Assembly: GCA_016783505.1 (NCBI GenBank) | Contig: JADHWK010000020.1 | Span: 1-38,080 of the forward strand | Length of the DNA: 38,080 nt | Direction: 5' to 3' | Source: Candidatus Zhuqueibacterota bacterium | GTDB lineage: Bacteria; BS750m-G25 | Shown: in pieces, positions 1-38,080 of the stretch | Numbering within the stretch: the first letter of the stretch is position 1 | How the letters are laid out: the number at the start of each line of letters is the position of its first letter | Notes under the pieces: generated by a model | Databases searched by the model: none | Told to the model about the DNA's origin: nothing | What the model saw: only the letters and a program-made list of their open reading frames with translations | Made by a program: the position numbers and the translations under genes

Positions 1-282
1 AGCAGTGAGAAAATGGACCTGGGGAAATTGATGTTGGGTTTGGCATACCATATCAAAGCAATAATCTGCAGCGATTTTAATTGGAATCCCCTCAGGCAAC
101 AAGGAAATACTATTACCTCGACCCACACCGATATCTAAAGCGCATTTGAAAGATTTATACGGCAATGTCTGAAGTAAATATTGAATGGCCAGGTTTTCTT
201 TCTCAAGAAAGAACGAGAAACCCGGAATTTGACGAAGCGATTGATAAAATGACGATTGTAGTGTCCAGATAACCTTTGACAT
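1..282 (-). CDS. Class I SAM-dependent methyltransferase, N-terminal part (runs off window)
   Basis: The frame is open for 94 codons from an ATG at 282 to the window edge, with in-frame stops (TAG, TAA) just upstream of the start, so the N-terminus is complete and the C-terminus lies outside. Residues 48-59 read ALDIGVGRGNSI, a glycine-rich SAM-binding motif I (D50, G52, G54, G56) after an amphipathic N-terminal stretch. About 20 residues later comes AADYCFDMV, fitting the acidic second strand of the Rossmann-like fold. The substrate cannot be told from this portion. No clear ribosome binding site precedes the ATG. The fold assignment is fairly sure; anything more specific is not supported. 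Confidence 0.72.
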   Translation of the reverse strand, partial: MSKVIWTLQSSFYQSLRQIPGFSFFLEKENLAIQYLLQTLPYKSFKCALDIGVGRGNSISLLPEGIPIKIAADYCFDMVCQTQHQFPQVHFLTA

Positions 283-696
283 AGTAAATGTAATTGTGAA
301 TTACTACATCAAAATCCTATTTTTCCGATAGACCATTTTGCGACCATACAACTTTTTATGAATGTGTTACCAGATAGCACGGGCCATGACTATTTTTTCG
401 AGGTCATTTCCTTATCTGATAAGATTGTCTAGCGGATTTTTTGACTAGCGCGGATAACCTCCTGCTCAATAAATGGCATTTAGCACCAATGATCTTGACT
501 ACCCGACCGAAAGCAGAATGCAAGGTTTATCTTCGGGGAAAGCTAGCAATTTTGAATTGTTTTGTAATCCAATCCCTAAGTTTATACATTTTCTTTATTA
601 CAATTATCTCTTTTGTTGCTTTTGTTACTTAAATTATTTTCTTAAGTATTTTTTTTGCACGAACCCTGATATGATGTTGATGACGTAGTCTAAAAC
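283..696. other. Spacer without recognisable gene (about 410 bp)
   Basis: This AT-rich stretch separates the ADP-ribosylglycohydrolase from the partial methyltransferase. The only frames are short plus-strand ones with no recognisable content. On the minus strand there are a few open runs of 15-40 codons without a start/RBS combination or recognisable sequence. It presumably holds the promoter of the methyltransferase, but I see no convincing -35/-10 pair. Positions 430-462 contain two near-copies of a CTAGCGGAT-like motif whose meaning is unknown. Confidence 0.4.
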
Positions 697-1692
697 TCAG
701 GATTTCTTTTTTATCTGCTCAAGGGTTATTTCATAGAGCTTTTGTCCCAGTTCTCGCAAAGCGGTGGCATCTTTCACACCGGAAGCTAGGCGTATGGGTA
801 TGTCACCAAAGCCGTTGTGAGCCCCTGAAATAGCCCCGGCGATAGCTCCGGTGGTATCCACATCCCCCCCGGTAAGGATTACTTTGCTCAGGGTAGTGGT
901 GAAATCATCGGGGTGCATCAGAAAATAATAAAGCACTATTAGAACGGTAGGAATGACATAAGCGGTAATTCTACCGTTCCAGCTCCCCTTGAAGGAGTCG
1001 ATCTGGCCCAGATCTATGATGTGCTGAACGGCCTGTTCCTCATCTTCACCCAGCCATGTCCCCAGGTTTTTGATCTGGGCGGCGAACTCCTCGTTAATAT
1101 CCGAGCATACGCTATGGAGAAGGTCAATCAATTCCACGGGGTCAACCCTGGGATGGGTAATCCCGTAGGCTACTGTTGAGGCGACCACCGCAGCCCCGGC
1201 CACTGCCCGTCTATCCCTGTGGGTGATGATAGAAGCGATAGTGGCGCTTTCAGGGATCATTTCCGTCTCATCGAAGTGCCACAGGCCGATGGGACCGGCT
1301 CGCATGGCGGTGCCGTTGCCCGCCTGGCCCGGTGGGGCTCCACATTGGTCCCATGTTTTTTTGCCCTCTAAATACTCCCGCATGGCAAAGGACGAGGCCC
1401 CGCCGGCCCCGATAATCGTGCCCCTCTCCCAGAGTCTTGAAAACCGTCGAGTAATATCGGGACCATCTATCGCCCTTTTTGCGATAATGGATTCAGCCAG
1501 GACTATGGTGAGCTGGGTATCATCCGTGTATTGTCCTTTAGGATAAGTGGGCAGATCCCGAAATCCTGCCAGCAGCTCCTTGGCCGTCATCCCGGTGGGG
1601 ATACGCCGTCCCTCAAACGGCGCCCCCAAGGCGTCCCCCACCGCCGTCCCGATGATGCAGCCGGTAAACTTATTCTGAAGATCTGTAATCAT
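697..1692 (-). CDS. ADP-ribosylglycohydrolase family protein (DraG/ARH-like)
   Basis: Predicted to remove ADP-ribose from a modified protein or small molecule in the cytoplasm, using a binuclear Mg centre. Numbered from the ATG at 1692, the N-terminal motif GTAVGDALGAPFEG is at about 15-28, the metal-binding TDDT at 56-59, and the second metal motif GGDVDTTGA near 275-283 (D277, D279, T280). GNGTAMR near 125-131 is also typical. All metal ligands expected for the family are present, so it should be active. I prefer the ATG at 1692 (331 aa) over an in-frame TTG at 1698 because AGGGG lies 6 nt before the ATG and would abut the TTG. It follows the SAM hydrolase gene by about 30 bp, probably in one transcript. 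No ADP-ribosyltransferase or nitrogenase partner is nearby, so the substrate is unknown. Confidence 0.9.
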   Translation of the reverse strand: MITDLQNKFTGCIIGTAVGDALGAPFEGRRIPTGMTAKELLAGFRDLPTYPKGQYTDDTQLTIVLAESIIAKRAIDGPDITRRFSRLWERGTIIGAGGASSFAMREYLEGKKTWDQCGAPPGQAGNGTAMRAGPIGLWHFDETEMIPESATIASIITHRDRRAVAGAAVVASTVAYGITHPRVDPVELIDLLHSVCSDINEEFAAQIKNLGTWLGEDEEQAVQHIIDLGQIDSFKGSWNGRITAYVIPTVLIVLYYFLMHPDDFTTTLSKVILTGGDVDTTGAIAGAISGAHNGFGDIPIRLASGVKDATALRELGQKLYEITLEQIKKKS

Positions 1693-1721
1693 GGGCAACC
1701 CCTAATTTCTATGATTTCTCA

Positions 1722-2516
1722 CTAAATCGTTTGGAAGACGACTTCAAATTGGTCCCCAATGTTCATCCCCAGAGATTCACTGGCCCGGTTCTGTTTTAGT
1801 GATATCTCCAGAAAGCCCGTACTTCCCCACAGGGCGAAGGGGACCCCTTCTGTTCCCTCCTCATAACTGGAGAGAATTTTCCGGATTTTATGCCCTCTTA
1901 TGGAAAGGTTTATTTCATTTTCATAAAGCTGCGGAACATCCCTTTCCCGAACGTTAGTGATCATATTGCCAAAACGGTCAATGTGAACGACCCTGCCGAT
2001 GATCTTTTGTCCCCGTCTTTGGGGAAAGAGATCGCCCAACTCCTGGATTTCGGGGATGGGAGGGCCGAAGTCTTCTACTGGAATCCCCAGGGATAGGTGA
2101 GCAGCCGCCGGGCTGAAGATGTCCCGACCGTGAAAGGTAGAACTGATCCCGGGGAGGGAATAGGTTTGGTTGGAGATTTCAACGATTTTTCTAGGTCTTT
2201 CCTCATCCAATACCAGGGTGAGCACCCCATTATCCGGACCTATGAAGCAGTAGTTATCTGTCTTAACCACAATCGCCCTGCGACCCCCCCCTACTCCGGG
2301 ATCAATAACGACGAGATGAATCGTCCCCCTGGGAAAGAAATAGTAGGCCGAATAGACCTGGTAGGCCCCGCTTAAGATACAATGACTCTTTACTCCGTGG
2401 GTTAAATCCACAATCTGTGCCCGGGGATTGATCTTTAAGATAACCCCCTTCATTACGCCTACATAAGGGTCATGGTAGCCAAAATCGGTGGTCAGGGTAA
2501 TAACGCGAGAGGTCAT
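1722..2516 (-). CDS. SAM hydrolase / SAM hydroxide adenosyltransferase (DUF62 family)
   Basis: Family members cleave S-adenosylmethionine with water to adenosine and methionine; the fluorinase and chlorinase are relatives. Numbered from the ATG at 2516 (264 aa), the N-terminal TTDFGYHDPYVGVMKG motif is at 9-24, VVIDPGVG near 69-76, FIGPDNG near 91-97, and FHGRDIFSPAAAHL near 128-141. The Asp-Arg-His triad of characterised members is matched by D72, R79 and H129. An in-frame TTG at 2525 is the alternative start; neither has a clear Shine-Dalgarno sequence. The ADP-ribosylglycohydrolase gene follows closely on the same strand. The halogenase activity is unlikely on general grounds; hydrolase is the default call. 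Confidence 0.9.
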   Translation of the reverse strand: MTSRVITLTTDFGYHDPYVGVMKGVILKINPRAQIVDLTHGVKSHCILSGAYQVYSAYYFFPRGTIHLVVIDPGVGGGRRAIVVKTDNYCFIGPDNGVLTLVLDEERPRKIVEISNQTYSLPGISSTFHGRDIFSPAAAHLSLGIPVEDFGPPIPEIQELGDLFPQRRGQKIIGRVVHIDRFGNMITNVRERDVPQLYENEINLSIRGHKIRKILSSYEEGTEGVPFALWGSTGFLEISLKQNRASESLGMNIGDQFEVVFQTI

Positions 2517-2729
2517 ATTATTCAAGTTAATAATCGGAATTGTTTAGCTATCTGAAGTTGGAAAGTAGCAGAGGAGATAAGGAGCAGGGGAGAAAAAAAT
2601 CCCTATTTTCTTTTCCCACTTGTTCCTCCCTGGCCGTGGCCGGCTACGGGCAGGCTGCCCCCTTGCACCCCTGCTCTTCAATTCTGATAACTTCTTATTC
2701 GTTATCAACTTCACATAGTTAAACTGATA
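2517..2729. repeat. Spacer with dispersed 30-bp repeat copy and purine tract
   Basis: Positions 2698-2727 match the reverse complement of 17551-17580 at 28 of 30 bases (core AACTTCACATAG). A purine-rich run at 2568-2600 (GCAGAGGAGATAAGG, then GAGCAGGGGAG) resembles pyrimidine runs at 17620-17660 and 20435-20470 read on the other strand. A small GGGCAG/CTGCCC hairpin lies near 2648-2660. No gene is seen. Confidence 0.6.
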
Positions 2730-3098
2730 CTAATACTCAATATTTTCGGGCATCTTTTGGCTGAAAGGAATATGGGCGGGCGCTTTGAAAATACGTGTGG
2801 TCATAATCTCTATCATGAGCCCGTATGCCAGACTTAATAGCAATAATTGGACAGTATGCTGGGGCCAGAAGAGGACGATAATAGGCAGGCTACCCACCAG
2901 ACCCATTAGTACTCCGTGCAAGGTGTGATGAAGTTTAAGCCGACTGATCCCGATCATAAAACCGATCAAACCCCGGCTGGTCACGATAAACCAGAAATGG
3001 GCCGCTCCCACATCCTCCCAGCCCCCCTTGGTGATGCGGACCGCCTCGTAAAACCCAGCCGCCAGGGCCAGGATGATGGGAATTAACAGCCGTTTCAT
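2730..3098 (-). CDS. Small hypothetical integral membrane protein (122 aa)
   Basis: Not recognised as a named family. Four hydrophobic segments can be drawn at about 4-20, 35-52, 61-79 and 83-100, leaving a soluble tail of about 20 residues rich in Pro and polar residues. The charged loop after the first helix (RITKGGWED) and the HH pair at 57-58 are the main polar features. The ATG at 3098 is supported by AGGGAGG about 8 nt upstream. A perfect palindrome at 3125-3146 separates it from the upstream DUF59 gene. Function unknown; a cytoplasmic-membrane location is inferred from hydrophobicity only. Confidence 0.65.
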   Translation of the reverse strand: MKRLLIPIILALAAGFYEAVRITKGGWEDVGAAHFWFIVTSRGLIGFMIGISRLKLHHTLHGVLMGLVGSLPIIVLFWPQHTVQLLLLSLAYGLMIEIMTTRIFKAPAHIPFSQKMPENIEY

Positions 3099-3119
3099 TG
3101 GCGTTCCCTCCCTTCGGGA

Positions 3120-3146
3120 AAATATTCCGGGTTTAAAAACCCGGAA
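3120..3146 (-). terminator. Possible intrinsic terminator after the DUF59 gene
   Basis: A perfect 10-bp inverted repeat, TTCCGGGTTT then two bases then AAACCCGGAA (3125-3146), lies 3' of the DUF59 gene. On the minus strand it is followed by ATATTTTCCC. The T-run is short, so it may instead be a dispersed palindrome. Confidence 0.45.
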
Positions 3147-3191
3147 GAAATGTCGTCCCCAAGCTTTTGGATGTCACATCCGCTCTGGGAC

Positions 3192-3524
3192 CTAAGCCCG
3201 GGCGGGCCGGTATTGAACATCTTGGACTTCCACATCCACTTTACCTACCCCGGAAATAGCGTTTATCTTCCGGTCCACCTCTTCGGCGATCTCCCTTAAT
3301 ATCTCATCCCGGCGGGGGTGGCACATCCAGTGGATGATGGGTCGATGGAAGACCAATTTCACCGAGATATCGTTCCCCACCGCCCCTACATCCTGGACGA
3401 TACCGAAGGATACGATGTTCCGGGAATAACCGGGGTATTTGATCCCGGAAAGCAACCTTAAAACTTCATCCTTGGAGATCATTTTGACCGGTTTCCTTTT
3501 ACGATTATTGTTTTTCCCCATCAT
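3192..3524 (-). CDS. DUF59/MIP18-family protein (iron-sulfur assembly-like domain)
   Basis: The protein carries a MIP18/DUF59 fold, the domain found in SufT-like Fe-S assembly factors and at the N-terminus of Mrp/ApbC. After a basic N-terminal tail, KDEVLRLLSGIKYPGYSRNI (about 18-37) and IVSFGIVQDV fit the family pattern in which a conserved E-x-V-x-x-L helix precedes D-P-E/N-IV-x-L-G-x-V. The usual DPE is replaced by YPGYS, so it is a divergent member and the key Asp is missing. HPRRDEILREIAEEVDRKI forms the second helix and KVDVEV the last strand. The ATG at 3524 has a weak GGGG 7 nt upstream; M15 is an alternative. It starts 12 bp after the upstream gene's stop, so the two are likely co-transcribed. 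Confidence 0.7.
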   Translation of the reverse strand: MMGKNNNRKRKPVKMISKDEVLRLLSGIKYPGYSRNIVSFGIVQDVGAVGNDISVKLVFHRPIIHWMCHPRRDEILREIAEEVDRKINAISGVGKVDVEVQDVQYRPARA

Positions 3525-3536
3525 TGATGACCCCGT

Positions 3537-3878
3537 TTACCCTCGATAGCCCCGCTTATATTTCCATTCCCTTTCGTAAATTTTCATTAAAACCTTTGCG
3601 TACTCCTTTTCAAACCCCTTTTCCCAAAAATCCTTTGCGATGGGATTGTCCTTATACCTTTCTCTCATGAATTCCCGGTTCTCTTTCCGGGTTCCCTCGT
3701 CCCACTTTTTGATCTCGGGCAAAACGTACCGATAAATCTGGGAAGAGAACCCCCGCTCCTGCAGGGCCTTTACGAATTCCTTCTCGGGTAACACGAAAAT
3801 ATTACCCGTATAGTGGTATCTTTTGTTAGGTAGAGCGAACCTATCCATAAACTGCCAAAAACGGGTCGGTGCGATCAT
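3537..3878 (-). CDS. Hypothetical protein, charged and aromatic-rich (113 aa)
   Basis: I do not recognise a family. It has no signal peptide or membrane segment and is unusually rich in Lys, Arg, Glu, Tyr, Phe and Trp. The second half looks helical (KENREFMRERYKDN and EKEYAKVLMKIYEREWKYK). The ATG at 3878 has GAGGG about 4-5 nt upstream. It immediately precedes the DUF59 gene on the same strand with a 12-bp gap, suggesting a two-gene operon. That this frame is coding is supported by the ribosome binding site, the tight spacing and the same-strand context. Confidence 0.6.
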   Translation of the reverse strand: MIAPTRFWQFMDRFALPNKRYHYTGNIFVLPEKEFVKALQERGFSSQIYRYVLPEIKKWDEGTRKENREFMRERYKDNPIAKDFWEKGFEKEYAKVLMKIYEREWKYKRGYRG

Positions 3879-3915
3879 TATTCCCTCTTTTGTTTCACTT
3901 TTTTCAATATTTCAG

Positions 3916-4124
3916 AACCCATGTTGGGGTTAATCCCGATGTTTCGGGATTTTACCTGCCCAACAGCAGGCGGGTAAAAGACTGATGCATTAACTCCTTG
4001 AAATTCAAGGTATTAAACTCGCTTGTCATGGGTTTTATCGGATGGTAATCAATTACCATCCTAAATACCTCTCGGTAAATCCAATAATTTGGATTGACCA
4101 TCCCGATTTGTCGGAATTACTGTA
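3916..4124. repeat. Cluster of nested palindromes in a 280-bp spacer
   Basis: Outer arms AACCCATG (3916-3923) and CATGGGTT (4027-4034) enclose three inner hairpins: ATCCCGA/TCGGGAT (3933-3950, loop TGTT), TTTACCTGCC/GGCGGGTAAA (about 3951-3977) and CCTTGA/TCAAGG (3996-4010). They are followed by GGATGGTAAT/ATTACCATCC (4040-4061), AATCCAA/TTGGATT (4078-4095) and a degenerate copy of the first hairpin near 4102-4117. No coding frame is supported. Confidence 0.65.
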
Positions 4125-4155
4125 GAAAAAATAGGATGGGAATTGATTCATATCC
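4125..4155 (-). terminator. Likely intrinsic terminator of the DHOD-like gene
   Basis: Just after the stop of the DHOD-like gene the minus strand reads an imperfect hairpin (GGATATGAAT/ATTCCCATCC, 4134-4155) followed by TATTTTTT (plus-strand A-run 4126-4131). Its outline resembles the palindrome at the end of lnt (29880-29902). Confidence 0.5.
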
Positions 4156-4160
4156 GACAT

Positions 4161-5150
4161 TTACCGATAACTCTGCAAATTCCTGATATAACAAGCGCGT
4201 TCGAATGCGTCCGGGTTAGCCACTGATTTCTGACTCATGCTGCCTTTTAGCTGGCTAACAGAGGTATATTCATGTTCCTCCATCCAGCACTGCATGTCCT
4301 TCAGGATATCACTGATCCGGGCAATCCCATTCTTTAACAGAGTCGAGCAGACCATGGTAACATCAGCGCCGACCATAAGCATCTTCAATACAGATTCCGC
4401 GTTGTGAATCCCGCCGGTAGCGGCAAGGTTGGCATTGACATGACCATAGAGGATAGCAATCCAACGCAGCGGCAATCGCATATCCTGGGGCGTACTCAGC
4501 AGGATATTAGGCACAACTTCCAGTTTTTCCAGGTCAATGTCCGGTTGGTAAAACCGATTGAATAAAACAAGGGCATCGGCTCCGATTTCGTCCAGCTTTC
4601 TGGCTATCATGGGCATCGAGCTGAAAAAAGGACTCAACTTTATGGCAATTGGGATGGTCGCGATGCTCTTAATGGACTTCAGAATTTCCAAGTAAATCCT
4701 CTCAACATCTGCGGCCGATCGCTTATAATCGGTTGGGATGTAATAGATGTTCAGCTCCAGTGCATCAGCCCCCGCCTCTTCGATCTTACGGGCATAATCT
4801 ATCCAGCCCCCGGTGGTTACCCCGTTTAGACTTCCAATCACAGGGATACCAACCGTTTCCTTCACTTTTCGGATATACTCGAGGTACTCTTCAGGACCGA
4901 GGACGTATTTATCTGTTTCCGGGAAGTAGGTCAGGGCCTCGGCAAAACTCTCTGTTCCCTGGGTGGTATGATAATAAAGTTCCCACTCCTCTTGGGCGAT
5001 TTGTTCCTCAAAGAGGGAATGCAAAACTACCGCCGCCGCCCCAGCATCCTCCATCGCCTTTATATTGTGGATTTCCTCGGAAAGTGGTGAAGCCGAGGGC
5101 ACCAACGGGTTCTTCAGCGGGAGCCCCATATATTTGGTTGATAGGTCCAT
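4161..5150 (-). CDS. Dihydroorotate dehydrogenase-like flavoprotein
   Basis: A TIM-barrel FMN protein of the PyrD/PreA superfamily (329 aa). Visible landmarks are KNPLVPSASPLS at 13-24, GSLNGVTTGGW near 106-116, ALELNIYY with N134 at 130-137, IAIKLSP with K171, and the phosphate-binding TGGIHN at 245-250 near the C-terminus. These match dihydroorotate dehydrogenase-like proteins often encoded next to nifJ, whose substrate is generally unknown. The true PyrD reaction is not assured. The ATG at 5150 has GGAGG about 8 nt upstream. It lies 324 bp downstream of nifJ on the same strand, separated by palindromes. A likely terminator follows. Family assignment is firm; the reaction is not. Confidence 0.88.
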   Translation of the reverse strand: MDLSTKYMGLPLKNPLVPSASPLSEEIHNIKAMEDAGAAAVVLHSLFEEQIAQEEWELYYHTTQGTESFAEALTYFPETDKYVLGPEEYLEYIRKVKETVGIPVIGSLNGVTTGGWIDYARKIEEAGADALELNIYYIPTDYKRSAADVERIYLEILKSIKSIATIPIAIKLSPFFSSMPMIARKLDEIGADALVLFNRFYQPDIDLEKLEVVPNILLSTPQDMRLPLRWIAILYGHVNANLAATGGIHNAESVLKMLMVGADVTMVCSTLLKNGIARISDILKDMQCWMEEHEYTSVSQLKGSMSQKSVANPDAFERACYIRNLQSYR

Positions 5151-5474
5151 TTCATTTTCCTCCTCTGAAATCTTAACTGCTCAGCCACAAAAACAGCAAG
5201 ATTATAGAATAATTCCTTTAATAGAACTTAGCCCCTTAGAGGCAATTCATCAATCCTTAGTCACTCAGGGAAACTCTGTAACATTCGGTTACGTCAATTC
5301 GTCAGGCGCCGGACTGAAGGGTTGCGGTTGCCGGACAACCGATAACCTTTTTACGCAACCTATAAGTCGTCAGGCGGTTGCCTGATGACCAACTAATTTT
5401 GTTAAACTCAATTCTTACAAATTCCCAGACGTACATTTACTCCTTTGTGCCTTGGTGACTTCGTGGCTAAACTA
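5151..5474. repeat. Palindrome-rich nifJ-DHOD spacer
   Basis: No gene is seen. GGTTGCG (5320-5326) pairs with CGCAACC (5354-5360) around an inner GGTTG/CAACC hairpin (5326-5340). A second hairpin, TCAGGC-GGTT-GCCTGA (5370-5385), extends outward to GTC/GAC with one mismatch. Near the nifJ stop, 5440-5466 reads on the minus strand like CACGAAGTCACCAAGGCAC, a spacer motif I recall from many environmental bacterial genomes. A plus-strand frame across 5065-5385 is a shadow of these repeats. Confidence 0.55.
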
Positions 5475-8400
5475 CTACCCGAAATTCATGTTAGCCATTT
5501 GTTCGTAGAGCTTCCAGCGGTTATCCGTTTCCTTTTGAGCGCGTTCCATCAGGCGTTTAGCCGCTTCAGGATGGCTCTTGGTTAACATCTTAAACCGGGT
5601 TTCCAGGTAAGCGTATTCCTTCACCGTGATCTTCGGTGGCTTCGAATCGAGAATGAGTGGATTTTGGCCCTCCTTGGCCCGTTCTGGATTGTAGCGGTAC
5701 AGGGGCCAAGTGCCGCTTTCTACCGCCGCCTGCTGGTGCTCCATTCCTTTGCCCATATCAATGCCGTGGGCGATACAGTGGCAATAGGCGATGATCAGGG
5801 AGGGACCGTCGTAGGCTTCGGCTTCTATTATGGCGCGGACAGTTTGGGCATCATTAGCGCCCATGGCAATCTGGGCCACATAAACATAACCATAGTTCAT
5901 GACCATCATTCCCAGGTCTTTGCGGGGCTGCGGTTTGCCGGCGGCGGCAAACTTGGCCACCGCCCCCAGCGGGGTCGCCTTCGAGCATTGACCGCCAGTG
6001 TTGGAATACACCCCAGTATCCAAAACCAATAGATTCACGTTGCGGCCGGATGCCAGAACGTGATCCAGACCGCCGTAGCCGATGTCGTAAGCCCAGCCGT
6101 CCCCCCCCATGGCCCATACACTCTTTTTCACTAAGGAGTCGGCTATACTGGACAGGTTTTTGGCGTAGATTGAATCCAGCTTTTCCAGTTTCTTTTTTAA
6201 CCGCTCGACCCGCTGGCGCTGAGCCCCAATTCCGGCTTCATCGGATTGATCGGCCTCCCGAATGACCCTCACCAGATCTTCACCAATTTGAACTATTAGC
6301 TTTTCTAGCAGCTCCAATGCAAATTCCTTTTGTTTATCTAAGGTTAGTCGGAAACCAAAGGCAAACTCGGCACACTCTTCGAACAGGGAATTATTCCAGG
6401 CTGGTCCCCGGCCATCCTTGTTTATTGCCCAGGGGGTGGTCGGTAGATTGCCCCCATAGATAGAGGAGCATCCCGTAGCGTTGCCAATGATGGCCCGATC
6501 GCCGAAAAGCTGACTGATAAGCTTAACATACGGGGTTTCGCCGCATCCCGCACAGGCACCCGAATACTCAAAAAGGGGCTGAAGGAACTGCGAACCTTTG
6601 ACGGAATTGATTTTTACACGACTCCGGTCCACATCCGGTATCTTTAAGAAAAATTCGTAGTTCTTGCGTTCTTGATAACGCAGCGGAGGCTGGGGAATCA
6701 TATTGATGGCCCTCAGACGTGTATCCTGTTTGTTTTTGACAGGACAGACCTCCACGCACAATTCGCATCCGGTGCAGTCCTCCGGGGCCACCTGGAGGGT
6801 ATATTTCATACCCTTGAAGTCCTTGGCCCGATAATCGGCAGACCTGAAGGTTTCCGGGGCCTTTCCCAGATATTTCTCGTCATAGACCTTGGGACGGATG
6901 GCAGCATGGGGGCAGACCAACGAACATTTGCCGCACTGGATGCATATCTTCTCGTCCCAAACCGGGATTTCCAGGGCGATATTCCGCTTCTCCCATTGGG
7001 TGGTAGCGATTGCGAAGGTCCCATCTTCTGGCATAGCTCCGACGGGCAACGCCTCCCCATCGGCAGAGATGATCTTGGCCAGTACGTTTTTGACATAGTC
7101 CGGTGCCCCATCGGACACCACCGGGGGCATTTCAATTCTGCTGGTAACCCGGTCATGAACCGGAATCTCGTGCAGGTTGACCAGGGCCTGATCCACGGCG
7201 TTGAAGTTCATTCGAACGACCTTATCACCCTTACCCCCATAGGTCTTTTTAATGGAATCCTTGATGGCCTGAATGGCTTCGTCCTTGGGCAGCACCCCGG
7301 ATATGGCAAAGAAGCAGGTCTGCATGATGGTGTTGATGCGCTGTCCCATGCCGGTCTCCTTGGCAACCTTATATCCATCAATGATATAGAATTTCATCTT
7401 CTTTTCGATAAGCTGCTTTTGAACCTTCTTTGGAAGCGTATCCCATACCCCTTCCGGTTTCGCCTGGGTATTCAGAAGGAAAGTCGCCCCTTCTACCGCA
7501 TCTCGCAACATATCGTACTTTTCCAGAAAAACTGTCTGATGGCAGGCGATGAAATTCGCCTTGTTTATCAGATAGCTCGAATGGATGGGGCGCGGCCCAA
7601 ACCGTAAATGTGATGTGGTCCTGGCCCCGGCCTTCCTCGAATCGTAAACGAAATATCCCTGGGCATAATAATCGGTCCCTTCCCCGATGATCTTGATAGA
7701 GTTCTTATTGGCGCTAACTGTTCCATCCGCCCCAAGCCCGAAAAACAGGCCCCTGATGACATCATCGCCTTCAGTGGTAAACGATGGGTCATAGCTTAAG
7801 CTGGTATGTGTAATGTCGTCTTCAATCCCGATGGTGAAGCGATTTTTCGGTGTCTCTTTCGCCAATTCGTCAAAGACCCCTTTTACCATGGCCGGGGTGA
7901 ACTCCTTGGAAGATAAGCCATAGCGGCCGCCGATGATCCGGGGGAATTTATCGAATGGGGGTGTTCCCGAGGCCATTGATTCGCTGATGGCAGTAACTAC
8001 GTCCTTGTAGAGCGGCTCACCCTCAGCACCCGGTTCTTTAGTCCGATCCAGGACAGCAATGGCTTTCACCGTGGTTGGAAGGGCATTAATGAAATGTTTG
8101 GTCGAGAAAGGGCGGTAGAGACGAACCTTTAGTAAGCCAACTTTTTCACCCTTAGCCTCAAGATATTCCACGGTTTCAAGGGCGGCTTCGGCCCCGGATC
8201 CCATCATCACGATTACCCTCTCCGCATTCTCAGGACCAACATAATCAAAGATGTGATAACGCCGTCCAACTATCCCAGCAAACTTATCCATCGTCTCTTG
8301 AACGATCTCTGTACAGGCAAGGTAGTAAGGGTTGCAACGCTCCCGGGCCTGGAAAAAGACGTCCGGATTCTGGGATGAACCCCTGAGGACAGGATGTTCC

Positions 8401-9038
8401 GGCGACATGGCGCGTCTCCGGTGGGCGATAACCAGATCATCGTCAATCATAGCCCGTATCTCATCGTCACTTAAGGCCTCAATCTTCTGAACCTCATGGG
8501 AAATACGGAATCCCTCGAAAAAATGGACGAAAGGAACCCGGGCTTTAAGTGACGCCGCCTGTGTGATCAGCGCCAAGTCCATAACTTCCTGCACTGAATT
8601 GGAGGCCATCAGGCCAAAGCCCGTTGATCTGACCGCCATGACGTCGGAGTGGTCTCCGAAGATGGAGAGGGCGTGGGTGGCAACGGTGCGGGCCGAAACA
8701 TAAAAGACTGTTGGCGTCAGTTCGCCGGCGATCTTAAACATGCTGGGTATCATCAGAAGTAACCCCTGGGATGCCGTGAAGGTGGTGGTCAATGAACCGG
8801 TTTGCAGAGCACCGTGCACGGCAGCCGATGCTCCGCCCTCTGACTGCATCTCAACTACCTGGGGCACAGTCCCCCAGATGTTGGTCCGTCCGGAAGCAGA
8901 CCAAGCATCGGCCCATTCCCCCATATTGGAAGAAGGAGTAATGGGGTAGATAGCGATTACCTCGTTGATCTTATGTGCCACATACGCTGCTGCTTCGTTA
9001 CCGTCAATTGTTACCTTTTTTGCCTTGTCATTAGACAT
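5475..9038 (-). CDS. nifJ: Pyruvate:ferredoxin (flavodoxin) oxidoreductase, single-chain
   Basis: Catalyses reversible oxidative decarboxylation of pyruvate with CoA to acetyl-CoA and CO2, reducing ferredoxin or flavodoxin in the cytoplasm. All domains of the single-chain enzyme are fused in the usual order and length (1187 aa). The pyruvate/TPP-binding alpha domain has YPITPSS at 31-37. The gamma domain follows in the middle. A double [4Fe-4S] ferredoxin domain has CIQCGKCSLVCP at 699-710 and CTGCELCVEVCP at 755-766. The TPP domain has CAGCG at 829-833 (proximal cluster) and GDGWAYDIGYGG at 979-990. No key cysteine is missing. The ATG at 9038 has AGGAGG 5-6 nt upstream. A three-way foldback lies 80-140 bp upstream. 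The DHOD-like gene downstream is a common neighbour of this enzyme. Confidence 0.97.
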   Translation of the reverse strand: MSNDKAKKVTIDGNEAAAYVAHKINEVIAIYPITPSSNMGEWADAWSASGRTNIWGTVPQVVEMQSEGGASAAVHGALQTGSLTTTFTASQGLLLMIPSMFKIAGELTPTVFYVSARTVATHALSIFGDHSDVMAVRSTGFGLMASNSVQEVMDLALITQAASLKARVPFVHFFEGFRISHEVQKIEALSDDEIRAMIDDDLVIAHRRRAMSPEHPVLRGSSQNPDVFFQARERCNPYYLACTEIVQETMDKFAGIVGRRYHIFDYVGPENAERVIVMMGSGAEAALETVEYLEAKGEKVGLLKVRLYRPFSTKHFINALPTTVKAIAVLDRTKEPGAEGEPLYKDVVTAISESMASGTPPFDKFPRIIGGRYGLSSKEFTPAMVKGVFDELAKETPKNRFTIGIEDDITHTSLSYDPSFTTEGDDVIRGLFFGLGADGTVSANKNSIKIIGEGTDYYAQGYFVYDSRKAGARTTSHLRFGPRPIHSSYLINKANFIACHQTVFLEKYDMLRDAVEGATFLLNTQAKPEGVWDTLPKKVQKQLIEKKMKFYIIDGYKVAKETGMGQRINTIMQTCFFAISGVLPKDEAIQAIKDSIKKTYGGKGDKVVRMNFNAVDQALVNLHEIPVHDRVTSRIEMPPVVSDGAPDYVKNVLAKIISADGEALPVGAMPEDGTFAIATTQWEKRNIALEIPVWDEKICIQCGKCSLVCPHAAIRPKVYDEKYLGKAPETFRSADYRAKDFKGMKYTLQVAPEDCTGCELCVEVCPVKNKQDTRLRAINMIPQPPLRYQERKNYEFFLKIPDVDRSRVKINSVKGSQFLQPLFEYSGACAGCGETPYVKLISQLFGDRAIIGNATGCSSIYGGNLPTTPWAINKDGRGPAWNNSLFEECAEFAFGFRLTLDKQKEFALELLEKLIVQIGEDLVRVIREADQSDEAGIGAQRQRVERLKKKLEKLDSIYAKNLSSIADSLVKKSVWAMGGDGWAYDIGYGGLDHVLASGRNVNLLVLDTGVYSNTGGQCSKATPLGAVAKFAAAGKPQPRKDLGMMVMNYGYVYVAQIAMGANDAQTVRAIIEAEAYDGPSLIIAYCHCIAHGIDMGKGMEHQQAAVESGTWPLYRYNPERAKEGQNPLILDSKPPKITVKEYAYLETRFKMLTKSHPEAAKRLMERAQKETDNRWKLYEQMANMNFG

Positions 9039-9117
9039 GTCTTACCTCCTCTATCTGTAAGATTGTATTTCTCTCGATACCATTCATAACCTATATTATG
9101 AAAAATTAGGTAATCGT

Positions 9118-9179
9118 CTGGAGTTACCCGTTTACGGGTTTATTGATATTATTTTAAACCTCTAAAGAGGTAACTCCAG
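9118..9179. repeat. Three-way-junction palindrome upstream of nifJ
   Basis: Outer arms CTGGAGTTACC (9118-9128) and GGTAACTCCAG (9169-9179) are perfect complements. Inside are two hairpins, ACCCGT-TT-ACGGGT (about 9126-9139) and ACCTCT/AGAGGT (about 9158-9171). The stretch TTATTTTAAACC..TCTAAAGA resembles 29676-29700, suggesting a repeat family. Confidence 0.65.
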
Positions 9180-9223
9180 CGCTTTTTCAACAGAATAATT
9201 GATTCCTTTGTGAATTATTGGGC

Positions 9224-9484
9224 TTACCCAACGGCGACACCAATCAGGACAAACAAAATTGCCGTAGAGATGATCAGCAGGGAAAGGTTGCCCCTGAGTT
9301 TCTTTTCTTCCTTGTAAGAGGTGCCCATTCCCAGAATTTCCATCAGCGACACCGCCATCCCCACCCCAGTCCCGATCCCTACCACTACTCCCAAGATAGG
9401 GTTGATCTTACCAATCAAACTGAAAACAACGGCCACCACCAAACAGATGGGGATGGTAAAATTTCTCACCTTTTTTATGTTCAT
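9224..9484 (-). CDS. Small hypothetical membrane protein with glycine-rich helix (86 aa)
   Basis: Not recognised as a named family. From the ATG at 9484 it has three hydrophobic segments at about 9-25, 28-47 and 66-85, with a short cytoplasmic-type charged loop (SYKEEKKLRG) between the last two. The middle helix (GVVVGIGTGVGMAV) is a glycine zipper, suggesting tight helix packing or oligomerisation. The frame opens further upstream to 9529, but GAGGG lies about 6 nt before the ATG at 9484, which fits a start there. It lies between a 166-aa membrane protein gene and nifJ on the same strand. Function unknown. Confidence 0.6.
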   Translation of the reverse strand: MNIKKVRNFTIPICLVVAVVFSLIGKINPILGVVVGIGTGVGMAVSLMEILGMGTSYKEEKKLRGNLSLLIISTAILFVLIGVAVG

Positions 9485-9636
9485 AAGAACCCTCAATTTT
9501 GATAAAGATTTATAATTGATAATTACCAATTAACAGTAAGCAATCGGAACCTTTTAACTCAAGATATCATCTCATGAACCCTTACGGCAAAACTCTGCAT
9601 CAAGGTATCCATTTTCCTACATTGTTCCTTGCCAAT

Positions 9637-9664
9637 TGCCTACTGCATACTGCTTACTGCCTAC
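9637..9664. repeat. Heptanucleotide run, four TGCNTAC units
   Basis: Four consecutive heptads of the form TGCNTAC (N = C, A, T, C) occupy 9637-9664. They overlap the last codons and the stop (9654-9656) of the upstream membrane protein gene, so this protein's C-terminus is written by the repeat. Confidence 0.7.
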
Positions 9665-10154
9665 TATTATTTTCACTCCTCTGGTCCGGTTTTTTTTTCT
9701 TTACAAAAAGAAGTAAAATTCCGACGAGGATCAAAAGAACCGGCCAAAGTTGTCCCCCCCATCCGGTAAAGGACAGAAAGATGACCCCACAGATGGAAAG
9801 AATAGTACCCGGCACCAGCAAACCTGATTCGTGGGGACCTAAGAAATACATTAGAAAAAACCCTAAGGCGGGGGCGAAGAGAAAGACAGGCCATAGGTAA
9901 ACCATCTGATCCCAACCGGTAAGGGCACAGTACAGAAATAATAAGCCCACTACCGTCAGCACCCCGGCGGGCATTAACAGACCGTATTCCTTAGTGTTCA
10001 TGAAAAAGCCCAGCCAAAATGCCAGAGCACACGCCAACACGAAAACCGGCCACAACTCAGCCATGGACACCAACCTAATGTTGGCCAAAAGCAATAGCAA
10101 TCCAATAACGATCAACAGACCACCAAAAAATACCTGAATCCGACGACGGTTCAT
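9654..10154 (-). CDS. Multi-pass membrane protein with internal LWPV repeats (166 aa)
   Basis: A hydrophobic protein resembling the transmembrane part of LiaI/LiaF-type (DUF5668-like) proteins; function unknown. It begins with a basic MNRRR and a helix at 8-25. The motif LWPV recurs at 34-37, 87-90 and 136-139. The block between successive motifs is duplicated: two helices, a short polar turn containing a Gly-Leu-Leu-(M/V)-P element, then a helix. It ends in a charged tail KKKKPDQRSENNSRQ. The ATG at 10154 has AGGAG 5-6 nt upstream. The last codons and stop fall in a heptanucleotide repeat, so the natural C-terminus may have been changed by repeat insertion. The LiaF-like assignment is a family resemblance only. 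Confidence 0.65.
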   Translation of the reverse strand: MNRRRIQVFFGGLLIVIGLLLLLANIRLVSMAELWPVFVLACALAFWLGFFMNTKEYGLLMPAGVLTVVGLLFLYCALTGWDQMVYLWPVFLFAPALGFFLMYFLGPHESGLLVPGTILSICGVIFLSFTGWGGQLWPVLLILVGILLLFVKKKKPDQRSENNSRQ

Positions 10155-10417
10155 GCTTCTCCTTTCGCAAAATAATTTTTTTCAACGACACATTCAATCC
10201 GCATGCAGGTCTCGAAGATCCGCAATTTATGTTCTCCCTAATTTTTATTAACTTTTTTCCCCAGCTTTTCTAAGACTCTTTCTACTTAATTGACAAAATT
10301 CTGGGTGTACTTTACAGCTTCTTTGGCGTAATTATTTATATTAACCACGTATTCTCCGTAACCACTTTTTTCACGGTCCCTTTTTGCTCTCATCAATAAT
10401 TTATACTTCATTTTTTC

Positions 10418-11005
10418 CTATACCCAAGCAACTTCCCTTCCTTTTTCAAAGGCGTTCAGGTTGGCTCCTTCGGTCCCCTTGGGCACCCGCACTCGTATAA
10501 TCCTCCCCCACTCCTCATCTTTTAAGGATAAAAACGAGGACAAAGCCCCCAGCAGCAACGTATTGACTAACCGGGTATTTCCCAAGTCTTTAGCGATGGA
10601 TATGGCATCAATGGCTAACACGTTGTTCCCCGCCTTTTTCAACTGGCCCACAGGGTCCTCGGGATAGGAACCCTTTTTTGTGGCGACGATGGGCGGCACA
10701 ATCTTCTGTCTGTTAACGATTAACCTTCCATTTTCTTTTATATAATAGGCCCAACGCAAGGCTTCAGCCTCCTCGAAAGCCAGAACGACGTCGGCCTGTC
10801 CCCGTGGGATCAAGGGCGAATACACTTTTTTTCCAAATCGCACGTGGCTGGAGACTACCCCACCCCGCTGGGCCATACCGTGCACTTCACTTTTTTTCAC
10901 ATCATGGCCGCTGTTCACGGCTACCTGAGCGAGGATCTCGCTGGCCAGGATCACCCCCTGACCCCCCACCCCCACGATGAGCACATTCATTACCCCATTC
11001 TTCAT
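10418..11005 (-). CDS. iorB: Indolepyruvate:ferredoxin oxidoreductase, beta subunit
   Basis: The gamma-type (KorC/PorG-like) subunit of the arylpyruvate oxidoreductase, working with IorA in the cytoplasm. From the ATG at 11005 (195 aa) the N-terminal nucleotide-fold motif GVGGQGVILASEIL is at 12-25, followed by SEVHGMAQRGGVV, a signature of this subunit, and ADVVLAFEEAEALR. The frame opens at 11020, but GGGAG sits about 9 nt before the ATG at 11005 while the upstream ATG has no Shine-Dalgarno sequence. The gene follows iorA on the same strand with a 219-bp spacer containing a long foldback, so the two may be partly uncoupled in expression. Length and motifs are normal. Confidence 0.93.
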   Translation of the reverse strand: MKNGVMNVLIVGVGGQGVILASEILAQVAVNSGHDVKKSEVHGMAQRGGVVSSHVRFGKKVYSPLIPRGQADVVLAFEEAEALRWAYYIKENGRLIVNRQKIVPPIVATKKGSYPEDPVGQLKKAGNNVLAIDAISIAKDLGNTRLVNTLLLGALSSFLSLKDEEWGRIIRVRVPKGTEGANLNAFEKGREVAWV

Positions 11006-11073
11006 CGAATCTTCTCCCATTTACGAAACCGTGAATTACAAGAAGGATGAAAATTCTATTTTCAGAGCCAAAC

Positions 11074-11171
11074 AATAGAACGTGGATAACACAGATGATA
11101 CTGATTCTCACGGATTAAATAAAGTAAAAATCTGTGCAAATCCGTCAAATCCGTGTTATCTGTGTTCTATT
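11074..11171. repeat. 98-bp imperfect foldback between iorA and iorB
   Basis: Arms 11074-11116 and 11129-11171 are inverted repeats matching at 32 of 43 positions; most differences are transitions, which would leave G-U pairs in RNA. Shared pieces are AATAGAAC, GATAACAC and CAC(A/G)GATT. The wording (ACACAGAT, CACGGATT, ATCTGTG) resembles spacer repeats I recall from many environmental genomes. Confidence 0.7.
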
Positions 11172-11224
11172 TCGGTCTTAGCTATAATTCAAGAAGAACC
11201 TCTTTCGGAATTTTTTGGGTGGAT

Positions 11225-13009
11225 TCATCCCACCGCTTCAATCACGTCAATCGGACATATTTGGGCGCATAGGTCGCAGCCAGTGCATAGGGATTCGTCA
11301 ATAATCGCTTTAGCCAGACCCTTGTCCGTCCTCTCTTCCGAGGCACTGATAGCCGGACAGCCTAATCGCAGGCAGGCGCCACAGCCGTTGCATTCCTCCA
11401 GATTTATCCGGTAAGGCTTTCCCCGGACTTTTTTCGGGAAAATGACACAGGGCCCCCGGCTGATGACCACCTTCAGTCCCGGAAGGATAACCGCCCTTTT
11501 CAAGGTCTCCAAAGTGGCGTTATAATCGTAGGGATCAACTGTAAACACCTGATCCACCCCGAGAGCCTTGGACAGGGCCCAAAAATCCACCGCCTTGGTC
11601 TTTTCCCCCATCAGAGTATTACCCGTGGCCGGATGATGCTGACCCCCGGTCATAGCTGTGATTCGATTGTCCATAATGATCACGGTGATGTTGCTCTTGT
11701 TGTATACCGCATCCAGCAGGGGGGTCATCCCGGAGTGCAAGAATGTGGAGTCCCCGATGACGGCCACCACCGGGGCCTTGGGGTTTACCACCCGTTCCAC
11801 CCCGATGGCATTGCCGATGGAAGCCCCCATGCAAATGCATGAATGCAAGGCTTCCAAAGGTGGAAGGGCCGCTAAGGTATAACAGCCAATGTCCCCTAAA
11901 ACGTCCGCCTTCAGCTTGTTCAACGCACAATATAGCCCCCGATGGGCGCATCCCGGGCAGAGAACAGGGGGTCTGGGGAACCCCCCCCCGGCTTTTTGAA
12001 CGGTTAAGTCCTCCTTGGTTAACCCCGAAAGAATACTCGCCCTGACCAGTCCTTCCTTTAGTTTTTCCGGGGTTAATTCTCCCTGATTGGGAACAAATTC
12101 CTTTCCCCGACAATGGATTCCGGCCCCCCTGATCTGCTCCTCCATGAAGGGCTCTAACTCTTCGATAACCAGCAGTTGATCCACCGAACGGGCGAATTTT
12201 TCTATTCTTTGAATGGGTAGGGGGTTGGAGAAACCAACCTTAAGATAGCTAGCATCCGGCAGCACTTCTTTAGCATAATTATAGGAGATACCCCCGGCGA
12301 CCACGCCCAGGCTTCGATCCCCCTCTTCAACCCGGTTCAAAGGGGTTTCTTCGGTAAACTTCCGTAACTTTTCCATTCGTTCTTCAACAACCTCGTGCCT
12401 TTTCCGGGCATAGATGGGCATCATTACATATTTAGTAACGTTTCTATCAAATCCGCTTACTGGGTACTCCTTTCGGGAACCCAGCTCTACTATTCCCTTT
12501 GAATGAGAAATCCGGGTAGTCAGCCTCAGCAAAACCGGGGTGTCAAACCGCTCGCTGATGTCCAGGGCAATACCCACGAAATCCTTGGCCTCCTGGCTGT
12601 CTGAGGGCTCCAGCATGGGAATCTTGGCGAACTTAGCGTAAAAGCGGTTATCCTGCTCGTTCTGGGAGGAGTGCATCCCCGGATCATCGGCGGAAACGAG
12701 CACAAACCCACCTTTTATCCCGGTGTAAGAAAAGGTCATCAGGGGATCGGCGGCCACGTTCACCCCTACGTGTTTCATGGCCACCAGGGTGCGGGCTCCG
12801 GCCATAGATCCTCCCATCCCTACCTCGAAGGCCACCTTTTCATTAGGTGACCATTGAGCATAAACACCGGGGAATTTGGCTAAATTTTCCAGAATTTCCG
12901 TACTTGGTGTCCCAGGATAGGCGGTCGCCAGCTGCACCCCGGCCTCTCTGGCACCGTGGGCCACCGCCTCATTTCCAGAAAGGAGCACCCTTACCTTCTC
13001 TCGATCCAT
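11225..13009 (-). CDS. iorA: Indolepyruvate:ferredoxin oxidoreductase, alpha subunit
   Basis: TPP-dependent subunit that decarboxylates aryl- or branched 2-oxoacids from transamination to the acyl-CoA, passing electrons to ferredoxin. Numbered from the ATG at 13009 (594 aa), the N-terminal domain has YPGTPST at 31-37 and the C-terminal TPP domain has CPGCAHRG before GDSTFLHSGMTPLLDAVYN (GDS at 419-421) and MDN. The C-terminal ferredoxin domain has CNGCGACLRLGCP starting at C540 and CTGCDLCAQICP starting at C575; the first set has the shifted spacing usual for this subunit. Tandem ATGs at 13012 and 13009 follow GGGAG; the second has the better spacing (6 nt). An ATG at 13030 is in frame but lacks a good RBS. 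iorB follows, and buk/ptb genes lie upstream on the same strand. Confidence 0.96.
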   Translation of the reverse strand: MDREKVRVLLSGNEAVAHGAREAGVQLATAYPGTPSTEILENLAKFPGVYAQWSPNEKVAFEVGMGGSMAGARTLVAMKHVGVNVAADPLMTFSYTGIKGGFVLVSADDPGMHSSQNEQDNRFYAKFAKIPMLEPSDSQEAKDFVGIALDISERFDTPVLLRLTTRISHSKGIVELGSRKEYPVSGFDRNVTKYVMMPIYARKRHEVVEERMEKLRKFTEETPLNRVEEGDRSLGVVAGGISYNYAKEVLPDASYLKVGFSNPLPIQRIEKFARSVDQLLVIEELEPFMEEQIRGAGIHCRGKEFVPNQGELTPEKLKEGLVRASILSGLTKEDLTVQKAGGGFPRPPVLCPGCAHRGLYCALNKLKADVLGDIGCYTLAALPPLEALHSCICMGASIGNAIGVERVVNPKAPVVAVIGDSTFLHSGMTPLLDAVYNKSNITVIIMDNRITAMTGGQHHPATGNTLMGEKTKAVDFWALSKALGVDQVFTVDPYDYNATLETLKRAVILPGLKVVISRGPCVIFPKKVRGKPYRINLEECNGCGACLRLGCPAISASEERTDKGLAKAIIDESLCTGCDLCAQICPIDVIEAVG

Positions 13010-13030
13010 CATTCTCTCCCAAATCTGCAT

Positions 13031-13334
13031 CTTTACCTTACGATTGCTGGTGCCGTTTCAACTCTTTTTCGCTAAGGAATTCTCCCATACAGACGTTTTT
13101 GGATTGCACCGACCGTGTTGGTGCAAATATGAGTGCGATAAGCCTGCCTGCGGTAGGCAGGCGTCATACCACATGAAGCGACACACTTGCCTCTTAGACT
13201 TGCCTTTCGGGGGTCGCTTTACTCCAAGGTTAAATTTAGTTGATATTTGGTATTATTTACTAAGCTATTGTAAAAATTAAATTATGTCTTTTGAATCGTT
13301 TTTAGCAATTTGCAGCTTATACTGTTGACTTCTG
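13031..13334. other. Spacer upstream of iorA with two short hairpins
   Basis: No gene is supported; the plus-strand frames here are random. Two perfect hairpins are present: TTGCACC/GGTGCAA (13104-13126) and GCCTGCC-TGCGGTA-GGCAGGC (13142-13162). Neither has a T-run. The second is of a type I recall as dispersed in many bacterial genomes. The iorA promoter is presumably here but no clear hexamers stand out. Confidence 0.45.
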
Positions 13335-13392
13335 TTTGGAGTGCATCGTCCGTGACGATGCATATGCATTGACATAGTCAATGCACTCCAAA
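13335..13392. repeat. Perfect three-way-junction palindrome
   Basis: Outer arms TTTGGAGTGCAT (13335-13346) and ATGCACTCCAAA (13381-13392) are perfect 12-bp complements. Between and partly overlapping them are GCATCGTC-CGT-GACGATGC (13343-13361) and TGCATTGAC-ATA-GTCAATGCA (about 13364-13384). The result is a stem with two hairpin arms, the same plan as 9118-9179. It sits 32 bp after the stop of the second Ptb gene and has no T-run. Confidence 0.75.
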
Positions 13393-13423
13393 ACGCGCTT
13401 TATTGGAAATCACAATAGTCTAG

Positions 13424-14353
13424 TTATTTAGTTAGAATGGTATTGGCGATCAGGACTGCCAGGGCAATGGAATTCAGTTTTCCCTCTATTCCCCACACCC
13501 ATGGGGTGAGGATAATAGGGCCCTTGCCCCCCACGATAAGCCCGGCTGATTTGGCCTTGGCAAAGATGAAAAGGGACTTATAGAGCCCATTCCCCACTCC
13601 GATATTGCTCGCTACGAGGATGTCCGCCTGACCGGCTACCTCACCCCCTATACCCTTTTCTTCTGCCGCCCGGGGAGACACCGCCACGTCCAGCGAGAGG
13701 GGACCGTCGAGGTAGGCATCCTTAATCTGACCCCGTTCGGCCATCTTGGCCACCACCGCCTCTTCCACGGTCGCTGGCATCGAAGGGTATACGGTCTCCA
13801 CAGCGGCCAGCAGGGCCACCCGGGGTGTTTCTACTTGCAGAACCCTGGCCACTCCAGCGGCGTTTGCAATGATCCGATTCATAGTCCCTAAATCGGGTTT
13901 TATGACCAGTTCTCCATCGGTGATCAGCAGGAGTCTGGAATAATCCGGCAATTCAAAAACCCCTATGTGAGATAGCAATTTGGGATCCATTTTTAATCCT
14001 AATTGACCCTGCCTAATCAGCCGAGCAAAGCCCCAGTTCTTCATTCCACCATTCATCAGGATTTCTGCTTCCCCGTCTGCCAACCGCTCGCCCCCCATCA
14101 TGCAACCTTTGATGGGATCGTCCTCATCAACGATTTCGAAATGTTCAACCGGTAGCTGATGCCTTTTCGCTAATTCCAGAATCCGGTTCCGGTTACCGAT
14201 CAAAATAGGTTGAATTATTCTTTCCTCGTATGCACGGTCAACGGCCTTCAAACTAATGGAATCCTCGGCGGCCGTCAACACCAACCTGAAAGGTCTTTTT
14301 TCGGAAGCTAAATCCTTGGCCCTTTCCAGAACCCCTTGAAAGTTAACCAACAT
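13424..14353 (-). CDS. Divergent phosphate acetyl/butyryltransferase paralogue
   Basis: A second Ptb/Pta-family protein (309 aa), encoded directly after the first and overlapping its stop by 11 bp (ATGTTGGTTAA). The Ptb core is clear: LLITDGELVIKPDL, LLAAVETVYPSMPAT, RGQIKDAYLDGPLSLDVAV and ADILVASNIGVGN. Near the C-terminus the family motif SR(T/A)DS before the KxxSIALA helix, present in the neighbour at 282-287, is replaced by TPWVWG (about 283-288). The phosphate/CoA-binding site is therefore altered, and activity may be lost or changed. The frame opens to 14404, but the ATG at 14353 has GAGGGAGGGGG about 6 nt upstream. It could be an accessory subunit or an enzyme with another acyl-CoA preference. 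Confidence 0.82.
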   Translation of the reverse strand: MLVNFQGVLERAKDLASEKRPFRLVLTAAEDSISLKAVDRAYEERIIQPILIGNRNRILELAKRHQLPVEHFEIVDEDDPIKGCMMGGERLADGEAEILMNGGMKNWGFARLIRQGQLGLKMDPKLLSHIGVFELPDYSRLLLITDGELVIKPDLGTMNRIIANAAGVARVLQVETPRVALLAAVETVYPSMPATVEEAVVAKMAERGQIKDAYLDGPLSLDVAVSPRAAEEKGIGGEVAGQADILVASNIGVGNGLYKSLFIFAKAKSAGLIVGGKGPIILTPWVWGIEGKLNSIALAVLIANTILTK

Positions 14354-15284
14354 GGAAAACCCCCTCCCTCTTGAGGTAGTCGGCGACCAGAAGACCGAGG
14401 GCAATTGAGGCCTTCTTACTGAGGCTGGAGTCCGTCCGGGAGACTAGTGAAACCGGAACCTTAGCCCCCACAATCACACCGGCGAAGATGGCCCCGGCGA
14501 AGAGTATCAGGGATTTGCTGATAATGTTGCCCTCCTCAATGGAGCTAACGACTATTACATCCGTATCCCCGGTGACCCCCCCTTGGATTCCCATATGCTC
14601 AGATGAAGAACGCTGGACGGCCTGATCAAAGGTCAGAGGACCGTCAATGAAAACATCCTTGATTTGACCCCGATCGGCCATCTTCGATAATACAGCCCCA
14701 TCCATACTCGCTGGCATCCCGGGATTAATTACATCCGTGGCCGCCAACAGGGTGATTTTTGGTTTGTTAATACCCAGGGCCCTGGATACTGTAATGGCAT
14801 TTTCAATGATCTCCAGTTTCTGTTCGAAGGATGGCTCAACCACCATTCCCCCATCGGTAATGTTCAACAATTTATGATAGGTGGGCACCGACAAAACAGC
14901 GCAGTGACTCAGGGTGTTTTTTACCTTTAGACCAAATGATTTATTCAAAACAGTCTTAAGAAGCATGGCGGTGCTCATGAATCCCTTCATCAATAGGTCG
15001 GCTTTTCCCTCAGCCACCGTTTGAACCGCAAGAAAAGCCGCTTCTTCAGTATCCTTAGCATGAATGACCTCAAATTTGTCGGCATTGATTTCAATTCGCT
15101 TACACAAATACCTAATGCGATCCTCATCCCCCACCAAGATGGTTCGGGCGATACCCTCGTCGTAGACCTCCCCGACGGCGGCCAAAACATCCCGATCCTG
15201 GGCATTAGCCACTACCACCGTCCATTTTTTCCGCCTACCAAGTTGCTTTACTTTTGAGATTATTTCATCGGCTGCCCTAATCAT
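14343..15284 (-). CDS. ptb: Phosphate butyryltransferase (phosphotransbutyrylase)
   Basis: Converts an acyl-CoA such as butyryl-, isobutyryl- or aryl-acetyl-CoA plus phosphate to acyl-phosphate and CoA. It has the full Ptb pattern over 313 aa: LLNITDGGMVVEPSFEQK, LLAATDVINPGMPAS, GQIKDVFIDGPLTFDQAV, DVIVVSSIEEGN, and the phosphate-site motif SRTDSS at 282-287 before KKASIALG. The frame opens to 15389 inside buk, but the ATG at 15284 has AGGGATGG about 7-9 nt upstream and starts 14 bp after the buk stop; an ATG at 15293 would abut that RBS. It sits between butyrate kinase and a divergent Ptb copy, overlapping the latter by 11 bp, so the three genes form one operon. Actual chain-length preference cannot be read from sequence. 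Confidence 0.92.
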   Translation of the reverse strand: MIRAADEIISKVKQLGRRKKWTVVVANAQDRDVLAAVGEVYDEGIARTILVGDEDRIRYLCKRIEINADKFEVIHAKDTEEAAFLAVQTVAEGKADLLMKGFMSTAMLLKTVLNKSFGLKVKNTLSHCAVLSVPTYHKLLNITDGGMVVEPSFEQKLEIIENAITVSRALGINKPKITLLAATDVINPGMPASMDGAVLSKMADRGQIKDVFIDGPLTFDQAVQRSSSEHMGIQGGVTGDTDVIVVSSIEEGNIISKSLILFAGAIFAGVIVGAKVPVSLVSRTDSSLSKKASIALGLLVADYLKREGVFHVG

Positions 15285-15297
15285 ATAATCCATCCCT

Positions 15298-16368
15298 TTA
15301 AATATAATCTTTGATTTCTTCCTTCCCATCCAGGGCCCGAAATCCCCCTTCGGCCATGGCTTCCAACTCCTCTTCCCCGGGAAATACAAACAACTTCCCT
15401 AAGAAGGAGATGTAGGGCTCCAATTCTAAAACGATTTCTTGGCAATGGGTCATCCCCCCGGTGATAACAACCCCGTCTACCTGACCCTTCAGGACAGCTG
15501 CCATAGCCCCGATCTCCTTAGCGATCTGGTAAACCATTGCCCGAAAAATCCCCTTGGCCTTCTGATCCCCTTTTTTAATCCTTTCTACCACCTCGCTTAA
15601 GTCCCCGGTGCCCAGATAGGCCTTAAGCCCACCTTCCCTTGAGAGCAGGTCCAACAGCTCGTCTTTTTTATACTCGCCGGAAAAGGCCAGCTCTACCAAT
15701 CGCCCGATGGGCAAGGCCCCGGCCCGTTCCGGGGAAAAGGGCCCCATTCCCAGCAGGGCATCGTTGACATCAATGATCTTCCCTCCCCGGAGGGCGCAGA
15801 TGGATATTCCCCCGCCCAGATGGGCAACGACGAAATGAACGTCTTCAAGGAGCTTCCCTAACTGATTAGCCGCTTTTAGGGCGGTGGCTTTTATATTCAG
15901 GGCATGGGAGCGACTCTTTCTCTCGATCTGTGGTAATCCCGAAATCCTGGCTTCGGGAATGAAATCATCCACCGTTACCGGATCAACCACGTAGGCCGGA
16001 ACGTGGTAGTGGACTGCCATGCGGTCGGCTATTATAGCCCCCAGGTTGCTGGCGTGATCCGAATATTTGCAGCTTCCAAGGTCGTTTAGCATCCGCTCAT
16101 TGATGCGGTAAACGCCCCCGCTTAAGGGTTTTAAGGGGCCTCCCCGTCCTACAACCCCGACGACAGTAAGTCCATAAAGTTCAGGCTCCACGGCGGATTT
16201 GACACCAGAATATCGTAAGTCAAACTGGTCCACTACCCGGAGATAATTTCTCAGCTCTTCTTGGGGATGACGGATCGTTTTCTCAAATCGGCATCCCTGG
16301 CGGTCGAAGATCCCGATTTTGGTGGAGGTAGATCCGGGATTAACTACGAGCACAACTTCTTCAGCCAT
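15298..16368 (-). CDS. buk: Butyrate kinase (branched-chain acid kinase)
   Basis: Transfers phosphate from butyryl- or a related acyl-phosphate to ADP, giving acid and ATP. It is an ASKHA-fold kinase of the normal length for Buk (356 aa). Visible motifs are NPGSTSTKIGIF near residues 10-21, GRGGPLKPLSGGVY, DPVTVDDF, ERKSRSHALNIKA, VAHLGGGISI and the late adenosine-site motif DGVVITGGMTHC. The start is the ATG at 16368, with GAGG about 5 nt upstream; a TTG directly before it is in frame but unlikely. The ptb gene follows after 13 bp. With the IOR subunits and PFOR downstream on the same strand it completes a route from 2-oxoacid to ATP. Confidence 0.94.
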   Translation of the reverse strand: MAEEVVLVVNPGSTSTKIGIFDRQGCRFEKTIRHPQEELRNYLRVVDQFDLRYSGVKSAVEPELYGLTVVGVVGRGGPLKPLSGGVYRINERMLNDLGSCKYSDHASNLGAIIADRMAVHYHVPAYVVDPVTVDDFIPEARISGLPQIERKSRSHALNIKATALKAANQLGKLLEDVHFVVAHLGGGISICALRGGKIIDVNDALLGMGPFSPERAGALPIGRLVELAFSGEYKKDELLDLLSREGGLKAYLGTGDLSEVVERIKKGDQKAKGIFRAMVYQIAKEIGAMAAVLKGQVDGVVITGGMTHCQEIVLELEPYISFLGKLFVFPGEEELEAMAEGGFRALDGKEEIKDYI

Positions 16369-16432
16369 CAAAACCTCAGCAGATTAGACAAAACGGAGTG
16401 CAGAAGTTCTGCTTTTGTAATACAAATCTGGT

Positions 16433-17491
16433 TTATATCCTCCCCAATCTAGGATTGGGATTATACTTCCTCCCCACCTTGGCACAGGGTTGGCCGTTTA
16501 CCATCACCACGTCGGCGGTGAAATCCATCCTGTTCTGAAAAAGATAGGACCCCACCCCCACGGCATCGAAGGGCACCCTTTCGATCAAAAATTCTTTGAT
16601 TTTCTCCTCATTAAATCCCCCGCTGATGATGATCTTGACGAAATCGAACCCTTCCCGATCTAGCGCCCTACGGACGTTCCAGACCAGTTCCGGGCAAACC
16701 CCCTTGTTGTCCTCAATTTTGTTCTCTATGGAAACATCGTGGAGGTCCCCGGCGGTATCCAGCCTCACCCCCCACAGTCTTTCTTTCAGTGCCCGGGCTA
16801 CCTCCAGTGAAGTTTTAACGCTGTCGTTTTCAAAATCCACCAGGGCGATTCGTTTAACATCCTTCGGCATGTACTTGTCGAAGACCAGACATGCTTTGAC
16901 CGTATCCCCGCCGTAAGCGGCGATCAGCCCATGGGGAATGGTGCCGATCCCCTCCAGCCCCCACCAGGCGGCGTTGGCATCGGTGGAGACCCCCAAGGCC
17001 CCTGAGATAAAGGCGGCATACCCGTCCCCGGTCTGGAGGGAATAATGGTCAAAGCGGGCGGGAAAGAAGAGGACCATCTTGCCGGCCGCCGCATCCACCA
17101 CCCGTTTGACAGCAGTGGCCACCGCTGTCCGTCTGGCCAGCACCCCCAGATACACCGTCTCCAAATGAGCAAAGCTGGCGTAATCCCCTTCAATGGTCAT
17201 CACCGTCTCGTTTATGGAAACGGGGTCCCCATCGAATAGACCCATGATTTTCAACTGTTCTGAATGATTGGCACCGAGTCTTAAGATAACCGCCGCCTCA
17301 TCAATCCCGCAGACCACCCCGGCTTTGCGGGAAAAGACCTGCATCAAAACCCGTGGATGATGGTTATCCCTCGCCAGGATCTCCTTGGTGCGAACAAAGT
17401 ACTTGTCCGAATACCATCCCCGCCTGATCTTTTCCACCGGTAGTGCGAAAACCTCTGGCGGAAGGCGCCTGCCCCTTTCCCATTTTACCAT
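16433..17491 (-). CDS. pncB: Nicotinate phosphoribosyltransferase
   Basis: Joins nicotinate and PRPP to nicotinate mononucleotide in NAD salvage. The protein (352 aa) has the type II phosphoribosyltransferase barrel: SDKYFVRTKEIL near 28-39, substrate-pocket HYSLQTGDGYAAF, GIGTIPHGLIAAYGGDTVKA, LVDFEND, WGVRLDTAGDLHDVS, IIISGGFNEEKI and the phosphate-binding DAVGVGSYLFQN at the end. It resembles the shorter archaeal/bacterial form rather than E. coli PncB. The ATG at 17491 has no evident Shine-Dalgarno sequence. The nicotinamidase gene lies 195 bp upstream on the same strand, so substrate supply and use are encoded together. The symbol is by function; a close relative with another base substrate is less likely. 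Confidence 0.88.
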   Translation of the reverse strand: MVKWERGRRLPPEVFALPVEKIRRGWYSDKYFVRTKEILARDNHHPRVLMQVFSRKAGVVCGIDEAAVILRLGANHSEQLKIMGLFDGDPVSINETVMTIEGDYASFAHLETVYLGVLARRTAVATAVKRVVDAAAGKMVLFFPARFDHYSLQTGDGYAAFISGALGVSTDANAAWWGLEGIGTIPHGLIAAYGGDTVKACLVFDKYMPKDVKRIALVDFENDSVKTSLEVARALKERLWGVRLDTAGDLHDVSIENKIEDNKGVCPELVWNVRRALDREGFDFVKIIISGGFNEEKIKEFLIERVPFDAVGVGSYLFQNRMDFTADVVMVNGQPCAKVGRKYNPNPRLGRI

Positions 17492-17550
17492 AGGTTATTT
17501 AACCAGTTCTAAAGGCAGATTTTCGATGCTCACATCAATATGAGATCGTT

Positions 17551-17580
17551 TCAGTTTAGCTATGTGAAGTTGACAACGAA
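17551..17580. repeat. Second copy of the dispersed 30-bp repeat
   Basis: The reverse complement of this stretch matches 2698-2727 at 28 of 30 positions (shared core CAACTTCACATAG). It lies between the nicotinamidase and nicotinate phosphoribosyltransferase genes. A pyrimidine-rich run (CTTCTCAGCCCCTCAGCCCC and on, 17620-17655) follows. Confidence 0.65.
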
Positions 17581-17686
17581 TCGAGCAAATGTCCGACTAA
17601 TACCCGACTCAAAGTTTTTTTCTTCTCAGCCCCTCAGCCCCGTTTCTTCTCTGCTGTTTTTCAATTTCAGATGACTAACAGTTACA

Positions 17687-18208
17687 TTAAATCACCTTCG
17701 CCCCCAGGACCTTTTCCATTCGCTTCAGTGCGAACCGATGGGCTTCGGGATCGAAGTCGGCCACGGCATCTTTGTAGACGAACGTCGGAACATCCCGGTT
17801 GCGGAGATCGCTAACCGTTTCCATTAAACAGATAGAGGTACAGACCCCAAGGATATAGACTTCTATAATTCGCTCGTCTTTAAGAATTTTTTCCAAATTC
17901 GTGCCGTAGAAGCCGCTGTAGCGGCTTTTCTCTAGTTGATAATCATTATGGTCAACTTTTAGCTCATCAATGATCTTTGCCCCCTCAGTGCCCTTTACAC
18001 AGTGTTTGGTAAACATCCGAAATTCCAGGTCGTCCTCTTTATGGGAATCCCTTAGGAAAATGATGGTATCCCCATCTTTACGGTGTTTTTCTATCAACTC
18101 CCGAACCCTGGGAATGATCTTCCGGGATGATTCCCCGCAATATAGCGCTCCGTTAGCGTCAATGAAATCCTTCAGCATGTCTACGACTATCAAAGCTTTT
18201 TTTGACAT
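17687..18208 (-). CDS. pncA: Nicotinamidase-like cysteine hydrolase (isochorismatase fold)
   Basis: Predicted to deamidate nicotinamide to nicotinate. It is a 173-aa isochorismatase-fold hydrolase with a complete catalytic triad: D10 (IVVDMLKDF), K94 (LEKSRYSGF) and C127 (GVCTSIC). The metal-site residues of nicotinamidases are matched by D54, H56 (RDSHKEDD) and H69 (KHCVKGTEGA). The metal residues and the neighbouring nicotinate phosphoribosyltransferase gene favour nicotinamidase over a generic cysteine hydrolase. The ATG at 18208 has a G-run about 5 nt upstream. It follows the MarR regulator by 51 bp, so the two are probably co-transcribed from the promoter at 18742-18770. Confidence 0.85.
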   Translation of the reverse strand: MSKKALIVVDMLKDFIDANGALYCGESSRKIIPRVRELIEKHRKDGDTIIFLRDSHKEDDLEFRMFTKHCVKGTEGAKIIDELKVDHNDYQLEKSRYSGFYGTNLEKILKDERIIEVYILGVCTSICLMETVSDLRNRDVPTFVYKDAVADFDPEAHRFALKRMEKVLGAKVI

Positions 18209-18259
18209 CTGGACCCCCCCATATACTTTTATGACAATTCTTCAAATAGTTCTTTGGGC

Positions 18260-18697
18260 TTAGCATCCATTTTCTATATTAATCCAGATTCTATCTAGAA
18301 TCTCCTTAAACCCCCGGATTTCATCTTCTGAAAAATGGGCTATTGCCTTTTTATCAATCTCGTCTCCCAGAGCGCATAACCTTTTTTTCAACTTCTTCCC
18401 GTTCTCCGTTAAATAAATTTTGATCACTCGCCGGTCCTCACCGTCCCGCTCACGCTCGACTAATCTGTCCCGTTCCATTCGGTCTACAATACCGGTGATC
18501 GTCGGCCCGTCAAAATAGAGCCTTTTGGAAAGTTCACTTAAGGAAAGCCCGTTTTCCTCCCACAACCGGGCCAAAACTGCATATTGAGAGGAGGTTAGCC
18601 CATATTGAGAGGATTTCATATCAAAAGCCCTCTTCATACTTCGGGCCGTTTTCATCAGTTGAAAACCTAATGAATTGTTTAACGAATTTTCTCCCAT
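18260..18697 (-). CDS. MarR-family transcriptional regulator
   Basis: A 145-aa winged-helix DNA-binding protein that should act as a dimer. The wHTH spans about 36-100: LTSSQYAVLARLWEENG, then LSLSELSKRLYFDGPTITGI as the helix-turn-helix with the recognition helix at about 64-76, and the wing with the MarR signature DGEDRR at 85-90. Long helices flank it for dimerisation. The ATG at 18697 has GAGGAG about 6 nt upstream. A promoter and a palindrome overlapping its -10 lie just upstream, so autoregulation is likely. The nicotinamidase gene follows closely and is the best candidate co-regulated target. The ligand is unknown. Confidence 0.93.
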   Translation of the reverse strand: MGENSLNNSLGFQLMKTARSMKRAFDMKSSQYGLTSSQYAVLARLWEENGLSLSELSKRLYFDGPTITGIVDRMERDRLVERERDGEDRRVIKIYLTENGKKLKKRLCALGDEIDKKAIAHFSEDEIRGFKEILDRIWINIENGC

Positions 18698-18722
18698 ATT
18701 TTACTCCTCATTGTTTGTATGC

Positions 18723-18745
18723 TATTATTTTGTACACTAATAATA
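18723..18745 (-). promoter_or_regulatory. Probable operator of the MarR regulator
   Basis: On the minus strand this 23-bp site has arms TATTATT and AATAATA around a 9-bp centre containing the self-complementary GTGTAC-like core. Its upstream arm overlaps the -10 box and it ends about 25 bp before the start codon, a position suited to repression. Confidence 0.55.
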
Positions 18746-18770
18746 TAATAAAATAAAAAATTATTATCAA
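18742..18770 (-). promoter_or_regulatory. Sigma-70-type promoter of the MarR-nicotinamidase operon
   Basis: The minus strand has TTGATA (18770-18765), a 17-bp AT-rich spacer and TATATT (18747-18742), close to consensus. Transcription would begin around 18733-18736, giving a short leader before the MarR gene's RBS. Confidence 0.6.
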
Positions 18771-18830
18771 GCTTTTTTTCTGTTTACATTGTAGTCCCTC
18801 ACAATTAGGCCTTGCATATATAAGTTAATC

Positions 18831-20198
18831 TTACCGCTTAATCGCCCGTTCCATCGCTTCACGTAAATCTTTGATCCCGGAAACGCCGATTATACTGAAT
18901 TTTTTTAGCCCTTTCAAATTAGCTTTGGGAATAAGCATCCGCTTAAAGCCTAGCTTTTCCGCCTCTACGATACGCTTCTCAATCTGCCCCACCCCCCGCA
19001 CCTCCCCCCCCAACCCCACTTCTCCCACCAGAGACATATTCGAATCCACTGGTTTCCCCTTGAGACTTGAGGCAATAGCCAGGCTTATGCCCAGGTCAAC
19101 GGCGGGTTCATCAATCCGCACCCCGCCGGCCACGTTGATGAACACGTCCTGATCCCCTAAGGCGAGGCCAAGCCGCCTCTCCAGCACGGCGATCAACAGG
19201 GCCAATTTTTTAGGGTCAATGCCCATAGCGGCCCGCTGGGGATAGCCAAAATGGCCCCTCGTGACCAGTGCTTGCACTTCGACCAAGAGGGGCCTGGTTC
19301 CCTTAAGGCAGGGGACAATAGCGGTTCCAGGGATGTCCACCGATCTTTCGGAAAGAAAGACCTGGGAGGGGTTTTTCAGCTCAACCAATCCCTCCTCCCT
19401 CATATCAAACACCCCGATCTCATCGGTGGAACCGAAGCGGTTTTTGAAAGTCCGCAGGATGCGGAGGGATTGGTGGCGGTCTCCCTCAAAGTAAAGGACG
19501 GTATCCACCAGATGCTCTAGCACCCTGGGCCCGGCGATGGCCCCCTCCTTGGTCACATGGCCTATCAGAAAGAGGGAGAGATCCTTCTCCTTGGCCAGGT
19601 TCAACAGGGAAGCGGCACACTCCCGAACCTGAGAGATACTGCCGGGTGCGCTCTCCAGCCCACTATCGTAAATTGCCTGGATGGAATCAATAACGGCCAA
19701 CTGAACCTGATTGTCCTCTAGACACTGATGAATGGCCCCCAGGTCTGTCTCGGCTAGAACGAGCATCTTCCCCCCACCCAGGCCCAGCCGGTCAGCCCGC
19801 AATTTAAGCTGATGGGTTGATTCTTCCCCAGAGACGTAGAGGACCGGGGTTCCCTTCTCGGCTATCCGTGCCCCCACCTGGAGCATAAGGGTGGACTTAC
19901 CTATCCCGGGGTCCCCGGCCACTAATATGACCGAACCGGGCACGATTCCCCCACCCAGCACGCGGTCGAACTCGGGGAAGAAGCTGACCAGCCGCTCAAC
20001 ACCGATGGGTTTCAACGCCCCCAAGGACACCGGCTGTGATTTTATTTTCTGGGATCGCCCCTCCCCTCTCCTTGGTCTTGGAAGGATGGGCTCTTCCACT
20101 AAGCTGTTCCACTTACCGCAATCCGGACAGCGGCCCAGCCAGCGGGGGGATTCGTAACCGCAGTGTTGACAGACGTATTTGGATCTAAGTTTAGCCAC
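18831..20198 (-). CDS. radA: DNA repair protein RadA (Sms)
   Basis: A RecA-like ATPase helping branch migration during recombinational repair. At 455 aa it has normal length and all parts: an N-terminal zinc finger with CxxC pairs at 10/13 and 24/27, Walker A GDPGIGKST at 95-103, Walker B-like LAVIDSIQA near 168-176, the RadA-specific KNRFG at 253-257, and a C-terminal Lon-protease-like domain (DVFINVAGGVRIDEPAVDL and on) without proteolytic function. The start is a GTG at 20198 giving M-A-K-L-R; no Shine-Dalgarno sequence is visible, but no better start precedes the zinc finger. The gene stands alone on the minus strand with spacers on both sides. Confidence 0.96.
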   Translation of the reverse strand: MAKLRSKYVCQHCGYESPRWLGRCPDCGKWNSLVEEPILPRPRRGEGRSQKIKSQPVSLGALKPIGVERLVSFFPEFDRVLGGGIVPGSVILVAGDPGIGKSTLMLQVGARIAEKGTPVLYVSGEESTHQLKLRADRLGLGGGKMLVLAETDLGAIHQCLEDNQVQLAVIDSIQAIYDSGLESAPGSISQVRECAASLLNLAKEKDLSLFLIGHVTKEGAIAGPRVLEHLVDTVLYFEGDRHQSLRILRTFKNRFGSTDEIGVFDMREEGLVELKNPSQVFLSERSVDIPGTAIVPCLKGTRPLLVEVQALVTRGHFGYPQRAAMGIDPKKLALLIAVLERRLGLALGDQDVFINVAGGVRIDEPAVDLGISLAIASSLKGKPVDSNMSLVGEVGLGGEVRGVGQIEKRIVEAEKLGFKRMLIPKANLKGLKKFSIIGVSGIKDLREAMERAIKR

Positions 20199-20478
20199 CA
20201 GTAAATTTGTCTGTAAGGCCTATGGACGTTTTTTTTTCTTTGGGGCGATGTGTGATGGAATATTGGGGTATTGGAATGTTGGTAACAGTTCAGCAACAAG
20301 TCGCAAAGACAGATAGGAGGTTTGAATTAAGTTGAACGCTAAAAGCTGATTACTGATTGTGGTGAACTGTTACGAATTTTGGAATACTATCTGCTCTATC
20401 CCTAAGATTCAGAATGGATTTTGAGATTGCCCCGTTGCTTTCTCCTCTGCTCCCATACCCCTCTGCTATTAGTCTCCC
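20199..20478. repeat. Spacer with 11-bp inverted repeat and TTGGAAT-type run
   Basis: Perfect arms GTAACAGTTCA (20282-20292) and TGAACTGTTAC (20363-20373) are separated by 70 bp. At 20254-20283 a short-period run occurs (GGAATATTGGGGTATTGGAA, then TGTTGG). Near 20435-20470 there is a pyrimidine run with two CTCTGCT units. No gene is seen. Confidence 0.55.
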
Positions 20479-23400
20479 TTAGAACTCAGCCCCTAAGGAG
20501 AAATAATACCTGGGCTTAGCATAGCCAATTTTTTCTTTTTTCCAGGCAACATCAATTTGAATGAGAAAAAACCCCAGATTCATCCGAATGCCCGTACCCA
20601 GACTAAAGAGGAGATCATCCAGATAAATATTCCCTGTTTTGGGATCCCGGCTCATACCTTTAAATTCCCCCTGGTACCAAGCGCTTCCCAGATCGGTGAA
20701 CAGGGCCCCGCGGACGTTCTGCAGCCCGATGGGAAGTGGCCAACCTAACAGCAGATATTTGATAAACGGATACCGAAATTCGGCGTTGAATAGAAAGTAT
20801 CGGGTTCCCACCTGCTCGTAATAGTCGCCGCCCCGGAAAGGGGTGATGAATTCAGAAAAGTAGACATCCTCAATTTTATCAATACGTAAAACTCCCCCTT
20901 TGAACTTTCGGTTCAGCCAATTTTCCACCCCCCCTAAGTAAAACCGCTGGGGATTTTTTCCCTGACTGAGTCCCCCGGTGAGGCGCAGGGCAAAGGAGTA
21001 ATCCTTGCGTACCTTCAGATACCACCGGCTATCGGCGGAATAGGTCTGAAATTCCAGTCCCCATTCGCTGGTGCTCTTCTTCCCATAAAGGGACGATAAG
21101 TTTGGACTCAAGAGGATAGAAAAGGAACGCCTGGCCCCATTCACGGGACCAGTTGCTCCCCAGATGACCGTGTCTTTTATCCAGGAAAGCCCCGGTAAAA
21201 GAAGCCTTCTTTTAACATTAGGGTGATATTCCATATCCCCCACAAAAAAGGGCTCCCCACCATTAGTGATATAATTATACAATTGCCTTTCAATGGTGAT
21301 AAAATAAATGAGATTATCTATCCTTTGATATTTATTGAATGGGAAGGAAAGATAGGAGATAAGACCATAGTTTCGATCCCGGACCCAGCCGTAGTCAAAA
21401 TAATAATAATAATGAAAGAGGCCCAACCCTACATCCACCCGTCGGGGGAGGTAGAAATAAAACACCTGAAAATTACTGTTTTCAAAATCAATGTAAAGGT
21501 CGGTGTCCAGGTAAATACGATGATTTCCCAACACATCGCTGACGGCGATCTGACTGCGACCCTGGAGGCCGAAATAGGTGCTGTATCCCACCACGGCGTT
21601 GACAATATCCGGGCTAAACTTGGGTTTATACTCGTTCTTTTTATATTCACCGCTGGGAAGAATGTACTCCGTGCTGTCCAGGGAGACCTTTTTGTTGGCA
21701 TCTTCCACCTCTTCATCATAGCGGTCGAAGAAAATGTAATGCCGATAATCAATGGCCCCTTTGGACCATTCCTGCCCTCTGGTGTCGGTGCCCACCCTCT
21801 GCACCTCCTTTTCCGGGGGTGGACCTCTTTTGATAAAAGTGGTCTGTTCCAAGTCACCCTTCTTAAGGTCTTCACCAAAGGGGTTAGTGATCATGAAGAT
21901 GTCATAGCCGCCGTCGAAGAAACAGGTGAAGGCCAACTTTTCTGATTTCTGTGACCAGGTAGGCTGGAAACAACCGGTAAGCACGTTGGTCACCGGGTAG
22001 TCTTCCCCCGTGGACAGGTTAAGGAAGTAGATATTATTAATACCGTTCTTATCGGATACATAGGTCAGGATCTCAGGATTAGGGGACCAGGCGGGGTTTT
22101 GTTCCAAATAGTGAGTATCCGTCAACCGCTGCAAATCACCGGTTTCCACCTCAACGAGATAGAGGTCCAGTTGACGGTAATTAAAATGCTGTATTTTAAA
22201 TCCCGGCGGGATGTTCTCCCTCCTCAAATAGGTTCCCCGGTCCGAAGCAAAACAGATCTGACCGCCGTCGGGCGACCAGCACGGATCTAGATCGGAAAAG
22301 GGGTCATAGGTCAGTTGGTCCAGTTTCCCGGTCTTCAGGTTGAAGATGTATATATCCGAGGCCCCGTTTTTGGTACCCACAAAGCAAATCTGATCCCCCC
22401 CGGGGGACCAAGCCGGGGAAAAAATCCCATCCAGATCAAAAGTATAATGTTGGGTGCCGGTGCCTAAGTCAAACAGGGCCCTCTTGCTGGCCTTAATCTT
22501 CGCTTGAATTTCAATCACATAAAGGGCATCCTTTCCCCCCCGTTTGGCGGCGAAGGTGATCTTCTCCCCGTCAGGGGACCAGGAAATTCCGGGGCGAAGC
22601 CAGTGCAGCTCCTCAAAGTGACCGCTCTTTTCTCCGCTCACCAGCTTTGCCGTGATCTTTTTGTCCAGGGTGGACATCAAATAGATGTCGAAGTAATCGG
22701 AGCGGTCAGAGAGAAAGGCCAATTGATCCCCATCGGGGGATAGAGCCGGTGAATTGTTCACAAAGTTTTTTTCGTGTTTATGGTCGCTGAGCCGCAGGCT
22801 GAACTCCTGGGGCTCCTGCCGGTCGGCCACCTCAGGCCAGTACTCCCTCTTCAAACTCTGGTGCCAGCGCTTGGATAACTCCTCGAGGTCGAGGCCGATG
22901 GATTTTTTAAACCCCCGCTCCACCCCGCGGTTGACCCTGATCTTTCCCAAAATCTCGCCGATTTTCTCCCGTCCATATCGGTGGGCAATGTAGGCCAGCA
23001 GTGACTGACCCCCCTTGTAGGCCATAAATCCCCCCAGCCTTTCAATCTCGGGTAAATAGCCGTTTATGGTGGCGTCCCGCATGAACATGTCCGATTCAAC
23101 ATCCCACCCCCGGGATTCGAATTCCGCCAGGCCCTCGACGAACCATAACGGCAGGGGCAGTCGTGTAAAACCGCTGATGATGGACCCAAACCCGGCACCG
23201 TAGATCATCTGCAGCATTACCCCGTGGGTGAGTTCGTGGTGGATCACATGCCGAAATTTCTCGTAGGACCCTTCATAGGGTACAACCATCCGGTTCTTGT
23301 AAAATTCTGTGAACCCGCCCACCGATTCTTCCGGTGGTCCCAGGGAAACGTTGGTTTGCCCAAAATCGTTATGGGAAGGATAGGTAATGATTGACAGCCG

Positions 23401-23640
23401 TTCCTGCAGATTGTAGTTGAAGTCCGAGGATAGCTGCCTGTAGGCATCTTCGGCAATTTCAGCGGCAAAGTCGGCAATTTTCTCGCCGCCCGTGGTAAAG
23501 TAGATGTCGAAATGCTTGGTCTGGATGTATTGCCACTGGAAGTTTTTGTATTGGACCTTGTTCTTACCAAAATAAGCCTGGCCGAAGCCGGCAACAGAGA
23601 GCAAAAGGAACGTCACAATAACAAAAGATATTTTACGCAT
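20479..23640 (-). CDS. Exported peptidase MA-like / PD40 beta-propeller / outer-membrane barrel fusion
   Basis: A 1053-aa secreted protein of mixed build; function unknown. Residues 1-22 form a signal peptide ending near GFGQA. An N-terminal gluzincin-type domain has HELTH at 135-139 (E136) and the downstream glutamate in WFVEGLAEF (E169), giving a complete HExxH...E zinc site. About six PD40/TolB-like blades follow from about 295 to 585, each with a SPDG-type turn (SPALSPDGDQLAF, GISWSPDGEKITF, DPCWSPDGGQICF). From about 680 to the end it is rich in alternating aromatic strands and finishes in Phe, like an outer-membrane beta-barrel of the BamA/surface-antigen type. The ATG at 23640 has a G-run 8 nt upstream. 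Probably anchored in the outer membrane with the peptidase and propeller in the periplasm or outside. Confidence 0.85.
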   Translation of the reverse strand: MRKISFVIVTFLLLSVAGFGQAYFGKNKVQYKNFQWQYIQTKHFDIYFTTGGEKIADFAAEIAEDAYRQLSSDFNYNLQERLSIITYPSHNDFGQTNVSLGPPEESVGGFTEFYKNRMVVPYEGSYEKFRHVIHHELTHGVMLQMIYGAGFGSIISGFTRLPLPLWFVEGLAEFESRGWDVESDMFMRDATINGYLPEIERLGGFMAYKGGQSLLAYIAHRYGREKIGEILGKIRVNRGVERGFKKSIGLDLEELSKRWHQSLKREYWPEVADRQEPQEFSLRLSDHKHEKNFVNNSPALSPDGDQLAFLSDRSDYFDIYLMSTLDKKITAKLVSGEKSGHFEELHWLRPGISWSPDGEKITFAAKRGGKDALYVIEIQAKIKASKRALFDLGTGTQHYTFDLDGIFSPAWSPGGDQICFVGTKNGASDIYIFNLKTGKLDQLTYDPFSDLDPCWSPDGGQICFASDRGTYLRRENIPPGFKIQHFNYRQLDLYLVEVETGDLQRLTDTHYLEQNPAWSPNPEILTYVSDKNGINNIYFLNLSTGEDYPVTNVLTGCFQPTWSQKSEKLAFTCFFDGGYDIFMITNPFGEDLKKGDLEQTTFIKRGPPPEKEVQRVGTDTRGQEWSKGAIDYRHYIFFDRYDEEVEDANKKVSLDSTEYILPSGEYKKNEYKPKFSPDIVNAVVGYSTYFGLQGRSQIAVSDVLGNHRIYLDTDLYIDFENSNFQVFYFYLPRRVDVGLGLFHYYYYFDYGWVRDRNYGLISYLSFPFNKYQRIDNLIYFITIERQLYNYITNGGEPFFVGDMEYHPNVKRRLLLPGLSWIKDTVIWGATGPVNGARRSFSILLSPNLSSLYGKKSTSEWGLEFQTYSADSRWYLKVRKDYSFALRLTGGLSQGKNPQRFYLGGVENWLNRKFKGGVLRIDKIEDVYFSEFITPFRGGDYYEQVGTRYFLFNAEFRYPFIKYLLLGWPLPIGLQNVRGALFTDLGSAWYQGEFKGMSRDPKTGNIYLDDLLFSLGTGIRMNLGFFLIQIDVAWKKEKIGYAKPRYYFSLGAEF

Positions 23641-23870
23641 TTTGATTTCCCCCCATAAGACTATAATTCAAATTATGCAATACGATTAAAATCAAGTCAT
23701 AAGACAAATAGGATTTACAGCCCGCTGAACTCAGATATTTTAACTTTACTCTCCGCCGTCCAGCAGGAATCTATCTTCTTGAACTGGAAAAAATGCATGT
23801 CAATTAGTAGTTTGAATTAAATAGGAATTGAGAATAACTTACCGAAATCTTTTGCGGCAACCGGGTCAAC

Positions 23871-24155
23871 TCACATCTCAGCAATCATCTTATCGAATTG
23901 TTCTACGGTTATTGCCGGGAATGTGGAGAATGAGACGCCTGTCAGTTGACTCAAAGCAATAGAGGCCTTCATTGCCTCTTCCGTACCGGGGAAATTAACA
24001 ATGAGAACCAAATCGTATCCCCCCAGTAGGGCGTGCATAGAGTCTACTTCACCTCCAGACTTCTCGATGAGACCAACAGCCTTCTTCGTCCGTTCGGCAC
24101 TCATTTCCTTGACAGCCCCAGATGAATACTTTCCAAACATAAAAAATGTTGACAT
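23871..24155 (-). CDS. GYD domain protein
   Basis: A 94-aa single-domain protein of the GYD family (ferredoxin-like fold; function unknown). The signature GGYD is at 45-48, within LLGGYDLVLIVNFPGTEEA. The N-terminus MSTFFMFGKYSSGAVKEMS and the SQLTGVSFSTFPAIT segment are typical. The ATG at 24155 has GGAGG 5 nt upstream. It starts 12 bp after the stop of the toxin/antitoxin remnant and follows the DUF433 gene on the same strand, but it is probably a functionally separate gene. Confidence 0.85.
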   Translation of the reverse strand: MSTFFMFGKYSSGAVKEMSAERTKKAVGLIEKSGGEVDSMHALLGGYDLVLIVNFPGTEEAMKASIALSQLTGVSFSTFPAITVEQFDKMIAEM

Positions 24156-24167
24156 GTCTGCCTCCTT

Positions 24168-24320
24168 TCAGTTTTTACCGGTTGTCACATATTTGTCATA
24201 AACAGCCTGAGCCATCGCCTCTTCTACATAGTCGCTCATGATAAACCGGATAGCCATCAAGCACCTCTTATGGATTATAAAATTGGAAATGCAGTGGTCT
24301 GCAAAGAATCTCAAACTCAT
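24168..24320 (-). pseudogene. Remnant ORF: DUF5615-like toxin N-terminus joined to HicB-like antitoxin N-terminus
   Basis: A 50-codon frame starts with an ATG overlapping the stop of the DUF433 gene (ATGA). Its first residues, MSLRFFADHCISNFII, look like the N-terminus of DUF5615 PIN-like (VapC45-type) toxins, which commonly follow DUF433 antitoxins. After about 21 residues the frame continues from an internal ATG with its own RBS (GAGGTG, 4 nt before) as MAIRFIMSDYVEEAMAQAVY, resembling the N-terminus of one HicB antitoxin group. It then stops after DKYVTTGKN, well short of either family. The nuclease residues of the toxin would be missing. The coding signs (ATGA coupling, internal RBS) are seen directly; the two family assignments are from memory of related sequences and are moderately sure. 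Confidence 0.55.
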
Positions 24321-24544
24321 GAAACGGTGACCTCAAATTCTGATAACTCCCGGGCGTAATCCAAACAAGTATCAATCTGTTTCTTTGTGAGGTCTGGAAA
24401 CTCCTCTATTATTTCCCCGACAGAGTTACCCGCAGCTAAATATCCGAGGATAAGGCTAACTGGAATTCTGGTCCCTCTGATTCGTGGCTTACCCCGAAGC
24501 ACTTCAGGAGTGCTTACAATATGCTCCCTCCAGCCTATTTGCAT
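24317..24544 (-). CDS. DUF433 family antitoxin-like protein (VapB45-type)
   Basis: A 75-aa protein of the DUF433 family, HTH-containing antitoxins usually paired with DUF5615 PIN-like toxins. The signature runs I-x-x-x-P-x-V-x-x-G-K-P-x-I-x-G-T-R-I-P-V: STPEVLRGKPRIRGTRIPVS near 11-30, then LILGYLAAGNSVGEIIEEFP, and the helix KKQIDTCLDYARE. The frame opens to 24589, but the ATG at 24544 has GGAGG 5 nt upstream. It overlaps the next reading frame by 4 bp (ATGA), the usual antitoxin-toxin coupling; that frame is truncated, so this looks like an orphan antitoxin. Confidence 0.88.
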   Translation of the reverse strand: MQIGWREHIVSTPEVLRGKPRIRGTRIPVSLILGYLAAGNSVGEIIEEFPDLTKKQIDTCLDYARELSEFEVTVS

Positions 24545-24591
24545 ATTTTCCTCCTTTTTCAATTTTGAAGATAAAACCGATATCCCCATCC

Positions 24592-25431
24592 TTATCCATA
24601 GGAATGTTCCCCCCCTAAAAAGATATTACCGAAGAAGGAGAGCAACACCATGATAAATCCGATGATTGACATGATTGCCGCCCTATTACCCTGCCACTTT
24701 TTCTGGTAACGGGCGTGGAGGTAGCCAGTATAGAAGAGCCAGATAATCAGCGACCCCACCTCCTTGGGGTCCCATCCCCAGAAGGAGCCCCAGGCGTTGT
24801 AGGCCCAGATAGCCCCGGCGAACAGGGCTCCGATGGTGAATAAGGGGTAGCCGAGACAGATGGCCCGGTAGCTGATGGCGTCCAAAACTTCAAGCGAAGG
24901 CAGGGAGCCAACGGTAGAAGCCGGATTGCTCATAGCCCCACGCCTGTTTCGGATCAAGGGCATTATCAAGTACATAATACTAACCCCGCAGGCCACCGCA
25001 AAGGCTCCCTCTCCTAAAGCGGCCATTGACACGTGTATGGTCAACCAGTAGCTCTGGAGAGCGGGAACCAACTGTTGTTCGATCTGCTTAGGCAGCAATG
25101 ATGCTGAGACCATTAGAACAAACACCAACGGGGCCACGAACGTCCCCACAATGGGTTTTTTGTATTTCAAAACAATAATGACAAATGAGAACACCGCCAT
25201 CCAGGCCATCAGTAATGCGAACTCATACATGTTGGCCAAGGGCATCCGACCGGCCAGCATCCAGCGTACGATGATCCCCAGCGTCAACGGAATGAATCCT
25301 ACCAACAACAATCCCATCGCTACCTTAACGACAGCATCCTTTCTAATCCCCAAATAGAATGAAAAAACGATAAAACTGGCAAAATAGAACCAGAACGCTA
25401 TCCAGAAGAAGGTCACGTCTAATGATACCAT
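24592..25431 (-). CDS. ccsB: Cytochrome c biogenesis protein CcsB/ResC (CcsA family)
   Basis: Multi-pass membrane protein (279 aa) that with ResB delivers and attaches haem to apocytochromes c (system II). About eight hydrophobic segments are visible. The tryptophan-rich haem-handling motif WGWDPKEVGS starts at 218, flanked by candidate haem-ligand histidines H133 (TIHVSM) and H239 (YLHAR); H276 lies near the end (GGEHSYG). The ATG at 25431 has AAGGA about 7 nt upstream and lies 15 bp after resB's stop, so the two form an operon. No cytochrome c gene is in the window; clients must be elsewhere. Confidence 0.93.
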   Translation of the reverse strand: MVSLDVTFFWIAFWFYFASFIVFSFYLGIRKDAVVKVAMGLLLVGFIPLTLGIIVRWMLAGRMPLANMYEFALLMAWMAVFSFVIIVLKYKKPIVGTFVAPLVFVLMVSASLLPKQIEQQLVPALQSYWLTIHVSMAALGEGAFAVACGVSIMYLIMPLIRNRRGAMSNPASTVGSLPSLEVLDAISYRAICLGYPLFTIGALFAGAIWAYNAWGSFWGWDPKEVGSLIIWLFYTGYLHARYQKKWQGNRAAIMSIIGFIMVLLSFFGNIFLGGEHSYG

Positions 25432-25446
25432 TGATATTTCCTTAAA

Positions 25447-26790
25447 TTATGCTTTTAAGTTTCTAACAATGGTTTTGAACTCGTTTTCGAAATCCACCGC
25501 ATTTTTGTGGGCCACGCCCCCGACGGTCAGCTCATATTGATGATCACCCCGTTCCCGGACCACCGCCCAGATACGCCGGTGATTGAAATAAAAGGCCAAC
25601 ACCAGTCCCAAACTCATGATGCTGATTCCCGTCCAGATTAAAAAACCCCCGGGCACCGTGGTCACCTCCAGCCCCGTTATCAACAACGGCTCGAAATCCT
25701 TCAGGATGAAGGAATAAGCCTCCCGCTCAACCCAGTGCATTTCGGGGAATTTTAAGAAGGCCCATTGGTGGTACAGTTCCTCCCCATCTTTGAGCACTTC
25801 AATCAATACCGCCGGATTCCGGGGCTCGTTGGACCCTAACCGCGCACGTCCACCTTCCCCCAATTTAAAATCGGCAAGAAAGCGATCCACCTTAAAGGTA
25901 AGGTTCATATTTGGTAAAGAAATTTCCTGTTGAAAGGGGGCTTTTATCGTGGTCACCCATTGATTTTCGGGGTCCCGAATCTCTACCGTCGCCGACCTTA
26001 AGGTATCGGGTTTCAGGTTGTAAGAGGCCTGATAAAAATTGAATCCCTGATAGCGGAGGGGAGAATTCACCTCTATCCTTTTCCTCAATATTTCATCCCC
26101 CCCCCTTAGAACGGTTAATTCAGAAATGTAATCCTTAATCCGGCCCTTTTCATTGTATTCAATTCGGAAATCATCAATACGCACCTGAAAGTCGGCCCCC
26201 GGGGGCCGGATGATTTCCCCGGGCGACCCATAGTGCATCACCGAATAGCCAAACAGGCTGATGATCAAACCTCCCAGGAAGAGAAGTAAAAGACCCAGAT
26301 GATTGAGCAGTGACCCCAGGCGGGAGACCCCTCCCTTTACGGCGGTTATCGCAACCCCATTGGGGATAGCCAATGTGTTGAGACGATACCCCTTAAGATG
26401 ATGACGTAGTCGCCTTTCAAAACCATCCCCCTGCAGTGTCAATGATCGGGAAAATCTTAGCCGTTTAATTTCCTCGGCTTCGGTTTTAAAGGTGGGCCTG
26501 CCAAAGGCCAATTTAAGGATTGACCGGAGGCGGCTGACCAGACAGACAAACAGGCTCAACGCCAGAATAGATAGGGGAACCTGATACCATAAGGATCGAA
26601 AAGGATCGTAACGGCTATGAAATACCTCCCCGATGATCACCCCGATGATGGAAAGGACGGCCACCACAATCAACAGGGTAATCCCGAATTTCATGGAATT
26701 CAGGGTATTCCATATCCCCAGTAATAAGACCCTTTTCTTTATTTCACTATTAAAACCCGTGTTTGTAAACTTAGCTCTGGTATAACCCAT
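25447..26790 (-). CDS. resB: Cytochrome c biogenesis protein ResB (Ccs1)
   Basis: Partner of CcsB in system II haem delivery (447 aa from the ATG at 26790). Three hydrophobic segments lie in the N-terminal half: TM1 in MKFGITLLIVVAVLSIIGVI near 34-53, TM2 near 67-84, TM3 near 160-178. A large periplasmic domain follows, with PGADFQVRIDDFRIEY, YQGFNFYQASY and IRDPENQWV, and a last TM near 385-405 (GGFLIWTGISIMSLGLVLAF). It overlaps nadD by 20 bp, so the start could be the ATG at 26790 or an in-frame GTG at 26796; neither has a strong RBS, fitting translational coupling. Confidence 0.88.
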   Translation of the reverse strand: MGYTRAKFTNTGFNSEIKKRVLLLGIWNTLNSMKFGITLLIVVAVLSIIGVIIGEVFHSRYDPFRSLWYQVPLSILALSLFVCLVSRLRSILKLAFGRPTFKTEAEEIKRLRFSRSLTLQGDGFERRLRHHLKGYRLNTLAIPNGVAITAVKGGVSRLGSLLNHLGLLLLFLGGLIISLFGYSVMHYGSPGEIIRPPGADFQVRIDDFRIEYNEKGRIKDYISELTVLRGGDEILRKRIEVNSPLRYQGFNFYQASYNLKPDTLRSATVEIRDPENQWVTTIKAPFQQEISLPNMNLTFKVDRFLADFKLGEGGRARLGSNEPRNPAVLIEVLKDGEELYHQWAFLKFPEMHWVEREAYSFILKDFEPLLITGLEVTTVPGGFLIWTGISIMSLGLVLAFYFNHRRIWAVVRERGDHQYELTVGGVAHKNAVDFENEFKTIVRNLKA

Positions 26791-27373
26791 GTTCACGGAT
26801 AAATTTCTCTACATTTTCAGGGACCAAATAACGTATGGAATCGCCGTTTCTGACCCGCCGGCGGATGTCGGTGGATGAGATCCCAATCAGGGGTTCTTCT
26901 ACAAAAATGATCTTCCGGCGATAGCGGGACTCGACTTGATCCAGGGTGAAACCGGGTCGGTTCATAACCACTACCCGGGCGAAATCAAACAAACGGTCGG
27001 GGCTTTTCCAGTTTTCTAAATCCAACAAACTGTCCGCCCCGATAATCAGGAAAAGCTCATAGTCAGGGTCAGGATAAAGACGGCGTAGTTCCGTCAGGGT
27101 CTCTACAGTAAAGGAAATCCGTCTGGCTTTGACTTCGAGGGGGGAAAGTTCAAAGTAGGGATTCCCTGAGATAACCGCCTCTACCATTTGATAGCGCAGC
27201 CGCCGGTCGGAGACAGCGGGTAATTGCTTATGGGGGGGAGATCCAGCCGGCATGAAGATCACCTTTTCTAACCCCAGTAGTTCCCTCACCCTCTCGGCCC
27301 ATATCATATGACCTATATGCACAGGGTCGAACGTGCCCCCAAACAGCCCAATGTTAATTACTCGAGTTCCCAT
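26771..27373 (-). CDS. nadD: Nicotinate-nucleotide adenylyltransferase
   Basis: Adenylates nicotinate mononucleotide to NaAD with ATP, shared by NAD synthesis and salvage. At 200 aa it has the nucleotidyltransferase motif GGTFDPVHIGH at 12-22, MPAGSPPHK, LIIGADSLLDLENWK, and the second signature ISSTDIRRRV before the C-terminal helix. It overlaps bamD upstream and resB downstream by 20 bp each. The ATG at 27373 has only a weak AAGG close by, so coupled translation is likely. With the nicotinamidase and nicotinate phosphoribosyltransferase at 16.4-18.2 kb it gives the route from nicotinamide to NaAD. Confidence 0.94.
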   Translation of the reverse strand: MGTRVINIGLFGGTFDPVHIGHMIWAERVRELLGLEKVIFMPAGSPPHKQLPAVSDRRLRYQMVEAVISGNPYFELSPLEVKARRISFTVETLTELRRLYPDPDYELFLIIGADSLLDLENWKSPDRLFDFARVVVMNRPGFTLDQVESRYRRKIIFVEEPLIGISSTDIRRRVRNGDSIRYLVPENVEKFIREHGLYQS

Positions 27374-28169
27374 TACCTTTCTTACCCTTCCCTTCTAGTT
27401 CGATAAGTCGGGAGTCTACGAGTCGTAATTTTTCCTGGGCCAACGCCACCCGGCTGTTATCCTCATATTTAGCCAAAAAGGTCTCGAATTCTTTCCTGGC
27501 CGCTTCATACTCCTTCAATTTCAAATAGGAATCCGCCTTTAGGAACTGGGCCCTGGGGGCGTAGTCGGTATCATAATAGCTTTCCAGAACCTCGTCAAAA
27601 TAGATTATGGCTGACCGGTAATACCCCATCCGAAAGTAAAGCTCCCCATTTTTGTACGCTTTCCTGGCCAGTTTCTTCCGACACTCGAACAGCTTTCCCT
27701 CTACTTCCCCTTTCATATCACTGTGGGGATAATCCTCCAGGAAGTATTGATACTTCTCTATGGCCTGATAGGTGTAGTCCTGATCTAACGCATATTTGGG
27801 GGATAGCTCAAAGTAGCAGAAACCCAGCTTATACATAGCCTGTTCCACTAAAGGACTCTGGGGCATGGTGGTCGTGAGCTTCTCATATTCCGAAGCGGCA
27901 AGAATGTATTCCCTCATCATGAAATGGGACTCGGCCAGATAGAACTGCACGCTATCCAATAATGTGCTTCCTGGAAAACTGAGCAGAATGGCCCGAAAGG
28001 CGTCCACCGCATCCAGATAATCCTCGTCCTCGAAGAGCTCCATGGCCCGATTAAAACTGGTTCTGACGTCTGGTTTTTCCTTGATATTTCGGCGGCTACA
28101 ACTGACCTGGAAAAGCAGGGTCAGAACAAGCAATGAATGCAGAAAAATTTTTTGGTAACAGTTAAACAT
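27354..28169 (-). CDS. bamD: Outer membrane assembly lipoprotein BamD-like (TPR)
   Basis: A 271-aa lipoprotein with a signal peptide and lipobox LFQVSC (C24 as the lipidated residue), followed by tetratricopeptide repeats. The first is FNRAMELFEDEDYLDAVDAF with a fitting partner helix; later ones contain AIEKYQYFLEDYPHSDMKGE, YRSAIIYFDEVLESYYDTDY and YEAARKEFETFLAKYEDNSR. Segments ending in YP-H/YPxS are typical of BamD/YfiO, which sits in the BAM complex inserting outer-membrane proteins. A general TPR lipoprotein is the alternative. It overlaps nadD by 20 bp. Several outer-membrane genes lie next to it. Confidence 0.85.
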   Translation of the reverse strand: MFNCYQKIFLHSLLVLTLLFQVSCSRRNIKEKPDVRTSFNRAMELFEDEDYLDAVDAFRAILLSFPGSTLLDSVQFYLAESHFMMREYILAASEYEKLTTTMPQSPLVEQAMYKLGFCYFELSPKYALDQDYTYQAIEKYQYFLEDYPHSDMKGEVEGKLFECRKKLARKAYKNGELYFRMGYYRSAIIYFDEVLESYYDTDYAPRAQFLKADSYLKLKEYEAARKEFETFLAKYEDNSRVALAQEKLRLVDSRLIELEGKGKKGNGNSSN

Positions 28170-28205
28170 AGACGTCTCGGAATTTCTAAAAAAGAACCAA
28201 ATAGT

Positions 28206-28526
28206 TTAACGACTACGCTGAGAATAAATAAGATAAACGGTTACCCCAATTAAGGTTATGATTAATATCGGTTCTATAACCCGTTTATAAACCGTATGTT
28301 CTTTTTTTGCTTCGTTAGGCTTCTCTTTCTCTGGGGCTTTCGGCTGATCCACGGGTATCTGATCCCCTGGATTGGCCTGACACTCAGGGGCATCCCTCAG
28401 ATCAACAGGTTTTTTCTCCCCATACGCCATGGCCGAAAGGGCATACCCCCAGCCTGAAACATAGAACAAAAACCAGAACACAAGTGGAACAAAAAGTATA
28501 CCTGATCTCAGGGATTTCCCTTGCAT
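28206..28526 (-). CDS. Small membrane protein, two helices and a proline-rich linker (106 aa)
   Basis: No family recognised. A hydrophobic N-terminal segment (about 9-30) could be a signal anchor or a cleaved signal peptide ending near GYALSA. A polar linker rich in Pro, Lys, Glu and Asp (about 36-75) follows, and a C-terminal helix (about 84-101, PILIITLIGVTVYLIY) ends in SQRSR. The ATG at 28526 starts one base after the stop of the PorV-like gene, so translation is coupled. It lies 37 bp ahead of bamD. By context it may belong to envelope biogenesis, but no function is claimed. Confidence 0.65.
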   Translation of the reverse strand: MQGKSLRSGILFVPLVFWFLFYVSGWGYALSAMAYGEKKPVDLRDAPECQANPGDQIPVDQPKAPEKEKPNEAKKEHTVYKRVIEPILIITLIGVTVYLIYSQRSR

Positions 28527-28527
28527 C

Positions 28528-29571
28528 TCAGATTCTGAAGTTGATGGTTAAAAAATGCCAATTTATATTCTCTGAATTGCTTTCTTCTCTTACAAAGGCG
28601 TAGTTAACCAGGTAGTTGGGTTGTTTCAACCAATTCTTTTTCTTCTTGAACCTGTTTAGATCAACCAGACCCACCCCGCCGGAAAACACATACCCCCCGC
28701 CAGGCTTTTTTCTAAAAGCCCCAGCCCTAAGGGCTAGGTGGGTGATGACCACCCGTTCAAATCCCAGATGCAGTTCCCGGGTGGCCAATGTTGTATCTCC
28801 AGCCAGGTTTCTCAAATCAACCGCCACGGTCGTTTTACCATCGGGGTGGAGAGAAAGGCCCACATTGACTGTCTCGTCATCGAGGCGTTCCAATTGATTG
28901 CGAAAATTCGACCAATCGTTGGGGAGGTTGATGAAAAATACCCCTATACTATATCTATCGTTGGGCACCAACAGCACACCATAACTGCTGCCGAGAGGGG
29001 ATTTTTGGTCCCCTTTAACCAACAGACTTCCCGACATCCCCAGGGCAATGCGTTCATCCAGTCTTAACGTAACCGCCAGGGTGTGGGAATAGTTCTTCCT
29101 GAAGGGCCCACTTGGAAAGAAGGCCTCCCCCTTGTCGGAATCGCTAAGATCCAGGCTTTCTTCCCCCAGGAGAAGACCTATATCGAGATTTCTGAAGGAA
29201 ACCGTGAAGGATTTCAGGGTTGCCGTCACCGCCTCAAGAAAATTTTTCCCCGGTTCTTCATCCCCACCCCCGAGCAACCTGTTTTCTGTCAGGATGACGG
29301 CTGGAGACACGGGGTTCAAGTAATATGAGAAGCGGTACCCCCGCCAAACCTGGACCAGGGACAGGGTGGCCGGGTTAAAAGTTATGGATGGGAGATCACC
29401 TGAAATCGCCGAAAAAGCCCCACCCATAGCCACCAACCTGCTTTTGGATGAGCTTACCGTAAGGTAGCAGATACTATCCACCGATCCGGTTTTCCCCGAG
29501 GCCGGCAAATAGAGAAAAACGGCAACTACCCAGAGTAACAAGAGCTTAAGTTTTTGGTTACTGTTCAACAC
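28528..29571 (-). CDS. PorV/PorQ-like outer-membrane beta-barrel protein
   Basis: A 347-aa exported protein with a signal peptide (about 1-27, ending near PASGK). The start of the mature part, SRLVAMGGAFSAISGDLPSI then FNPATL, fits the G-A-x-G-G-A-F-x-A...N-P-A-x-L pattern of PorV/PorQ/UPF0164 proteins, FadL-like 14-strand barrels; PorV takes part in type IX secretion and relatives serve other roles. Alternating strands follow to a C-terminus ending in Ile. No other type IX component is in the window, so the role is open. The start is GTG at 29571 with GAGG about 4 nt upstream. The next gene starts 1 bp after its stop. Confidence 0.78.
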   Translation of the reverse strand: MLNSNQKLKLLLLWVVAVFLYLPASGKTGSVDSICYLTVSSSKSRLVAMGGAFSAISGDLPSITFNPATLSLVQVWRGYRFSYYLNPVSPAVILTENRLLGGGDEEPGKNFLEAVTATLKSFTVSFRNLDIGLLLGEESLDLSDSDKGEAFFPSGPFRKNYSHTLAVTLRLDERIALGMSGSLLVKGDQKSPLGSSYGVLLVPNDRYSIGVFFINLPNDWSNFRNQLERLDDETVNVGLSLHPDGKTTVAVDLRNLAGDTTLATRELHLGFERVVITHLALRAGAFRKKPGGGYVFSGGVGLVDLNRFKKKKNWLKQPNYLVNYAFVREESNSENINWHFLTINFRI

Positions 29572-29878
29572 GGAACCTCACTAACTCCTCTCTGGAAATT
29601 CAATAATCTGGACTAAGGACCCCAATCAGTCGGGCGGGCCTGTTGCAGAACTATCGCAATTGATAATTTAGGGGTTATTTTAAAACCGCTCTAAAGAGCG
29701 GTTCTGGTTAACTAATTGCTAAACAAAACGTTAACCAGTCCGCAGTTGCCCGCCTAGGGTAGGAGGCTACGCTCAACCTTATCCCGATGGTTCGGGATAG
29801 GTTCTGGACATTAGCAACTTTTACTAGCTGTGCCACAGACCCGGGCGCCTGACCGATTCATTGGAGTTATATTCTTGT
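29572..29878. repeat. Repeat-rich spacer downstream of lnt
   Basis: No gene is seen. AACCGCTCT-AA-AGAGCGGTT (29684-29703) is followed by CTGGTTAAC (29704-29712), which pairs with GTTAACCAG (29730-29738). The first 28 bp recur inverted at 31465-31493 on the other side of lnt. ATCCCGA-TGGT-TCGGGAT (29781-29798) is the dispersed tetraloop hairpin, here extended by AACCT/AGGTT. Confidence 0.65.
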
Positions 29879-31435
29879 TTAGGATAGGAATTGATTCCTA
29901 TCCGCATTTCGAACCTTCAGAATAAAGCTCACCAGAACAAACAGGACACTTATCACCATCATTAACCGGGCAAACAGGTTACCGTGGGAAGTGTAGAACG
30001 TTTTGGCGCTCACCAAGGGTATTTCATTCACGATGGTGGTTCTTTCGAAGAGCGCTGTTTGGAATTGAACCCTGCCGTAGGGATCAATGAAGAGGGAAAC
30101 CCCGGTGTTCGCACAGCGGGCCACTGGCCGGCGGTTTTCCACCGCCCGCAGGACGGCAAACCGGGCATGCTGTTCCGCCTCTGGGGTACGACCGAACCAG
30201 GCATCATTGGTAATATTGACCAGAAGATCGGCCCCCTCTTTTACAAACCGACGCACCAGATCGGGAAAAATGAATTCAAAGCAGATGGATGCGGAAAAGG
30301 AAAACGCCTGGCTTCCCGATAGCTGAAAGACCCGCCAGTCTTCACCCGGAGCAAATTCAGCCTGGCCAAAATTTAAACGACCCAGAAAAGGAAAATAGCG
30401 CTGAAAAGGCACCCTCTCCCCGAAGGGTACCAATTGAATCTTTGAATATTCTTCGATATTCGGGTTCCTGGGTTTAAACAAAAAGGCGGAGTTGTAAACC
30501 CGTCTTTCTCCCCCGGACAAAAATCGGTAATCGGGTGTCCCGGTAAACAGGGGAACTTCCATAGAATCCACCAACGCCCGAAGGTACTCATAATATTTTT
30601 TCTTATAACGGATATAATGGGGAACCGCCGTCTCCGGCCAGATGATAAGATCTGGTTTCTGGGATAAGATCTTTTCCGTGTCCTGGCGGTAGATCTCCAG
30701 CGAATAGCGAACCGGGAGGCTCCACTTATCCTCGGGGTCAATGTTCCCCTGGATGAGGGCCACCCTTATCCCGGGATCATTGGGGTTCTGCGAGGGAATG
30801 ACCGCTTTTCCATAACCATAGGGAAAAGCAAACGCAAGGGCCAAAGAGGTTAAGGATATCCAGGGAACTTTCCCTTTTAACAGGCCTTTGAATACCCAAA
30901 AGAGCAGGACATTTATCAGGACAACCCAGAAGGATATTCCGAACACCCCGGTGAATTCAGCAAACTGGATGAAGTTCAGATAGAACGTCTGTGTATTGCC
31001 CAGATCCTGCCATGGAAAACCCAACTCCCCGATAGACTTCTGGTATTCCAACGTCCCCCACAGAAAAGGGGCCATGACGTAGGACCCCCATTTTAAGTAA
31101 CGCTGGACCAACTGGAACAGAAGACCAAATATTCCAAAGTAAAGCGAAAGATAAAGCACCCCTATCACCATGGAGATGATGGCTAATATGGGTGTAGCTC
31201 CTCGGTTGAAGGCGATCCAAAAAAGGGTACACCCGTTGAAGACCAGGCCGGATAGATAACAAAATCCAAAGGACTCGGCGGGCGATTTGCCTTCTAAAAG
31301 AAAGAAAAGAGGAATCAACCCTAGATAAGCCAAAAAACCTGTCTTGAACGGGGGAAAGGCCAAAGCCAGGAGAAATCCCGTCAGCAGGGAAAGCAGCAGG
31401 GCCTTGTGCTTTGCTGTATTTATGGAAAGGTCCAA
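29879..31435 (-). CDS. lnt: Apolipoprotein N-acyltransferase
   Basis: Adds the third acyl chain to lipoproteins in the inner membrane, as needed for Gram-negative lipoproteins such as BamD. At 518 aa it has about six N-terminal membrane helices, a periplasmic nitrilase-like domain from about 225 to 485, and a last helix near 488-508. The catalytic triad is complete: E268 (IIWPETAVPHY), K332 (YSKIQLVPFGERVPF) and C385 (SASICFEFIFPD). NITNDAWFGRTPEAEQH and ENRRPVARCANTGVS follow. The start is TTG at 31435 with AGGGG 7 nt upstream. The last codons lie in a palindrome (29880-29902, arms GGATAGGAAT/ATTCCTATCC). Inverted copies of a spacer repeat flank the gene. Confidence 0.95.
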   Translation of the reverse strand: MDLSINTAKHKALLLSLLTGFLLALAFPPFKTGFLAYLGLIPLFFLLEGKSPAESFGFCYLSGLVFNGCTLFWIAFNRGATPILAIISMVIGVLYLSLYFGIFGLLFQLVQRYLKWGSYVMAPFLWGTLEYQKSIGELGFPWQDLGNTQTFYLNFIQFAEFTGVFGISFWVVLINVLLFWVFKGLLKGKVPWISLTSLALAFAFPYGYGKAVIPSQNPNDPGIRVALIQGNIDPEDKWSLPVRYSLEIYRQDTEKILSQKPDLIIWPETAVPHYIRYKKKYYEYLRALVDSMEVPLFTGTPDYRFLSGGERRVYNSAFLFKPRNPNIEEYSKIQLVPFGERVPFQRYFPFLGRLNFGQAEFAPGEDWRVFQLSGSQAFSFSASICFEFIFPDLVRRFVKEGADLLVNITNDAWFGRTPEAEQHARFAVLRAVENRRPVARCANTGVSLFIDPYGRVQFQTALFERTTIVNEIPLVSAKTFYTSHGNLFARLMMVISVLFVLVSFILKVRNADRNQFLS

Positions 31436-31464
31436 TCAAAAACCCCTAGTTATGGAAGCAGCTA

Positions 31465-31493
31465 TTAACCAGAACCGCTTCTTTAGAGCGGTT
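31465..31493. repeat. Inverted copy of the 29684 repeat, upstream of lnt
   Basis: Read on the minus strand this is AACCGCTCTAAAGAAGCGG then TTCTGGTTAA, the same as 29684-29711 with one extra base. The two copies are in opposite orientation on either side of lnt. Confidence 0.65.
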
Positions 31494-31529
31494 CATAAGA
31501 ATAATTTTTATATCAATTATTAAACGCTA

Positions 31530-32552
31530 CTATAAAATGATCTCTCGGTTATCCTGGGCCGATTGATAGATGGATTCGATGAGTCTCATGACTTTCAACC
31601 CCTCATCAAGATTGGAGATGGGAACAGTATCATTCCGCAGACATTCCATAAAATGGGTGATCTCCAGTTCAAAGGATTTTTGATAGAGCTCCAGTGGACT
31701 CATCTTCATCGTCGGGGATACGGTGACCAGGTTGCCGTGTAGATTTTTGTAAATTTTTAGTGGATTTAAGGTGGCACTGCCCTGATCACCCAGCAGATTT
31801 TCAAAGGCCAGGGTGCTCTCCTCAAAGAAGGTCCAGCTCACCTCCAGCAGGATCAGGCCCCCATCCTCCAGTTTTAGCATGGCGACGACGGTGTCTTCCA
31901 CCTCCCCTATACGAAAATGATTATAGGTATTAGCAAGGACACTGGTCACTTTGGGATTACCCACCAGCCAAAGGCTTAAGTCTAGCATCTGGGTCCCCAG
32001 GTCCATCAACACCCCGCCGCCAGCCACCCGGGGGTCGCATAACCATCCCCCCTCATCAAGCCATTTGCCCCGCTTTTTCAGCCAACCCGACCGGATGTAA
32101 AACACCCTCCCCAGCTCTCCCCTCTCGATAAATTCCTTCAGTACCGCAGAATCGGGACGAAAGCGATGGTTCATGGCCACCATAACCTTTTTGCCCCGTT
32201 TGCGGGCCTCATCGGCCATCTTCTGGGTCTCGTCCGGGTTGCGGGCGACGGGTTTTTCCACCAAGACATGCTTGTCCGCTGAAAGGGCAGCAATGGTCAT
32301 CGGCATGTGCAGGCTGTTGGGGGTACAGATGTGAACAGCATACATCTCCTCAAGCTTAAGCATCTTCTCTAAGTCCACAAAGAAGCGGGGAATATGAAAT
32401 TTCTCTGCAATCCAGCCCGCCTTTCGGCTGTCAATGTCGCAGACGGCCACAATCTCAACCCCATCCAACCCCTTGAGAACCGGGATGTGGGCCATCTGGG
32501 CGATCCCTCCCACCCCGATGATGCCGATTCTGATTTTCTCTTCCATAATCAT
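31530..32552 (-). CDS. Gfo/Idh/MocA family oxidoreductase
   Basis: An NAD(P)-dependent dehydrogenase, usually of sugars or cyclitols (340 aa). The Rossmann N-terminus has GVGGIAQMAHIPVL at 13-26, VCDID, and the catalytic Lys in HVLVEKPVA (K100). The C-terminal beta-sheet domain has GGGVLMDLGTQMLDL: the position of the usual catalytic-site His (D-x-G-x-H) is Gln188, so catalysis or substrate may differ from well-studied members. ATGs at 32552 and 32546 are both possible, without a strong RBS. It lies between ruvX and lnt on the same strand with spacers, so the neighbourhood does not reveal the substrate. Confidence 0.88.
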   Translation of the reverse strand: MIMEEKIRIGIIGVGGIAQMAHIPVLKGLDGVEIVAVCDIDSRKAGWIAEKFHIPRFFVDLEKMLKLEEMYAVHICTPNSLHMPMTIAALSADKHVLVEKPVARNPDETQKMADEARKRGKKVMVAMNHRFRPDSAVLKEFIERGELGRVFYIRSGWLKKRGKWLDEGGWLCDPRVAGGGVLMDLGTQMLDLSLWLVGNPKVTSVLANTYNHFRIGEVEDTVVAMLKLEDGGLILLEVSWTFFEESTLAFENLLGDQGSATLNPLKIYKNLHGNLVTVSPTMKMSPLELYQKSFELEITHFMECLRNDTVPISNLDEGLKVMRLIESIYQSAQDNREIIL

Positions 32553-32705
32553 TCAACCAATTTGCCAATTCATAGGGATCTATTTTACACGGATTGGATC
32601 CTCGAAAACGGTAAGTTTGGACATTTTAATACCCTTCCAACTTATCATAGCTAATGATCTTTCATTAGCTTATTTAATTTTTTGAAATATTTAGTCGGAA
32701 CGGCA

Positions 32706-33161
32706 CTAATAATCTTCATCAGGATTCTGATTCCGGAAGTCCAGATAACCCTGCAAGATCAAGATGGCAGATATCTGATCGGCTCGCCCCTTTTCCCTGC
32801 TGGGCTTTCTGCCCATCTGGTGGAGGGCCCGGTGGGCCTCTTGGGTTGACATTCTTTCGTCCCAGGGAATGACCGGAAGATTCCATCCCTGAATGGTTTG
32901 TATGAAGGTCTGCACCTCCTGTGCCCTTTTACCCCGGCGACCATTCAAAGTAAGGGGAAGACCCACCACAACCATCCCTATCCCATATTCGGGGATGATT
33001 TTTTTTAACTGGGATAATAAATGGGCTCGATCCTTCACCAGCAAAGTGTCCAATCCCTGGGCTATCGTGCCGGATGGATCACTGACGGCCAAACCCACCC
33101 GCTTCCACCCGAAATCAATACCCAGAATTCGGCCTTTGGATTGTGTATGGAAATGCTGCAA
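32706..33161 (-). CDS. ruvX: RuvX/YqgF family pre-16S rRNA nuclease
   Basis: An RNase H-like nuclease implicated in 16S rRNA 5' processing and long annotated as a Holliday-junction resolvase homologue (151 aa). Motifs are GIDFGWKRVGLAVSD (D16) at the first strand, VVGLPLTLNGRRG, IPWDERMSTQEA, and KGRADQISAILILQGYL near the end (third acidic residue in ADQ). These cover the acidic residues typical of the family. The only start that keeps the full first strand is a TTG at 33161, 8 bp after the HU gene's stop, with no clear RBS; coupling to HU translation would explain this. The start is the uncertain part. Confidence 0.9.
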   Translation of the reverse strand: MQHFHTQSKGRILGIDFGWKRVGLAVSDPSGTIAQGLDTLLVKDRAHLLSQLKKIIPEYGIGMVVVGLPLTLNGRRGKRAQEVQTFIQTIQGWNLPVIPWDERMSTQEAHRALHQMGRKPSREKGRADQISAILILQGYLDFRNQNPDEDY

Positions 33162-33169
33162 TTTAAGCT

Positions 33170-33469
33170 TTACAGCTTTTTCAGGGCTTCTTTGAGCAGT
33201 TTCCCAGGTTTGAAATGGGTCTTTCTCCTGGCGGGGACGTAAATGATTTCATTGGTCTTGGGATTACGGGCCTTGGGCTTGGGCTTGGTCTTTTTCACCT
33301 CGAACACCCCGAAGTTTCGGATCTCGATCCGGACATCGGGGTCGGCGTTTGACATGATGTCCCGCAGGACCCCAAATACACCGTCTACCACCTTGCCGGT
33401 TAACAAAACATTCTCGTTAACCCTAGCCGCTGTCTGAGCCACGACATCTTTCTTGATCACTTTCTTCAT
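33170..33469 (-). CDS. HU/IHF family DNA-binding protein
   Basis: A nucleoid protein (99 aa) that dimerises and bends DNA. It has the helical N-terminal body (MKKVIKKDVVAQTAARVN to VFGVLRDIM), then IEIRNFGVFEVKKTKPKPKA, and the DNA-binding arm ARNPKTNEIIYVPARRKTHF with the conserved NP at its tip and FKPGK after it. HU versus IHF cannot be decided from this. The ATG at 33469 has GGAGG about 6 nt upstream. ruvX follows after 8 bp. A hairpin, AGGCTTA/TAAGCCT (33504-33520), lies 35 bp upstream of the start. Confidence 0.93.
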   Translation of the reverse strand: MKKVIKKDVVAQTAARVNENVLLTGKVVDGVFGVLRDIMSNADPDVRIEIRNFGVFEVKKTKPKPKARNPKTNEIIYVPARRKTHFKPGKLLKEALKKL

Positions 33470-33503
33470 CCCGCACCTCCAATTTTACTCGACTTTATTG
33501 TAC

Positions 33504-33598
33504 AGGCTTATCCTAAGCCTTACTTACAATTAAGCTTTGTCAAGATAATCAAAATTTATAAATAACAAGCTCCAAATCCCATCCCGACTATTCGGGAT
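33504..33598. repeat. Hairpins upstream of the HU gene
   Basis: Two perfect hairpins: AGGCTTA-TCC-TAAGCCT (33504-33520), possibly regulatory for the HU gene, and ATCCCGA-CTAT-TCGGGAT (33581-33598), a member of the dispersed tetraloop family. A TTGACA lies at 33543-33538 on the minus strand but without a matching -10 at normal spacing. Confidence 0.5.
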
Positions 33599-33646
33599 TA
33601 GATATCAGCAATTTTAATTTGCCAAAGTTTAGCTTATAACTCTGTT

Positions 33647-35800
33647 TCATACCCCCGAGATCCTTTCCACCACCATCATCCCCTTCACCTTTTCGATTCG
33701 TTCCATGATCCTGGTAAGCTGTTTTAGATTGTTTACCTCCACAATCATCGTTCCGCTGGCCAGGGAATCCTCCACCGCTAAATCCATTTTCAGGATGTTT
33801 AAGTCCAGCCGGGCGATGGACTCGGTAATGTCGTGCAGCAGGCTCTTGCGGTCCACCGCCACAATCTTCAACCTGGCGTTGAAGCGCTTATCCTTGGCTA
33901 CGTCCCATTCCACAGGGACGTTCTTGCGGGATCTTTTCATCAGCCGTTCAATATTATAGCAGTCGTGACGATGGATGGTGATACCTTTACCCCGGGTAAC
34001 GAAGCCCAGGATGGGATCACCGGGAAGGGGCTGGCAGCATTTCGCAAAGGTAAACATTAAATTGTCCAATCCCTGCACCCTTACCCCCCGTTCTTTTCCC
34101 TTTAATCCTCGAAAAATCCTGGTCCTTACCGGTGTTTTTTTTGCCCGGTCCAAATCCTTATCGGGTAGAATCTTCCGAATAACAGCGGACAGGGAAACCG
34201 ATCCGCTGCCCACTGCTGCGTAGAATGGAACCACAGCGTTGAACCCGAAACTGGTGACAATTCCCTCAATTTCTTTGGGGGCTATCTTTAATTTTTTCAA
34301 TTCTTTTTCGATGATCTCCTGTCCCAGCTTTACGCTCTGTTCAAATTTAGAATCCCGGAACCAGCGTTTGATCCTACTACGGGCCTTTGCAGTATGCACA
34401 AATTTTAACCAATCTGCACTGGGTTTTTGACCCGGCGAGGTCAATATTTCCACTGTATCCCCACTGGCCAGGGCGGTTTTCAGGGGTACGATCTTGCCAC
34501 TCACCTTGGCGGCGATGCAGTGAAGGCCGATTTCCGTATGCACGTCAAAGGCAAAATCAATAGGGGTAGAACCTATTGGCAGTTTGATTAGCTTCCCCTT
34601 GGGGGTGAAGACAAAAACCTCCTCGGGGAAAAGGTTAATTTTGAGATCCTCTAAGAATTCCTGGGAATCCGGGGTCTCCTTCTGCCAATCCAAAAGGTGT
34701 CTCAGCCACACTATCTGCTCGTCAAGTTCATCTTTAGTACGACCCCCTTCTTTATAATGCCAGTGGGCGGCGATCCCCTCTTCAGCAGTGCCATGCATCT
34801 CTTCGGTCCGGATCTGCACTTCCAGGGTATATCCATCCTCTCCGATGACCTTGGTATGCAGGGACTGGTAGAGGTTGGACTTAGGAACGGCGATATAATC
34901 AGTGAATTTATCCTGAATGGGGGTGAACAACGTATGCACCACCCCTAATGACCCATAACAATCCTCAAGCCTCTCCACGACGACCCGTAGGGCTAACAGA
35001 TCGTATATCTCCTCGATGGTTTTTCCCTGGGCTTTCATCTTTTGGTAAATACTATAGAAATGTTTGGCACGACCCCCCACCCTCGCTTTTATATGTGCCT
35101 TCTTCAATTCCCGTTTTAAAGGTAGAATTGACCGCCTCAGATTCTTTTCCCGCTGTTCTCGCTTCAGGGCCACCTTGTGGGCGATTTCATCGTAGGCCTT
35201 GCGGTCCAGGGTCTTTAAGGACAGATCTTCCAGTTCCCACCTGATCTTGGCAATCCCCAGCCGGTGGGCCAGGGGGGCGTAGATCTCCAGGGTCTCCTTG
35301 GCCAACAGGTTTTGCCTCCGTGGGGGCAAGAATTCTACAGTGCGCATGTTATGGAGTCGATCGGCAAATTTGATTATAATAACCCGTATATCCCGCACCA
35401 TCGAAAATAGCATCTTGCGAAAATTTTCCGCCTGTTCCTCTTCCAGGCTTTCAAACTGCAGTTCGCTGATCTTGGTCACCCCGTCCACCAGTTGAGCGAT
35501 CTCGGGGCCAAATTCCCGGTCTACGTCCTCAATGGTAATCCCCGTATCCTCCACCACATCGTGAAGGAGTCCGGAGGCCACTGTCACCGGGTCCATCCGC
35601 AGGTCGGCCAGAATCTTGGCCACCTCCAGGGGGTGTTCCACGTAAGGGACCCCCGAGGATCGAAGTTGATCCCGGTGGGCCTCTTCGGCAAAATGGAGGG
35701 CCCGACGGATCAACTTAGCATCCAGACGACGATTAAACCCCCTCATCCTCCGAATTAAGGATTCTACCCTGGGAAGATAGGAGCTATTAGACGTCTCCAT
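33647..35800 (-). CDS. Bifunctional (p)ppGpp synthetase/hydrolase (Rel/SpoT)
   Basis: Makes and degrades the stringent-response alarmone. At 717 aa all domains are present: the HD hydrolase (H56 in YVEHPLEVAK, H80-D81 in LLHDVVEDT, then KFADRLHNMRT), the synthetase (YSIYQKMKAQGKTIEEIYDL, FTDYIAVPKSNLYQSLHTKV, EVQIRTEEMHGTAEEGIAAH), the TGS domain (EEVFVFTPKGKLIKLPIG and HTEIGLHCIAAKV), a CCQPLPGD-containing zinc-finger-like helical part, and a C-terminal ACT domain from about 640. Intact hydrolase residues make it bifunctional, not RelA-only. The ATG at 35800 lacks a clear RBS. It is preceded by a 500-bp spacer with possible RNA structure. Confidence 0.95.
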   Translation of the reverse strand: METSNSSYLPRVESLIRRMRGFNRRLDAKLIRRALHFAEEAHRDQLRSSGVPYVEHPLEVAKILADLRMDPVTVASGLLHDVVEDTGITIEDVDREFGPEIAQLVDGVTKISELQFESLEEEQAENFRKMLFSMVRDIRVIIIKFADRLHNMRTVEFLPPRRQNLLAKETLEIYAPLAHRLGIAKIRWELEDLSLKTLDRKAYDEIAHKVALKREQREKNLRRSILPLKRELKKAHIKARVGGRAKHFYSIYQKMKAQGKTIEEIYDLLALRVVVERLEDCYGSLGVVHTLFTPIQDKFTDYIAVPKSNLYQSLHTKVIGEDGYTLEVQIRTEEMHGTAEEGIAAHWHYKEGGRTKDELDEQIVWLRHLLDWQKETPDSQEFLEDLKINLFPEEVFVFTPKGKLIKLPIGSTPIDFAFDVHTEIGLHCIAAKVSGKIVPLKTALASGDTVEILTSPGQKPSADWLKFVHTAKARSRIKRWFRDSKFEQSVKLGQEIIEKELKKLKIAPKEIEGIVTSFGFNAVVPFYAAVGSGSVSLSAVIRKILPDKDLDRAKKTPVRTRIFRGLKGKERGVRVQGLDNLMFTFAKCCQPLPGDPILGFVTRGKGITIHRHDCYNIERLMKRSRKNVPVEWDVAKDKRFNARLKIVAVDRKSLLHDITESIARLDLNILKMDLAVEDSLASGTMIVEVNNLKQLTRIMERIEKVKGMMVVERISGV

Positions 35801-36301
35801 AAAAGAAGTATCTTAATAATTAAACTATTGTATTTTTCAATCATGGGGCTGTTGATCGTATATCGTTTAGTCCCGAAGCTTCGGGAAAGCCCGTATCAAA
35901 GCACGGTATTAGGTGTTCGTATCCCGGTCACTTTTTAAAAATGCCAAAAGACAAAAACTATAAGATTTGTTGAAAGCCAGGTAACGAAAGCCGTAAACGA
36001 TACAGGCCCTGTGGAGTAAGTTTTTACTACTCAACAGGGCGGGCATCCTCACCGATAAACCGGCTACGATTATCGTATGATTGATTTTTACAATAGTTAA
36101 TTTAATAATTTATCGGTAGGTCACAATAATAAGAAACTTGTAAATTGCCAAAGTTGCCATAAGTTCAAAAATTTCATAAATTTTTATAATTTAGTTTGAT
36201 CTCTTGGAAGTTACTGCTTTTATCGTCTGATATTTAACGATCTTGTCAGTTTCCGTTAAAATAATTTTTGAAATTTAGTCAATTTTTAAGCTCTTTGAAA
36301 T
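35801..36301. other. 500-bp rel-dnaB spacer with a structured GC-rich core
   Basis: No gene is seen, and no start/RBS-supported frame exists. The flanks are strongly AT-rich. TCCCGA-AGCT-TCGGGA (35871-35886) is a copy of the dispersed tetraloop hairpin. The core at about 35985-36120 is richer in G and C and has nested complementary pairs, described separately as a possible RNA. From 36120 to 36300 only AT-rich sequence with short direct repeats (TTTGAAATT) is visible. Confidence 0.5.
35985..36120 (-). ncRNA. Possible structured RNA or leader element (unidentified)
   Basis: Pairs seen: GCCCTGT/ACAGGGC (36006-36012, 36034-36040) continued inward by AGTAA/TTACT (36015-36019, 36024-36028); AGCCG/CGGCT (35989-35993, 36061-36065); ACCGATAAA/TTTATCGGT (36051-36059, 36109-36117), extended by CCT/AGG; and the palindrome TACGAT-T-ATCGTA (36065-36077). 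Some are mutually exclusive, as in a switching leader. The minus strand is assumed because the rel gene lies downstream, but the pairs exist on both strands. No known riboswitch consensus that I can recall fits. Confidence 0.3.
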
Positions 36302-37681
36302 TCAAAACGGTGTTTCACTAATCACTTCTTCCTCAAATCTCTCCATGGTTTCGAAGCGGGCATAATCGCGAATGAAGGTTAATTTTACTGTGCCCGTGGG
36401 GCCGTTACGGTGCTTGCCGATGATGACCTCGGCTATGCCCTCCTCTACGTGTTCGGCGGGGATTTTTCCCTTGTACATTTCTGACCGATAGATAAACATG
36501 ACTACATCGGCGTCCTGTTCGATGGCCCCGGAATCCCGGAGGTCGGAGAGCATAGGCCGGCGGTCACCGCCCCGGGACTCCACCGCCCGGGAAAGCTGGG
36601 AGACGGCGATTACCGGGATGTCAAGTTCTCGGGCCAAACCCTTCAATGCTCGAGAGATCTTGGCGATGGCCTGCTGCTGGGATTCGGCATCTGATGGGGG
36701 CTGCATTAGTTGCAGATAATCCACGATGATAAATCCGACACTGTGCTCAGATTTTAACCTTCTGGCTTTGGCACGAACCTCTAATATCCCCAGATTGGGG
36801 GTGTCATCCACGTAGATGGGGGCCTCGGCCAACGATCCTACGCTGAGGCTCAGCTTCTGCCATTCCTCATCCCTGAGGCGGCCGGTGCGCACAGCATGAG
36901 AGCTCACCCGGGCCTCCGAACAGAGCAGTCGCATGGCCACCTGGCGACTGGCCATCTCCATAGAAAAGATCCCCACCGGCACCTTGTGCTCAACAGCGGC
37001 CTCCCTGGCCATATTCAAGCAGAAAGCCGTTTTGCCCGTAGCCGGCCGGCCAGCGACCACGATGAGGTCGGAAGGCTGAAATCCGGCCGTGTATTGGTCT
37101 AATTCGTCAAAGCCGCTGGATACCCCGGTGATCACCCCTTTGCGCCCATGATAACTTTCGATGGTCTCAAAGGTGTCGTGAAGGATGGGATCCAGGGCCA
37201 TAAACCCCCGCCTATGGCGGGTGTCCGAGAGGCCGAAGATCATCTGTTCGGCCCGGTCCAGAAGATCAAAGGCACTCTCCTGAGCCTCGTACCCCTCGGA
37301 GGTGATCTGGGTAGAAACGGTAATCAGCTTCCGGAGGAGGGACTTCTCCAGCACAATCCTGGCATGATATTCTACGTTAGCCGCCGAGGACACCCGCTGC
37401 ACCAGCTCGGTCAGGTAATAGCTCCCCCCCAGATCGTCCAATTGCTTCCGTTTCTTCAGTTCTTCGGACATGGTGACTAAGTCTACTGCTTCGTTCCTTT
37501 CATACAGGCTCACCACCGCCCGAAAGATCTTTCGGTGTCCCTCCCGGTAGAAGGCCGTCTCATCCAAGATCTCGACAACTTTACCAATGGCCTCGCTTTC
37601 GATCAACATGGCCCCCAAGACCGCCTGCTCCACCTCTACCGCCTGGGGCGGCACCCTCTCTAAAGTTTCCTCTTTATTCAC
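36302..37681 (-). CDS. dnaB: Replicative DNA helicase DnaB
   Basis: Hexameric helicase that unwinds DNA at the fork. From the GTG at 37681 (459 aa) it has the DnaB N-terminal domain (RVPPQAVEVEQAVLGAML near 9-26), a linker, and the RecA-like C-terminal domain with Walker A GRPATGKT at about 211-218, Walker B IIVDYLQLM, and the DnaB motifs AVSQLSRAVESR and RDSGAIEQDADVVMFIYR. The length is standard with no intein. Two GTG starts are in frame: 37693 has no RBS, whereas 37681 has a G-run about 5 nt upstream, so the latter is preferred. It stands alone, with an attC-like site about 145 bp upstream. Confidence 0.95.
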   Translation of the reverse strand: MNKEETLERVPPQAVEVEQAVLGAMLIESEAIGKVVEILDETAFYREGHRKIFRAVVSLYERNEAVDLVTMSEELKKRKQLDDLGGSYYLTELVQRVSSAANVEYHARIVLEKSLLRKLITVSTQITSEGYEAQESAFDLLDRAEQMIFGLSDTRHRRGFMALDPILHDTFETIESYHGRKGVITGVSSGFDELDQYTAGFQPSDLIVVAGRPATGKTAFCLNMAREAAVEHKVPVGIFSMEMASRQVAMRLLCSEARVSSHAVRTGRLRDEEWQKLSLSVGSLAEAPIYVDDTPNLGILEVRAKARRLKSEHSVGFIIVDYLQLMQPPSDAESQQQAIAKISRALKGLARELDIPVIAVSQLSRAVESRGGDRRPMLSDLRDSGAIEQDADVVMFIYRSEMYKGKIPAEHVEEGIAEVIIGKHRNGPTGTVKLTFIRDYARFETMERFEEEVISETPF

Positions 37682-37824
37682 ACTATCCCCCACATTAGAT
37701 TAAGCTTAAAGCCTATGTTCTGTAACGAAAATCCTTTTCTACCATTGAGACTAACAAAATGACAATAATTCAACAAGGGTATTCCTGATTTTCTCTTTCT
37801 TGGAACTGTCTGATATTAGCGCTC
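37682..37824. other. Spacer upstream of dnaB
   Basis: About 140 bp with no gene. It should contain the dnaB promoter; a TTGTCA with TAGAAA 18 bp downstream on the minus strand (about 37735-37765) is a weak candidate only. Confidence 0.3.
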
Positions 37825-37881
37825 GCCTAACGAAAAGTTCAGCCGCGGCGAATAGCTATCGGCTGAAGCGGCTTGTTAGCC
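37825..37881 (-). mobile_element. Integron-like attC recombination site (57 bp)
   Basis: On the minus strand the site begins GGCTAAC (R'' position; 37881-37875), has inner arms TTCAGCC (37867-37861) and GGCTGAA (37844-37838), and ends GTTAGGC (R' position; 37831-37825), which fits the GTTRRRY consensus cut by integron integrases. R'' and R' are complementary at 6 of 7 bases. The 57-bp length, the near-palindrome with an unpaired centre, and the position 4 bp after a gene's stop codon on the same strand all match a cassette attC. No integrase gene is visible. Confidence 0.68.
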
Positions 37882-37884
37882 GCA

Positions 37885-38070
37885 TTACTTGGTCAATAAT
37901 GTAGACAAAGCTTTTTTTAACTCTGCTTCATCCTTTAACGCTTGAGAAAGTCTTTCTGAAAGCTCTGCCAAGACAACCCGAACGCTTCCGGCAATTTCAA
38001 GACATTCGTCGTCAGTTTTGTCATGAACTCCTTCGCTTAATGCACTGTGCAATAATGAAAGAGGATTGTG
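37885..38070 (-). pseudogene. C-terminal fragment of an unidentified gene (possible integron cassette gene)
   Basis: A 61-codon minus-strand frame reads HNPLSLLHSALSEGVHDKTD, then DECLEIAGSVRVVLAELSER and a Lys/Glu/Leu-rich helix ending in LTK and TAA (37885-37887). It looks genuinely coding: helical and amphipathic, with a normal C-terminus. It has no Met and an in-frame TGA lies directly before it (38071-38073). Just upstream another frame reads L-T, so a two-base insertion in an original L-T-H-N-P-L is one explanation. It is therefore a frameshifted or truncated gene whose 5' part lies outside the window. The attC-like site starts 3 bp after its stop. Family not identified. Confidence 0.55.
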
Positions 38071-38080
38071 TCAGTTAATC

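Follow-up and report, generated by a model that had tools for sequence, protein, structure and literature searches.

A single integron gene cassette beside dnaB in a Candidatus Zhuqueibacterota genome with a decayed integron integrase

The 38,080-nucleotide stretch of Candidatus Zhuqueibacterota DNA analysed here (the window, which is the whole of contig C2) carries at its right end part of what we are highly confident is a genuine integron gene cassette, a unit of ~952 bp made up of an attC site and the gene preceding it, which sits alone between the uracil-DNA glycosylase (udg) gene region and the replicative DNA helicase gene dnaB, was most likely captured in trans and is probably now frozen. 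A sequence-only reading of the window had described an attC-like site of 57 nt on the minus strand, with GGCTAAC and GTTAGGC at its ends and paired arms inside, lying 3 bp after the stop codon of a broken gene and next to dnaB. Two possibilities were suggested there: that the cassette is alone, or that it marks the edge of an attC cluster without integrase. The site, its distance from the stop codon and the identity of the neighbouring gene are all confirmed (Table 1), and the lone cassette is borne out by covariance-model searches, by the occurrence of the same gene family in cassettes elsewhere and by the lack of any other attC nearby. The cluster edge is not: no attC is present in 15.7 kb of the adjoining contig C24, and dnaB begins 131 bp from the cassette.

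The attC site has GGCTAAC (R'', ending in AAC) and GTTAGGC (R', of the form GTTRRRY) at its two ends, pairing at six of seven positions, with the arms TTCAGCCG (L'') and CGGCTGAA (L') inside and a loop between the arms. The spacers, AAGCCGC from R'' to L'' (7 nt) and CTTTTC from L' to R' (6 nt), fall within the 5-8 nt of attC sites. Both layout and spacing resemble those of the class 1 cassettes blaVIM-2, cmlA1 and aadA1 (RYYYAAC ... TTxCAGCCG ... CGGCTGAA ... GTTRRRY), from which the window site differs in having no extrahelical base and in its imperfect R''/R' pairing and competing hairpin.

The covariance search proposed in the sequence-only reading was carried out with two models and gave a clear match with each. 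Model R1 was built from ten attC sites, all from annotated class 1 cassettes in plasmid records, which were aligned and checked for pairing. It identified the site as the sole significant attC of the window, on the minus strand, with 30.3 bits (E 2.1e-5), compared with 9.2 bits for the opposite strand of the same site and 15.1 bits for the next-best place in the window. Model R2 was built from 17 attC sites, including sites from the same genome and from relatives but with the window site held out, and scored that site at 39.6 bits (E 7e-6 genome-wide). As a positive control, R2 found rows of attC sites directly beside intact intI genes in Methyloversatilis and Luteimonas; as a negative control, it gave zero matches at E 0.01 in six genomes (~30 Mb) with no intI hit. 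Two genomes with intI gave six hits in one and none in the other, a Treponema.

An extrahelical base gives attC sites their strand selectivity. The L'' and L' arms of the window site pair without a bulge and this perfect pairing leaves it without the usual extrahelical base, which also appears to be missing from the attC of a Syntrophaceae relative (L055). Deletion of the base reduces attC x attI recombination ~6-fold and strongly cuts attC x attC recombination, and it is not essential for attC x attI (PMC2727003). Folded as DNA, a 64-nt stretch containing the site is more stable than its shuffles (z -3.7 and -4.3). For the bottom strand, however, folding predicts that R'' is contested by a GCGGCT/AGCCGC hairpin, so that the canonical hairpin, with R and L stems together, accounts for only ~10% of the ensemble. 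The folding energies and the missing extrahelical base together suggest that the site is probably now a poor recombination substrate.

The right end of the window is a contig end, and the contig break falls within the cassette gene. An assembly-wide comparison identified an exact overlap of 139 bases between the right end of C2 and an end of C24, a sequence with no other occurrence in the assembly, and this overlap, rather than reads, is the basis on which the two contigs were joined and the complete cassette could be read. In the joined sequence the gene has ~292 codons: 230 codons on C24, an in-frame TGA, 61 sense codons and a terminal TAA. Intact relatives of 289-297 amino acids are colinear with it over its entire length and have a sense codon at the position of the TGA, and the tail beyond the TGA is 64-69% identical to them; the damage thus consists of one stop codon and not a truncation. 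The gene described earlier as broken (the fragment at 38070-37885) is thus interrupted by one in-frame TGA but is not truncated, the apparent truncation being the contig end. Decoding of TGA as an amino acid was also considered and rejected, as seven of the 32 window genes, dnaB included, end in TGA.

Joining the contigs also exposes the far end of the cassette. The left boundary, G|TTAGCT, lies shortly before the start codon and, with G|TTAGGC on the right, delimits a cassette of ~952 bp that contains a single gene directed towards the attC site and on the same strand. The sequence TTAGCT is one base off TTRRRY. The left end, GTTAGCT, complements R'' GGCTAAC over six bases. This is a better match than that of the linear right end GTTAGGC, which is expected given that these two ends are the ones joined in a circular cassette. 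A match to R'' within 40 nt of the gene start occurred in 0.8% of shuffles, and the same type of left boundary is seen in relatives of the gene.

Table 1. Positions of the cassette, its flanks and the integrase relic (positions without a contig or locus prefix are those of the window)
Feature	Position	Strand	Basis or remark
attC site	37825..37881 (57 nt)	-	covariance models
R'' GGCTAAC	37881-37875	-	box of attC
L'' TTCAGCCG	37867-37860	-	arm of attC
L' CGGCTGAA	37845-37838	-	arm of attC
R' GTTAGGC	37831-37825	-	box of attC; predicted crossover G|TT after 37831
Cassette, right part	37831..38080	-	joined C24-C2 sequence
Cassette left boundary G|TTAGCT	C24 28868/28869 = L004:4869/4870		20 nt before ATG of cassette gene
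First 230 codons of cassette gene	L004:4889-5578 (contig C24)		joined sequence
Cassette gene 3' end	37885..38080	-	contig overlap and colinearity with intact relatives
In-frame TGA	38073-38071	-	TAA stop at 37887-37885, 61 sense codons later
Spacer between cassette and dnaB	37694..37824 (131 bp)	.	no further attC, scanned with filters off
dnaB, replicative DNA helicase	36302..37693	-	TIGR00665, 564 bits, above cut-off
intI relic	C44:2866-3190 (L018)	same strand as genes and downstream attC	comparison with IntI1
attC on C44	C44:8845-8916		5.7 kb downstream of intI relic

The cassette gene belongs to a family that is itself found in cassettes elsewhere. One scan of GTDB genomes returned 36 relatives from many phyla, 36-65% identical, with hosts including Thioalkalivibrio, Sulfuricurvum, Pseudanabaena, Poribacteria, Zixibacteria, Verrucomicrobia, Treponema and rhizobia. 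In eight relatives [GA]TTAGC[CT] closely precedes the start codon and [AG]GCTAA overlaps the stop codon, attC hits adjoin the gene at six loci (L034, L041, L046, L047, L055 and L057), and a relative in Tectomicrobia has an IntI1-like C-terminal IntI fragment 180 bp upstream. Members of the family were also seen on Leptospira plasmids and in a Rhizobium phage. The intact relatives matched no Pfam, NCBIfam or PADLOC family. A high-confidence AlphaFold model (pLDDT 90) comprises a beta domain with four invariant cysteines (residues 62, 67, 96 and 99) and a helical C-terminal half, and gave no significant fold match in the PDB; a second structure comparison placed HEPN proteins on top (Z 7.6), no better than unrelated helical bundles.

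The two chromosomal flanks are made up of housekeeping genes: rpoZ, coaBC and udg on one side and, on the other, dnaB, which forms the right-hand flank and runs in the same direction as the cassette gene. Scanning 15.7 kb of C24 and the interval before dnaB with search filters off revealed no further attC, and with no other attC in either flank the element is a lone cassette and not a cluster edge. A CALIN, with at least two attC sites within ~4 kb and no integrase, is accordingly not seen here; the locus is instead a SALIN, that is, a single attC site lacking an integron integrase and the one-site form of a CALIN (PMC12690207), the only intI hit being a relic on another contig. The C24 flank has a further peculiarity, in that the 3' end of the udg gene (family 4) is repeated 1.6 kb downstream (L004:3044-3164 and 4695-4812, 121 bp, 86% identical). 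The repeats enclose a gene for a PIN-domain (VapC-like) toxin with a small gene in front of it, a segment that has the appearance of an insertion by which the end of udg was displaced.

Across the genome R2 reported 15 attC sites at E < 0.002 on nine contigs, so that the further search suggested in the sequence-only reading uncovered 14 more, though none in the adjoining 15.7 kb. Four are on C39, two each on C17, C53 and C73, and one each on C44, C72, C77 and C84, in addition to that on C2. The integrase gene that the same reading proposed to look for survives as a decayed relic only, on C44: no integron integrase over the TIGR02249 cut-off is present in the assembly, which is 59.9% complete and may for that reason lack an intact intI that the genome does have. 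In the relic the first ~58 residues (50% identity to IntI1 over 58 amino acids) run directly into the last ~42 (76% over 42), residues 70-277 of IntI1 being absent. The relic and the attC site downstream of it are a decayed chromosomal integron, on a contig that also bears purB and other housekeeping genes; a complete integron, with an intact intI adjoining attI and cassettes, was not found in the assembly. Tyrosine recombinases on C36, C87, C62 and C59 were rejected as intI, being below the TIGR02249 cut-off.

Two other contigs deserve mention. On C82 (10370-12320, L017) the C-terminal half of a XerA/IntI-like recombinase, for which generic XerA/IntI is the best fit, precedes a row of genes with attC-like palindromes between them. 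These have unusually long end boxes, GGCACACAAC pairing with GTTGTGTGCC and GGCAGATAAC with GTTATCTGCC, and each box pair flanks a single gene unit, one box at either end. The palindromes were not reported by R2, and C82 is possibly a second integron-like array. C39 (L082), a contig of 6085 bases, holds the cluster of cassettes with four attC sites, most of whose genes open with a signal peptide of lipoprotein type that ends in a cysteine, and nearly every one of these cassettes seems to carry a lipoprotein.

Single attC sites have been recorded before. IntegronFinder hides them by default because of false positives, yet its authors state that some can be real (PMC9024848). Like the SALINs described previously (PMC12690207, PMC9024848), the present locus has one attC behind one co-directional gene in a chromosomal setting with no integrase nearby. 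It does not differ from them in kind; here, however, both boundaries are readable, the gene carries an in-frame stop, and the same genome holds a decayed intI and 14 other attC sites. In decaying sedentary chromosomal integrons, such as the Xanthomonas CALINs that have lost intI (PMC12444791), the integrase is likewise lost or broken and cassettes remain at several chromosomal loci; the present case differs in coming from an isolated, otherwise unsampled lineage. Insertion of cassettes at attG or other secondary sites has also been described (Loot et al. 2024, as cited in PMC12901181 and PMC12444791). There too a single cassette is bounded by G|TT crossovers away from any array, the difference being that here insertion is deduced from end structure alone.

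How might the cassette have come to lie next to dnaB? We infer trans insertion at an attG-like chromosomal site, followed by loss of mobility. The lineage would once have had an active integron integrase, of which the relic on C44 remains, and a circular cassette would have presented its folded bottom strand to this enzyme acting in trans. Recombination between G and TT, involving the cassette core site and a chromosomal G|TT, would leave G|TTAGCT on the left and a rebuilt attC, ending in GTTAGGC, on the right; the empty site expected in the udg-dnaB interval would be ...ATATATG|TTAGGCGAGC... Thereafter the cassette would have been frozen in place, as is probable given that no intact integrase was found, the extrahelical base is missing and the gene has an in-frame stop.

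The cassette could instead be the last survivor of a larger array, either a decayed integron or a CALIN, that lay between udg and dnaB until deletions took the other cassettes and any integrase. We consider this rather unlikely. All seven bases of the right core, GTTAGGC, agree with GTTRRRY, which would be expected had a further cassette come after it, and the genome does hold an integron with a wrecked integrase and attC clusters on C39, C17, C53 and C73, yet neither C24 (15.7 kb) nor the 131 bp before dnaB contains a second attC, an attI or an integrase remnant, and the flanking genes are housekeeping genes. Insertion at an attG site and the leftover of a deleted array cannot be told apart.

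Two further explanations concern the data themselves. Assemblies are known to break at attC sites that resemble one another (PMC9024848) and the contig break does fall within the cassette gene, so a longer array might have been split by the assembler and C2 and C24 wrongly joined, with more cassettes between them. This is very improbable: the overlap is exact, lies at both contig ends and nowhere else, and intact relatives align colinearly with the joined gene from end to end. Least credible of all is that the site is a chance or unrelated palindrome, such as an intergenic repeat or an sRNA- or terminator-like hairpin that resembles attC. A search of Rfam with the site gave nothing above threshold, the best match being a weak one to P26 sRNA (21.4 bits against a gathering score of 36, E 0.16), and a dispersed DNA repeat is ruled out by the lack of further copies in the genome. 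Against a chance palindrome stand also the score of the held-out site and the zero background in integrase-free genomes, together with the strand polarity, the cassette boundary on the far side of the gene and the presence of relatives in cassettes.

Trans insertion of the udg/dnaB cassette at an attG-like site may be part of a wider pattern. Tentatively, and at somewhat less than an even chance, the single cassettes of this genome (at udg/dnaB, on C72, C84 and C77, and others) were scattered by its own integrase at attG-like sites and then fixed by decay of that integrase; if so, they would record attG dispersal as it happened in nature, beyond the Proteobacteria and in a deep lineage.

Orphan cassettes are already known, and the present case is a clean one that has been checked at both ends. 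With both ends visible, it shows that a cassette from an integron can lie by itself next to a core gene in a lineage whose integrase has decayed, and so offers evidence from nature on the route by which cassettes depart from integrons and turn into ordinary genes. The cargo belongs to an uncharacterised protein family that is both widespread and conserved, has four invariant cysteines and is cassette-borne in several phyla. An isolated lineage is thereby added to the list of integron hosts, and the main interest of the finding lies in this otherwise unsampled lineage with its decayed integrase and scattered cassettes.
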